Assembly (NCBI GenBank): GCA_018650795.1
Contig: JABIFG010000279.1
Coordinates: 1 to 50,610 of the forward strand
Reading direction: 5' to 3'
Source of the DNA: Fidelibacterota bacterium
GTDB lineage: Bacteria; Fidelibacterota; UBA8477; JABMPR01
Length of the DNA: 50,610 bases
Shown piece by piece: positions 1 to 50,610 of this stretch. The number at the start of each line of letters is the position of its first letter. Positions within the stretch are counted from its first letter, which is position 1. The notes under the pieces were generated by a model that ran no database searches, was not told the origin of the DNA, and saw nothing but the letters and a program-made list of their open reading frames with translations. The position numbers and the translations under genes were made by a program.

Positions 1-1
1 G

Positions 2-526
2 CTGGCTGTATATGAAGCCGTGGTAAATGGCAAGCCTTTGATACAACGCACGTTGACCGTAACCGGTGATGCCATCAAGTCTCCAGGGAACCTCATTGCT
101 CGCGTTGGTACCCCTTTTCAGGTTTGTGTGGATGCCTGTGGAGGTCTCAACGACGAAACCTCTCAAGTATTTATGGGCGGACCTATGATGGGCCTGGTTC
201 AGTACGACCTTCAGGTCCCCACCCTGAAAGCGACTTCCGGGATTGTCTGCATGCAGTCCTCACAGCTCAAAAACACCCGCCACTATCCCTGTATTCAGTG
301 TGGTACCTGTGTGAGTGTGTGCCCCATGAATCTGGTGCCCACCCGTCTTTCGCGACAGGTAGAAACCGCCAAATATGAAGATTGTAGGGAGTGGGGTATT
401 TTTAATTGCATAGAGTGTGGCTCCTGCGCCTTTGTTTGTCCTTCTGGTATTCCCCTGGTGCAATGGATCCGTGTCGGCAAAGCCAAATCCACTGAACAAC
501 AACAAAAATTTAAAGCCCAGGCTTAG
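2..526 (+). CDS. rnfC: RnfC, C-terminal part (cut by window edge)
   Basis: This is the C-terminal part of the Rnf complex subunit that carries the NADH/FMN site and two [4Fe-4S] clusters on the cytoplasmic face. The frame is open to the window edge and begins with LAVYEAVVNGKPLIQR, a typical RnfC core sequence, so the gene starts upstream. Two ferredoxin motifs are visible: CIQCGTCVSVCP (coding bases about 290-326) and CIECGSCAFVCP (about 410-445). The last residues are Gln/Lys-rich. rnfD follows after 9 bases, in the order C-D-G-E-A-B typical of Rnf operons. The GTG at position 20 should not be taken as the true start. Confidence 0.95.
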   Translation: MAVYEAVVNGKPLIQRTLTVTGDAIKSPGNLIARVGTPFQVCVDACGGLNDETSQVFMGGPMMGLVQYDLQVPTLKATSGIVCMQSSQLKNTRHYPCIQCGTCVSVCPMNLVPTRLSRQVETAKYEDCREWGIFNCIECGSCAFVCPSGIPLVQWIRVGKAKSTEQQQKFKAQA

Positions 527-535
527 AGGTGTGTC

Positions 536-1597
536 ATGACTGAAGAAAATCCATCTCAAGCCCAGCCTGAACAGCCCGAAATCCCCAAAAAGCCGCGCGT
601 CAAACCAAAAAAGGATCCGAGGGCAAAATTATACAAACCCGAGACACCTCTGATTCTGGCATCATCGCCGCATTTTCACACAAGGGACACCGTCCCTAGA
701 ATTATGTGGAATGTCATACTTGCCCTGGTGCCGGCAACGGTACTTGCCGTGGTTTATTTTCAGTGGGCTGCTGTGGGAATTATCCTCACCAGTGTTTCCT
801 CTGCTCTTGTGGCCGAGATGCTGGTCAATCGAGTTAAGGGTGAAGCCTTCACTATCCCTGACGGTTCCGCCCTGATAACCGGGCTTTTGCTGGCCCTGAC
901 CCTACCGCCTTCATTTTCTCTGGGTAGCACGGCACTAGGCTCCTTTTTCGCCATTATTGTTGGTAAACATTTCTTCGGCGGACTGGGCTACAATATTTTT
1001 AACCCGGCACTCCTAGGGAGAGCCTTCTTGCAAGCCAGCTTTCCTGTTCCCATGACCACCTGGACCTGGCCATTGACTGCCCGTTATGCCGATGTAGATG
1101 GAGTCACTGCCGCAACGCCTCTTGGTCTGTTTAAGTTTGAAGGGATCTCCAGTGAATTATCAGGTTTGCTCACAGGAAATATCAGTGGTTCTCTGGGTGA
1201 GACTTCTGCCATTGCCATTCTTATTGGCGGTCTCTATCTGCTTATCAGAAAATATGCGGACTGGCGGATTCCTCTCAGTTTCCTACTGGCTACCTTTCTT
1301 GTGAGTGGAGTATTCTGGTGGATATCACCAGAGTCTTATCCTTCTCCTGTTTTTCAACTTTTAAGCGGTGGACTCATGCTGGGAGCATTCTTTATGGCGA
1401 CAGACATGGTAACCTCCCCGGTTACGGCTCTGGGTGCCTGGATTTTTGGTGCTGGAGCAGGATTCATACTGGTAATTATCCGTCTCTTTGGCGGTCTGCC
1501 TGAGGGAGTCATGTATTCTATCTTATTAATGAATGCCTTTACACCACTTATTAACCGCTATACCCGTCCCAAATTTTTCGGGGAGATCCGCGCATGA
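536..1597 (+). CDS. rnfD: RnfD, FMN-binding membrane subunit
   Basis: Membrane subunit of the Rnf Na+/H+-translocating ferredoxin:NAD+ oxidoreductase; family NQR2/RnfD/RnfE. The first 30 residues are a Pro/Lys-rich cytoplasmic tail. The rest is a multi-span membrane protein with runs such as IMWNVILALVPATVLAVVYF. The covalent flavin motif appears as DGVTAATPLG; by family knowledge the acceptor is the final Thr of T-A-A-T, residue 194. The conserved IPDGSALITGLLLALTLP segment and NPALLGRAF are present. Length 353 aa is normal. It overlaps rnfG by 4 bases (ATGA), implying translational coupling. Confidence 0.96.
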   Translation: MTEENPSQAQPEQPEIPKKPRVKPKKDPRAKLYKPETPLILASSPHFHTRDTVPRIMWNVILALVPATVLAVVYFQWAAVGIILTSVSSALVAEMLVNRVKGEAFTIPDGSALITGLLLALTLPPSFSLGSTALGSFFAIIVGKHFFGGLGYNIFNPALLGRAFLQASFPVPMTTWTWPLTARYADVDGVTAATPLGLFKFEGISSELSGLLTGNISGSLGETSAIAILIGGLYLLIRKYADWRIPLSFLLATFLVSGVFWWISPESYPSPVFQLLSGGLMLGAFFMATDMVTSPVTALGAWIFGAGAGFILVIIRLFGGLPEGVMYSILLMNAFTPLINRYTRPKFFGEIRA

Positions 1598-2202
1598 GTA
1601 AAATGAGCTTATCTACTCGCATGATTCTGGTGTTGACGCTTATCACCGTTTTATCTGGTGGTATTCTGGCGGGTTGGGATTTGGTAACCAAACCTAAAAT
1701 TGCCTTTCATCGTCTGGAAGCTCTCAAGACAGCCATTGGTGATGTGCTTCCAGCCCACGACACTTATACAAGTGAGGAAACTGAATTTGGAACGCTGTAT
1801 ATCGCCACCCGCGATAGTTCAGATGATCCCATCGGGTTCGCCTTTATGGCTGTGGGTAGTGGGTTTCAGGGAGAGTTACGGATCATGGTGGGACTGACTC
1901 CTGACATGACCCAACTTACCGGTATCAAGGTGTTGGAACAGATCGAGACACCTGGACTGGGAACCAAGATTGTGGTGGACCCTTCCAACAAACAGGATCC
2001 CTACTGGTTTCCTGCACAGTTCGTAGGTATCCATGTTTCACCTGAAATTGTGGCCATCAAAAATGTCAAGCCCACTCACAACAATGAAGTTCAAGGAATC
2101 ACCGGAGCGACCATCTCATCCATTGCAGTCACCAACATTTTGAATAAGCAAATTGCTGATATCCAGAAGGCCTGGGCATCCAAAGGAGGGCCTGAATCAT
2201 GA
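1594..2202 (+). CDS. rnfG: RnfG, covalent-FMN periplasmic subunit
   Basis: Rnf subunit G carries a covalently bound FMN on a domain outside the membrane, anchored by one N-terminal helix (residues about 9-30, MILVLTLITVLSGGILAGWD). The FMN-binding domain ends with GITGATISSIAV; T173 in T-G-A-T is the expected phosphoester attachment site for FMN. GLGTKIV, a conserved RnfG/NqrC element, is also present. Length 202 aa fits the family. The gene overlaps rnfD and rnfE by 4 bases at each end, so expression is tightly coupled. Confidence 0.96.
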   Translation: MSKMSLSTRMILVLTLITVLSGGILAGWDLVTKPKIAFHRLEALKTAIGDVLPAHDTYTSEETEFGTLYIATRDSSDDPIGFAFMAVGSGFQGELRIMVGLTPDMTQLTGIKVLEQIETPGLGTKIVVDPSNKQDPYWFPAQFVGIHVSPEIVAIKNVKPTHNNEVQGITGATISSIAVTNILNKQIADIQKAWASKGGPES

Positions 2203-2828
2203 GCTCTACCATATCCTTAAAAACTGAATTTGTCAAAGGTATTTGGAAAGAGAATCCCGTCATGGCCAGTCTACTGGGTTTATGCCCTGCCCTGGCTGTT
2301 ACCAATGCCGCCATGAATGGATTGGCAATGGGCCTGGCTACGACCTTTGTACTTTTGAGTTCCAGCCTGATGATTTCCGCTCTGAGAAATTTCATCCCGC
2401 ACCAGGTGCGTATTGCCGGATACATCGTTATTATTGCCACCTTTGTAACTGTGGCGGATCGATTTTTAGCTGCATACCTGCCCGTTATTTCAGCTTCACT
2501 GGGACCATATATTCCTTTGATTGTGGTGAACTGTCTGATTTTGGGACGACAGGAAGCCTTCTCATCCCGAAATGGAATCGGACGGTCTCTCCTGGACAGT
2601 TTAGGTATGGGTTTAGGATTTATCCTAGTCCTGGTGGTTTTGGGAATCATCCGTGAAATTCTCGGCTCAGGCAGCATCTTTGGTGTCGCCATTCTAGGCG
2701 ATTGGTTCACCCCCTGGATGATCATGATATTACCTCCTGGCGCATTTCTTACCCTGGGCATCCTGATCGCTCTGGCCAACTGGTATAACGATACATCGCG
2801 GTCAAAAGATGGAGGGGTTGTCTCATGA
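2199..2828 (+). CDS. rnfE: RnfE, membrane subunit
   Basis: Integral membrane subunit with about six helices, homologous to RnfA and related to NqrD. LLGLCPALAVTNA places C29 in the first half and VVNCLILGRQEAF places C112 in the second. In Rnf complexes these cysteines, with the equivalent pair in RnfA, hold an intramembrane [2Fe-2S] cluster. The inverted-repeat architecture of the family is visible as these two Cys-containing helices. The C-terminus is hydrophilic (WYNDTSRSKDGG). It overlaps both neighbours by 4 bases. Confidence 0.95.
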   Translation: MSSTISLKTEFVKGIWKENPVMASLLGLCPALAVTNAAMNGLAMGLATTFVLLSSSLMISALRNFIPHQVRIAGYIVIIATFVTVADRFLAAYLPVISASLGPYIPLIVVNCLILGRQEAFSSRNGIGRSLLDSLGMGLGFILVLVVLGIIREILGSGSIFGVAILGDWFTPWMIMILPPGAFLTLGILIALANWYNDTSRSKDGGVVS

Positions 2829-3397
2829 GCTTATTCCTACTCTTCTTTTCTGCTGCCATAGTTAACAATTTTGTCCTCTCCTACTTCCTGGGGATTTGTC
2901 CCTTTGTGGGAGTCTCAAAACGGGTTTCCTCGGCCGTCTCCATGGGCATGGCTGTCACTTTCGTTATGCTTATTACTGCAGTGGTGACCTGGTTGATATA
3001 TCATCTTCTTCTCGTTCCCTTTGAAGTCGAGATTCTGGAATATGTCAGCTTCATCCTGGTAATCGCCTCACTGGTTCAATTGGTGGAAATGTTTATCCGT
3101 AAGGTGAGCAAACCACTCTATGATACGCTGGGCATTTACCTCCCTTTGATTACCACGAACTGTGCAATTCTTGGACTGGCACTCTTTTCAGTCTTGCGGG
3201 ATTATTCTTTTATAGAGAGTGTGGTCTTTGGTCTAGGTGCTGGCGTCGGTTTTACACTGGCCCTGGTCATTATGGCTGGCATACGTGAAGAGCTGGAGTT
3301 GGCACCAGTTCCAAAATATTTCCAGGGAGCTGGAATCACCATGATTGTGGCGGGTGGTCTAGCACTGGCATTTATGGGTTTTGCAGGGATGATATAG
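2825..3397 (+). CDS. rnfA: RnfA, membrane subunit
   Basis: Six-helix membrane subunit of Rnf, a paralogue of RnfE. Conserved motifs are FLGICPFVGVSK with C25 and ITTNCAILGLAL with C113, the expected ligands of the intramembrane [2Fe-2S] cluster shared with RnfE. The family signature GIREELELAPVP is present near the C-terminus. Length 190 aa matches RnfA. Unlike the other junctions of this operon, which overlap, it is separated from rnfB by 138 bases holding a long inverted repeat. Confidence 0.95.
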   Translation: MSLFLLFFSAAIVNNFVLSYFLGICPFVGVSKRVSSAVSMGMAVTFVMLITAVVTWLIYHLLLVPFEVEILEYVSFILVIASLVQLVEMFIRKVSKPLYDTLGIYLPLITTNCAILGLALFSVLRDYSFIESVVFGLGAGVGFTLALVIMAGIREELELAPVPKYFQGAGITMIVAGGLALAFMGFAGMI

Positions 3398-3422
3398 ATG
3401 ACTTCAAAAAGTCTAAACTGTA

Positions 3423-3506
3423 GTGTCACACTGAGCCTGTCGAAGTGGGTATTACCAGGACCATTGAAAAGAAAGTGTCTATCCTTCGACAGGCTCAGGA
3501 TGACAC
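3423..3506. repeat. Inverted pair of the dispersed CTTCGACAGGCTCAG repeat
   Basis: Two nearly perfect 23-base arms, 3423-3445 and 3484-3506, face each other across a 38-base loop between rnfA and rnfB. The arms carry the core CTGAGCCTGTCGAAG and its reverse complement. Related copies lie at 9637, 10044 and 12704 in this window. In the transcript the arms would form a strong hairpin inside the operon. Confidence 0.85.
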
Positions 3507-3535
3507 GGTGATAGATAAATGAGGATATTTGAATA

Positions 3536-4369
3536 ATGGATCTAGCATCAATTACCATATCAATGTTGAGCATGGGTGGCATGGGGGCTCTTTTTGCCGC
3601 AGGCTTGGCGGTAGCGAATAAGAAATTTTATGTCGAGGAAGATCCACGGATTGCCCTGGTCATAGACAATCTTCCCGGAGCCAACTGTGGAGGTTGTGGT
3701 CTACCCGGTTGTGGTAGTTTTGCTGAAAGTATCGTGCATGGGACAGTGGCCATCAGCGGTTGTCCAGTATGTAATGATGATGCCCGAGAAGCCATTGCCG
3801 GTATCATGGGTCTGGAAGCTGCCAAAGGTGAAAAGATTATAGCCCGAGTAATGTGCCAGGGTGGCGATTATGAAAGTGCTCACAAAGGTGAATATCTAGG
3901 CATTCAAAATTGTACTGCCGCCCATATTACTGGAGGGGGTGACAAGCTCTGTCTGCATGGCTGTCTTGGATATGGGGAGTGTGTTGATGCTTGTCCTTTT
4001 GACGCTATGGAAATGAGTGAAAATGGCCTACCGCTCATTGATGAAGACAAATGCACGGGCTGTGGTAATTGTGTAGATGCCTGTCCTCGGAATGTTATTG
4101 AACTCCACCCAGAAACTGACACGATTTTTGTGGCTTGCCGCAATACTGACACACCCAAAGATTCCCGAAAAGTCTGTATTAAGGCCTGTGTTGGCTGTGG
4201 TCTTTGCGTCAGGGGTGTTGAAGAAGGCTTGATGACCATGGAGAACAACTTGGCTCGGATAGACTATCATCTGTATGGCCAGGGGAAGGAGCTATCTACA
4301 ACAAAATGCTCCACCAATGCCTTGATTTTGCTGGAGTCTGTTTCTGAAGAGAAAGCTCTCAGCGCCTGA
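3536..4369 (+). CDS. rnfB: RnfB, multi-cluster ferredoxin subunit
   Basis: Electron-entry subunit of Rnf: one N-terminal membrane helix (residues about 5-27) followed by Fe-S domains in the cytoplasm. The first cluster domain has NCGGCGLPGCGSFAESI followed by a later Cys (SGCPVC). Ferredoxin motifs CLGYGECVDACPF, CTGCGNCVDACPR and KACVGCGLCVRG follow, so several [4Fe-4S] clusters are expected. Length 277 aa is in range. It is coupled to the next gene through a one-base TGATG overlap. The order C-D-G-E-A-B matches clostridial and acetogen-type rnf operons. Confidence 0.96.
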   Translation: MDLASITISMLSMGGMGALFAAGLAVANKKFYVEEDPRIALVIDNLPGANCGGCGLPGCGSFAESIVHGTVAISGCPVCNDDAREAIAGIMGLEAAKGEKIIARVMCQGGDYESAHKGEYLGIQNCTAAHITGGGDKLCLHGCLGYGECVDACPFDAMEMSENGLPLIDEDKCTGCGNCVDACPRNVIELHPETDTIFVACRNTDTPKDSRKVCIKACVGCGLCVRGVEEGLMTMENNLARIDYHLYGQGKELSTTKCSTNALILLESVSEEKALSA

Positions 4370-4803
4370 TGCTTTATAATGGTGAAACCGGATTTGTGCA
4401 AACCTCGGATGGGTCTCAGGTAACTATCCTGTTTTCTACCGGGGATGCTTGTGAGACCTGTGGTTTAAAAGTGGTCTGTGCACCAGGCAAGCAATCTGAA
4501 CGATTACTGACACTTCCTCAAGCTGGTGATTTTAAACCCGGTCAGAAAGTTCAGATTGAGGAACTGTCAAACCTGGAACTGCATCTAGCATTGATTCAGT
4601 TTGGACTGCCAATGGCAGCTTTTCTCAGCGGTTTGTTTTTGGGTTATGTCTTGCCTTTTCAGGATATATTGCCTCGTGAGTTATCCGCTTTTCTGTTTGC
4701 GTGTATGGGTCTTGGCTTAAGCTTTTTTGCAGCCCGAAGTCTTGTTCAAAAAATTGTGGATATCATCCCTGAAAAATATCTGAGGATTGTCCCTTGTGTC
4801 TGA
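4369..4803 (+). CDS. RseC/MucC-family membrane protein
   Basis: Small membrane protein of the RseC/MucC (SoxR-reducing system) family, often found next to rnf genes. The N-terminal soluble part carries cysteines in DACETCGLKVVCAPG (residues about 26-40), the family's characteristic Cys cluster. Two hydrophobic helices follow, about residues 71-94 (LIQFGLPMAAFLSGLFLGYV) and 104-124. The start ATG overlaps the rnfB stop by one base. A role in Rnf assembly or redox signalling is inferred from context only. Confidence 0.8.
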   Translation: MLYNGETGFVQTSDGSQVTILFSTGDACETCGLKVVCAPGKQSERLLTLPQAGDFKPGQKVQIEELSNLELHLALIQFGLPMAAFLSGLFLGYVLPFQDILPRELSAFLFACMGLGLSFFAARSLVQKIVDIIPEKYLRIVPCV

Positions 4804-5482
4804 AAATATAAAACCGATTGGCCTGTATTACAGAACGCCCTCACTGGCACTCCTGTGCGTACTACTCAGTGTCAGCTCACTCTTTTCACAGAACCGTGAA
4901 CGTACTGAACACTGGCAATCCAGAAACCAACAGTTCAATATTGAGATGGACAGTATCGGTCATCCCGACAATGTTTTTCTAGGAAACTCAATTACTGAGG
5001 GCTTTGATCTTGAGACATTTTTTCCAGGGCATGAGTTTGCAAATCGAGGTATCGTAGGCGATCATCTCGATGGGTTAATTCAGCGTCTGGACAACTCAGC
5101 TTTGAATTTAAAGCCTAAAAAGCTTTTCCTCATGATTGGGATAAATGATATTGGTGATAAGCGCAGTGATGAGTATTTGATATCGATGTTTATCGCCCTG
5201 GTGGATACACTGGTAACAAGCCTACCAGAAACGGATATCTATATGCACTCCATTTTACCCACATCGCCGCGCTGGAAAAATTGTCCGCCTGATCAGATTA
5301 AGCGGGTGAATGTTTTTCTGGAACTGTTGGCTCAGGAAAATGAGCTCGTGTTTATCAATCTGTATCCGCACTTCATGGGAGATACCAAATATATCAATCC
5401 GGACCTCACTCGTGACGGACTACATCCCAATCAAGCGGGTTACCAGGTCTGGGCAAAAAGAATTAAACCGTTTATTTTCTAG
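4796..5482 (+). CDS. SGNH/GDSL-family hydrolase, secreted
   Basis: Esterase/acylhydrolase of the SGNH fold. Counting from an alternative upstream TTG at 4787, the four blocks are GNSITEG (nucleophile Ser68), NRGIVGD (Gly), MIGIND (Asn120) and DGLH (Asp210, His213). This completes a Ser-His-Asp triad. A hydrophobic stretch after about 15 residues (LALLCVLLSVSSLF) looks like a signal peptide ending before SQNRE. I prefer the GTG at 4796 because it overlaps the preceding stop codon (GTGTCTGA). It resembles PAF-acetylhydrolase-like or sialate-esterase-like SGNH proteins; substrate unknown. Confidence 0.85.
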   Translation: MSENIKPIGLYYRTPSLALLCVLLSVSSLFSQNRERTEHWQSRNQQFNIEMDSIGHPDNVFLGNSITEGFDLETFFPGHEFANRGIVGDHLDGLIQRLDNSALNLKPKKLFLMIGINDIGDKRSDEYLISMFIALVDTLVTSLPETDIYMHSILPTSPRWKNCPPDQIKRVNVFLELLAQENELVFINLYPHFMGDTKYINPDLTRDGLHPNQAGYQVWAKRIKPFIF

Positions 5483-5483
5483 A

Positions 5484-5501
5484 TTAGGATTCGAATCCTA
5501 A
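5484..5501. terminator. Perfect 18-base palindrome between convergent genes
   Basis: TTAGGATTCGAATCCTAA is a perfect palindrome just after the stop of the SGNH gene and about 80 bases before the stop of the opposing TPM-domain gene. It could act as a bidirectional terminator. There is no U-run on either side, so the role is tentative. Confidence 0.4.
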
Positions 5502-5583
5502 CCTGGACGTGCCTGGATGGACATTTCGATGGGTCTTTGCTCCGAGAGCTACGCCCCCACAGGCAAGCTCAATGTCCAGAGAC

Positions 5584-6327
5584 TTACCAGCCGCCGGATG
5601 CTCCTCCACCGCCGCCAAAGCCGCCCCCTCCGGAGAAACCACCACCTCCAAAGCCGCTTCCGCCACCAAAGCCACCTCCACGACCACCGCGCATAGAGGA
5701 ACCGATCATGGAACCCAGAAAAAATCCACCTAGGCCGCCCATACGTCCACGACCCAGCAACATGAAGATGATCAGGGGAAATAATATACCAAGAGGACTG
5801 CTGTTTTTCTTGCGCTGACCACTAGGCCGAGAACCTGTGCCTGTGTATTCACCTGTCGTGGCTTGAATAATACCCTGTAAGCCGCTCACAATGCCCTCAT
5901 ACCAGCGTCCATCTTTAAAATAGGGTGTTATCTCATTGCGGATGATCTTGCCGGCTGTGATGTCAGGTAGTGCGCCTTCCAGTCCATAGCCAACTTCAAT
6001 ACGGATTTTGCGTTCCTTTTTAAAAATGCTGAGCAGCACTCCGTTATCTTTGCCGCTCTGACCAAGATTCCAGCTAGAAAACATCCTTTCTGAGACATCT
6101 TCAAGACTCTCACCTTCCAGTGAGGTAAAGGTAGCGACTATAATCTGATTTGATGATTCGTCTTCATATTTGCGGAGAGCCTGTTCCAGCTGACTTTCTT
6201 GTGTGGAAGAGAGCAGGTCACCCCAATCATTTACCTGTTTGTTGATGCGATCGGGGAAAATGCCATCGGCGAGGAGGGTCGTGGCGAGTAAAAAAAGCAG
6301 GATTATACTAGATTTGATTTTGGTCAT
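5584..6327 (-). CDS. TPM-domain membrane protein with Gly-rich tail
   Basis: Protein of the TPM_phosphatase (YgcG-like) family. I start at ATG 6327 (MTKIKSSIILLFLL), which gives a clean signal peptide; an upstream in-frame start would run into the 6356-6375 palindrome. After the signal, the TPM domain runs to about residue 160 (INKQVNDWGDLLSSTQ, QIIVATFTS, KDNGVLLSIFKKERKIRIEVGYG, GRWYEGIVSGLQGI). One membrane helix (LGILFPLIIFMLLG) follows. The tail of about 50 residues is almost all Gly, Ser and Phe. It follows lemA by 79 bases; LemA and TPM proteins are a recurrent pair. Function is not established; a role at the membrane is likely. Confidence 0.85.
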   Translation of the reverse strand: MTKIKSSIILLFLLATTLLADGIFPDRINKQVNDWGDLLSSTQESQLEQALRKYEDESSNQIIVATFTSLEGESLEDVSERMFSSWNLGQSGKDNGVLLSIFKKERKIRIEVGYGLEGALPDITAGKIIRNEITPYFKDGRWYEGIVSGLQGIIQATTGEYTGTGSRPSGQRKKNSSPLGILFPLIIFMLLGRGRMGGLGGFFLGSMIGSSMRGGRGGGFGGGSGFGGGGFSGGGGFGGGGGASGGW

Positions 6328-6355
6328 AAGAATTATTCTTTGCTCTTGGGGGTGG

Positions 6356-6375
6356 GGGCGCATTGCAATGCGCCC
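6356..6375. repeat. Perfect 20-base palindrome between lemA and the TPM gene
   Basis: GGGCGCATTGCAATGCGCCC reads the same on both strands and lies in the 79-base gap between lemA and its downstream partner. It looks like a dispersed intergenic palindrome, and could form a cruciform or a hairpin that sets the ratio of the two proteins. Confidence 0.6.
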
Positions 6376-6406
6376 TTACACTTTTTGATACTGTCTACTG
6401 CTTTTT

Positions 6407-6997
6407 TTAGAATTCTACCTGAGGGGCTATTTCAGATCCAGACTCAGCTTCAAAATACGCTTTACGGTCAAAGCCAAACATCCCGGCATAGATCGATCCA
6501 GGGAAACGTCGGATGATGGTATTATAGCCCTGAGCAACTTTGTTAAAGCGATTACGCTCAACAGCTATCCGGTTTTCAGTGCCTTCCAGCTGGGTCTGGA
6601 GATCCAGAAAGTTCTGGTTGGCTTTCAAATCAGGATATTTCTCAACCACCACCATGAGGCGACTTAAGGCACTTGACAGCTGACCCTGGGCCTGCTGAAA
6701 GTTCTGTAACGCTTGTGGGTTATTAGCCATGCCCTCCACATTGATGTTATTCACTTTGGATCTGGCTTCTGTCACAGCAGTAAAAGTTTCCTGCTCGTGC
6801 TCTGCGTAACCTTTTACAGTGGCTACCAGATTGGGAATAAGATCAGCACGACGCTGGTAGACGTTTTCTACCTGAGCCCAGGAAGCATCAACCCCCTCTT
6901 CCAGGGTAACCATGGCATTGTATTTACCGATAGCGCTAGAGATCATGAAGAAAATCACGACGACGACGGCTATAAGTATGATAGTACTTTTTTTCAC
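6407..6997 (-). CDS. lemA: LemA-family protein
   Basis: LemA family: one N-terminal transmembrane helix (STIILIAVVVVIFFMISSAIG) followed by a long alpha-helical domain. Family hallmarks are YNAMVTLEEGVDASWAQVEN and YQRRADLIPNLVATVKGYA, then NRIAVERNRFN and FPGSIYAG. I choose the GTG at 6997 because an AAGGAG site lies 6 bases upstream. The TTG at 7003 would sit directly against that site. Function of LemA proteins is not established. It is co-directional with a TPM-domain gene, a common pairing. Confidence 0.88.
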   Translation of the reverse strand: MKKSTIILIAVVVVIFFMISSAIGKYNAMVTLEEGVDASWAQVENVYQRRADLIPNLVATVKGYAEHEQETFTAVTEARSKVNNINVEGMANNPQALQNFQQAQGQLSSALSRLMVVVEKYPDLKANQNFLDLQTQLEGTENRIAVERNRFNKVAQGYNTIIRRFPGSIYAGMFGFDRKAYFEAESGSEIAPQVEF

Positions 6998-7003
6998 ATT
7001 CAA

Positions 7004-7567
7004 CTCCTTGTGGAAATGTTTTGAGGCGAGTATGTATTTCGTTTCATTCTTTTATTGATAGCCACGCCAGTTTGATCTATCCCAATTGATCTTACCCTCG
7101 TAAATATCGTGTGAATATATGATAAAATCAGACGTTTGTTCCGTGAAAACGGAGGGGGTAACATATAAACCATAAAGAACGCAGAGGTTACAAAGGTCTT
7201 TTTTTTGACATCCCACTGTCCCGGCATTTATGCCGGGTTAATAGGAATTTCTTCGAAAACGGGATTTAGCCCAAACAATAAGGCTTGAAGCCATAATGGT
7301 TTTCAGCATGATTTTCGTTGTTGATAAAATCAAGCCTTGAGTCATGAACTAGCCCTCCCCATTATTGTCTTATTTCTCCAGCAAATCTCGATAGACCTTT
7401 GATCGCAAAGATAAGAATAATAACGCTGCTTCTACGGAGTAGAATTAAATTTGATCACCTTTCTGTTGATAATTGTCAAGTACCCTATATACTTGTGGGT
7501 ATCTTAAAAATCATCATTAGACAATTACACCTCCTTTGTGGGGGGCATTCATTAAAAAGGAGTAGAC
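7004..7567. other. 564-base intergenic region with hairpins and a repeat
   Basis: No convincing gene here; the open frames lack ribosome sites or composition typical of proteins. Visible structure: a CCCGGCATTTATGCCGGG hairpin at 7220-7237, inverted arms AAGGCTTGA/TCAAGCCTT at 7280-7288 and 7330-7338, and a short dispersed-type sequence (AAGAACGCAGAGG..CAAAGG) at 7174-7195. A promoter for the next gene lies at 7466-7493. Confidence 0.6.
7466..7493 (+). promoter_or_regulatory. Putative sigma-70 promoter for the lipoprotein gene
   Basis: TTGATA at 7466-7471 and TATACT at 7488-7493 are separated by 16 bases. The 5' leader to the ATG at 7568 would be about 68 bases and ends with an AAGGAG site. 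Confidence 0.5.
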
Positions 7568-8053
7568 ATGAAGTTTTTAACTGTTTTGATCTGTTGTCTG
7601 GCATTGATTGCCTGTGAAGATGATACTGATGATGTAACACTCAACGATGAAGTATTGGGTGACTGGAGCATCACCAACATGGGCGAGTTCGCCAATGCAG
7701 ATTGCTCAGGCGATCTGGACTATACAGGTTGGGGTCTAGCTGTGGCTTTTGGAATTACCATGGATTACACTTTTAATGCTGATGGAACTGCAGATGTTTC
7801 AACTACAGTTTTTGGAATGACCGACACAGAAACAGTGTCCTGGGAGATCGATGGGGACCAGCTTTGCATTGAAGGTGAATGTGCCACTGTTGACCTTAGC
7901 GGTGACACCTTCACCATTGTAGCCAGTGAAGACGCCTATTGTGAAGATGATATGGGTGAAGAAATCGATGGTGTGACCATGACAGAGTGCGAAGCGGCAG
8001 GGAATGATTGGTATGGGGCAGCCTGTTACGAGTTGACTGCCACGAAACAATAA
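7568..8053 (+). CDS. Acidic lipoprotein, possibly lipocalin-like
   Basis: Lipoprotein with a short signal peptide ending in LALIAC (lipobox, Cys16), then a very acidic mature part (EDDTDDVTLNDEV). The body has LGDWSITN at its start and alternates short strands ending in Thr/Val pairs (DYTFNADGTADVSTTV, VSWEIDGDQLCIEG). This resembles lipocalin-like domains of FCB lipoproteins. Five further cysteines after the lipobox may form disulfides. A strong AAGGAG site precedes the ATG. It is a single-gene unit with its own promoter and a palindromic terminator. Function unknown. Confidence 0.75.
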   Translation: MKFLTVLICCLALIACEDDTDDVTLNDEVLGDWSITNMGEFANADCSGDLDYTGWGLAVAFGITMDYTFNADGTADVSTTVFGMTDTETVSWEIDGDQLCIEGECATVDLSGDTFTIVASEDAYCEDDMGEEIDGVTMTECEAAGNDWYGAACYELTATKQ

Positions 8054-8063
8054 TATTGTAAGT

Positions 8064-8087
8064 AACCCCCGACTTAAGTCGGGGGTT
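8064..8087. terminator. Perfect 24-base palindrome, CCCGACTTAAGTCGGG family
   Basis: A perfect palindrome with arm AACCCCCGACTT, 10 bases after the lipoprotein stop and 35 bases before the stop of the convergent rlmD. Similar elements lie at 25996, 42948 and, degenerate, 42076. The position between convergent genes suggests a bidirectional terminator. Confidence 0.7.
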
Positions 8088-8122
8088 ATTGTAAGCCTTC
8101 CATCGATAACGACTAGCGGGAT

Positions 8123-9529
8123 TTATTTTTTGATAAGTTGTGCTACAGTCTCAATATGGGTGGTATGTGGAAACATATCCACAGGCTGGACACTAAGAAG
8201 TTCGTAATCGCTTTCACAGAAGAGCTTCAGGTCGCGAGCCAGAGTGGAGGGATTGCACGAGACATAGACCAGCTTCTTGGGTCCGACTTTGAGAATATCA
8301 TCCACCACATTCTGGTGCAAGCCTGCGCGTGGAGGATCTACCACAATCACATCAGCTGGTTCAATGCGGTCAACATTCTGTGAAAGGACATCTTTGAGAT
8401 CTCCCAGAATGAATTCAACATTTTCAAAACCCTGAGCTTTGGCATTTCTACGGGCATTCTTGACTGAGCTGGCAATCAACTCAAAGCCATACACCTTTTT
8501 AGCCTGCTTGGCCAGGAACAATGCGATAGTACCCGTGCCACAATAGAGATCATAGACCACTTCCCCACCTTTGAGGTCGGTACCCTTTAATGCCTCGGCA
8601 TAGAGCACTTCAGCCTGGCGGGTATTGGTCTGGAAAAAGGAAGAGGCGGAAATTTCAAATTCAGATTCGCCGAGACGATCTTTGATGCTGCCTGGTCCAT
8701 GAAGGAAAACCTCAGTTTCACCAATGGCAACATCAGATAATCTAGCGGTAATACTGTTAATCAGAGTGCTAATCTGGGGAAAAGCAGACATAATGGCTTG
8801 TTTAAAAACCTGCATATGTTCTTTTTCATAGGTCTTGGTAACCAGGTTGACCATGATGTCATCGGTATGCTCGCCGTAGCGTAGGACCAGGTTCCGCGCC
8901 CAGCCTACATGGGTTCTATTATTATAAGCTTCCCAGCCATGCTCCTGTGCAAAAGCGAATACAAAATTCATGATATCATTCATGATGGGTTTCTGGAGAT
9001 AGCAGGTTTCGATATGAACAATCTTGTCAAAACGACCGGGGATGTGTTGACCCAGACCGATGGGTTCGTCCTCATCATCGGGATGATTACGCCAGGGACT
9101 TGGTGTGAATGTGAATTCCATTTTGTTGCGATAGTGGAAAGCTGTCGGTGATGGCAATGCCGTGGGTACTTCAAAATCTGTAAAACCACCAACACGCTGT
9201 ACCAGATCACGAACCTGACGGGTCTTTTCTAGGAGCTGATCATCGTATTCCAGGTTCTGAAGACGACAACCGCCACAGATACCAAACGCAGGACACTTCG
9301 CTTCAATCTCGTTAGGGGCTTTTTTTAAAATTTCGAGAGGATAAGCTTCAGCGAAACTCTTCTTCTTTTTAACAATACGGGCTAGGACTTTTTGACCGGG
9401 AATCGTTCGCTCGACAAAGATGGCGAGTCCGTCTACTTTGGCAACACCCTTGCCTCCAAAAGCCAAGCTTTCGATTTCCAGTTCAATACTGTCACCCTTT
9501 TTTACAACTCTCTGGTCTGCATCATTCAT
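8123..9529 (-). CDS. rlmD: RlmD-like 23S rRNA (uracil-C5)-methyltransferase
   Basis: SAM-dependent RNA uracil-5-methyltransferase of the RumA/RlmD/TrmA family. The N-terminal TRAM domain (residues about 10-70) is followed by [4Fe-4S] ligands C79, C85 and C88 in KCPAFGICGGC, with a fourth Cys in HIETCYLQ. The SAM-binding motif is VYDLYCGTGTIALFLA. VVDPPRAGL and the catalytic C425 in YVSCNPSTLARDL complete the active site. Length 468 aa is typical. RlmD is the best guess because of the Fe-S site, but RlmCD-type site choice cannot be told from sequence. Confidence 0.9.
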   Translation of the reverse strand: MNDADQRVVKKGDSIELEIESLAFGGKGVAKVDGLAIFVERTIPGQKVLARIVKKKKSFAEAYPLEILKKAPNEIEAKCPAFGICGGCRLQNLEYDDQLLEKTRQVRDLVQRVGGFTDFEVPTALPSPTAFHYRNKMEFTFTPSPWRNHPDDEDEPIGLGQHIPGRFDKIVHIETCYLQKPIMNDIMNFVFAFAQEHGWEAYNNRTHVGWARNLVLRYGEHTDDIMVNLVTKTYEKEHMQVFKQAIMSAFPQISTLINSITARLSDVAIGETEVFLHGPGSIKDRLGESEFEISASSFFQTNTRQAEVLYAEALKGTDLKGGEVVYDLYCGTGTIALFLAKQAKKVYGFELIASSVKNARRNAKAQGFENVEFILGDLKDVLSQNVDRIEPADVIVVDPPRAGLHQNVVDDILKVGPKKLVYVSCNPSTLARDLKLFCESDYELLSVQPVDMFPHTTHIETVAQLIKK

Positions 9530-9636
9530 TTCGTCTGTCCCATAGTTATAGTCGTCGCAGGATAGACTGCGAGAGGTGGTTCACCAAGGTGATTTATGGG
9601 TTTAAGCAGATATTCTCTCCTGCGTAAACACTGCTC

Positions 9637-9659
9637 GTCACCCTGAGCCCGTCGAAGGG
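9637..9659 (+). repeat. Dispersed repeat, left copy flanking the GIY-YIG gene
   Basis: A copy with CCCTGAGCCCGTCGAAGGG, upstream of the GIY-YIG gene and inverted relative to the copy at 10044-10066. Same family as the arms at 3423-3506. Confidence 0.7.
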
Positions 9660-9732
9660 TGGCTTTTCACTATTGAACTCATAATCTGTCAAGAGTATGT
9701 TTAAGAAATCAAACCACAGCTAAGGATTTATT

Positions 9733-10026
9733 ATGAAAACAGGATATGTATATATTCTTGAATGTTCTGATCACTCATTTTACACAGGCATCACGAATGA
9801 TATTGAGCGGCGTCTCGCAGAACACCATGAAGGCATGACTACTACATACGTTTCGAAGAGAAGACCGTTCCAGTTGGTGTGGGTATCTGATGAACTAGAT
9901 ATTCAAGATGCTATATTGCTTGAAAAACAGATTAAAGGCTGGCGAAGGGCAAAAAAGATTGCACTGATAAATGAAAAGTTTGATCAGTTGCCAGAACTAT
10001 CAACAGCTTACTGTAAAAGGAAATGA
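9733..10026 (+). CDS. Small GIY-YIG domain protein (UPF0213/YhbQ-like)
   Basis: Single-domain GIY-YIG nuclease-fold protein of 97 aa. The GIY and YIG elements are GYVYILECSD and FYTGITNDIERRLAEH (conserved Arg), followed by the family's RPFQLVWVSD and EKQIKGWRRAKKIALI. This matches the short UPF0213 type common in FCB genomes, not the UvrC or homing-endonuclease fusions. An AAGGAT site precedes the ATG. The gene stands alone and is bracketed by inverted copies of the dispersed CTTCGAC..CTCAG repeat. Function of this subfamily is poorly known; DNA cleavage is plausible. Confidence 0.85.
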   Translation: MKTGYVYILECSDHSFYTGITNDIERRLAEHHEGMTTTYVSKRRPFQLVWVSDELDIQDAILLEKQIKGWRRAKKIALINEKFDQLPELSTAYCKRK

Positions 10027-10043
10027 TTTTGAGGATCTGTCAT

Positions 10044-10066
10044 ACTTCGACGGTGCTCAGCATGAC
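10044..10066 (-). repeat. Dispersed repeat, right copy flanking the GIY-YIG gene
   Basis: A copy with ACTTCGACGGTGCTCAGCAT, 18 bases after the GIY-YIG stop and just 4 bases beyond the end of the BMC operon. It is inverted relative to the left copy at 9637-9659. Confidence 0.7.
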
Positions 10067-10069
10067 GGT

Positions 10070-10339
10070 TTAGGAGAGATGTACGTCGTCGACAATACCT
10101 ACAATAACCGAGCGGAGGGGTGCATTGTCATCAGCGACAATCTGTCGGGCACCATTGCCTTCATCCAGCATCAGAACAGTCTCACCCACACCTGAGTCAA
10201 CCTGGTCAATACAGATGAGGTATTTACCAGTAGGTTTAAGATATGCATCCAGTTTATCAACAACTAGCAGGCGTTTGCTGTCATAAAATTGGTGATTGAT
10301 GGTGGAATGTATGGTTCCACAGACCTTACCGAGGATCAT
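10070..10339 (-). CDS. BMC-P pentameric shell protein (third copy)
   Basis: EutN/CcmL-family shell protein (BMC-P) that caps polyhedral vertices as a pentamer. It begins with MILGKVCGTIHSTI, the family's N-terminal strand, and ends with VIVGIVDDVHLS, matching the IVGIVD signature. Length 89 aa is normal. It is the last gene of the BMC operon and overlaps the preceding BMC-P gene by 4 bases (ATGA). With the copies at 10336 and 12792 there are three different BMC-P proteins, which suggests non-equivalent vertices or an extra role. Confidence 0.92.
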   Translation of the reverse strand: MILGKVCGTIHSTINHQFYDSKRLLVVDKLDAYLKPTGKYLICIDQVDSGVGETVLMLDEGNGARQIVADDNAPLRSVIVGIVDDVHLS

Positions 10340-10614
10340 GGCTCCCTCACGATCTGGATGTCATCGACAATGCCCACTATAGCATGATCAACAGGCACAA
10401 ACCAGGGATCACACAGGAGGGCGGCTTCACGGGAGCTTTCATAATAGATTAGCTCACCAGGACCGCACATTCTGGTAGGATCAGCTGCTACCATGGGTTC
10501 GTCTTCTGGTATCTGATGCTTGTCCAGGGGTTGCACCATAAGCATGGGTACCCCCTCCAGACCATCATAGATAGTTGCTGGTGTCAGCGTTCCGATAACT
10601 TTACCCAGGAGCAT
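10336..10614 (-). CDS. BMC-P pentameric shell protein (second copy)
   Basis: Second EutN/CcmL-type vertex protein. It starts with MLLGKVIGTLTPATI and ends HAIVGIVDDIQIV. It carries an unusual Pro-rich segment (IPEDEPMVAADPTRMCGPGE) and two further cysteines, one in the middle and one near LLCDPWF. Length 92 aa. It overlaps the upstream BMC-T stop codon (TAATG) and the downstream BMC-P start (ATGA), so all three are translationally linked. Confidence 0.92.
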   Translation of the reverse strand: MLLGKVIGTLTPATIYDGLEGVPMLMVQPLDKHQIPEDEPMVAADPTRMCGPGELIYYESSREAALLCDPWFVPVDHAIVGIVDDIQIVREP

Positions 10615-11219
10615 TACTCAGCACCATCAAGTTTTGACAAATCTGATTTTGAAAAATAGGTGGAGGCGTTGATTTGCTTGGCTAATTCGGGATCAATATG
10701 AGGAATAATACTCTGTGACAGAATATTCTCTGGCTTCTCCACCGTTTTTTCAGAGATGTTGATGGCCATTTCCACATCTTCCACCTTCCCAGCATAAATG
10801 GCAATGGACTTGCCACCGAGATCGTCAGCCAGGCGCAATTCAACCAATTTGACTTCAGCACCCTTCATGGCTGCATCAGAACTCTGGAGAATGGCAGCCA
10901 CCGTGGACACTTCCATGATGGACAATGCTTCCGACCCGCAGGTCATTCTCTTGCCTAAACAGGCCTGGTACACGCTTTCATGAATATCTGGCAGAAATAC
11001 TGCATCTAGAAGATGATCCTGGCCCCTGCTCATACCTTTGGCAAAAGCCATTCCCACGGAGGCAACACTGCCACCAACAAGAATCAGATATTTACCGTTA
11101 TGAACGGTTCCGGATTTCAGAACGGCGATGGGTGCTTCTTTGAGCATGGCATCTGCAGTGAGAATACCAGCTGGAATACTGTCGAGCTCGATGAGAGCCA
11201 GTGCGTCTTGTGGTTTCAT
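10614..11219 (-). CDS. BMC-T tandem-domain shell protein
   Basis: A 201-aa protein with two fused BMC domains, forming a pseudohexameric trimer. Domain 1 (residues about 5-85) holds the ALIELDSIPAGILTADAMLK and SGTVHNGKYLILVGGSVASV elements. Domain 2 (about 95-180) starts EALSIMEVSTVAAILQSSD and includes ELRLADDLGGKSIAIYAG. It is closest in look to PduT-like single-layer trimers. I do not see a cysteine at the pore of domain 1, so a PduT-type Fe-S cluster is not supported. The ~20-residue C-terminal extension is polar. It overlaps the aldehyde dehydrogenase stop by one base (TAATG). Confidence 0.9.
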   Translation of the reverse strand: MKPQDALALIELDSIPAGILTADAMLKEAPIAVLKSGTVHNGKYLILVGGSVASVGMAFAKGMSRGQDHLLDAVFLPDIHESVYQACLGKRMTCGSEALSIMEVSTVAAILQSSDAAMKGAEVKLVELRLADDLGGKSIAIYAGKVEDVEMAINISEKTVEKPENILSQSIIPHIDPELAKQINASTYFSKSDLSKLDGAE

Positions 11220-12673
11220 TAGACGATCCTGAAGTTATCAACCAGAACGCAACGGATGGGACGGACAAAGGAAGGAGGTCCTGTGAGTCCATCACCGGTG
11301 GGGCTGGCAATTGAAAAGGAAGTATAGCCCTCACCGCCATAGCCTAAACCAGCCAGGGTGGGACCGTTTTTAACAAATATACTGCAACCCATCATCCGAG
11401 CCATATGACTCATATTATTGATGTTTGTAGAATGAATGACAGCGGTGTGACGAAAATTGTGTTCAGCCGCTTTAGCCAGGTCTATGGCTTGATCCACATT
11501 GGGGACTCTCGCCAATGGTAGCACGGGCATAAGCTGTTCAGTCCAAATCAAAGGATGGCCCACAGAAACAGGCATGATAGCAATACGCACATCATCCGCC
11601 ACTTGCATCCCGATCTTGGAAAGGATGTATTGAATATCTTTACCAATCATCTCTTTGTTCATGACACCAGGTTTACGCATGCCATTGGTCTTCTCGAAAA
11701 TCACTTTTTCCAGCTGATTGACTTCATGGGACTTCAATACGACGGCTCCATGCCGTGGAAAGGCGGCCAGTAGTTGATCCGCTACGGATTCAACCACAAA
11801 AACCTCTTTTTCAAGGACACAGATAATACCATTGTCCATACCGGCGCCCCTGATAATGTCAGCTGCGGCCTGTTCAATATTTGCAGTTTCATCCACAACC
11901 ACGGGAGGATTACCTGGCCCCGCGCAAAGTGCCCGTTTACCGCTGGACATGGCAGCCTTAACCACCGCTTCACCACCAGTAACCACCAACAAATCCACAC
12001 CCTTGTGGTGCATGAGCTCGTTGGCACTCTGAATCGTGGGGGACGCCAAAGTGGTCACCAGGTTGGGAGGTCCACCTGCTTCAATAATGGCTTCATTGAT
12101 GAGTTCTACGTTGAGAATGCTGGTTTCCTTGGCCATGGGGTGGACATTGAAAACCACGCCATTTCCGGCGGCCAACATTCCAATAGTATTACAGATAATT
12201 GTAGAAGTAGGGTTGGTGCTGGGTGTAATTGAGCCGATGACTCCATAAGGTGCCCACTCTGTTAAAGTCAGACCACTGTCACCAGACAAAGCCTTTGGTA
12301 TCAAGGCTTCTGGGCCCTCAGTTTTTTCAGTGACCAGCTGGTTCTTGAGAACTTTATCTTCATAACGACCCATGCCCGTCTCAGTATGTGCCTGTCGGGC
12401 CAGATCTTCACCATGGATTCGCATTTTAGCGCGAATGCTGTCAATTATGGTGACTCTTTGCTCCAAAGTTAGCTTGTTCAGGGCTTCATAGGCTACGCGA
12501 GTGGCCTTTACGGCCCCATCCACTGTGGCAAAGACGCCATAATGGGCCTGACCCGCTTGACCTAGATCTGGAACCACAGGCGCATCAATGGGTTCCGGGT
12601 TTTGCCCCGGGTTCAGTAGCGAGGCTACTCTGGTTGCTATGAGGTCAACTTGACTGTCTGTCAACTTTGACAT
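11219..12673 (-). CDS. BMC-associated CoA-acylating-type aldehyde dehydrogenase (PduP/EutE-like)
   Basis: Predicted acylating aldehyde dehydrogenase: acetaldehyde + CoA + NAD+ to acetyl-CoA + NADH. The ALDH fold follows the PduP/EutE pattern: APYGVIGSITPSTNPTSTII, AGPGNPPVVVD, and catalytic C285 in MDNGIICVLEKEV. The N-terminal segment, residues 4-20 (LTDSQVDLIATRVASLL), is an amphipathic helix followed by a Pro-rich linker. That is the usual form of an encapsulation peptide, and it closely resembles a helix in the RpiB-DeoC linker. SD GGAGG lies 6 bases before the ATG. Its position between shell genes supports lumen location. Length 484 aa. Confidence 0.92.
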   Translation of the reverse strand: MSKLTDSQVDLIATRVASLLNPGQNPEPIDAPVVPDLGQAGQAHYGVFATVDGAVKATRVAYEALNKLTLEQRVTIIDSIRAKMRIHGEDLARQAHTETGMGRYEDKVLKNQLVTEKTEGPEALIPKALSGDSGLTLTEWAPYGVIGSITPSTNPTSTIICNTIGMLAAGNGVVFNVHPMAKETSILNVELINEAIIEAGGPPNLVTTLASPTIQSANELMHHKGVDLLVVTGGEAVVKAAMSSGKRALCAGPGNPPVVVDETANIEQAAADIIRGAGMDNGIICVLEKEVFVVESVADQLLAAFPRHGAVVLKSHEVNQLEKVIFEKTNGMRKPGVMNKEMIGKDIQYILSKIGMQVADDVRIAIMPVSVGHPLIWTEQLMPVLPLARVPNVDQAIDLAKAAEHNFRHTAVIHSTNINNMSHMARMMGCSIFVKNGPTLAGLGYGGEGYTSFSIASPTGDGLTGPPSFVRPIRCVLVDNFRIV

Positions 12674-12703
12674 GTCCTACCTCCGATACCTACATTTTCG
12701 TCG

Positions 12704-12779
12704 TGCTTCGAGAGCCTCAGCATGACGAAACTTGATTGGCTTGTCTCCCTGAGGTACTCGAAGGGTTACAGGACAAGCC
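12704..12779. repeat. Degenerate dispersed-repeat pair inside the BMC operon
   Basis: In the 118-base gap between the first BMC-P and the aldehyde dehydrogenase, 12704-12728 carries CTTCGAGAGCCTCAGCATGA and 12746-12765 carries CCCTGAGGTACTCGAAGGG in opposite orientation. Arms GGCTTGTC/GACAAGCC (12738-12745, 12772-12779) enclose the second copy. This is the only large gap in the distal half of the operon and would form an intercistronic hairpin. Confidence 0.65.
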
Positions 12780-12791
12780 ATAAACGGGGTG

Positions 12792-13091
12792 TTAATCATC
12801 CCGCCCTTTTTTGTACTTGAGCTTTCCGTCAATCTCCCAATTATCAACAATGGCCATCACCACAGCATCGCAGGGACGGTTCTCGGTGACTTTGGTCTGG
12901 CGGGCAGAGCTACCACTGGCATACAGAACCATTTCGCCGGCTCCAGCGCCCATGGCATCTGCCGCAATGACAAATCCGCCCTTGGCCTTACCATTTATGT
13001 CGACCTGTTGCAGGGTCAGAAACTTGAGTCCGTCCATACTGGGCTCTTTCTGACTGGCCACAACAGTCCCAACAACTTTTGCCAGGATCAT
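12792..13091 (-). CDS. BMC-P pentameric shell protein (first copy)
   Basis: EutN/CcmL-family vertex protein of 99 aa. It begins [19 protein letters not shown] and contains the typical LQQVD and [20 protein letters not shown] motifs (the GAGxGExVL signature). It ends [14 protein letters not shown]. It has the most canonical BMC-P sequence of the three in this operon and a charged C-terminal tail (KYKKGRDD). SD AGAGG is present. It lies 15 bases after the BMC-H gene. Confidence 0.94.
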
Positions 13092-13106
13092 AGGGTCACC
13101 TCTGGG

Positions 13107-13418
13107 TTAGGATCTTTTGGCCAGTTCGGCCTTACCTTCTTTGTTGCGACCGAGAGGTAAAACTGAGTCCACATTTGGATGAGGACGAGCAATGATATGA
13201 ACGGCAACAATCTCACCAACACGGGCTGCACCGGCACGGCCAGCATCACAAGCTGCTTTTACGGCAGCAACATCACCTCGGATCACAACGGTTACATAAC
13301 CGCCACCCGTTTTTTCATATTCTACCAATTCAACTTTGGCAGCCTTTACCATGGCATCTGCCGCTTCAACTGCTGCGGGATATCCTCTGGTTTCTAACAT
13401 TCCTAGAGCTTCAGACAT
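13107..13418 (-). CDS. BMC-H hexameric shell protein (PduA/EutM-like)
   Basis: Single-domain Pfam BMC protein, the main hexagonal tile of the shell. It begins [20 protein letters not shown], a textbook BMC-H N-terminus. The central pore loop is [15 protein letters not shown], so the pore lining is Gly-rich (T-G-G-G). The C-terminal region is [14 protein letters not shown]. Length 103 aa with a short basic tail. A perfect AGGAGG site 7 bases from the ATG is the strongest ribosome site in the operon, fitting the high copy number of this protein. Confidence 0.95.
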
Positions 13419-13466
13419 TTTATTGCCTCCTGTTTGTTATTTCTTTGCGTTATTTTATTCAAATTT

Positions 13467-14099
13467 TTATTTCTTCTCCGGTTGGATCCGACCATCCACA
13501 TTTTCTAAGGCAGATTCAGCTGCCCGCCAGGCCACATCGATATCTTTCTCATCTCCACCTAGATACACACGACCAAAGCTGCCAGTCGCACGCACTTCGA
13601 GAATATTGATGTCAGCGGCTTTTTCTGCTTCATTGGCTGCCAGAGCGGCATAAGCTGCCGGCACACATTCCATGACGTACATGGATTCACCTGGTATGAT
13701 CATGTTGCCATGACGCATACGGTTGATCAGCTGGGTCTGATGATCATCGATATTGCGTATAATTTGACTCGAGACAACCCTAGGTTTCCAACGGTCAGCT
13801 TCCTTTAACTCAAGGGCATCAAGAATTGCTGTTCCAGCCTGTCGGACATCAGCCTGTGAAAATGAATGGATTTCAAGCAAACCATAAAGACGCTCCACAA
13901 TCTGGAGTCCTGGTGTCACGTTAGTGGACTTTAAGGCGATGTCAGTTATACGGTTAATTTCGATTCCTGGTGAAATTTCAACATACAGCGATGCCATGCC
14001 GGTTAAGGGCAGAAAGCCCCTGGCTATGGTACAAAAGAAAGCAGCATGCTGGGGTTGTAAGTTATCTAGAAAGACATATGATCTTAGGTCTACACTCAT
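13467..14099 (-). CDS. BMC-T tandem-domain shell protein, divergent
   Basis: A 210-aa shell protein with two BMC-like halves. The first half (residues about 15-85) has [37 protein letters not shown] and [11 protein letters not shown]. The second (about 120-205) has [20 protein letters not shown] and [19 protein letters not shown]. The domains are divergent and may be permuted, as in other trimer-forming BMC-T proteins with central gated pores. SD GAGGG precedes the ATG. It lies between the RpiB-DeoC enzyme and the BMC-H gene. The exact BMC-T subclass cannot be set by eye. Confidence 0.85.
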
Positions 14100-14142
14100 T
14101 TATAATTCCCTCACTTTAGCTTTTACCAATTTACGCTTTTCA

Positions 14143-14173
14143 AATCTGTGTTAATCAGTGTCAATCTGTGGCT
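14143..14173. repeat. AATCTGTG..AATCAGTG..AATCTGTGG direct-repeat element
   Basis: A short array of imperfect 10-base direct repeats (AATCTGTGTT, AATCAGTGTC, AATCTGTGGC) in the 83-base gap between rpiB-deoC and the BMC-T gene. It resembles short dispersed repeats seen in many bacterial genomes. Its role is unknown. Confidence 0.5.
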
Positions 14174-14182
14174 AGAACTCAA

Positions 14183-15592
14183 TTAGCTCGACATGGTTAT
14201 AGTTCGGGCTTTTTTCACAATAGCGATACCGGCACTGGCACCAATTCTTGTGGCCCCGGCTTTGATCATATCCTGGGCATCTTCAAAAGATCTGATTCCA
14301 CCGGCGGCTTTGACTCCGATTCCTGTATGAGCAACCGTACGAGCCATCAATTCAACATCTGCTGCCGTGGCACCATGGGGTCCAAAACCGGTTGAGGTCT
14401 TAACAAAGTCCGCCCGGGCTTTTTTGGCCAGGGTACAGGCGCGAACTTTCTCATCATCGTTAAGTAGCGCTGCTTCAATGATTACTTTTGAAATGGCCCC
14501 ACCATCCTCACAGGCTTCACAGACCATGCGGATATCACGATAGACCAGCTCATCATTGCCACTCTTCAGGGCTCCCACATTGATAACCATATCGATTTCT
14601 TCGGCACCATCCCGGATAGCCCGACGGGTTTCCATGGCTTTAATGGTGGGATGATGAGCTCCTGATGGAAATCCAACTACTGTACAAACCTTGACGCTAG
14701 AGTTCTCTAATTCTTTGGCAGCCAGGGGTACATAACTGGGACTGATACACACAGTAGCAAACTGAAATTCATCAGCTTCGGCACACAGGGTTTTAATATC
14801 ATCTTCTGTGGCGTCAGGCTTGAGGATGGTATGATCAATACATTTGGCTACATCTTCTGGTACTGATTCTGCACCTGTGGCATCATGGATGCCCAGACGC
14901 TCAACACCGAAGTCCATAAACTTGCGATAGGTGTCGGGCTGCTTTTCGGCACACACACCACAATGGCAAACCATGTCCGTATCCTGGTGGTCGTGACTGC
15001 TGGCAGGCTGTTGATTGGGGGTCACATTGCCGGCGCTGGATTGAACTATCTGACCTACCCGCTCGGCAATTTTCAGAATATCTGCATCACTGAGTGATTC
15101 CAGGCTCTGATCCTTTGAATTTGTTTCCATAGCTTCTGATTTTTCCTTTGGCGTTTGCAGATCATCGATCATGCCTACGCGTTTTAAATGACGATCCTCG
15201 GTACATTCCGTGGTAATAAATTTTTTGACGATTTGTTGGGCTAACGATGAGCCAATTAAGCCTGACCCCAGGGTCAGAACGTTAGCATCATTGTGTTCCC
15301 GGGCATTATTAGCGCTGGAGAGGTCATAACACAGCGCAGCCCTGACCCCAGCAATTTTATTGGCCGCCATTGAAGATCCGATCCCGGCTCCATCGACGAT
15401 AACACCAAAGCGGGCTTCTCCAGAAGCCACTTTGCGAGCAACTTTGGCTGCAAAAACCGGATAATCCACAGCTTCTGTGGAATCAGTCCCACAATCAATG
15501 GTCTGATAGCCTTCCTTTTCCAGGAATTTCTTGATGGCCTCTTTGAGGGGGAAACCACCGTGATCAGCTCCTAAAGCAATAGAAATACTCAT
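14183..15592 (-). CDS. RpiB-DeoC fusion enzyme of the BMC
   Basis: Two enzymes in one 469-aa chain. Residues 1-145 are RpiB/LacAB-like sugar-phosphate isomerase ([40 protein letters not shown]). The usual active-site Cys of RpiB (CGTGIG) is Asp67 here (DGAGIG). Residues 165-187 form an amphipathic helix like the aldehyde dehydrogenase N-terminus, and a CHCGVC motif lies at 209-214. Residues 247-469 are deoxyribose-phosphate aldolase with Asp334, Schiff-base Lys398 (VKTSTG) and Lys428 (GVKAAGG) all present. Expected reaction: deoxyribose-5-phosphate to acetaldehyde plus glyceraldehyde-3-phosphate. It is the signature of SPU-type BMC loci. It starts one base after the regulator stop. Confidence 0.93.
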
Positions 15593-15593
15593 G

Positions 15594-16544
15594 TTAATCC
15601 TCGCCTAATAGTATTGCTGCAACATCTTCGTCTGTAATCAGACTAAAAAAATAGCCCCCGGCCAATCCTGCCTTGATAGCCTGCGCTTTTTCGGCACCCC
15701 CGGCAACTGCGATTGAATAGGGCTTGGCCTTGAGCTCTTCCAGCTCGATGCCAATGGTACGATCATCCAGTTCAGGTGAACAAATACTGCCATCAGCTTT
15801 GATGAGACGTGAACAGATATCAGCTACGGCTCCCTGTTCAATCAGGGCCTGGACCTCAGTTTCTTCAAAATAATCGGCCTGAACCAATACGGATTTGGAG
15901 CCAAAGGCTCCGATAGTAAAAGCAGCTATGTCAGCTTCCCGGGCCAGTTTCAATGTTTTGGCGATGTGACGATCAGAAATTATGGCCTGCTTGAGTTCAG
16001 GCGTGTCTACAATAGCTGGTAGGGGTAGTAAATATGGGATGGCATGATAGTTATCGCCTATACGTCTGGCAATCTCGCTGGCGTGGGTGTCTAGCTCTGC
16101 CTTGGAAACGCCTCCATTAAGCTGAACAACAGTCATGTTGTCCACGGAACGAGGCTTGAGGTGTTCAGTAGCTGCCTGAAGGGTTGAGCCCCAGGATACA
16201 CCCAGCGTAGTATTTTCAGCCAGGAAGTTGTCTAAAAGGTTAATCAGGGCTGAGCCAAGTCTGGACTTAAGGACTGCATCACTGGGACCTGAGGGTACTA
16301 CCACGACATGCCGGAGTGAGTATTTCTCGCGGAGGGCGACTTCCAGTCGCGTACCATTGGCACCTGGATCTACAATTTGAATTTTGACAATACCGGCATC
16401 CCGGGCTTCCTGCAGTAAGCGGGAAACACCTGGACGAGAGACATCCAGCTTCGTGGCGATCTGGGCCTGGTTGAGATTGTGCTCATAGTAGAGACGGGCG
16501 GCCTCCAACAAAAGCAGGTTTCTATCTATAACTAGCTGGCCCAT
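15594..16544 (-). CDS. SorC/DeoR(Bsu)-family sugar-phosphate-responsive regulator
   Basis: A 316-aa regulator of the SorC family. The N-terminal helix-turn-helix is at about residues 14-55 ([38 protein letters not shown]). The C-terminal domain is the SorC sugar-binding fold ([38 protein letters not shown]). Bacillus DeoR, which senses deoxyribose-5-phosphate, belongs to this family, so that ligand is a good guess for a DeoC-containing operon. It is the first gene of the BMC operon and its promoter carries a palindrome, suggesting autoregulation of the whole unit. Confidence 0.9.
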
Positions 16545-16551
16545 AAAGTCC

Positions 16552-16586
16552 TGAACATATGTTCATCTTTAACTGACATGTGTTCA
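16552..16586 (-). promoter_or_regulatory. Operator pair for the SorC-family regulator
   Basis: A perfect palindrome, TGAACATATGTTCA at 16552-16565, and a related imperfect site, TGAACACATGTCA (minus strand) at 16574-16586, lie between the promoter and the regulator ATG. The first abuts the AGGA ribosome site and the second reaches the -10 box. Binding by the product of 15594-16544 is inferred. Confidence 0.6.
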
Positions 16587-16614
16587 AACTAGGGCCGTGC
16601 GGCTGGATTGTCAA
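16586..16614 (-). promoter_or_regulatory. Putative promoter of the BMC operon
   Basis: On the minus strand TTGACA (16614-16609) and TAGTTT (16591-16586) are 17 bases apart. The -35 is a perfect match. Transcription would start over the second operator copy. Confidence 0.6.
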
Positions 16615-16645
16615 GAAGTAATACTCTCTTGTATTTTGGGTCGGC

Positions 16646-17182
16646 CTAAAATTTCAGCTTCTTTTTCTTGAGTTTCATTTTTTTGACAGACTTGGGCTTG
16701 GGCAAGGGAAGATCGCCTTTAGTCGTAATAGGAATATCGAACTTAAGCACCTTTAGCTCTATTTTGAAGGTGATATCCATCTGGAAGGGAATGCTCTTTT
16801 TCCCTCCCGCGATGGCTTTTGTTAGTGCCCCGGCTGACTTGAAGGCATCTAAATAATTTATCTCAAGGGGTAATTTGAATTCCTGCTTACTCTTAGCGGG
16901 GATAGTGAATTTTACATCTTTGCCTTTTGCAGTAGGCTTGCCTTTCAAGAAGAACTCGTAGTCCGCCAGGATATGGTCAACCCCAAAAGAATTTGGATTG
17001 GTGACGATATACACAAATTCAACCCTGGCCTTCTTCATGTTGATAGATTTAACATCCATGCGATCGTAGACTACGGTTGGCTTCTTAGGAGCCTTCAGCT
17101 TCAATTTTGAAAACTGTGCCAGAGCTGGTTGATGCGAGAACACCAGCAGCAATATTGTTACCTTAAAAAACACGTTTTTCAC
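16646..17182 (-). CDS. Secreted LEA type 2 (WHy-like) protein
   Basis: Exported protein of about 178 aa resembling LEA14/WHy-domain proteins. A signal peptide (NVFFKVTILLLVFSHQPALA) is followed by a beta-rich domain with the LEA2-like flow: KKARVEFVYIVTNPNSFGV, YEFFLKGKPTAKG, FTIPAKSKQEFKLPLEI. It ends in a very Lys-rich tail (about 10 of the last 16 residues). I choose GTG 17182 because an AAGGG site lies just upstream and the signal peptide then begins properly. LEA2 proteins are linked to desiccation or stress in plants; the bacterial role is unknown. Confidence 0.75.
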   Translation of the reverse strand: MKNVFFKVTILLLVFSHQPALAQFSKLKLKAPKKPTVVYDRMDVKSINMKKARVEFVYIVTNPNSFGVDHILADYEFFLKGKPTAKGKDVKFTIPAKSKQEFKLPLEINYLDAFKSAGALTKAIAGGKKSIPFQMDITFKIELKVLKFDIPITTKGDLPLPKPKSVKKMKLKKKKLKF

Positions 17183-17348
17183 AATAACCCTTCTTTCTGA
17201 AAATATCATTATTTTAGTCTAAATACTGCTGTTCTATTTGTTCATGCTGTTGAAATATTTGCTAAAATGCTTTTTGGGGTCTGGGTTGTCAAGGGGAAAG
17301 CTAGATGCTCTGCCGGTCCTCACCCTCCAAGGACACCCATGAAAAACC

Positions 17349-18098
17349 TCAATATTTTTTTCCGGACGGGTCCACCATGGGAACAAAGAGCACTGGTAAT
17401 ATTTTTTCTTCAAGCAATTGATTGTTAGCCTTCCGCAATAATACCAAATTTTGACTGTAAGAAGAACCCACTGGGATGATCATGCGACCACCCTCCTTTA
17501 GTTGGTTTTTCAGGTTTGATGGTACCCGTGTTGGTGCGCAGGTTACTATGATCGCATCAAAAGGTGCGTATGCTTCCCACCCCAGGTAGCCATCACCAAC
17601 TTTTACTTTTATATTTTGATAATCTAATTCTTCCAGCAGCAGTTTTGCCCGATTCCCCAGTGAGGCAATTATTTCAATTGTAAATACACTATCGCATAGC
17701 TCGCCCAGGATGGCCGCTTGATAACCAGAACCTGTCCCAATCTCCAAAATTTTATCGCTGCGTGACAAATTTAGAGCTTCTGTCATAAAAGCTACGATAT
17801 ATGGCTGAGAGATGGTTTGCGCTTCACCAATGGGAAGGGGGTGATCATTATAGGCCAGATACTTAAGATCCTCAGGCACAAACCGGTGGCGTGGAACCTT
17901 GCGGAAAGAATCCAGAATAACTCGATCTCTTATCCCTCGTTTCCTGATCTGCTTTTCAACCATCTCCAGCCTTCGTGTTTGAAACTCTGTCTCTGAGATG
18001 TTTTGCTCGGGGTCGTCTTTAATCACATCGTTTGCTAAACCAATTATGGGAAACAGAAATAGACCGACGAGAAGCAGAGTGATTTTCAAATTCTTCAT
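17349..18098 (-). CDS. pcm: Protein-L-isoaspartate O-methyltransferase with signal peptide
   Basis: PCMT family repair enzyme that methylates L-isoaspartyl residues using SAM. Family motifs are PRHRFVP, PLPIGEAQTISQPYIVAFM and the SAM loop ILEIGTGSGYQAAIL (residues 117-131), then FTIEI and GDGYLGW. The first 22 residues (KNLKITLLLVGLFLFPIIGLA) look like a cleavable signal peptide, unusual for a SAM enzyme. The catalytic domain starts after about 40 residues. It appears to be a single-gene unit, 210 bases from its upstream neighbour. Confidence 0.9.
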   Translation of the reverse strand: MKNLKITLLLVGLFLFPIIGLANDVIKDDPEQNISETEFQTRRLEMVEKQIRKRGIRDRVILDSFRKVPRHRFVPEDLKYLAYNDHPLPIGEAQTISQPYIVAFMTEALNLSRSDKILEIGTGSGYQAAILGELCDSVFTIEIIASLGNRAKLLLEELDYQNIKVKVGDGYLGWEAYAPFDAIIVTCAPTRVPSNLKNQLKEGGRMIIPVGSSYSQNLVLLRKANNQLLEEKILPVLFVPMVDPSGKKY

Positions 18099-18308
18099 TT
18101 TTTCTCCGCTTTAAGATTTGATAGTTTTTCTTGCACTGTCAATCCTCGTCATCTCAAAGGAAAAGCTGAGCTTGCATTCAGCGACTAGAGTTTTAAGCTA
18201 AAGCTCCATTGTTTTATGTGAACAAACATTAAACTCAAACACAAACTGTATCACATCGCTACACACTCAAGTAAATACATGTTGAGCCTATAAAACATAT
18301 TGTGAGGG

Positions 18309-19349
18309 CTATTTCAGCAGGATCATTTTCCTCGAGATGAATATTTCTCCAAGCTGCAGTTTATAGAAATATATTCCACTTGGGATATTTGAGGAATCCC
18401 AGCTAACTGTATGTCTACCCGCCGACATATATTCACTCATCACGTTGGCCACATGACTTCCATCCAGTTTCAAAACATGAATACTGACCTGACCGTCTGA
18501 GGGTAATCCAAACTGAATTGAAGTGGAGGCATTAAAAGGATTGGGATAGTTTTGCTTAAGTTCCAGCTGTTCTGGAATTTGCAATTCTTCTTCATCGATG
18601 CTCATTTCAGGGCTCAAATAAAAGTCAACCTGATGTGTGGTATCTGGCCAGGCTTGAAAAGTGGTGTCGACTGAAGCATAACCTACTAGATGAGCGTCAA
18701 AATGATGAGACCTTGCTCTTTTATCAATTGAATAATAGCCAGCTATATCAGTCAAAACATAGATGGAGTCTTGCTGATAGCTCGTATAGTCATGTCTCAC
18801 TGTGACTCCAGACAGTGGAAACCCTCCGGCATTATACACGTGCCCCTCTATGGTACTCATGGCACCCTCTGTATCATTTTCATATCCAAACGTGGGAGAG
18901 CTATCAACATACCAATAGTGGTACCAGTCGTAGTCCAGACATATGCTTTGTCCCTGGCGCGGGCTGGGTGCTTCGGCATACTCAACATTGCCATAACGCA
19001 ATTCATCCATCCACTGACCTGAATTATCATAGAGGGTTATTATTTCCCCGGATGTTCGCAGATACAAGGGAGATTCCAAGCTGTCACGCCGGATAACAAT
19101 ATAGGCACCTTCGCTTAACAGAATCCCTGAATCAAGAAGTGCAGTATCACTGGCTGTTGTGATAAACCAACCATCCATATTATTTGCCGGTGACCATACC
19201 ACATTTATTTCAATTGTCCATTCCGCTGGATTTTGAGCATCAAGCTGTAGCTCAGACATAAACTTTAATGCTATGGGATTGGTTTGTACTAACTGCCATG
19301 GAATCAAGACACACAGGCCCACCAGCAGATACCTAGATAATTGTTTCAT
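18309..19349 (-). CDS. Secreted protein with type IX sorting domain
   Basis: About 346 aa. After a signal peptide comes a region resembling lamin-tail domains (IEINVVWSPANNMDGWFI, GEIITLYDNSGQWMDELRYG). A carboxypeptidase-regulatory-like beta-sandwich follows (IEGHVYNAGGFPLSGVTV, DIAGYYSI). The Por/T9SS C-terminal sorting domain closes it (LKQNYPNPFNASTSIQFGLP, PSGIYFYKLQLG, ISRKMILLK). I choose ATG 19349, which overlaps the upstream stop (ATGA) and has GGGGGA before it. Likely exported across the outer membrane; substrate or role unknown. Confidence 0.8.
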   Translation of the reverse strand: MKQLSRYLLVGLCVLIPWQLVQTNPIALKFMSELQLDAQNPAEWTIEINVVWSPANNMDGWFITTASDTALLDSGILLSEGAYIVIRRDSLESPLYLRTSGEIITLYDNSGQWMDELRYGNVEYAEAPSPRQGQSICLDYDWYHYWYVDSSPTFGYENDTEGAMSTIEGHVYNAGGFPLSGVTVRHDYTSYQQDSIYVLTDIAGYYSIDKRARSHHFDAHLVGYASVDTTFQAWPDTTHQVDFYLSPEMSIDEEELQIPEQLELKQNYPNPFNASTSIQFGLPSDGQVSIHVLKLDGSHVANVMSEYMSAGRHTVSWDSSNIPSGIYFYKLQLGEIFISRKMILLK

Positions 19350-19954
19350 TCTTTGTTCCCCCATCTAATCTCAAAATTTTTAACTGGAAGATAGTTCTCT
19401 CTGTATATTGAGTATACCCTTTTCTCGATTTCCACCCAACTGGTATCCAAATCCAGAGAACAATATTCTAGTTCGAGATGTTCTGGAACATGGATCTCAT
19501 AGTTTGCCCATTCCAGCGCACGACTCCATGCTTGTGTCGTGGTCAAAATATATTCAAAGATGTGGCTTTCTGCTGTCTGCCAGTATTCCACATGAATGCT
19601 GGATTGTGCGAGGGAATCCATTTCCAACACAAAAGACACTCCTCCGTCACCTCCCAGCAGAGGCAGGTGGACTCCTGATTCCATGGAACGAACTTCGACT
19701 TTATCGGGAAAGGGTAAATCCTCACTTATGGGGAAGGGATAAAATAGTCGGGTTTTGAGGGGGGTCATTCCGGGGTTGAGAAAATGATATTCCCCTCGCA
19801 GAACACATAGTGAATCACTCACATAAAAGACCAGGTCTTCACCTAAAAATAGTGGGGTCTGAGACTGGAGCTTTTCCGCACTGAAGCAGCAAAAAAGGAA
19901 CACAAACAAAGCAAGCCGAAGCCACCTACTCGCTCCTGTTTTGCCTGAATTCAT
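19346..19954 (-). CDS. Secreted hypothetical protein
   Basis: A 202-aa protein with an N-terminal signal peptide (WLRLALFVFLFCCFSAEKLQS) and a predicted beta-rich body. Segments such as LVFYVSDSLCVLRGEYHFLN, TRLFYPFP and IFEYILTTTQAW suggest a DUF4424-like or immunoglobulin-like exported protein, but I do not recognise the family firmly. It is translationally coupled to the sorted protein at 18309-19349. The pair probably acts together at the cell surface. Confidence 0.6.
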   Translation of the reverse strand: MNSGKTGASRWLRLALFVFLFCCFSAEKLQSQTPLFLGEDLVFYVSDSLCVLRGEYHFLNPGMTPLKTRLFYPFPISEDLPFPDKVEVRSMESGVHLPLLGGDGGVSFVLEMDSLAQSSIHVEYWQTAESHIFEYILTTTQAWSRALEWANYEIHVPEHLELEYCSLDLDTSWVEIEKRVYSIYRENYLPVKNFEIRWGNKE

Positions 19955-20013
19955 GAATCCCCTCCCAAATAATTGTTAGATACTATCCCCGTTTCGCCTG
20001 GATATATTTTTAC

Positions 20014-20463
20014 TCAATTGGATGTTTCTGTCTGTTTTAACTCACGTTGTGAAATAAACAAACCTACCAACAGGGCTATTACACAAAACAAACTGGTACC
20101 CCAGGGCGCTGCAGCCCCAGTTGCAGAAAAGACCATGAGGGTTGTGGATAATACAACCGACCAGAAGACAAGTCCGACTAGGGGAATGGCTACATCCGAC
20201 CAACTCTCAGCATGTTTTGTAAATGAAAAAATGATTATCAGGGATAAGCTTAAGGCCACCGTTAAAAAGCCAGATCCAGTTACCTTGAAGCCCGCCAGAA
20301 TCAGCATTTGCAGGTCGGGATTCAGGCTGTACCAATCAAGCCCGCTGGCCTGGGCGTGATAGTCAAAATACTGTGTGGCCGTCATGAATTGTAGTCCTGC
20401 CCCAGCTGTGATAAGCACTACTATCGAATATAGAAGAATCGCAACCAGTTTTGCTTTACTCAC
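20014..20463 (-). CDS. Four-helix membrane protein, unknown
   Basis: A 149-aa protein with four hydrophobic spans: residues about 5-25, 52-80, 90-110 and 118-138. The segments include LVAILLYSIVVLITAGAGL and VALSLSLIIIFSF. Between spans 1 and 2 lies a short loop with YFDYHAQASGLDWYSLNPD. Start GTG 20463 is supported by a GGAGG site. No catalytic motif is seen. It resembles small DUF-type membrane proteins of FCB bacteria. Confidence 0.65.
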   Translation of the reverse strand: MSKAKLVAILLYSIVVLITAGAGLQFMTATQYFDYHAQASGLDWYSLNPDLQMLILAGFKVTGSGFLTVALSLSLIIIFSFTKHAESWSDVAIPLVGLVFWSVVLSTTLMVFSATGAAAPWGTSLFCVIALLVGLFISQRELKQTETSN

Positions 20464-20588
20464 TCCTGCCCTCCTTTTCCCTGTCTTATTTATGCTAAAA
20501 AATTAGTCGTCTGTTCTGGCCTGGTAATATACACCAGAAATTTTCGTTATCTGATGTGTACCAAACATCAATTTATTCGCATTTATTT

Positions 20589-21005
20589 TTACCTTTCGCA
20601 ATAATCCACATAGCTATAAAGAGAGAAATCAATCACAAACTCCCGGGCCGTTTGGTTCTGCGTCCAATCATCTTCAGCGCGGGGATCTGGCAGTGAATCA
20701 TTTGTTGCGCCCGAGTAAGTGAGGCATGTGGCAGTTGTTGACATGAACTTGAATCTGGTAGAAACATGCTCACCAAAGATGCCCTCTTCCAGTTCAGCTT
20801 CGGCATATTCAAGCTTCAGGGTGTCTGCGGGCTCAACGCGTTCATCAACTGGATTTATGGGTATACTTCCGTAGTCGATACTTATCTCGACTACCGTATC
20901 GGTGTGGTTGATGTAATGGAAATCTATCAGCAAGGGTTTACAGTCGAGACATTCACAGGAGACGAGTAGAGCGGCCAACAACAAGAGGACTGAAATATTT
21001 TTCAT
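20589..21005 (-). CDS. Cys-rich lipoprotein, unknown
   Basis: A 138-aa lipoprotein: the signal peptide ends in ALLVSC (lipobox, Cys17), and further cysteines follow at once (CECLDC). The body is acidic (PADTLKLEYAEAELEEGIFG) and ends SYVDYCER. No known family recognised. It is transcribed away from the XRE gene pair, sharing a 64-base divergent region. Confidence 0.6.
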   Translation of the reverse strand: MKNISVLLLLAALLVSCECLDCKPLLIDFHYINHTDTVVEISIDYGSIPINPVDERVEPADTLKLEYAEAELEEGIFGEHVSTRFKFMSTTATCLTYSGATNDSLPDPRAEDDWTQNQTAREFVIDFSLYSYVDYCER

Positions 21006-21035
21006 AGCCAGATCATCCTAAAATGATAATTATAC

Positions 21036-21068
21036 TTGACATTTTCATTTTGTTAAGTATACTTAACA
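21036..21068 (+). promoter_or_regulatory. Promoter with 18-base palindromic operator for the XRE gene
   Basis: TTGACA (21036-21041) and TATACT (21058-21063) are 16 bases apart. The perfect palindrome TGTTAAGTATACTTAACA (21051-21068) covers the -10 box and ends one base before the ATG at 21070. A repressor bound there would block its own transcription. The expected start of transcription is at or beside the ATG, implying a leaderless mRNA. Confidence 0.65.
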
Positions 21069-21069
21069 C

Positions 21070-21288
21070 ATGCCACATGATCAAGTCTCAAATAGCGTCC
21101 GCGAAAAAAGAAAGAATCAAGGTTTAACCCAGGATCAACTCGCCACGCTTGTGGGTGTTTCTCGGGTATCCATTGTGGCCATTGAAGGTGGACGATTTCT
21201 TCCCACCATTGAGACAGCTCTGCGTATAAGCCAGGCTTTGGATGCTGACCTGCATGCCCTATTCCGATTAAGAGGAGCAAAGAAATGA
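21070..21288 (+). CDS. XRE-family HTH regulator
   Basis: A 72-aa Cro/CI-type protein that is nearly all helix-turn-helix: VREKRKNQGLTQDQLATLVG, VSRVSIVAIEGGRFLPTIETA and LRISQALDADLHALF. It belongs to the short XRE type (YgzD/PF01381-like) often paired with a small membrane protein. No ribosome site precedes the ATG. A palindrome overlapping its -10 box suggests autorepression. It overlaps the next gene by 4 bases (ATGA). Confidence 0.88.
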   Translation: MPHDQVSNSVREKRKNQGLTQDQLATLVGVSRVSIVAIEGGRFLPTIETALRISQALDADLHALFRLRGAKK

Positions 21289-21677
21289 GTATCAATTACA
21301 TCCCTTACTATATATCTCGCGCAGCAATTACTGGTCTTTTTTGCTTTGGGAATATGGGTTTCACTTTACAGGCAGCCCTCTGGTTTCTGGCAATATTTGG
21401 TCTTTTTGTTTTCTATCTTCACTCCGGTTGGTTTCCAGCAGATCCATCAAAACCTTTCTTTCCCCTGACAAGAGACGCCTTTGCTCTGGAGGTCCAGCGC
21501 AAAGCTTTGATTCTTGCCGTGACCGCTTCATTAATGTTCAATTTGCTCCTGAAGCTTTTTCCCTGGCTACTTTCATACTATCCCTGGTTGGATATCAACA
21601 TGCTTGGTTTGGGGGTCATTATCTATTTTACAGCACAACTTTATCAGTTTATCCTGCCCCGTCGCAAAACCACTTGA
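21285..21677 (+). CDS. Small membrane protein co-transcribed with the XRE regulator
   Basis: A 130-aa integral membrane protein with about four spans: residues 12-25, 28-46, 72-92 and 102-122. It includes LWFLAIFGLFVFYLHSGWF and ILAVTASLMFNLLLKLF. No catalytic motif is seen. It is translationally coupled to the XRE regulator, an arrangement in which the membrane protein is commonly the main target of the regulator. Specific role unknown. Confidence 0.7.
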   Translation: MSINYIPYYISRAAITGLFCFGNMGFTLQAALWFLAIFGLFVFYLHSGWFPADPSKPFFPLTRDAFALEVQRKALILAVTASLMFNLLLKLFPWLLSYYPWLDINMLGLGVIIYFTAQLYQFILPRRKTT

Positions 21678-21718
21678 CGGATATCCTCTTTTAATCTGAA
21701 TCGAATGATTGGTGCTGA

Positions 21719-22189
21719 TTACTGCATCACCGCTAAAAATTGACCTTCAACACTTACTTCATCCTGGGGGCATTGGTAGCAACTGGAGGCAAAATTGTAT
21801 AACTCCATATCGAACCTCCCCGAGATAGTCAAGTCCGAAATATCACCTATTATCAGGAAGCCCTGGGTTGGACCATACCCGGCCATGGCATGGTGCCTCA
21901 TAAAAAGCATGGTGCCCTCCGAGGTGAAGGCCTCGCCCGACCAACTGACAAAGCCCTCCTTAAATTCCTGGTTTAGGATGTCAATAGACAACGAGTCCGA
22001 AACAAACAGTGATATTTGCTCGTATTCTGTCTCTCCAAGAAGTCTTGTTCCAAGACTGGCTTCTGCGAGATATTCAATGTTATTTATCGTCAGAACAGCC
22101 TCACCAAGAGCGAGGTCGTGGGTCTTGGTGTCAGGATCAGAACATCCAATCAGTAGAAATGTGAGTAAAAGTCCGGTGGTTCTATACAT
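21719..22189 (-). CDS. Lipoprotein, unknown
   Basis: A 156-aa lipoprotein with lipobox FLLIGC (Cys16) after a short signal peptide. The mature part alternates strands typical of small FCB lipoproteins (EAVLTINNIEYLAEASLGT, QISLFVSDSLSIDI, FLIIGDISDLTISGRFDMEL). It ends with a Cys pair (SSCYQCPQDE), which may bind metal or form a disulfide. No family recognised. Confidence 0.6.
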   Translation of the reverse strand: MYRTTGLLLTFLLIGCSDPDTKTHDLALGEAVLTINNIEYLAEASLGTRLLGETEYEQISLFVSDSLSIDILNQEFKEGFVSWSGEAFTSEGTMLFMRHHAMAGYGPTQGFLIIGDISDLTISGRFDMELYNFASSCYQCPQDEVSVEGQFLAVMQ

Positions 22190-22224
22190 CTTTAAACCCC
22201 CTTTGATTGTAACCCTGTAATTTT

Positions 22225-22767
22225 TCAGTAAGTAAACACCAATGACACGTGAAATCTAATCTCCGGACTATAGCCTGGATTTGAGGAATCAATCCCATGC
22301 TCCAGATTAAAAAGCAGTCCCCAGCGTTCTTGAATCGAGGGCAGGTTGAGTTTTAATGAGTAATCTACAAAAAGTAAATTGTACATATGCCCATATTCCC
22401 ACTCATGATGGATAACTTCATAGAGTAAACCCAGGCCGACCTGGGGTAAGAGTGAAACTGACTTTACATTGAAACTTTTACCGACCAGCAAAACATTGGA
22501 TGCAGAGATGTATTCATATTCAATATCATCATAGACCCGATTCGACAGGACAGGATGATAGGAGGCTCTTACTTTGTAATGTGTCTCAATATAGGGGAAT
22601 CTAATTGGGATCAAAAAGCCTGCAGATGTTCCATATTTAACATCATAAGACCTGGGATAGAACTCGTTTTCACCACCAACAGAGGAGGTCCCGAGAAATA
22701 ACGACCCAATATCTTCACTTGAGACAGATGATAAGAATATCAACACCAAGATGAATTTTCGAAGCAT
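22225..22767 (-). CDS. Outer-membrane beta-barrel-like protein
   Basis: A 180-aa exported protein with a signal peptide (LRKFILVLIFLSSVSS). The rest consists of alternating hydrophobic and aromatic strands, such as GFLIPIRFPYIETHYKVRA and LLFVDYSLKLNLP. It ends in a C-terminal strand FHVSLVFTY with a terminal aromatic residue, typical of outer-membrane barrels. Probably an eight-stranded small barrel. Family and function unknown. Confidence 0.6.
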   Translation of the reverse strand: MLRKFILVLIFLSSVSSEDIGSLFLGTSSVGGENEFYPRSYDVKYGTSAGFLIPIRFPYIETHYKVRASYHPVLSNRVYDDIEYEYISASNVLLVGKSFNVKSVSLLPQVGLGLLYEVIHHEWEYGHMYNLLFVDYSLKLNLPSIQERWGLLFNLEHGIDSSNPGYSPEIRFHVSLVFTY

Positions 22768-22810
22768 GTGTTAATCCCCGCTCACGAAGTTGATTTGACT
22801 CACGACAGAT

Positions 22811-23473
22811 CTATCTGCGCCGCCCTAAAATTCTCAATACTCTCAAGAACAGATTGATAATGTCCATATAGAGGGCTGCTGCGCTGTCAACCGCATTGTC
22901 TAGGGTTTTGGGGATTTGATTGGCCCGACCCCAATCATAGCCGATGTATCCGCAAAAAATGGCTGCGACAGCCCAATCAATCCAATTCGAATGCATACCC
23001 AGAATGAATATCTGAAACATTTCTACGATAATCACTGCCAAGAGCGCCATAGCAAGTGCACCGCTGATTTTCTTGAAGAAAGCTGGGTAAGCCGATCCCA
23101 GAATCATCATAATCAGAGTGACCCCGCCAGTAATCTGGATCGCTTCGATTACGATTTCGGTGCTGTACTGTGAGACAACCAGATTCACCACCAGACCAAA
23201 GGGGACGACCACAAAATTGTATCCAATAAAACTTTTGACCGGGTCATCGGATTTACTGAAGAGATTAACGCCGTAAAAGACGGAGCCAAAGTACAAGCCT
23301 AGAAACAGCCAGATGTTGATGCTCCTGAGAAATTCTGGGTCAACCGTCTCAACTAAAATCCAGTTGACGAGAAATCCCCACAGCAGCACGGCTCCGATGG
23401 TCAGGTTGTATTTAGCATCTGATATAATTGCATCTGTCGTGGTGGTTCTCTGGAATACATTTGATTCCATCAT
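22811..23473 (-). CDS. Bax inhibitor-1 (BI-1/YccA) family membrane protein
   Basis: A 220-aa protein with about seven transmembrane helices. The C-terminal signature GYIGYDWGRANQIPK, then DSAAALYMDIINLFLRVLRI, matches the BI-1 family D-x-x-x-A-x-x-L-Y-x-D-I-x-N-x-F motif. Earlier spans include LLWGFLVNWILVETV and GGVTLIMMILGSAYPAF. SD AAGGAG is present. BI-1 homologues such as YccA and YetJ act as membrane proteins linked to FtsH or pH-dependent Ca2+ leak; which applies here is unknown. Confidence 0.88.
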   Translation of the reverse strand: MMESNVFQRTTTTDAIISDAKYNLTIGAVLLWGFLVNWILVETVDPEFLRSINIWLFLGLYFGSVFYGVNLFSKSDDPVKSFIGYNFVVVPFGLVVNLVVSQYSTEIVIEAIQITGGVTLIMMILGSAYPAFFKKISGALAMALLAVIIVEMFQIFILGMHSNWIDWAVAAIFCGYIGYDWGRANQIPKTLDNAVDSAAALYMDIINLFLRVLRILGRRR

Positions 23474-23513
23474 ATGTCAAATTCTCCTTAAGTGGGTCAA
23501 CTGCAAATTCTGC

Positions 23514-25001
23514 TTAAAACGAGCTGGCAACTTCAGTATGGGTGATCACAATAGGCTCTAGCGGATTGTCTCTTTCATCTGTTTCGAAGGTGGCCATTTT
23601 GTCAACAACCTCCATACCCAGCAATACGGTTCCAAAGACTGTGTAGCCACTATCAAGTCGTGGTAGTTCCTTCAGGCAAATATAAAATTGACTGCCGCTT
23701 GACGATTTTTCCGGATTTTGATCACGAGCTGCCCCAATTGAGCCTCTCAGATGTGGAAGTCCAATCTCAGCTTTAACATTTTCACCAATACCCCCGGTTC
23801 CATCATCCTCACGATCTTCGTTATCGCGAGTTAAGGGGTCACCACCCTGGGCCACAAATTCTGGAATTATACGATGAAAATAGATACCATCGAATGAATT
23901 ACTCCTGGCCAGCTTTTTAAAGTTTTCAGCATGCAGGGGTGCTTCAGCTTCAAATAAATCAACCACAAATGTCCCCAGGGTTGTTTCAATTTTTACAAAA
24001 CTGTCAGTAGATAATTTTCCATCTTCAGCCCAAATTGTGATGTTGTTTTTAATATTACCGTCGCTGTAATCAACGGTGTATTTTAACTGTCCATTTTTGT
24101 ACCACGCTTTGGCCGTTCCATTTTTTACACCTTCAATAAAGCTATCCGAGTACTGCAGCTTTCCGTCTTCGAACCATGCTTGAGAAACCCCGGTTTCTTT
24201 ACCCTGATCAAAGGTCCGCTCATACTTTTTTTCGCCATTATCAAACCAGCCAGCTTGTTTACCGTGTGGCTGGCCTTCTGAAAATGTCCAGGTACTCATT
24301 GCCTGTCCATTTTCATGCCACTCATTCTGAGTTCCTACGCGTTCTCCGTTTTCATAATTTAAGCGATACCACTTCTCCCCTGAATCATACAAACCAAATT
24401 CGAGACTATCTTTTTTACCATCCCTGTAAAAAGACTCACCCCTGATGTTTCCGCTTTCATAATAGGATAATGATTTTCCATGCATTGTTCCGTTTACATA
24501 CTCATAATGGGAGCGAACCTTGCCGCTTCCATAGAAAAACTCCCAGGTACCATGCCTGCCATGTCTGGGAACTCCAGAACTACCCATATTCGTACCATCA
24601 CCAGCAGCATAAAGCCCCTTGCCTTCCAGACTACCATCCTCATTATAAAATTGCCATAAACCAGTCATGAGATCATCTTTAAATGAGCCCACTCTCATTA
24701 CATTCCCATTGGTATAATAAAATGTCCATTTCCCGACACGACCAGTGACGGGTGGTTGCAGAGTATCTCTGCTAGCCATTTCTCCATCTCTGTAGAAGCC
24801 GTCTACTAAAATATTCCCCTCGGGATCATAGAATTTCCAATTGCCTTGCATGCCCCCCTGTTTGATTGTTCCGGTTTCCTTGAGGGTACCATTCTCATAG
24901 TGATCTGAATAGGAACCGTCAGTGGCCTCACCCTCCAGGTGGGAAGAAGAGCTGCAGGATATCATTAAAAATGCGAGAAAGATGAGCGAAAAATGTTTCA
25001 T
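23514..25001 (-). CDS. MORN-repeat lipoprotein fused to a cyclophilin PPIase
   Basis: About 495 aa. Lipobox LMISC gives a lipoprotein with Ser at +2, which suits the outer membrane. Residues about 30-335 are tandem MORN/YwqK-type repeats of about 24 residues (GNVMRVGSFKDDLMTGLWQF, GKLQYSDSFIEGVKNGTA). Residues about 340-495 are a cyclophilin peptidyl-prolyl isomerase domain: TTLGTFVVDLFEAEAP, FDGIYFHRIIPEFVAQGGDP and SSGSQFYICL. I choose ATG 25001 for the signal peptide MKHFSLIFLAF. The fusion suggests a surface or periplasmic folding factor docked by the MORN array. Confidence 0.85.
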   Translation of the reverse strand: MKHFSLIFLAFLMISCSSSSHLEGEATDGSYSDHYENGTLKETGTIKQGGMQGNWKFYDPEGNILVDGFYRDGEMASRDTLQPPVTGRVGKWTFYYTNGNVMRVGSFKDDLMTGLWQFYNEDGSLEGKGLYAAGDGTNMGSSGVPRHGRHGTWEFFYGSGKVRSHYEYVNGTMHGKSLSYYESGNIRGESFYRDGKKDSLEFGLYDSGEKWYRLNYENGERVGTQNEWHENGQAMSTWTFSEGQPHGKQAGWFDNGEKKYERTFDQGKETGVSQAWFEDGKLQYSDSFIEGVKNGTAKAWYKNGQLKYTVDYSDGNIKNNITIWAEDGKLSTDSFVKIETTLGTFVVDLFEAEAPLHAENFKKLARSNSFDGIYFHRIIPEFVAQGGDPLTRDNEDREDDGTGGIGENVKAEIGLPHLRGSIGAARDQNPEKSSSGSQFYICLKELPRLDSGYTVFGTVLLGMEVVDKMATFETDERDNPLEPIVITHTEVASSF

Positions 25002-25114
25002 GTTAGTCCTTGTCATGGCTGGTAAGTTTGTGTGTCATATAATGTAATTTGCCTGATTGAGTGGCTATCCACTTGTGCAATTATGTCACTTTTGCCACAG
25101 TAATACCCCAATAA

Positions 25115-25144
25115 TTGGTATACATTCGGGTAAATGTATACCAA
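25115..25144. repeat. 12-base inverted repeat with 6-base spacer
   Basis: TTGGTATACATT and AATGTATACCAA flank CGGGTA. It lies in the 297-base gap (25002-25298) upstream of the MORN-cyclophilin gene and downstream of the next minus-strand gene. It could be an operator or a terminator. The gap also holds a dispersed-type sequence AACCGCAGAGGGCGCAAAGG at 25244-25263 and nothing else I recognise. Confidence 0.55.
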
Positions 25145-25298
25145 GCAACCTGTTTTAAAAGAAGGATTTTGTTGGGAGTTAGGCGTTAGTTGTTAGGGGT
25201 TGAAGGTATTTGGGGAAATATGGGCTGAGATAGAAAAAGCGATAACCGCAGAGGGCGCAAAGGGGGTTGAAGGTTTGGGTGCTGGTGTAAATCAGGTG

Positions 25299-25967
25299 CT
25301 AGGAACCTCTTTTAAAAAGGGTGTAGACATGGAAGCCATCTTTGAGGAAGGCTGGCAGATTCTCTGGTTTGACCTTTTTAGAAGCTCGAAAGAAGAGCAG
25401 TCTGTCTCCCCCGGCTTCTGTACTCAGACCAGGTCGCGCCTCATAATATTCCAGAATATCCGGTATAAAAACTTCGCGAATGCCCAGCTCATCGCTTGAA
25501 CGCAAGAGATACTTTTCAGAGAAGACGGGATGGCTGTCAAAATCAATATCCTGATACCCAAAAGCCTTTCCTATACTGTGAAATACATTCTGGGGTTTCA
25601 GGCTAAAGGGTGGCACATCCAACACTGCAGACTTGAGCAACACCACGGTTTGATTGTGGGTATGTTGATTTTTACCACCGCCTGTAGTATAACGATAATC
25701 AAACATGGTGATCTCGATCTCATCCGCCACACCACTCAGAACATTGAAAGCCTTTTTTGAGTGACCATGAGAAAACAATGGGAATGCTTTAAGAGAGGGC
25801 AAAAGCTGGCTGTCAGGGAGTTTTGAGAAATCCAGAGTCATGGCCTGGGCGGCTGCCTGGAGGGCTTCAGTTCTCTTTTTATCATAGTAGCGGACAATCA
25901 TCACAATAGCCGCGATCACAACGATACCGCCGGCTACCATCAAAGCGATTGAGAGGGGTGAGTCCAT
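25299..25967 (-). CDS. Membrane-anchored hypothetical protein
   Basis: A 222-aa protein with one N-terminal helix (ALMVAGGIVVIAAIVMIVRY) and a soluble domain. Motifs include FPLFSHGHSKKAFNVLSG, EITMFDYRYTTGGGKNQHTH, QTVVLLKS and DIDFDSHPVFSEKYLLRSSD. This pattern resembles DUF3137-like proteins, which I suggest only tentatively. It stands as a single gene followed downstream by the 25115-25144 inverted repeat. Confidence 0.6.
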   Translation of the reverse strand: MDSPLSIALMVAGGIVVIAAIVMIVRYYDKKRTEALQAAAQAMTLDFSKLPDSQLLPSLKAFPLFSHGHSKKAFNVLSGVADEIEITMFDYRYTTGGGKNQHTHNQTVVLLKSAVLDVPPFSLKPQNVFHSIGKAFGYQDIDFDSHPVFSEKYLLRSSDELGIREVFIPDILEYYEARPGLSTEAGGDRLLFFRASKKVKPENLPAFLKDGFHVYTLFKRGS

Positions 25968-25995
25968 GTGTGTTCCTCCCTGTAGGGTTTATGCT

Positions 25996-26019
25996 AACAC
26001 CCGACTTAAGTCGGGTGTT
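25996..26019. terminator. Perfect palindrome, CCCGACTTAAGTCGGG family
   Basis: A perfect palindrome with arm AACACCCGACTT; extended by one base on each side it reaches 25995-26020. It overlaps the stop codon of the START-like gene (26018-26020), so the gene's last bases belong to the element. The arm is identical to the one at 42948. Confidence 0.75.
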
Positions 26020-26671
26020 AGTGGTTGTCCATCATTGTTTCGGCCCGTTCTCTGGTTTCGTTAAAGACATCTTCGATGCTGTCCCGACCCAGAGCATCTA
26101 CTAGACCCCCGAGACCAAAAGGTACCGGACTTGGATCAGAATAGACATAATACTGAACGAGACAGCTGTACTGGCTTTGCTCAATAATGAGCCAGTAGCC
26201 CTGGGTATCCCCAATGGTTTCCAGGCGGGTCAAGCCAGGCCATTCAACCAGATACCATTCAATTTTCCAGACCTGTTCGTCCAGCTTAGTGGGCGCTATT
26301 TTGATACGATATTTTTTAACCAAACCCAGCATGGGGCTCAAGATATAATTCAGCGTGGTCTCATCCCCCGCCTGATCTACGATCTCAACCTGATCAACCG
26401 CAGACATAAACAGAGGGTATGCTTCGTAGTCCGTCAATATGTGGACTAGAGTATCTCCTGATGCTTTTATCAGACCGATGGTCTCAATGGCTTGTCCCTT
26501 GTCATGTTCTGTTTCAATCTCGCGCATGATGATTTCACCGGCTGCGAGCTTTGCTTGCTCCTGGGCATTCAGCATGGGGTTATAGGAGCTCTGGGCAAAA
26601 CAGGTGGATACTGGACCTGTCAGGACCAGCTGGGTGAGAACGATAATTGTCAAGGATACAATTTGTTTCAT
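26018..26671 (-). CDS. Exported START/SRPBCC-like lipid-binding protein
   Basis: A 217-aa protein with a signal peptide (IVSLTIIVLTQLVLTGPVS). Its domain resembles the polyketide cyclase/COQ10 START fold: ASGDTLVHILTDYEAYPLFM, AVDQVEIVDQAGDETTLNYI and KIEWYLVEWPGLTRLE, then a C-terminal helix (DSIEDVFNETRERAETM). Such folds bind hydrophobic ligands. Export suggests binding of an envelope lipid or quinone. Ligand unknown. Its stop codon lies in a palindrome. Confidence 0.7.
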   Translation of the reverse strand: MKQIVSLTIIVLTQLVLTGPVSTCFAQSSYNPMLNAQEQAKLAAGEIIMREIETEHDKGQAIETIGLIKASGDTLVHILTDYEAYPLFMSAVDQVEIVDQAGDETTLNYILSPMLGLVKKYRIKIAPTKLDEQVWKIEWYLVEWPGLTRLETIGDTQGYWLIIEQSQYSCLVQYYVYSDPSPVPFGLGGLVDALGRDSIEDVFNETRERAETMMDNH

Positions 26672-26690
26672 GGTGTTTTATTCTTCCTGG

Positions 26691-27368
26691 TTACTCCGGG
26701 CTAACTATCAGATTCCGGTAGTATGCCAGGGTGGAAGAATGTAGCCAGAGGGCGATACCTCCCTCAGAATCACCTCTTTTCAGGTCATTTACAATGAGGT
26801 TTGGTTGTTGGGACTCACCCACATAGAATTTCGCCGTGGATCCAGATACTTCGATTTTGATTTTCGTCCATTCACCTGGCAGCATGTCAACATATGACTC
26901 ATATTTCTCAGGCGATTCTTTTCTTAAACGATACCAGGGAAACTCCGGATGTGAAATGTATTGCAGGGAGTGATTGCGTTGAACCTGGTTGTCAGCACGG
27001 GCATTAGTTGGACGCAGGTAAAAGCACTCATACTCATAATGTTCACCAGAGCTGACTCTGAAAGCGAGCCCAACAAAACCCCTGGCCTGAGGTATTGCAC
27101 CAGGTGCCGGCTCTCCAGACACTTCCACTTCAATTACACCGTTTTTGAATAATACATCTGGTATCATGACCAGAGTCTCGAGATCATCAGTGCCTTTGGC
27201 CGCCTTGACCTGAAGACCACTTTTGCCTTTATGTTTCATCACGCTGGCATCAACATTTACCAGTTCAACCTGATCAAGTGAATTCAGCGGAATGGTCGTT
27301 TTGACTTGTCCAATTGCTGCCGGAATGGACGCCAGAACTATTGTGAATATGATTAATCTCTTGATCAT
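26691..27368 (-). CDS. Secreted LamG/DUF1080-like protein
   Basis: A 225-aa exported protein (signal peptide IKRLIIFTIVLASIPAAIG). The body resembles concanavalin-like folds of the DUF1080/LamG type: NGVIEVEVSGEPAP, FVGLAFRVSSGEHYECFYLRP-like strands, GEWTKIKIEVSGSTAKFYVG and GGIALWLHSSTLAYYRNLIV. It probably binds or acts on a sugar. Its ATG overlaps the second stop of the UGA-containing gene by 4 bases (ATGA), evidence that the two are translated in series. Confidence 0.7.
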   Translation of the reverse strand: MIKRLIIFTIVLASIPAAIGQVKTTIPLNSLDQVELVNVDASVMKHKGKSGLQVKAAKGTDDLETLVMIPDVLFKNGVIEVEVSGEPAPGAIPQARGFVGLAFRVSSGEHYEYECFYLRPTNARADNQVQRNHSLQYISHPEFPWYRLRKESPEKYESYVDMLPGEWTKIKIEVSGSTAKFYVGESQQPNLIVNDLKRGDSEGGIALWLHSSTLAYYRNLIVSPE

Positions 27369-27673
27369 TTGCTTGCCCTTTCTAATGCGTCTACAATCAT
27401 TTGCTCCGATGGCATACCCGATGCCCCATAGCTTCTTCAGGTGAAGCCTCCAAAGGAATCACCTCTGGCAGAGGGGTCTATATCAGAACCATTGACCCGG
27501 ACTGTGGGACTCCCTATAAAACTCCACTCTAGAATTTCTTCATAGGTATCAATTTGCACCATTGTCAAATCAATTGGTGTTTTTATTTTTTGAGAAATCT
27601 TCTGAACCCGTTCAACCGTAAGTGGCGTACGCAGGCAACCCTCTGAAAAGAGCACTTCTACCTTAATGGTCAT
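27365..27673 (-). CDS. Thioredoxin-fold protein, candidate selenoprotein (in-frame UGA)
   Basis: The frame begins MTIKVEVLFSEGC and reads to an internal TGA at 27437-27439 (codon 79). It continues in the same frame for 23 more codons, RSYGASGMPSEQMIVDALER and three more, to TGA at 27365-27367. In small thioredoxin-fold proteins of this type the codon-79 position is a conserved Cys followed by Arg-x-Tyr, and the tail PSEQMIVDAL is the normal family ending. A hairpin (GGCAT, loop CGGGT, ATGCC) lies 11-26 bases after the TGA. The extended stop overlaps the next gene as ATGA. Total 102 residues with Cys13 and Sec79 if read through. It could instead be a nonsense mutation. Confidence 0.7.
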
Positions 27674-27690
27674 TCTTCTCATCCATTTAG

Positions 27691-29070
27691 CTAACACTCT
27701 GTGTTGCTTACAGCCAGGCCTCCCAGAGAGGTCTCCTTAAATTTTTCTGACATCTCCAGACCGGTCTGCTTCATAGCTACAAGACAGTTATCCAGTGACA
27801 TATAATGTTGTCCCGTTCCTCGTTTGGCCAATGAGGCAGCCGTATACGCCTTAATTGCTCCAAATCCATTGCGCTCTACACAGGGTACCTGCACCAATCC
27901 ATGGACAGGGTCGCAAGTCATGCCCAGGTGATGCTCCAGAGCGATTTCAGCGGCATTTTCAACCTGCTCCGTAGTGCCACCGCGAACAGCACAGAGCCCG
28001 GCAGCCGCCATGGATGAGGCGGAGCCGACTTCACCCTGACAGCCCACTTCTGCTCCAGAGATAGAGGATCTCATTTTAATGATACCACCAATGGCACTGG
28101 CTACCAGCAAAAAATCTCTGACCTGCTCCGGAGTACCGCCTTGATGGACCACGAGATAATACAAAATTGCGGGAATTACACCTGCCGCCCCATTGGTTGG
28201 GGCTGTCACCACCATATGCCCTGCAGCATTTTCCTCACTGACAGCCATGGCGTAGGCACATAGCCAATCTGTAACATTGGCGTCTTCTGGATTTTCCAGG
28301 AGTTGATCGTGGAGTTTTTTGGCTCTGCGTGAAAGGTTGAGACTACCGGGCAGGCTCCCTTCAGTTTTGAGACCATTTTCCACACTAGTTTGCATAGCTC
28401 GCCAAATATCATCCAACCCCTGTTCGAGGTCATCTTTTGAGAGATATTCACATTCATTTACATGCTTCATTGAAGCTATAGATTTGCCGCTATCTCTAGA
28501 CATCTTCAGTAAATTATGTCCAGATCCGAAAGAAAAGCGACAGACTAGGGCGGACTCCATTTCCAGTGGCGCCACGAGGTTGTCGATATCGTTCAAGTCT
28601 CTGATAAAACCACCACCGATGGAAAAGTAAGTTTCAGTGAGGAGTATCTCACCCGAATCCCCGACTAACTCAAAGATCATCCCATTGGGATGTTGTGGCA
28701 GGGTTTCATGGCGATCAAAAATAATGTCAATTGCAGGATCAAATCGGCAAGACTCCTGAGATGTGAGATAAGTTTTGGAGCTTAGCTCATCCACTAAAAC
28801 ATCCACATCAATACCAGCAAGATTCCGCGGTGAATAGTCATTAAGACCCAACATGATAGCCCTGTCTGTAGCATGTCCTTTGCCCGTATATGCCAGGGAG
28901 CCCTTAAGGGTGCACTGGACCCTCGAATTTGATTGAATTTCTACTGTTGGGATTTTTTCTAAAAAGGTTCGGGCAGCCAACATGGGACCCACGGTGTGTG
29001 AGCTGGAGGGACCAATTCCAATCTTGAAAAGGTCCAGAGCGCTGATGAACATAGGGTCTCTCATGAGCAT
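27691..29070 (-). CDS. sdaA: L-serine ammonia-lyase (iron-sulfur dependent)
   Basis: Converts L-serine to pyruvate and ammonia using a [4Fe-4S] cluster. The beta domain starts [16 protein letters not shown]; the alpha domain has [34 protein letters not shown] and [16 protein letters not shown], which supply the cluster cysteines. The two domains are in one 459-aa chain, as in E. coli SdaA/SdaB. Start: ATG 29070 is listed, but ATG 29052 (MFISALDLF) fits the family's usual N-terminus equally well. Downstream genes follow closely. Confidence 0.94.
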
Positions 29071-29117
29071 CCAATATCAAGAATTAATTTTGTAGCAACA
29101 AGGACAAGACATTTATC

Positions 29118-30524
29118 TCACTGCCATTGCTTGATGGAGTTGGCGTAGTATTCCAACAGGACCAAAGATGCTTCCTTGGGTCTGATTAGATTTTCCTGGG
29201 CTTCGACCAGTTTTCGTCCTTTAAGCATACTGAGAGCATTGGTGATAACGCCCTCTATCGCACTGGGTAATATATCGATGGGCGCACCCTTGGCTTTAAG
29301 GGTTTCCATCTTCTGCATGGCAGTCGCCTTGATATCCAGCTCACTTTTCCAGATATTTTTGTTTTCCAACAGAACTTCCGAGAGCAGTGAGATGGGTAGG
29401 ATGGGGATAACATCGGCAATATGCTGCATGATGGTATCGGCCAATTTTTTGACCTGTTCAAAGCGCTGCGTTGCATCCCCTTCGTCAAACTTAACCTGAT
29501 TGACTTCACAGTATTGTTTAACTGAAACGGGTCGACCAAAATTGACACTGGCATAACCAAAGCGGCGCCAACGTACCTTTCGGGAAAGCAGCAGCATCTT
29601 GTAGACAAAGGCCAGGGTGGTTTTCATAACAAACCACTTGTCCCGCTTTGTTGCATTAGGATCAAGTTTTCTGATAAGGCTACGATCTTCCACAACGCGA
29701 TCATAATTGATGCCGACAGGGACAAAGACGATATCCTTGTCAAACTCAGGGTGGTATTCCCTGAGCATGTAATCCATAAAACCCAAGCGCGGTTCCAGTA
29801 GTTCTCCTGTTTTGGTCAAGCCCCCTTCAGGGAACACAGCCTGACACACACCAGCTCGGGTAGATAGGTGAACATAACGTTCCAATATTTTTCGATAGAG
29901 GGGATTTCCTGAATTTCTTCTCACAAAAAAGGCACCCATGGATTTGAGCAGGGTTTGCAGGGGCCAGATCCGTGCCCATTCTCCCACAGCATAGGACAGG
30001 GCGGTTTTCTCGGCAACCAGAAAGGAAACCAGGACATAGTCCATGTTGCTGCGGTGGTTCATCACAAATACGACTGACGAGTCTTCAGGAATATTTTTTA
30101 GTCCATCCGCATCATAAAAACCCACACGAATACGATAGATCAGTCGAGCGATATTCCTGGCCAACCAGTAGCCAAAACGGAAATAGATATAGGCATTGAA
30201 AGCCGGGACGATTTCGCTGGCATAACGCTTGGCTTTTTCCTGAGCAATTGTCATGGGCATATCATTTTCAGCGGCGTAGGATTTAACCACCTCAATGACT
30301 TGATCATCAAAGACGAGTTGATCGATGAGCCCCTGTCTACGGGTAAGCTGGAAGGGTCTGATGGCTATATGCAGCCGTGAGCTGACTTCATCCATGACCT
30401 TTTTGACCCGTCGCCGAAGCATCCAGCGTAAACTGGGCATGAGCAGGCGATCCAGAACCATAACACCGGCAAAAAGCAGAAGTATGATAAAAACCCAGGC
30501 TGGCATAGTGATGCTATTGGTCAT
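29118..30524 (-). CDS. PlsB/PlsC-type glycerolphosphate acyltransferase
   Basis: A 468-aa membrane-associated acyltransferase. The N-terminal helix is VFIILLLFAGVMVLDRLL. The catalytic HX4D motif is NHRSNMDY, the second block GAFFVRR, the third FPEGGLTKTGELLEPRLGFM and the fourth VFVPVGINYDRV. Together these define the PlsC domain, with spacing like the glycerol-3-phosphate acyltransferase (PlsB/DHAPAT) branch. It probably adds the first acyl chain in phospholipid synthesis. AGGAGG precedes the ATG. Confidence 0.85.
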   Translation of the reverse strand: MTNSITMPAWVFIILLLFAGVMVLDRLLMPSLRWMLRRRVKKVMDEVSSRLHIAIRPFQLTRRQGLIDQLVFDDQVIEVVKSYAAENDMPMTIAQEKAKRYASEIVPAFNAYIYFRFGYWLARNIARLIYRIRVGFYDADGLKNIPEDSSVVFVMNHRSNMDYVLVSFLVAEKTALSYAVGEWARIWPLQTLLKSMGAFFVRRNSGNPLYRKILERYVHLSTRAGVCQAVFPEGGLTKTGELLEPRLGFMDYMLREYHPEFDKDIVFVPVGINYDRVVEDRSLIRKLDPNATKRDKWFVMKTTLAFVYKMLLLSRKVRWRRFGYASVNFGRPVSVKQYCEVNQVKFDEGDATQRFEQVKKLADTIMQHIADVIPILPISLLSEVLLENKNIWKSELDIKATAMQKMETLKAKGAPIDILPSAIEGVITNALSMLKGRKLVEAQENLIRPKEASLVLLEYYANSIKQWQ

Positions 30525-30636
30525 AAATCCTCCTGCTCATATTATGCACGGGAATGATGCTTTTAGCAAGACAGGTATTAGCTTCAACTAAACCGGCCCA
30601 ACAGCTGAGGCTTTTTCCCCTCATGACCTGATTGAT

Positions 30637-32232
30637 TTATATTGAATCAGGAGGGACATTATAATACTCTCTTAACCGCTGGAGCTCCTGTTTCATCCGG
30701 GTTATGCGGTGACTTTGTATGGGATCATTGTAAATATTAGTCATTTCATTGGGGTCCAAATCCAGATCAAAAAGCTCCCACTCTTCGCCATCAGGTACAT
30801 CCGGACCATAGAAGCGAATCAACTTGAAGCGTTTATCAACCACCCCTTCATGCCGTCTAACATCATGCACTGATGGGTATTCATAGTAATGATAGTAGAG
30901 TGCATTTCTCCAGCTTGTTGGATGTTGCCCCTTGAAAAGTGGCAGAAGACTCTCCCCCTGCATATCCTCTGGAATGGGCGCGCGAGCTAAATCCAGAAAG
31001 GTTTCTGCCCAGTCAATATTTTGACATAGATCGGTATTGACTGATCCCGGCTCGATGACACCAGGCCAACTGACAATAAAGGGAGTTCTGAAAGATTCCT
31101 TATACATAAATCGTTTATCAAACCACCCATGTTCACCCAGGAAAAAGCCCTGATCCGACGAATACATGATGATAGTATTGTCAGTTAATTCATTTTCAGC
31201 AAGATAGTCCATGACGCGACCGATGTTTTCATCAACACCATAAATACATCTGAGGTAGTCTTTCAAATAACGTTGGTATTTCCACTTGACCAGCGCCTCA
31301 CCCGTTAGCTCTGCATCTAAAAATTCCTGATTGCGAGGGTCATAATGGTTGTCCCAGGCCTCTCGCTGTTCAGCTGTCATGCGATAATAGGCACCCCGTT
31401 CTCCCCAGGGTTCGTAATCGGAGTTTTTCATTTTCTCAAACATTTCATCTCGCTCAGCATGGGATTTGATTTTGAGATCATTTCTATACATGGTGTTCTC
31501 AATGGTCATATCCTGCTGGTGAGCAGCGGTAGTACGGGAGGCGTAATCATCAAACAGCGTTTCTGGATAAGGAATTTCTACATCATCATACTTTTCCAAA
31601 TGCCGAATGGCAGGACACCAACTTCTATGAGGCGCTTTATGGTGAATCATCAACATAAAGGGTTTTGATGCATCCCTGTCTTCATCCAACCACTTTAATG
31701 ATCTATCAGTAATCACGTCGCTAACATACCCATCGACTCGCTTTGTTCCGTCTTTACCAACAAAATCTGGCTGATAATAACTGCCCTGGCCTGGTAAGAC
31801 ATCCCAATAGTCAAACCCCTGCTGGTCTCCCCTCAGATGAATTTTACCAACCATAGCAGTCTGGTAGCCAGATTGTTGCATAATTTTTGGAAATGTTTGC
31901 TGGTTGTGATCAAAGCCACCATCGTTGGTTTGCTTGCCATGAAGATGGCTATGTTTACCCGTGAGTAAGGTGGCGCGACTGGGAGCACAGATTGAATTCC
32001 CGACATAAAACCGGTCAAATCGCATACCCGATCTGGCAAGCCGATCAATATTTGGTGTTGGGTTCAACCCTTGGAGGCGTCCACCATAAGCTCCAATGGC
32101 TTGATAGGCGTGGTCATCACTGAAAATCCAGACAATGTTGGGACGTTTCCTTTTTGCCAGATAAACCATGGAGCCAGCCGTCACGACGGCGGACCCCAAC
32201 ATGCCCATTTTTAGAAATTCTCGTCTTTTCAA
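30637..32232 (-). CDS. Tat-exported type I sulfatase
   Basis: A 531-aa arylsulfatase-superfamily enzyme (S1 type). The N-terminus MKRREFLKMGMLGSAVV has the twin-Arg signal. Metal-binding FSDDHAYQAIGAYGG, then the formylglycine motif CAPSR with C82, then TGKHSHLHG and GKIHLRG. The C-terminal half has YSSDQGFFLGEHGWFDKRFM. Formylglycine formation needs an FGE or anSME maturase not seen here. Substrate is not evident; sulfated glycan or sugar is expected. The start overlaps the ribokinase stop by 4 bases, the last gene of the sugar operon. Confidence 0.92.
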   Translation of the reverse strand: MKRREFLKMGMLGSAVVTAGSMVYLAKRKRPNIVWIFSDDHAYQAIGAYGGRLQGLNPTPNIDRLARSGMRFDRFYVGNSICAPSRATLLTGKHSHLHGKQTNDGGFDHNQQTFPKIMQQSGYQTAMVGKIHLRGDQQGFDYWDVLPGQGSYYQPDFVGKDGTKRVDGYVSDVITDRSLKWLDEDRDASKPFMLMIHHKAPHRSWCPAIRHLEKYDDVEIPYPETLFDDYASRTTAAHQQDMTIENTMYRNDLKIKSHAERDEMFEKMKNSDYEPWGERGAYYRMTAEQREAWDNHYDPRNQEFLDAELTGEALVKWKYQRYLKDYLRCIYGVDENIGRVMDYLAENELTDNTIIMYSSDQGFFLGEHGWFDKRFMYKESFRTPFIVSWPGVIEPGSVNTDLCQNIDWAETFLDLARAPIPEDMQGESLLPLFKGQHPTSWRNALYYHYYEYPSVHDVRRHEGVVDKRFKLIRFYGPDVPDGEEWELFDLDLDPNEMTNIYNDPIQSHRITRMKQELQRLREYYNVPPDSI

Positions 32233-33149
32233 AACATTTTCGTTGTCATAAACCGGTTAATTTCTTGAAGTGTTGGTACGGAGGGCTGTGCTCCCCGTTT
32301 TGTGACTGAAAGAGCCGCCGCGGCATTAGCAAATTTGCTGGCTTTCAACAGGGGTTGTCCATTTGCCAGGGCCACAGCCAGGGCTCCATTAAATACATCC
32401 CCTGCTGCTGTGGTATCTACGGCATTCACTTCATAGCCTGGAACTAGCTCGGTATATTCATTGGTGGAAATAAATGCACCCCTTTTTCCCAGGGTGATGA
32501 TTACCGCCTCCACTCCTCTATTGTGTAATACCTGAAAAGCTAATGCCGCACTTGTACTATCGGTTACTGCAATTCCGGTCAGCAATTCTGCTTCTGTTTC
32601 GTTTGGTGTTATGAGAGAGACTTGACTTAGCAATTTGTCTGGCAAAGCTTGTCCTGGAGCTGGATTAAGGATGACTTTCACCTCAGCAGCTTTGGCAATA
32701 CCCGCCGCCTTCACCACTGAATCAAGAGGGCTCTCTAGTTGCAACAATAGAACACCTGCTGATTCGATGACATCACGAGCTACATCTATCAGCTCCGGTG
32801 ATAGATTCATGTTGGCGCCTGATGCCACAGTGATACAATTTTCGCCCATCTCGTCTACAACGATCATGGCAACACCGGAGGGCGCCTTCTTGTCCCTGGA
32901 GATATGCTCTACATTGATATGGTCAGATCGGTAGCCCTCAAGAGACTGCCTGCCCAGATCATCATTGCCAAGACGGGCTATGAAAGTGACATCACCTCCC
33001 GCTCTGGCAGCTGCCACAGCCTGGTTGGCTCCCTTTCCTCCAGCTGCTGTAGAAAATGATCCCCCCAGAATGGTTTCGCCTGGTCTTGGAATGCGCGGAG
33101 CTTGGATAATCATATCCGCATTGGAACTACCGATGACTACTATTTTCAT
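32229..33149 (-). CDS. rbsK: Ribokinase (PfkB family)
   Basis: A 306-aa PfkB-family sugar kinase. N-terminal VVIGSSNADMII, substrate-binding GGKGANQAVAAARAGGDV, and the anion-hole/catalytic motif DTTAAGDVFNGALA with the base Asp (T-A-A-G-D). PNETEAELLTG and NPAPGQALP are also typical of ribokinase. Ribose is the default substrate; deoxyribose is possible because DeoK enzymes share this fold. It lies between the ABC permease and the sulfatase. Confidence 0.92.
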   Translation of the reverse strand: MKIVVIGSSNADMIIQAPRIPRPGETILGGSFSTAAGGKGANQAVAAARAGGDVTFIARLGNDDLGRQSLEGYRSDHINVEHISRDKKAPSGVAMIVVDEMGENCITVASGANMNLSPELIDVARDVIESAGVLLLQLESPLDSVVKAAGIAKAAEVKVILNPAPGQALPDKLLSQVSLITPNETEAELLTGIAVTDSTSAALAFQVLHNRGVEAVIITLGKRGAFISTNEYTELVPGYEVNAVDTTAAGDVFNGALAVALANGQPLLKASKFANAAAALSVTKRGAQPSVPTLQEINRFMTTKMF

Positions 33150-33266
33150 GAGTCCGATACCCTATAAGTTAAATTTCAAATTATGAGGCACTTTGGTATT
33201 AAGATCAGACCAACTACTACTGGAATTAACAACAACTTTCTTTTATTGATAATCTCCCCCTTTTCT

Positions 33267-34250
33267 TTATGACGCTTGTTTTTTATTTCTAAAAGAATCT
33301 AAGATCACAGCCAACACAATCACAATTCCAATAATGGGACGTTTTGCATATTCCGGTGCACCAATTTGAGCTAAGCCTGCGTTGAGAATAGAAACAATGA
33401 CAACACCCAGAAATGATTTGACCACAGAGCCACGGCCCCCCATGAGGCTGGTTCCACCGATGACAACGGCAGCTATCACCGTCAATTCGAAACCTATTCC
33501 AGCATTGGGACTGGCGGATGACATCTTTGAGGCCTGGATCATTCCAGCCAGGGCACTGCTGAAACCGCAGATGACAAACACAGCAAACTTGACCGGGGCA
33601 GGATTGATACCCGAGAGTCTTACTGCCTCTTCATTGGTACCAATGGCAACCATATATCGTCCAAAGACGGTCCGGGTCAGAATGAGTTGTCCGGCCACAA
33701 CCATAATGATGCAGATCAAAACAGGCCATGTGAATTCGCCCATATGGGGAATTGTGTTGGAAATACGACCAATGCTTTCCCCTATATAAATTGTCCGGGA
33801 TTGAGTGACAAAATAGGTGGCACCTCTGGCAATTTCCAACATTCCCAGAGTAACGATAAAGGAAGGCAAAGCCCAACGGACACTGACCACACCACTTAGT
33901 ACTCCACAGAGGACTCCAATACCCAGACAGGCTGGGATGGCCAGGGTCAGTGGCCAATTCATTTCAATCATGCAGTATCCTAAGACAGCCTGAGAAAGCG
34001 CCAGAACCGATCCAACAGACAAATCGATGCCGGCGATGATAAGCATGAAGGTCATGCCTACTGCTACGATGGCCGTGTCGGGAATATCAGCAGCAATGGC
34101 ATAGAAGGTTCCGCTGGAGAAAAATGTGGTTTCCCATAAGCCAAAAATGAGAACTTCAATCAGTAATACCCCAAGCAATCCCAGATAATCAGAAGCAAAG
34201 GAGCCCGCTTTTTTCAAAGATATTTGAGAAGCCGTGTCGGGACTATTCAT
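33267..34250 (-). CDS. rbsC: Ribose-type ABC transporter permease
   Basis: A 327-aa BPD_transp_2 family permease with about 8-10 helices. The signature GIDLSVGSVLALSQAVLGY is present. GGTSLMGGRGSVVKSFLGV, the cytoplasmic EAA-like loop, is near the C-terminus. Next to the RbsA-type ATPase and the RbsB-like lipoprotein it forms a complete CUT2 importer. The gene begins 3 bases after the rbsA stop. Confidence 0.93.
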   Translation of the reverse strand: MNSPDTASQISLKKAGSFASDYLGLLGVLLIEVLIFGLWETTFFSSGTFYAIAADIPDTAIVAVGMTFMLIIAGIDLSVGSVLALSQAVLGYCMIEMNWPLTLAIPACLGIGVLCGVLSGVVSVRWALPSFIVTLGMLEIARGATYFVTQSRTIYIGESIGRISNTIPHMGEFTWPVLICIIMVVAGQLILTRTVFGRYMVAIGTNEEAVRLSGINPAPVKFAVFVICGFSSALAGMIQASKMSSASPNAGIGFELTVIAAVVIGGTSLMGGRGSVVKSFLGVVIVSILNAGLAQIGAPEYAKRPIIGIVIVLAVILDSFRNKKQAS

Positions 34251-34253
34251 AGC

Positions 34254-35777
34254 TTAACCTGCCTTACCAGCCATGTAATTTGAAAGCGCAGCCTGCATGA
34301 TTTTGTCTTCGCTCCAATCTCCTCGAGTAAATATGTTAGCAAGGGCGCCGTTGGACATTACCGCAATGCGATCAGAAATAGCAAATAGCTCAAGCATGTC
34401 GGAAGAAACCACAATAATCGCACGTCCTTCTCTGGCTAAATTCTTGAGTAAATTATAAATTTCGAATTTAGCACCAACATCAATCCCGCGAGTGGGTTCA
34501 TCGAAAATCAATATTTCTGGTTCCGTATAGAGCCATTTCGCCATGACCACCTTTTGCTGATTGCCTCCACTGAGGGTTTTTACCCTCTGATCGACTGAAT
34601 GACACCTGATTGAAAGTTGTTTTATATAACGTTTCGACACTGACTCTTCTTTTGATGGGTGTAGCCACCCTCTGCTGCTGACTGCGTCCATTTTGGCCAG
34701 GGATATATTAGCAGCAATGGAGAGGGGTAGGAGCAAACCCTGTGCTTTGCGATCCTCTGTAAGCATAGCCAGGCCAGCGTTTACCGCATCTTTAGGTGAA
34801 TGGATTCTGCGAGGTGTGTTTGAACCCCTTAGATATATTTCTCCTGAATCTTTTTGATCAGCGCCAAAGAGGAGGCGCATTAGTTCGCTGCGTCCTGAGC
34901 CCATCATTCCGGAAAAACCCAGAATCTCACCTTGAAATAGATCAAAACTTACATCATGGAGAACACCCTTCCGGCCCAGGTTTTTTGCCTGAAGCGCCAG
35001 CTCACATTGTGGTCGTATTTCTGGAGGATGAACATCACCAAGAGTCCTTCCAACCATAAGTCGTATCATTTCCTTCATATCAAATTCTACTGCTTCTCTG
35101 GTGCCCCTTATCGCACCATCGCGTAAAATAGTAACCCGATCCGAGATTTTTTTGATCTCCTCCATACGGTGGGAAATATAGATGATACAGACTTCCTTTT
35201 GTTTGAGCTGTTGGATCTGCTTAAATAAATGCTCAATCTCAGAATCGGTTAAGGCGGCTGTTGGTTCGTCTAGAATGAGCAGTTTACAACTCTCAGATAG
35301 TCCGGCAGCAATTTCAACCATTTGTTGCTGCCCCACACCTAGAGAACCAACTGGGCTATCGGCATGAAGCTGTTTAAGTCCAACTTTAGAGATAATGGCG
35401 GCTGTATCATCTGCCAATTGTTTGCGATCAATAAGTCCCAGACGAGTAGGTAAGCGGTTAAAAAAAATGTTTTCGGCAACGCTAAGAGTTGAGATCAGGC
35501 TTAATTCCTGCATAACAATGCGAATTCCCTGTTTCTCGGAAGTTCTTTTATCCCGCGGTGAATAATCTCGACCTTTGAAAATCATTCTGCCGACATCTTG
35601 TTGTTCCAGGCCGGCGATAATTCTTGCAAGTGTGCTTTTTCCTGCTCCGTTTTCTCCTACAAGAGCGTGAACTTCACCACTCTTAAAATCGAGGTTGATC
35701 TTATCCAGAGCTTTTACACCGGGGTAGGATTTCTCAATATCAAGGAGTTGCAATACGTTTCTAGGGGTGGGTATCAC
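34254..35777 (-). CDS. rbsA: Ribose-type ABC transporter ATPase (two NBDs)
   Basis: A 507-aa CUT2 ATPase with two nucleotide-binding domains. NBD1: Walker A GENGAGKSTLARI, signature LGVGQQQMVEIA, Walker B LLILDEPTAAL. NBD2: degenerate Walker A SGMMGSGRSELM, signature LSGGNQQKVVMAKWL, Walker B ILIFDEPTRGIDVG. This is the usual RbsA/MglA pattern. The start is GTG overlapping the upstream TAG (TAGTG), so it is coupled to the binding protein. Confidence 0.95.
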   Translation of the reverse strand: MIPTPRNVLQLLDIEKSYPGVKALDKINLDFKSGEVHALVGENGAGKSTLARIIAGLEQQDVGRMIFKGRDYSPRDKRTSEKQGIRIVMQELSLISTLSVAENIFFNRLPTRLGLIDRKQLADDTAAIISKVGLKQLHADSPVGSLGVGQQQMVEIAAGLSESCKLLILDEPTAALTDSEIEHLFKQIQQLKQKEVCIIYISHRMEEIKKISDRVTILRDGAIRGTREAVEFDMKEMIRLMVGRTLGDVHPPEIRPQCELALQAKNLGRKGVLHDVSFDLFQGEILGFSGMMGSGRSELMRLLFGADQKDSGEIYLRGSNTPRRIHSPKDAVNAGLAMLTEDRKAQGLLLPLSIAANISLAKMDAVSSRGWLHPSKEESVSKRYIKQLSIRCHSVDQRVKTLSGGNQQKVVMAKWLYTEPEILIFDEPTRGIDVGAKFEIYNLLKNLAREGRAIIVVSSDMLELFAISDRIAVMSNGALANIFTRGDWSEDKIMQAALSNYMAGKAG

Positions 35778-36748
35778 TACTTCAGGTCACCTGCAGTAAC
35801 CAAATTGACCATAGTTTCTCGATCATCCGGCTTCACCCCTGTTTTTAAAATCTCAAGGGCGTATTCAATTCCATTAACGGCAATTTTATCAGCATGTTGA
35901 TCCACTGTGCACAAGACTTTACCTTCCTTTATGAGGGTTTGAATGGCACTGATATTATCAAAACCCACTATTTGGATACCTTTGCCCCTCAATGCCTGTA
36001 CTGCACCTAGAGCCATATTATCATTTGCACAAAGTAAGGCTTTCAATTCATTGCCAAATTTTGTGTAGATTTGTGTTGCTATATCGTAGGCGTTTTTTTG
36101 CTCCCAGTAGGCGGACTGGGAAGTAACCACTTCAATTTCGGCAGCCCCCATGGCATCTTCAAATCCCAGCTTTCGCTGATTTCCATTAAAGGCTCCGGGG
36201 CGACCCTCAAGGATGGCGACCTTATCACCTTGATTCAATTGACTTGCGAGATAATCACCTGCAAGTCTAGCTCCCTTGCGGTTATTGGGTCCAACAAAAC
36301 TGATCTGGACGCCTTCCTGCTCTAGCACGTCCCGGTCAAATTTGTTGTCAATATTGATCACCACTATGCCTTTGGATATGGCTTTTTTGCAGACGGGGAT
36401 CAGTGCCCGGGAGTCAGCTGGAGCAATCACGATGGCATCGACCTTTTTAGCAATCATCTGGTTCACTATCTCGATCTGACGATTTACATCCTGCTCATCC
36501 TTAATCCCGTTGCAGTCCAGGTCATATGTATCAACGTTGTTTTGGTGATGCGCTTTGGCCCCATCCTCCATAGTTTTGAAGAATTCGTTGGCCAAAGATT
36601 TCATTATTAAGGCAACTTGTTGCTTTTTAGGGCTAGCAGATTCAATTTCTTTTTTTGCACAGCCAGTCATCAAGACCAGACAAATCAACAGCAAGAGAAA
36701 AGCCGTATTTGACAATCGAAGAGGTTTCATTGGGTACCTGTTATTCAT
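35777..36748 (-). CDS. rbsB: Ribose-type ABC transporter binding lipoprotein with Ca-loop-like insert
   Basis: A 323-aa Peripla_BP_4 protein. A signal peptide ends in LMTGC (lipobox, Cys30 from this start), so it is membrane-anchored. Family motifs are ALIMKSLANEFFKTMEDG, VDAIVIAPADSRALIP, VINIDNKF and ANDNMALGAVQAL. Residues 76-87 (DLDCNGIKDEQD) fit a DxDxNGxxDxxD calcium-loop pattern, an unusual insert for RbsB. ATG 36730 is an alternative start that gives a shorter signal peptide. The ligand is ribose-like at best; sugar specificity is not proven. Confidence 0.9.
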   Translation of the reverse strand: MNNRYPMKPLRLSNTAFLLLLICLVLMTGCAKKEIESASPKKQQVALIMKSLANEFFKTMEDGAKAHHQNNVDTYDLDCNGIKDEQDVNRQIEIVNQMIAKKVDAIVIAPADSRALIPVCKKAISKGIVVINIDNKFDRDVLEQEGVQISFVGPNNRKGARLAGDYLASQLNQGDKVAILEGRPGAFNGNQRKLGFEDAMGAAEIEVVTSQSAYWEQKNAYDIATQIYTKFGNELKALLCANDNMALGAVQALRGKGIQIVGFDNISAIQTLIKEGKVLCTVDQHADKIAVNGIEYALEILKTGVKPDDRETMVNLVTAGDLK

Positions 36749-36780
36749 TTTACGATTAAGGGCAATTATCTTTCTGATGT

Positions 36781-36885
36781 CTAAGATTCAGGATAATTAG
36801 CCAACGTTTTTAGTATGCTGAGATTGGGGCGCATTTTTATCCACTCACGCCGTGTGATATCGAGCCTGGAACTGATGTTATCCAT
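36781..36885 (-). CDS. Small ORF of 34 residues
   Basis: ATG at 36885 is preceded by AAGGAG with a 5-base spacer, among the best ribosome sites in the sugar operon. The peptide begins MDNISSRLDITRREWIKM and ends LKTLANYPES before TAG at 36781. It lies between the isomerase-like gene and the RbsB-type gene, in the same direction and with gaps of 47 and 32 bases, consistent with cotranscription. I recognise no family. It may be a small regulatory or accessory protein. Confidence 0.45.
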   Translation of the reverse strand: MDNISSRLDITRREWIKMRPNLSILKTLANYPES

Positions 36886-36932
36886 AAAATCTCCTTGCCC
36901 TTGAAACTATAATCTTACTTAAGGCAATGTCT

Positions 36933-38180
36933 TCATGCAATTATTTGTTTCCACCAGCCCTCGAGGCGTTTGAGGTGATGGCCTTGCACCATAACGAGGT
37001 GGTTTCCCAGGGGTGTTTCCAGTAAATCGCTGATTTTTCCTGCTGACAAACTGATCTCGGCCTGTGTGCGACACAGGTCTTCGGCCTTACCAGACTGAAT
37101 GATCTCACCTTCCGCCAACCAGAGTTGCTTCATCTTTTTTCCACCGATACGAAGCAGTGTCACGGGTCCTTTTGATAGAGTTCCCTGTATGCCAACTCCC
37201 AAACCCGACTCGAAATGGGACCGTAACCCATAGTCTTGAACAATCCCCCTCGGTACCGTACAGTGTGCCAACCATAATTTGTTGTTGACCTCATCCAGCT
37301 GTGCTGGGTTTGCCATCCAGGGTGTCTGTCCCAGGAGTTTTTTGACCCACAGTAATCCCATGGTGCTCACCAAATCCCCTTCACATCCAGCAATAATGCC
37401 TTCATCTGTAAGTTGGGATAAACCGAAGCAGCCCGTAGTCTCCAAGCCTAACACCAGATCAAAACAGCGGACGGTAAGCGCATCAAGCTCATATTTCTCG
37501 ATAATTGTTTTCAGAGCGAGATAGACACGTACGACATTATCAAGGTCCGTTTGAGAAGGCTCCCGGACCTCGGTAGCTCCTTCCACCAGAGACTCTCTGA
37601 TGGTCGGAATAGCTTCCTGGGCGACTTCCGGTATCAACCTGTTGATCTCATCCAGGGATACGGGGACAATGTCTGGACCCCAGGTCTCTTTTATGGTTGA
37701 ATGGTCTGGACTGCTAGCCACCAGCCAATCGGAAGGTGTGCCGATCAACCCAATCCGTGTTCGCTTTAAATCGGAAGATACCTTGAAGTCGATCAGTACT
37801 TCTTGAATTTTCAGGAGTCCTACGGCATCACTTGAGCTGTTGAGATATAAGACCTGGCCCAGAGCCCCTTCTTGCTGGAGGCGCGCCAATACTTCCAGGG
37901 AAGCGGGGAGCGAGTTATGGGCCGGGTGGGCTACGATAAGCACCGGCTCATCTCCCACTGTCTTGTTACGCAGCTCACGAATGTCTAAAAGTTCCTGTTC
38001 GGTTCCCCCTGTGGTTATGAAGTATATAATGGGTATAGAATCATTTTGCGTCGCAGTGGTCCATTCCTCACCACCTATTTGCTGCAAAGCCCTGATATAT
38101 TTTCCCATGCTTGCTTCAAAGGCTTTACCCTCTGGCACAAACAGTGATTTTACAAAAATAAATCCAAATTGCTGTGTCAT
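36933..38180 (-). CDS. L-fucose/arabinose isomerase-family protein
   Basis: A 415-aa protein resembling L-fucose isomerase-like proteins: an N-terminal Rossmann-like part (IIYFITTGGTEQELLD, EPVLIVAHPAHNSLPASLEV) and a C-terminal part with FDLVLGLETTGCFGLSQLTD, IIAGCEGDL and LAHCTVPRG. CEGDL and LAHC are the positions where metal-binding residues occur in this superfamily. It may isomerise an aldose or ketose, but the exact sugar is not clear. It overlaps the LOG gene by 4 bases (ATGA). Confidence 0.8.
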   Translation of the reverse strand: MTQQFGFIFVKSLFVPEGKAFEASMGKYIRALQQIGGEEWTTATQNDSIPIIYFITTGGTEQELLDIRELRNKTVGDEPVLIVAHPAHNSLPASLEVLARLQQEGALGQVLYLNSSSDAVGLLKIQEVLIDFKVSSDLKRTRIGLIGTPSDWLVASSPDHSTIKETWGPDIVPVSLDEINRLIPEVAQEAIPTIRESLVEGATEVREPSQTDLDNVVRVYLALKTIIEKYELDALTVRCFDLVLGLETTGCFGLSQLTDEGIIAGCEGDLVSTMGLLWVKKLLGQTPWMANPAQLDEVNNKLWLAHCTVPRGIVQDYGLRSHFESGLGVGIQGTLSKGPVTLLRIGGKKMKQLWLAEGEIIQSGKAEDLCRTQAEISLSAGKISDLLETPLGNHLVMVQGHHLKRLEGWWKQIIA

Positions 38181-38794
38181 ATTGATTCCTTTTGGGCTTC
38201 GCTATGTCTTTGCTTTATCCAGTCTGCTTTATCGGCTTGAGGGGGATCATAACTTTTAAACAGATCGAGGAGACTTGCTGGGTCTTCATGGACCAGTAAC
38301 ATATCCCGGTGTTCCTGCTGCATAAATGATTCCGCGACGGCATGGTCTAAAAAGTCCATGAGCTTCCCATAAAAATTTCTGATATTCAAAATCCCCGATG
38401 GTTTTTTGTGAAGTCCCAACTGTCCCCAGGCCAAAGCTTCAAAAAATTCTTCAAAGGTTCCTAAACCTCCAGGTAATGATATAAAGCCATCCGACAGCTC
38501 ATTCATCAAAGATTTACGCTCATGCATGGTTTGAACCACACGCAGATCCTGCAACTCTTTGTAGGCGACTTCCTTTTTCACCAAGCCTTCTGGGATGACG
38601 CCAATCACCTCGCCACCAGCCTCAAGTACCGTGCTGGCGATTTTGCCCATGGTGCCCACATTGGCTCCGCCATAAACCAGTCCAATCCCATGCTCCACCA
38701 GAACCTCCCCCAGATCTTTAGCTGCCAGAAGATAGTCTGGATGTGATCCTGGGCTGGAACCGCAAAAAATGCAGATTCGTTGTATTTTACTCAT
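38177..38794 (-). CDS. LOG-family nucleotide 5'-monophosphate phosphoribohydrolase
   Basis: TIGR00730/LOG family: cleaves nucleoside 5'-monophosphates (cytokinin-type or other) at the N-glycosidic bond, releasing ribose-5-phosphate. IFCGSSPG at the N-terminus, VYGGANVGTMGKIA, and the catalytic motif LPGGLGTFEEFFEALAWGQL are all present, as is MHERKSLMNELSDGFI. I choose ATG 38794 (MSKIQRICIF), which overlaps the DeoC-like stop by 8 bases. In a pentose operon, release of ribose-5-phosphate is the attractive role, but a general nucleotide role is possible. Confidence 0.88.
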   Translation of the reverse strand: MSKIQRICIFCGSSPGSHPDYLLAAKDLGEVLVEHGIGLVYGGANVGTMGKIASTVLEAGGEVIGVIPEGLVKKEVAYKELQDLRVVQTMHERKSLMNELSDGFISLPGGLGTFEEFFEALAWGQLGLHKKPSGILNIRNFYGKLMDFLDHAVAESFMQQEHRDMLLVHEDPASLLDLFKSYDPPQADKADWIKQRHSEAQKESI

Positions 38795-39566
38795 CGACTG
38801 GCCGGTCAGAATGGTTAAACAGACCATATATAGACTCGTCTGTTTGATAAAATGGCAGACTCAGCCTGGTTGCTCCGGCACTTAGTAACCTGGTGATATT
38901 TTCGCGATTTTTGATCCCGCCCGAGGCTACCACACCGAGATCATCACCCAACACAGACCGCATGAGCGACACACCCTCTGGTGTTGCGCCCTTCTGGGAG
39001 AATCCCGTTGAGGTCATAACATCATCGACACCGGCTTCGCGACATAGCATACAGGCAATAATTATTTGCAGGGGTTCCAGTAATCCCGTTTCCAGAATTA
39101 CCGTGAGGTCAGCCTCTGGACAGGCATAACGCACAGATCGGATCTCTTCGAAAACTTCCTGGAAGTTGGAAGTCTTAAGCAAGCCTATATTGATGACCAT
39201 GTTGAGCTTCTTAGCGCCGTGGGCAACAGCCAGCTCAGCCTCAGCCACCTTGATCTGGTGATGATTGGACCCCAGGGGAAAGCCGATAACCGTTCCGACT
39301 GGGAGATCATCACCCAGAACCTGAACACAACGCTGGACATGGGCTGGATTTACACAAATACTGGACAGAGAGTATTTACTGGCAGTCTTGCACATTTTAT
39401 TAATTTCAGAAATAGAAGCCTCTGGCGCTAGCAGGCTAAGCTCCACTATGCTGGACCAGTTTACATCTGGAGCTGCTTCAATTTTTGATGACAAAACACC
39501 GCTGTCCTGCCAGTTTTCCAGCAAGACTTTGGCTCTTTTATGATACTCTTTGTTTACCAGATTCAC
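38787..39566 (-). CDS. DeoC-fold protein without catalytic residues
   Basis: A 259-aa protein clearly homologous to deoxyribose-phosphate aldolase (SLSSICVNPAHV, GTVIGFPLGSNHHQIKVAEA, TSTGFSQKGATPEGV, SGGIKNRENITRLLSAGATR). At the three catalytic positions it has Asn122 for Asp, Met184 for the Schiff-base Lys (VMTSTG) and Val213 for the second Lys. The BMC copy has all three. Aldolase activity is therefore not expected; a regulatory, scaffold or different lyase role is possible. GTG 39566 is the only usable start. First gene of the sugar operon. Confidence 0.88.
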   Translation of the reverse strand: MNLVNKEYHKRAKVLLENWQDSGVLSSKIEAAPDVNWSSIVELSLLAPEASISEINKMCKTASKYSLSSICVNPAHVQRCVQVLGDDLPVGTVIGFPLGSNHHQIKVAEAELAVAHGAKKLNMVINIGLLKTSNFQEVFEEIRSVRYACPEADLTVILETGLLEPLQIIIACMLCREAGVDDVMTSTGFSQKGATPEGVSLMRSVLGDDLGVVASGGIKNRENITRLLSAGATRLSLPFYQTDESIYGLFNHSDRPVDE

Positions 39567-39660
39567 TGGGGCTGTTCCCTTCCGTCTGAAAAACTCCTGA
39601 TTTGTTCTGAAAAATAATCCTCGGCTTCATTCAACCAAGCAATTAGGTGAATCTTTGGGT

Positions 39661-40086
39661 TTATAAAATTTGAATGAGTCTCACATCGATGATCAACACA
39701 GCATTGGGACCAATACGTTTACCACTACCCTGCTTGCCCCAGGCCAATCCTGGAGGGACAAAAAACCTACTACGCCCACCGACACCCGTGAGGAGCAGAC
39801 CCTCGCGATATCCAGGTATGGCTTCTTCAAGGGAAAAGTGGTCTGTCTCACCGGTTTTATATGTGTCATCGAGAATGGTGCCATCAATGAGGCTAATACG
39901 CTGGTGAACCTCCACAGAGCTTTCAGGTGTTGGGACTTCGTCTGAGACCACGTCGATTTCTAGTATTTGTAATCCAGTCAAGGTGGTTTTCACATCAGGC
40001 TTACAACTGTTTTTGACCAGGAAGCTATCGGTGCTTTTTTGATTAAACCCTGATGAGCCCTTGGTTTGTTTTTTGCCTCGAGCCAT
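39661..40086 (-). CDS. FKBP-type peptidyl-prolyl isomerase
   Basis: About 141 aa. A basic N-terminal tail (ARGKKQTKGSSGFNQKST) precedes an FKBP domain: LQILEIDVVS, EVHQRISLIDGTILDDTYKT, AIPGYREGLLLTGVGG, RSRFFVPPGLAWGKQG and NAVLIIDVRLIQI. No signal peptide is seen, so it acts in the cytoplasm. I choose ATG 40086; the upstream TTG overlaps the stop of the previous gene. It catalyses proline isomerisation in protein folding. Confidence 0.88.
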   Translation of the reverse strand: MARGKKQTKGSSGFNQKSTDSFLVKNSCKPDVKTTLTGLQILEIDVVSDEVPTPESSVEVHQRISLIDGTILDDTYKTGETDHFSLEEAIPGYREGLLLTGVGGRSRFFVPPGLAWGKQGSGKRIGPNAVLIIDVRLIQIL

Positions 40087-40088
40087 GC

Positions 40089-40481
40089 TCAACTCTCTTC
40101 CACAATCAGAAAGGTTTTGTCCGCCATGACCTCACCTTCCAACGCTACAATGAGACGCCAGGGACCGCACTTATCCTCAACGGGTTCCCAAATGGTATCG
40201 CCCAGAAAGAACTGCCAATCGTTGCTGCGGACGTAGACCTCTCCAGTGAAGGGTGGGGTGGGTTGATCATCCTTATCCAGAAAAGGCGGATGCTCTATGG
40301 TGAAATGGATCTGTTTGCCCCGAGCTTTTTTGATCTGAAGGATGTATCCAAATTCCACGCCGGGAAGAGCCGGTATCTTGTCCGTAAACTCCTGGATTTC
40401 AGGCAATACCCTAGCTTGGCGATCCCAGGCCGTATAAAGTCCCCAGCTCTGAATTTTCCATGTGATTTTTGGTTTTGCCAT
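40089..40481 (-). CDS. DUF3859-like protein
   Basis: About 130 aa. I choose ATG 40481 because an AGGGG site lies 5 bases upstream. The first strand is ITWKIQSWGLYTAWD, followed by PGVEFGYILQIKKARGK, IEHPPFLDKDD and NDWQFFLGDTIWEPVEDKCG, ending GEVMADKTFLIVE. This Trp-rich beta fold resembles DUF3859. Function unknown. It lies between FKBP and the desaturase-like gene with short gaps. Confidence 0.65.
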   Translation of the reverse strand: MAKPKITWKIQSWGLYTAWDRQARVLPEIQEFTDKIPALPGVEFGYILQIKKARGKQIHFTIEHPPFLDKDDQPTPPFTGEVYVRSNDWQFFLGDTIWEPVEDKCGPWRLIVALEGEVMADKTFLIVEES

Positions 40482-40494
40482 TTCTTCCCCTCGA

Positions 40495-41175
40495 TTAGCG
40501 CTGATCAGCTCCAGCTCCACTGGCATAATTGACAAAGTGTTGATCCGTGGTGGTTTTGTATCCTTTAAAAAAGGTTCTGGCTATGAGGTTAATCAGGGGA
40601 TCACTCATTCCGTTTAGGAAGGCATAATTCATGTTATCTGCCTCGTGATGAGGGGCGTGGTGCACCCTTGAGAGGAGGATACCAATACGCGCAAGAAAGT
40701 GAGCTGTCTTGGAGTCAGAGGTGTGGCACAAGTAGTGAGATACTTCAGCTACGGAAGATAGGATACCGATGTAAACCATGGTGTGGAGAAAAAACGGGGG
40801 GACGCTTTTATTCATCAATAAGGACAAAATTACTATGAGAAAGGGTACCAGCCAAATCTTTGCGCCGGTTTCGTTAAAATACACGACTGGAAGCGGGCGC
40901 TTTGTGTATTTGGGGGTCTGGTGGTGGAGATGAAAGTTGGCCACGAGGGGTCCGTAGAAAGAATCGTAGCTCTCTTTATGGTCCATGATCATGTGGACCA
41001 AACCATTGAGAAAATCCGTAAGAATGAAGGCCAGAATAAATGCCGCCATCTGTCCGGCGAGGCTTAAATGGACATCCCAGATGAAATAAATGAGTACAAC
41101 CTGCAAAGAGACATTCAGAGTAGCGACCAGCCTGCTAAAAGAGGTGTAAATCTTATTGGAATGATACAACTCCAT
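40495..41175 (-). CDS. CarF/TMEM189-like membrane desaturase
   Basis: A 226-aa membrane protein with about four helices and His boxes of the Kua/TMEM189/CarF lipid-desaturase family. The boxes are GLVHMIMDH, NFHLHHQTP, EVSHYLCHTSDSKTAHF and HHAPHHEADNMNYAFLNG, ending SDPLINLIA. These His clusters hold a di-iron site that uses O2 in known enzymes such as plasmanylethanolamine desaturase (vinyl-ether lipid formation). The substrate here is inferred from the family only, and an O2-dependent enzyme would imply at least microoxic life. Confidence 0.75.
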   Translation of the reverse strand: MELYHSNKIYTSFSRLVATLNVSLQVVLIYFIWDVHLSLAGQMAAFILAFILTDFLNGLVHMIMDHKESYDSFYGPLVANFHLHHQTPKYTKRPLPVVYFNETGAKIWLVPFLIVILSLLMNKSVPPFFLHTMVYIGILSSVAEVSHYLCHTSDSKTAHFLARIGILLSRVHHAPHHEADNMNYAFLNGMSDPLINLIARTFFKGYKTTTDQHFVNYASGAGADQR

Positions 41176-41227
41176 GGCTGCGTTAAACTGCGACTGCTTG
41201 ATCTTGAGATTATTGATTTGCGAGTCC

Positions 41228-41965
41228 TTAGTCTAAAACCTCTGTGAGGAAGCGGGTGAATCGATTCCATGATTTCTTATCTGCATCAGCTCGATAACGA
41301 TCAGAGCCAAAAACAGTAAAAGCATGGGGTGCGCCACTATAGGAGATCATTTCATGTGGCACTTTATGAGTTTCAAGTTCCACGGCGAGATTAGCAAAGT
41401 CTTCCATGCTCACCGAGGCATCAGCGGATCCATGGAGTACCAGAATTTCTCCCTTGGTCTGGGAGTAATCTTCACCCTCCGGCGTATCCAGGCCACCATG
41501 AAAAGCAACGAAGCCCTTCAGGCTTGCTCCAGCTCGTGCATATTCAAGAATGGCAGATCCACCAAAACAGTAACCAATAGCCACTGCATTGTCTACGTTG
41601 GCTTTTTGTTTTTTGGCTGCCATTAAAGCACCGCGTAAACGGGTTCGCATTTTGCCCCTGTCTTGATACAACTCAGTCGCCCTGGCATGTTTGTCCTTGA
41701 ATTCTGTGGGGCGAATGCCTGCACCATATAGGTCGGCCGCAAAAACAGCATATCCAAGATCTGCAAGCATTCCGGCACGTTTAATTTCATACCCTGTGAG
41801 ACCATCCCAGTCATGGACAAGGAGAACGAGGGGTGCCTCAAGAGATGGGCTTATATAGTAGCCTTCATATTTATCCCCATCGATTTTGTATGTAATGTTT
41901 TTACCTGACGGGTTGCCGGCTAGAACCAGGCTAAACATTATTAAGGCACCAATTATATGTTTCAT
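41228..41965 (-). CDS. Exported dienelactone-hydrolase-family protein
   Basis: About 245 aa alpha/beta hydrolase. I choose ATG 41965, which has AAGGAG 7 bases upstream and starts a signal peptide (KHIIGALIMFSLVLAG). The DLH domain has PLVLLVHDWDGLTG, a Cys nucleophile in GYCFGGSA, Asp in HGSADASVSM and His in SGAPHAFTVFG, a full Cys-Asp-His triad. LYQDRGKMRTRLRGAL links the motifs. Natural substrates of exported DLH proteins are unknown. Confidence 0.88.
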   Translation of the reverse strand: MKHIIGALIMFSLVLAGNPSGKNITYKIDGDKYEGYYISPSLEAPLVLLVHDWDGLTGYEIKRAGMLADLGYAVFAADLYGAGIRPTEFKDKHARATELYQDRGKMRTRLRGALMAAKKQKANVDNAVAIGYCFGGSAILEYARAGASLKGFVAFHGGLDTPEGEDYSQTKGEILVLHGSADASVSMEDFANLAVELETHKVPHEMISYSGAPHAFTVFGSDRYRADADKKSWNRFTRFLTEVLD

Positions 41966-42075
41966 AATGCATCTCCTTTTTGCCAGAAACTGAACCATCA
42001 GAGCTTTTTTAATTTAGCCTGTTATGGTCGATATGAAAGGAGGTAGAGGATGGTCATTGAGCTGTCCTTCTAAAT

Positions 42076-42099
42076 AACACCCGCCTTAAGTTGGGTGTT
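42076..42099. repeat. Degenerate member of the palindrome family
   Basis: AACACCCGCCTTAAGTTGGG plus GTGTT: an imperfect copy of the CCCGACTTAAGTCGGG element with changes in both arms. It lies in the 247-base gap between the divergent DLH and ubiE genes, upstream of ubiE, so it is not a simple terminator of a finished gene. Confidence 0.6.
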
Positions 42100-42212
42100 G
42101 TCACAACCCTCACATTGAATATCACAGATAGCAGAATCTCCACAGGCTTATTTGCTTGGAAACAGGGAATAATCACTAAAGATTGTGTGGCGATTAGCAA
42201 AGAAAGGTCGAC

Positions 42213-42932
42213 ATGTCCGATTCAGAATTTTTACATAGTGGTGATGAGAAAAAAACTCAGGTGCAGTCCATGTTTGATGGGATTGCCAGTCGCTATGATT
42301 TCTTAAATCATTTCCTGAGTCTGGGCATTGATCTGTATTGGCGAAAACAGTCCGTCAAGGCTCTTGAGCTGAAAGATGGGCATATACTCCTGGATGTAGC
42401 CACCGGCACAGGAGACCAGGGTTTTGAGGCCTTAAAAGTTGCCAACATCGAAGTTGTCGGCCTGGATTTCTCTTTCAACATGCTGAAGTTGGCCAAAAGG
42501 AAGATCGATAAAAGAGGCTTGTCCCAGAAATTTGAAGTGGTTCAGGGAGATGCTGAACACCTGCCCTTCCAGGACAATGTTTTTGATGCGCTCAGCATCA
42601 GCTATGGTATCCGCAACGTGGGAACCATTTCAGCAGCACTCAATGAATTTTACCGTGTTTTAAAACCCGGTGGCCGGCTGTCTATACTCGAGTTTTCAGA
42701 ACCGCAAGGTTGGTTTTTTGGTCGTCTCTATCGTTTTTATTTTGATCATATCCTGCCAAAGCTGGCAGGGATGATGTCCAGTAAATCTGCTTATACCTAT
42801 CTGCCAGAGTCAGTCAGACATTTCCCGGATCGTACTGATTTTAAAGACCTTCTGTCCAGTGAAGGTTTCCAGTATGTAAATCACCGGGATCTTACTTTTG
42901 GAATGACTGCTATTTATCGTGGGGTTAAGTAG
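42213..42932 (+). CDS. menG: Demethylmenaquinone/ubiquinone methyltransferase
   Basis: MenG/UbiE: SAM-dependent C-methylation of demethylmenaquinone in quinone synthesis. QSMFDGIASRYDFLNHFLSL is the N-terminal signature, LLDVATGTGDQG is the SAM motif, then GLDFSFNMLKLAK, VQGDAEHLPF and FDALSISYGIRNV, and FSEPQGWFFGRLYRFYF. Length 239 aa is standard. AAAGG lies before the ATG. It is followed by a palindrome and the convergent PorV-like gene. Confidence 0.94.
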   Translation: MSDSEFLHSGDEKKTQVQSMFDGIASRYDFLNHFLSLGIDLYWRKQSVKALELKDGHILLDVATGTGDQGFEALKVANIEVVGLDFSFNMLKLAKRKIDKRGLSQKFEVVQGDAEHLPFQDNVFDALSISYGIRNVGTISAALNEFYRVLKPGGRLSILEFSEPQGWFFGRLYRFYFDHILPKLAGMMSSKSAYTYLPESVRHFPDRTDFKDLLSSEGFQYVNHRDLTFGMTAIYRGVK

Positions 42933-42946
42933 CCCAATATGTCAAT

Positions 42947-42972
42947 TAACACCCGACTTAAGTCGGGTGTTA
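42947..42972. terminator. Perfect 26-base palindrome between convergent genes
   Basis: A palindrome with arm TAACACCCGACTT at 42947-42972. It lies 14 bases after the menG stop and 8 bases before the opposing PorV-like stop. Its sequence is identical to the element at 25995-26020. Likely a bidirectional terminator. Confidence 0.7.
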
Positions 42973-42980
42973 TTAAAAAT

Positions 42981-43991
42981 CTATTTAGAGAATTCTACAG
43001 AAAAGATCGAAGTATTGCCAAATACTTCCATGGGTTTGACAGCATAGTCAATTTTGACCTTCCCCAGGCCTTTCAAGTCAAGTCGAATACCAGTTCCCAT
43101 GGTGAAGGTTTCCAGGTCATAGTTATGGCGATAACCAGCCCGGAAATAAACCATCTCCTTCACGGCATACTCTGCACCCAGATTGAGATGCTCGGGACCA
43201 TCGTTGGGATGCTCGGCATCCAGAGCTAGAGTCAGACGACTAAACCTGCTGGGAAGTAATACATCCCCAGTACCAATGATATCCATGCTGACGCCAATGC
43301 GAATCATGAGCGGTAAAGGCCAGGGCTCAGTTCTAAGATCTACATCAGAGCTATAGTTGCCATTGATATCTTCATCTGTGTCGGCCTTCAAGATCAAATC
43401 ACGTCCGCTATACTGAAAATCACCACCAAAGTTGGAGAGGGTCATTCCGATCTTGAGACCATAAAAATCGGTTCTAAGGATGGAACCCACATCAATTGCC
43501 ATGGTTGAGGCGCTCTCATTGTAAGCATTCAGCTGAATAAATTTTCCTGTGAGACCCATGGACAGTCGATCCGTCACCTGGCGGGCATACGCAGCGCTGA
43601 TAGCCAGATCCATGACGTTATAGACTAAACCGGTACCCTCTGGATTTTCAAGCGTACGGACGGGTTGTTCACCCATGGTCAACGCTGAGACCGAAAGGCC
43701 GATTCTTTCATTTGTACGTCCAGGTAAGATGAGGCTGACATAATCATTTGAAATGTCCATGAGCCAATCATTATGGCTGGCTGAGACCGTCAAGCTTTGA
43801 ACACCTAGCATGCCCGCTGGATTCCAGAAAAGAGAGCTACCATCATCGGATAGCGCCACAAAGCCACCGCCCATGGCTGTGGCACGCCCGCCAACACCCA
43901 TTTTCAAAAAGGGCGCTGCTGTGGTAGCAACTTTATCAAACTCGGCATAGACCAGCGATATCATCGAAATGAGCAGCAGTAATCGTCTCAT
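42981..43991 (-). CDS. PorV/PorQ-family outer-membrane protein
   Basis: A 336-aa barrel protein. The signal peptide RLLLLISMISLVYA is followed by LKMGVGGRATAMGGGFVALSDDGSSLFWNP, the classic UPF0164/PorV N-terminus (quoted in parts: MGVGGRATAMGG and SSLFWNPAGM). Later strands include GLTGKFIQLNAYN, LSNFGGDF and NLGAEYAVKEMVYFRAGYRH, ending VFGNTSIFSVEFSK. PorV proteins act with type IX secretion substrates. It overlaps the sorted protein by 4 bases. Confidence 0.88.
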   Translation of the reverse strand: MRRLLLLISMISLVYAEFDKVATTAAPFLKMGVGGRATAMGGGFVALSDDGSSLFWNPAGMLGVQSLTVSASHNDWLMDISNDYVSLILPGRTNERIGLSVSALTMGEQPVRTLENPEGTGLVYNVMDLAISAAYARQVTDRLSMGLTGKFIQLNAYNESASTMAIDVGSILRTDFYGLKIGMTLSNFGGDFQYSGRDLILKADTDEDINGNYSSDVDLRTEPWPLPLMIRIGVSMDIIGTGDVLLPSRFSRLTLALDAEHPNDGPEHLNLGAEYAVKEMVYFRAGYRHNYDLETFTMGTGIRLDLKGLGKVKIDYAVKPMEVFGNTSIFSVEFSK

Positions 43992-46900
43992 TTGATCACC
44001 AGAAATCTTCCTGCAGTCTCATGACCATCTGGCGTTTCAGCGTGATAGAGGTATACACCGGGGGCAATAAATTGATCGTTGCGGGTGCGCATATTCCAGA
44101 AAGCGAAACCGGAACTGGTCTGTGTGTCACCGCCATGCTCCACGGTATCTACAAGCTCACCTAGGATGGTATATATCTTAATCGTACAGCTTGAGGGCAG
44201 ATTGGTAAACATGAGTTTTTTGCCGAACTCGCTGGTTTCCCAGGCATTGGTCACAATGTATGGATCCGGTACTACATAGACATCATCGAGGGGATTTTCT
44301 GACTCTCCATTACCAGTAACCGTCTTGTCCAGGGGATTAAAGTGATAGGTGATTCCTGGGCGAAAGGGTTTATAGGTGAGTATTGTGAATTCATCTCCCT
44401 GGGTAGGGGCAACTGCTTGAATGATTTCAACCTGGTTGTCCTTATTTATTGAAGTGTCTGGCTTATTGTTGGTCAGGAGGTACAGGTAGTTAGGTATTGT
44501 ATCTCCAGTAACTAGATCGACATCTATTTTCTCCAGAATGAGCATATCGACATGTTTCTCGTACCAGCCACCTGATCCAGACAACCACCCCAGACCACCG
44601 GGAACCAGATCCCACCCTGTAGGGCTATAATACATGGGTCGAAATTCAGCTGGCATTCCATGGTTAAATTCGGCCAAAATCAAATACTCTGTGACATCGA
44701 TGGGGTTATTCGGATCTGTGACCACTTCAACTCGTAGTGGGAGATGTTGGGTTTGACTACTATAGTCACCTGAAAAGGCATCTAGCCAGAGAGCATCTAC
44801 ACCCGTCTCATAGTCAACAATGAGACGCCAATCGTCAAAAGTTTCAACCACATCACCAACAGCCTGTCCCGAAGGAACCAGATTGGGGTATTTACTCTCA
44901 ATGCGCCAGTCGAAGGTACAGGTGTCAACTTCAACCTTGGTCCAACCCAGAGTTTCAACCCCTGAGGCAGGACCTTCCAGATAGATCAATAAGCCGTCCA
45001 GTGAGATGGTGTTTTCATCACTGCCCTCAACAATAAATTGTTGATTGATCAGGGTATCACCGGTGAGCTCATTCAGTACAGAGGCTGCCTTACCATCTGC
45101 TGATTCACCGTCAATGTCGACAGTTACATTGTCAAAGGTAATTAAATAATTCAGGTTTTTTAATGCCTCAGGGTCTTCCACCTCTATGGTAACAATTCCC
45201 TGGCAAACCCCGCCTAGCGCTTCAAGACCACCATAGCTTAGGTCATTGGCAGTTTTGCCTGGAGTCACTCGGACAGTATGGTTTTCATGCCAGGATTGTC
45301 CCTGGGCGTTCATATAGGATGGGGTTGGATTAGCCAGATCATCTTGATTGCCCCTATCGTAGGCTGAAACACTATACCAGTATTCAACCCCGTTCACCAG
45401 ATTGGAGTCCGTAAAGGTGTGGAATAAACCGGTATTGTCACCCAAGTTCTGGGGAAAGGCTGGATCTGGACCAGAGACATTGACGCCATAGCGTTCAATA
45501 TCTTCTTCTTCGCTATAGTCAAATTGGGCGATAGGATCATATCCAACTGCGTTACCATAGGAATCGGTGATGGGTCGGCCCCAGGTAAGTCCAGCATCAG
45601 AGCTACGATAGATACGATAACCTTCAAAATCCTGATCACCTGTCCAGGCATCACGTGAATTTTCGGCGCTGGCATCCCAATAGAGGGAGACCTGTCCATC
45701 TCCTGGAACTGCATGTACTTCAGGTGGATCGGGAGGTCCAGAACCCTGGAAATAAAGTCGATACATGTCCTGGGCTGTGCGGACATTTACCATAAGATCA
45801 GTGGTGTCTGGACTATAAGGAATATCCCCGGCGTCACCCATGATAAGACCAAACGACAATGTGGTCATTGAGTCGGCTTTTAAATCAAACGGACCACAGG
45901 AAATCACATAGTTAATACCATTTCCAATCCGGGGTGGTTCACCGGCGTCTGAAAAAGGAGGATAGTAGGCTTCCACGGTCGCAGCATCCTGGCCTGTGTC
46001 ATCAATCCGTGAATTACTACCGTGAAAATAATACGAAGAATCCACAAGGTGTTCTGAGTTCTGCTTGCTGCTCATGAGCGCCCACATTTCCTGGTCCGTG
46101 GCAGGTGAGGCTTCTCTGGAAAAGTGATGAAAATCTGTAATCCCGATTTGACCCGGTGTGTCAAAGACCCTGATACCAACCATGCCAAGTGGGTCATTGG
46201 TGCCAGTCCAGGCACCATCAGGGGTATTATTTAAATCATAGACATATACCAAATCCTTGATGCCATCATTGTCGCTATCGACAAAGTTCAGGTAATCATG
46301 GTTGTCGAAATCTGGTCGAAATTTTGCGTATAGTCCAATATAGATACTGTCCAGATCCTCGCCACCATCATTGAAAATTTTCAAATCCCAGAATACGAGA
46401 TCCTCGGCATAATTACGCCCATAGGAATGACCGGTTTGTTCAACAGTGATGCCGTGGCTGCCCCGGGGATTCTGGGCGTCGTTATAAGTGGCAAAAAGAT
46501 CGCGATCCGAGCTGAACTGACTGGGGGCATCTGGAAGACTTAGGGCATTGGGGTGATCATCCAGTTGAGTTTCGGTCAAACTGTTCACGTCTACCCTGAA
46601 ATATCCTGGCCAGCCCAGGTCTGGCCAAGTCTGGGTGAGATCACTACTGGCCATAAAAGGCGTATCGTCAGATTCGGCGACGACCTCACCTGAAAACTCA
46701 ACACCTCTGGCATCATCCGGAGGTAGCCAGTCCAAAATTTTTGATTGGCTTTGGGTTTCTGTCTCAATCACATTATCCTCGTTGACACCGACCATAAAGC
46801 CCAGGCCAAAGGAATACTGACGCTCATAGGCAGCCGAGGCTGGCCAATGGACGGCATTTGTGAAATAAACATGGAAGCTGGACAGGGTACCAAAATTCCC

Positions 46901-47074
46901 TGTATTTATTTGCACCTGACCTTTATCCATAACGCCAACCGCTTTTTGGAAGATGCCAGCTGATTTTTCCAACGTTGAATAGTCGTTGGAGCGGTGACAC
47001 GAAGCACAGTCCTGGGCTTGTGCTGAAATTATGAACAGCCCGAGACCGAGTGTTATGAAAATCATCTTTTGCAT
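43988..47074 (-). CDS. Large T9SS-sorted surface protein with CxxCH motif
   Basis: About 1,028 aa. I choose ATG 47074, which overlaps the receptor stop (TAATG). Signal peptide IFITLGLGLFIISAQA, then C23-A-S-C26-H27 just after the cleavage site, a potential c-type heme site. A fibronectin III-like domain begins near residue 450 (PPDPPEVHAVPGDGQVSLYW). The C-terminal sorting domain follows (CTIKIYTILGELVDTVEHGG, FIAPGVYLYHAETP, AGRFLVIK). It is likely secreted by the type IX system with the receptor and PorV-like partner in one operon. Ligand or substrate unknown. Confidence 0.85.
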   Translation of the reverse strand: MQKMIFITLGLGLFIISAQAQDCASCHRSNDYSTLEKSAGIFQKAVGVMDKGQVQINTGNFGTLSSFHVYFTNAVHWPASAAYERQYSFGLGFMVGVNEDNVIETETQSQSKILDWLPPDDARGVEFSGEVVAESDDTPFMASSDLTQTWPDLGWPGYFRVDVNSLTETQLDDHPNALSLPDAPSQFSSDRDLFATYNDAQNPRGSHGITVEQTGHSYGRNYAEDLVFWDLKIFNDGGEDLDSIYIGLYAKFRPDFDNHDYLNFVDSDNDGIKDLVYVYDLNNTPDGAWTGTNDPLGMVGIRVFDTPGQIGITDFHHFSREASPATDQEMWALMSSKQNSEHLVDSSYYFHGSNSRIDDTGQDAATVEAYYPPFSDAGEPPRIGNGINYVISCGPFDLKADSMTTLSFGLIMGDAGDIPYSPDTTDLMVNVRTAQDMYRLYFQGSGPPDPPEVHAVPGDGQVSLYWDASAENSRDAWTGDQDFEGYRIYRSSDAGLTWGRPITDSYGNAVGYDPIAQFDYSEEEDIERYGVNVSGPDPAFPQNLGDNTGLFHTFTDSNLVNGVEYWYSVSAYDRGNQDDLANPTPSYMNAQGQSWHENHTVRVTPGKTANDLSYGGLEALGGVCQGIVTIEVEDPEALKNLNYLITFDNVTVDIDGESADGKAASVLNELTGDTLINQQFIVEGSDENTISLDGLLIYLEGPASGVETLGWTKVEVDTCTFDWRIESKYPNLVPSGQAVGDVVETFDDWRLIVDYETGVDALWLDAFSGDYSSQTQHLPLRVEVVTDPNNPIDVTEYLILAEFNHGMPAEFRPMYYSPTGWDLVPGGLGWLSGSGGWYEKHVDMLILEKIDVDLVTGDTIPNYLYLLTNNKPDTSINKDNQVEIIQAVAPTQGDEFTILTYKPFRPGITYHFNPLDKTVTGNGESENPLDDVYVVPDPYIVTNAWETSEFGKKLMFTNLPSSCTIKIYTILGELVDTVEHGGDTQTSSGFAFWNMRTRNDQFIAPGVYLYHAETPDGHETAGRFLVIK

Positions 47075-49719
47075 TACCACCCCACGCTAAAGCCAGCTTT
47101 TATGGATCGGCCACGACCCAGTTTAGCTGGATTTAAATTACTGTCATCGCCTCCCCCAACCAACCCGGAGCTACCCTGGTCAAAAGGTTTTCCGGTCCTA
47201 CTGTTCACGGCCAACACATTTTCATGATTAGTAAGGTTCATTATTTCAAAAAAGAGCGCTGGTTTTAGACTACCGAGACTGAACTGCCGTTTCAAGCGCA
47301 GATCCAGACTGTATATCCAGGGTTTACGCGCTGAGTTGACTTCAACCTGTATGGTAGGATCCACATAGGGCGTGTAAGGTAAGCCACTGGCCACATTCAA
47401 AAGCAGGTTTGCATTGACATTGGCGAGGGGTCGCAGCCCCATAAAGACATTGCCACTTTTTGGGCCGCCCCTAAAGGACAGATTCAAAGAAAGATCATGA
47501 CGTTGATCAAAATCCAGATAGTATTCTTTGTGGGGAATCTCTTCGTTTTCATAGGCTGAAAAGTACCCGGCGATCGGGGTCGAATTATTCCCGCGGGCCA
47601 CGGAAAGTGTATAGCTCATGTGAGCGCTGAAGTTTCCGCTAATTTGCCGGTCCAGACTAAAATCCACACCCTTCACACTGGCGTAATCTGAGTTGGTATA
47701 AACCACCACTGGTATGGAGATAATGCGATAGGATTGTGTGGACAGGAGATCTCTAATGTCTTTTGACCAGACTGTGGCAGTCAGTTTTGATGCAGGCGAA
47801 AGGGCGTGTTTGACACCGACCTCAAAAGCCACCGTTTTTTGGGGTTTGACACCAGCATTTCCCACGAGGGGTAGTGCCGCGGAGATATCCTTATCGGCAT
47901 TATAAGTCATGGCTTTGAAGTCAGGACTTTGGAAAAAGTGACCATATGAAAAATGAAAGACGGTGTTTTCCGTCACGGGGTAAGCCAGCCCAATCCTGGG
48001 GCTCCACTTGCTCTCAAGGGGCGCATCGATAACAGGTGCTGAAACCCAATTCTGCAAACTGGAATCCCAAAGGGCAAAACGGGTGATGTCTTCCCACATA
48101 CCAATCCGGGGATCGATACGATCAAAGCGTAGTCCGAGATTGAGGATGAGGTAATCATATTCAATTTTATCCTGGAGATAAAAAGACATCTCCGAGGGGG
48201 TGTAGGTTGTATCGTCTTTAAAGTTGGTGCCACCCAACCAGGGGTCTTCTTCAGTATATATGTCGAGCTGGTGGGCAGAATAGTTAAATCCACTTTTTAA
48301 GAGGTGGTCACCTGTGGCATAGGTAGTATTAAAATTCAGGCTTTTGGTGTGACTCAAATTGTTGGTGTAAATCCCCTGGTTTCCAGAAGCATAAAAGTAG
48401 ACTGATGCATCAGTCAGAGGGCGCTCATAATCCTCAGGGTTTTGGTTGGCTACACCGATTTTTGTTCCAACCGTCTGGCTGGACAGGTGGAGATTGTAAT
48501 ACCAGGCTTCGGAAAGGGTGTGAGTCAGGTTGACAGAGACCCTGTCATTCCCTTTGTAGGTATGGGCATTGCTCTCGGGGAGATATTTCCAGCGGTGTGA
48601 GTAGTTCTGATATAATCGACTTGAACTATTCAGGTGGGCTCCCAGTTTTATCTGATCCGTAAGTCTATGACTGAGGCGTAACTGGATATCCTGACTGATA
48701 TCACTCCCATGGGGCAACGGACTTTCCTCTGATGCAAAGAGACCAGACAAATAGTAATTGGTTTTGCCTGGCAAGGGACCACCGAGACTAATGCTGAGCT
48801 GTCCGCTCAGGGGCATTCCAACCAAGGGTACCATGGCTTTAGGGTAAAAATCATCTGGAGCATTATTGTAATAGTCAAACAGACCATCACGTAAATCAAC
48901 ATAATTGAAAGCTGTATCTTCATCGGCATAGCTGGTGTCCAGGTATTCAAAGGCACCCTGCTCATGATACTTGTAGTCATTCATTTGGTCTGATGTGTAT
49001 TCAATGCGGCCGTGGAATTTTTCGCCACCCTCTTTGGTGACAATGTTCACCACTGACGACATGGCCTGACCATATTCGGCATTAAAGGTTCCGCTAATGA
49101 CGGTCATTTCCTGAATGGCATCCTGGTTCACTGTCCCACTGAAATCTCCCTCCATGGGATCGCGAACAATGACGCCATCAATCATATATAAGATTTCCTT
49201 GGTCCGACCTCCACGTACGTGGATTCCCCCATCTTCGTCTGTAGTAAAGCCGGCCTGTGTGGCCAGAATATCTTTGATGTTGTCCACGGGCATGGCGATG
49301 ATATCGTCAGCGCTAATGACACGAATTGTGGCCGTAGCATCTCTTTGAATCAGGGGTCTTGTGGCTACAACATAGACTTCTTCACGTGCATCCAGAGTGG
49401 CGATTTCAAGAGCTGCATTCAAGTTGGTCGTAAAATCTGAGACGATCTGGACATCTTGATATACAGCAATTTTATAACCGATCATCATAAACCTGACCGT
49501 ATAGTTTCCTGGGGGTACGTTCAGAATAAAGAACTCACCGTTCTCATCAGTGGCTGTACCCATATGGGTTCCGTCGATAACCACATTCACGCCCACCATG
49601 GCGCCCTGATCTTCAGATGTTACCGTTCCGGCAATCTTTCCACCGACACCTGCAAAAACGAGCTGATGTAGACACAGAAAAACCAGATGAAGTCGAAGCA
49701 AGCGAGGGAATATTTTCAT
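47074..49719 (-). CDS. TonB-dependent outer-membrane receptor
   Basis: An 881-aa TonB-dependent transporter. Signal peptide (RLLRLHLVFLCLHQLVFA), an N-terminal carboxypeptidase-regulatory-like domain (GKIAGTVTSEDQGAMVGVNV, FFILNVPPGNYTVRF), then the plug (ISADDIIAMPVDNIKDILAT, GGIHVRGGRTKEILYMIDGV, GQAMSSVVNIVTKEGGEKFH) and a large barrel ending RGRSIKAGFSVGW. It resembles receptors of FCB bacteria that import oligosaccharides, but no SusD is present here. Instead it lies with a sorted surface protein and PorV. Confidence 0.92.
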   Translation of the reverse strand: MKIFPRLLRLHLVFLCLHQLVFAGVGGKIAGTVTSEDQGAMVGVNVVIDGTHMGTATDENGEFFILNVPPGNYTVRFMMIGYKIAVYQDVQIVSDFTTNLNAALEIATLDAREEVYVVATRPLIQRDATATIRVISADDIIAMPVDNIKDILATQAGFTTDEDGGIHVRGGRTKEILYMIDGVIVRDPMEGDFSGTVNQDAIQEMTVISGTFNAEYGQAMSSVVNIVTKEGGEKFHGRIEYTSDQMNDYKYHEQGAFEYLDTSYADEDTAFNYVDLRDGLFDYYNNAPDDFYPKAMVPLVGMPLSGQLSISLGGPLPGKTNYYLSGLFASEESPLPHGSDISQDIQLRLSHRLTDQIKLGAHLNSSSRLYQNYSHRWKYLPESNAHTYKGNDRVSVNLTHTLSEAWYYNLHLSSQTVGTKIGVANQNPEDYERPLTDASVYFYASGNQGIYTNNLSHTKSLNFNTTYATGDHLLKSGFNYSAHQLDIYTEEDPWLGGTNFKDDTTYTPSEMSFYLQDKIEYDYLILNLGLRFDRIDPRIGMWEDITRFALWDSSLQNWVSAPVIDAPLESKWSPRIGLAYPVTENTVFHFSYGHFFQSPDFKAMTYNADKDISAALPLVGNAGVKPQKTVAFEVGVKHALSPASKLTATVWSKDIRDLLSTQSYRIISIPVVVYTNSDYASVKGVDFSLDRQISGNFSAHMSYTLSVARGNNSTPIAGYFSAYENEEIPHKEYYLDFDQRHDLSLNLSFRGGPKSGNVFMGLRPLANVNANLLLNVASGLPYTPYVDPTIQVEVNSARKPWIYSLDLRLKRQFSLGSLKPALFFEIMNLTNHENVLAVNSRTGKPFDQGSSGLVGGGDDSNLNPAKLGRGRSIKAGFSVGW

Positions 49720-49730
49720 AGTTATTAATT

Positions 49731-49757
49731 CAGGCCGCCCCGGAGCGGGGCGGCCTG
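49731..49757 (-). terminator. GC-rich hairpin between sorted protein and receptor
   Basis: Arms CAGGCCGCCCCG (49731-49742) and CGGGGCGGCCTG (49746-49757) form a 12-base perfect stem with a 3-base loop, between the stop of the sorted protein (49770) and the start of the receptor (49719). There is only a weak U-run after it on the minus strand, so it may be an attenuator as well as a terminator. Confidence 0.55.
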
Positions 49758-49769
49758 TTCTGTTTTGAT

Positions 49770-50610
49770 TTATTTGAGCATAAGCATGTTGCGGCTGACC
49801 TGCTCATTACCATTGTTTAATACAGCAATGTAATTTCCAGTAGCAACAATCTGCCCTTTACTGTCTCTGCCATCCCAGGTCACCTGATAATTTCCAGGTT
49901 GGATATTTCCCTGAGCTAAAGTCGTGACGGTTTCACCCTTGATATTATAAATCATCAGTGAGGCTTCTCCGGCAGCATGCATCTCAAAAGAAATGGTTGT
50001 CGATGGATTGAAGGGATTGGGGAAATTCTGATGCATGGTCATGCTGACTGGACGGGACTTGAATTGATTATCAATTGAAGTGGTTCCGTTTGCTGTTACA
50101 GTGTAGTTATCAAAATAACCGGCTAATCCATCAATACCATCCTGTTGGAAAGCGAAGACACCAGGGTGTCCTGTATAGGTATGGAGATCAGTGTCATCCA
50201 CATAGGTGCCAAGATCGACTTCATCATAGAAACACTGGTATGAAACACTGTTATCAGTGGAGTTGGTGTTGACAACAACCTTCATGTGGTGCCAGCCTTC
50301 TGTCTTATCAACGCCAGAGGCATCAATTGAATTGCTGAAGGTGTAGCTGAAGGTTGAAAAGTTGAGCTGATTGTTATACAGACGGAAACGATTGTCACCA
50401 TCAAAGTCAGCCACAAGCTTAACATAGTAACCGTATGAATGGGGGCCTTGACGTGAAGAATCGGCATAAGCAACCAAACCAGTATAGGCTGATGTGGTGG
50501 CATTTTCATAGACATATACATCGGCTTCAACGGTATAGTTGGCATCTGTTATTGCGCCATCAAGAAGAATGGCAGCACCTGAATAAGAATAATCCAGATC
50601 CTGGATGTAA
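49770..50610 (-). CDS. T9SS-sorted secreted protein, N-terminal part beyond window
   Basis: The reading frame is open to the window edge, so only the C-terminal 279 residues are seen. A LamG/concanavalin-like part (TEGWHHMKVVVNTNSTDNSV, HPGVFAFQQDGIDGLAGYFD, NYTVTANG) is followed by a sorting domain: MTMHQNFPNPFNPSTTISF, SLMIYNIKGETVTTLAQGN and QVSRNMLMLK. It is a likely secreted or surface carbohydrate-binding protein. An internal GTG/TTG near 50477 should not be taken as the start. A GC-rich hairpin follows the stop. Confidence 0.85.
   Translation of the reverse strand, partial: YIQDLDYSYSGAAILLDGAITDANYTVEADVYVYENATTSAYTGLVAYADSSRQGPHSYGYYVKLVADFDGDNRFRLYNNQLNFSTFSYTFSNSIDASGVDKTEGWHHMKVVVNTNSTDNSVSYQCFYDEVDLGTYVDDTDLHTYTGHPGVFAFQQDGIDGLAGYFDNYTVTANGTTSIDNQFKSRPVSMTMHQNFPNPFNPSTTISFEMHAAGEASLMIYNIKGETVTTLAQGNIQPGNYQVTWDGRDSKGQIVATGNYIAVLNNGNEQVSRNMLMLK

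Follow-up and report, generated by a model that had tools for sequence, protein, structure and literature searches.

A short thioredoxin-like reading frame in a genome of Candidatus Neomarinimicrobiota runs into a TGA and then stays open, in the same frame, for many more codons. This raises a simple question: is the TGA a stop, or is it read as selenocysteine (Sec)? The stretch of DNA that we analysed, called here the window, comprises the 50,610 nucleotides of contig JABIFG010000279.1 and belongs to an assembly of 4.42 Mb in 355 contigs that is 91% complete. A reading of the letters without database searches, hereafter the sequence-only reading, had proposed a candidate selenoprotein at this locus. 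Our analyses support the proposal: the protein matches a listed selenoprotein family, the genome encodes the Sec machinery, and TGA occupies the same site in seven orthologues out of seven. We put the probability that UGA is read as Sec in the gene at 27365..27673 (minus strand), making its product a selenoprotein of the already known DF family (NF049942), at about 0.93; this figure concerns selenoprotein identity and not chemistry.

Hypothetical protein DF was predicted in Desulfosediminicola flagellatus, together with Cys homologues and a SECIS-like structure (Xiao & Zhang 2025, PMC12013277); in its available part, that report found no TGA-containing homologue among other Sec users and named no conserved domain. 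A later paper, in its available part, lists DF under NF049942 and names the founding D. flagellatus protein, WP_419720682.1 (Zhang and others 2026, PMC13188914). Since DF is already published and listed, it is a known family and not a new one, as the sequence-only reading had suspected, and the window gene is a well-supported further member. In the literature searched, including the available parts of PMC9312934, PMC13188914 and PMC12013277, we found no report of a Sec-containing DF protein (Sec-DF) in Candidatus Neomarinimicrobiota.

Results

The gene and its family

On the minus strand the frame opens with the ATG at 27673, reaches the UGA at 27439-27437 and continues for 23 codons to a TGA stop at 27367-27365, at the coordinates given before; ATG 27682 and GTG 27697 are alternative in-frame starts. 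Truncation at the UGA would give a product of 78 aa and read-through one of 102 aa. The codon at 27437..27439 falls where the family has an invariant Cys and is the proposed Sec79. The terminal TGA shares bases with the start codon of the downstream gene (ATG 27368), giving ATGA; with truncation at the UGA a gap of 68 bases would be left. Both points agree with the earlier description. That downstream gene (26691..27368, minus strand) has a sub-threshold match to the 3-keto-disaccharide hydrolase model PF06439 (21.2 bits, cut-off 26.8). Open tails are common in this DNA: the window has 125 TGA-ended frames of 60 codons or more, and in 66 of them at least 15 codons follow the TGA. Nine greedy frames other than DF end in TGA and stay open for 12 codons or more beyond it. 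We scanned three of these nine against NCBIfam with their tails included; one had no match and the matches of the other two end before the tail.

Against the NCBIfam model NF049942, "DF family (seleno)protein", the read-through protein scores 91.6 bits, above the cut-off of 70, and covers positions 1-96 of 96. The part before the UGA scores 69.2 bits by itself, so that the tail contributes about 22 bits. In an alignment of 13 members (A1) the site of the UGA is occupied by UGA in seven and by Cys in six, and by no other residue; a second alignment (A2) adds three Cys forms. The Cys-Arg-x-Tyr motif that the sequence-only reading had ascribed to relatives is thus there, and the homologues, which it had wanted checked for other sense codons, have none at this site except Cys. 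Within A1 the Arg-x-Tyr that directly follows is invariant, and the tail contains the family-invariant C/U-R-x-Y and P positions. The other invariant Cys of both alignments, Cys13, is encoded at 27635..27637 (minus strand) and stands alone, with no CxxC.

Pfam gave sub-threshold matches only, to Thioredoxin_3 (PF13192; 20.6 bits, cut-off 24.8) and DUF2703. The available part of one survey places the thioredoxin-like selenoproteins Sec.1 and Sec.2 under Thioredoxin_3, with motifs CxU or UxC (PMC13188914). These proteins share a thioredoxin-type fold and a small size with the window's DF, which differs in having a single N-terminal Cys (GCLRT) and its Sec 66 residues later. It differs likewise from thioredoxin proper, whose CxxC is replaced by GCLRT, with one Cys at the active-site position. 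With the published DF family it has in common the whole-length match, Sec at a Cys site and a SECIS-like structure just past the UGA.

Distribution and selection

Among 60 genomes, i.e. the window's own and 59 relatives, the DF protein was found in seven: its own and six of 18 congeners. All seven orthologues have one internal TGA at the identical codon, and never TAA or TAG; the other six are 46-79% identical in protein to the one in the window. In a search of 245 genomes of the phylum with NF049942, nine had a match at E 0.001 and eight exceeded the cut-off; these eight are the seven TGA carriers and one genome (G011) with a Cys-form DF. Immediately upstream of the latter (L034, G011:C290) is a frame for a SelL-related redox protein, at 68.8 bits below the cut-off of 120. 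Two further loci match the DF model weakly: in G015 a small thioredoxin-like stretch is fused to a permease-like frame (L036, 451 aa), and in G011 such a stretch stands beside a permease-like frame (L037, 87 and 341 aa).

The 74 codons that precede the UGA have a pN/pS of 0.354, summed over pairs of the seven, and the 20 that follow it one of 0.269; without the divergent copy of G015 these values become 0.228 and 0.192. Like the invariance and codon-conservation statistics below, these are counts made without a tree. Because pN/pS is low there, the tail past the UGA evolves as protein. At the level of sequence and comparison, the reading frame, the protein-level selection on its tail, the membership in the family and the equivalence of UGA and Cys are established.

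Outside the phylum, we sampled plasmids and viral contigs and ran a single scan of genome contigs. The scan returned two loci, JABIFX010000104.1 and JAERTG010000026.1, both from Candidatus Neomarinimicrobiota and matching two of the six orthologues in congeners. In viral contigs, a degenerate DNA pattern for the Sec form had no matches, and a profile search found three DF loci, all of them Cys forms. The DF proteins of actinobacterial plasmids share the Cys13 and CRxY columns with the window's protein, but carry Cys instead of Sec, and four of five have 4-5 extra residues between CRxY and GxP. Four were scanned against NF049942 (cut-off 70), scoring 105 (L038), 70.4 (L039), 66.2 (L040) and 52.2 bits (L041).

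The SECIS-like hairpin

A hairpin with stem GGCAT/ATGCC and loop CGGGT lies past the UGA, at 27411..27425 (minus strand). The sequence-only reading had its letters right and its position slightly wrong, since it spans bases 12-26 past the UGA and not 11-26. Published rules for bacterial SECIS elements (bSECIS), in the available part of PMC13188914, ask for a loop of 3-9 nt, a stem of 4-16 bp, a G in the first two loop positions, a spacing of 16-37 nt and an energy at or below -7.5 kcal/mol. The hairpin conforms to this geometry, as had been claimed: loop 5, stem 5, loop start CG, and a loop that begins after 16 nt, which is the lower limit of the spacing. Its energy is -10.5 kcal/mol in a slice of 42 nt, against -4.2 for the bare hairpin. 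One of the seven orthologues, at -6.8 in the 42-nt slice, falls short of the limit. The hairpin is part of the predicted fold in all seven when slices of 42 nt are folded, and in three of seven with slices of 60 nt, where other folds win in the remaining four.

How much does such a hairpin say? In the window, a hairpin of bSECIS geometry that is at least as stable follows 12 of the 125 TGA-ended frames considered above, the candidate included, and 9.5% of the 2295 TGA triplets. In a single sequence this is chance level; we rejected the hairpin as stand-alone proof of Sec, and the sequence-only reading gave it too much weight as an argument of its own. A search of the whole window against Rfam gave no match at gathering thresholds, which we take as uninformative.

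The comparison of genomes says more. In the 20-nt segment at 27411..27430 (minus strand), 19 of 20 columns are invariant in the seven genomes, and the longest invariant run over the hairpin segment is 14 nt, while no other run in the DF gene exceeds 5 nt. Among degenerate codons with an invariant amino acid, a single codon is used in all seven genomes at four of eight positions from +1 to +10; ahead of the UGA this holds for two of 20. Among the conserved codons are GGG and TCG, which eight neighbouring genes use less than any other codon for Gly and Ser. When codons were drawn from the usage of these neighbours the observed conservation was reached 0 times in 20,000, under a null that ignores shared ancestry. 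A control on sdaA, a more conserved gene in the same seven genomes, tempers this contrast: 1 of 267 five-codon windows equals the synonymous conservation of DF, one invariant run of 14 nt occurs, and 2 of 1343 windows of 20 nt have at least 19 invariant columns. When the comparison is limited to the six closest genomes, 4 of 321 sdaA windows of five codons equal the DF value, which is then only moderately unusual. Because a few sdaA windows match it, the constraint on the hairpin DNA is unusual but not unique. This conservation is better evidence for a SECIS element than the hairpin by itself. The evidence that rises above chance is comparative: TGA in all seven orthologues, low pN/pS past the UGA and near-invariant DNA under the hairpin.

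Selenocysteine machinery

Absence of selA, selB, selC or selD had been named as a result that would count against a selenoprotein, and all four are in the window's genome. The tRNA-Sec scores 72 bits and is called as such by ARAGORN, with anticodon UCA; selA (507 bits) and selB (346 bits) share a contig. The selD gene (371 bits; L014, G000:C120:52678-53601) has an internal TGA of its own, in the stretch AAG*AGK, where SelD proteins have Sec or Cys. Given this in-frame TGA, SelD is probably a selenoprotein as well.

Of the 19 congeneric genomes, 17 gave a tRNA-Sec match at E 1e-9 (missed in G005 and G011) and 18 a selA match (missed in G013). The seven Sec-DF carriers all have tRNA-Sec and six have selA; the exception is again G013, an 86% complete genome in which selA was not found. 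Sec use looks widespread in the phylum, since selA lies above the cut-off in 175 of its 245 genomes.

Genomic neighbourhood

Upstream of DF, and 17 nt before its ATG, ends sdaA (27691..29070, minus strand), encoding an iron-sulfur L-serine ammonia-lyase (TIGR00720, 529.6 bits, cut-off 345.1). Among the 19 genomes of the genus, sdaA was found at E 1e-50 in eight, which are the eight DF genomes. DF directly follows sdaA in five (G000, G004, G009, G010 and G018). In G013 some 0.9 kb separates the two, taken up by a frame of 278 codons and then a brief repeat of the end of sdaA, a layout that an insertion duplicating the sdaA-DF junction might have left; the repeated end reads SNTER where the first has SNTEC (L020, L044; G013:C184:10104-11003). 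In G015 and G011 DF and sdaA are on different contigs, and by-eye comparison shows that in G015 a gene like the window's downstream gene directly follows sdaA, with no DF there. In a SelA tree, from which G013 and G014 are absent, seven DF carriers fall in one supported group of ten; in the three non-carriers of this group (G006, G007 and G012) we found neither DF nor sdaA. Linkage and shared ancestry may account for much of the co-occurrence of DF and sdaA.

Could DF serve its neighbour? Sec-DF might be a dedicated partner of the adjacent SdaA, e.g. by keeping reduced, or freeing, the C-terminal Cys, which serves as a cluster ligand in the Legionella enzyme. The two genes occur in the same eight of 19 genomes, with five direct linkages and a near one, and the full SdaA ends in Cys in all eight. 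Against this, the genes are on separate contigs in G011 and G015, and the DF of G011 is a Cys form. According to the available part of PMC12647591, it is this residue that provides the fourth ligand to the [4Fe-4S] cluster of the Legionella protein; since it is present there too, the C-terminal Cys needs no DF to explain it. We regard such a partnership as improbable.

Elsewhere in the window, the frame at 10336-10617 matches the CcmL and EutN models of microcompartment vertex proteins below their cut-offs, and may on that account be a microcompartment gene. The frame at 4348-4803 weakly resembles the SoxR-reducing system protein RseC (26.6 bits against a cut-off of 184).

Predicted fold

AlphaFold2 (six sequences) predicts a thioredoxin-like fold with a mean pLDDT of 85.7 and a pTM of 0.80. 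Confidence is lowest at residues 71-80 (64) and 81-90 (74), the region that includes Sec79. The top match in Foldseek is a thioredoxin y1 complex (TM 0.53), the sole one at E <0.001; the further matches are mostly thioredoxins, with SelW at rank 13 of the first 20. Searched by sequence, the PDB gave weak thioredoxin matches only, the best at E 0.023.

Discussion

We showed that a small gene of Candidatus Neomarinimicrobiota has the marks of a DF-family selenoprotein. SelB would deliver the Sec-tRNA at the UGA through the hairpin, and the 102-aa read-through product would be made. It may be asked whether the UGA could not simply be a true stop, the gene making a 78-aa protein and the downstream frame and hairpin being there by chance. 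Tails of 15 codons or more are indeed common in the window, comparable hairpins follow other frames, and the truncated form still comes close to the cut-off of NF049942. But the tail holds the family-invariant C/U-R-x-Y and P and has a pN/pS of 0.269, and the codon is TGA in seven orthologues of seven, with TAA and TAG in none; we consider this reading very improbable. Naturally, Cys and TGA codons are one base apart and the assembly is fragmented, so that a Cys codon turned into TGA by sequencing error, or in a decaying gene, might be suspected. The sequence-only reading had raised the point against itself. Yet separate genomes carry the identical UGA, which disfavours such an error: six genomes besides the window's, at the levels of protein identity given above, have the same TGA, with selection on both sides of it. 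These seven genomes refute the idea unless all share one error, and we give it almost no weight. We are equally unconvinced that this lineage has reassigned UGA to some other amino acid. The open frame would agree with reassignment and nothing more would, whereas TGA ends 16 of the 51 greedy frames of at least 120 codons in the window, tRNA-Sec (UCA), selA, selB and selD are all present, and the six non-UGA members of A1 all have Cys at the site.

If DF is a selenoprotein, what does its Sec do? The protein has a lone N-terminal Cys13 at the usual thioredoxin site and would have Sec79 in the C-terminal Cys-Arg-x-Tyr motif, where Sec takes the place of Cys; the two may act together as a two-residue centre. 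A selenenylsulfide/thiol redox pair of Cys13 and Sec79 is to our mind the likeliest chemistry, and we would give it roughly even odds. A different use of the same pair in a DF selenoprotein, binding of soft metals or metalloids such as mercury and arsenic instead of redox work, is a possibility that we hold tentatively and favour less. It would fit the surroundings of the plasmid forms: all five plasmid records examined, out of 26 matching, have a MerR, ArsR or heavy-metal-responsive regulator near DF, with an alkylmercury or organomercurial lyase beside it or fused to it in three, arsenate reductases in one and a copper ATPase in one. But plasmids are a biased sample where metal resistance is concerned, these five are only part of the matching records, and the DF of the window adjoins a gene for L-serine ammonia-lyase.

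Standard gene calling would cut DF at the UGA, and the residue that probably carries its chemistry would be lost. Relative to the published D. flagellatus Sec-DF, with which we compare by description, the proteins described here belong to a genus of Candidatus Neomarinimicrobiota and lie downstream of sdaA in six genomes. This places Sec-DF in a second lineage, where seven genomes conserve its putative SECIS segment and where an sdaA neighbourhood occurs. A lone desulfobacterial prediction of Sec-DF has thus become a comparative case, and sdaA provides a neighbourhood lead on the function of the family.
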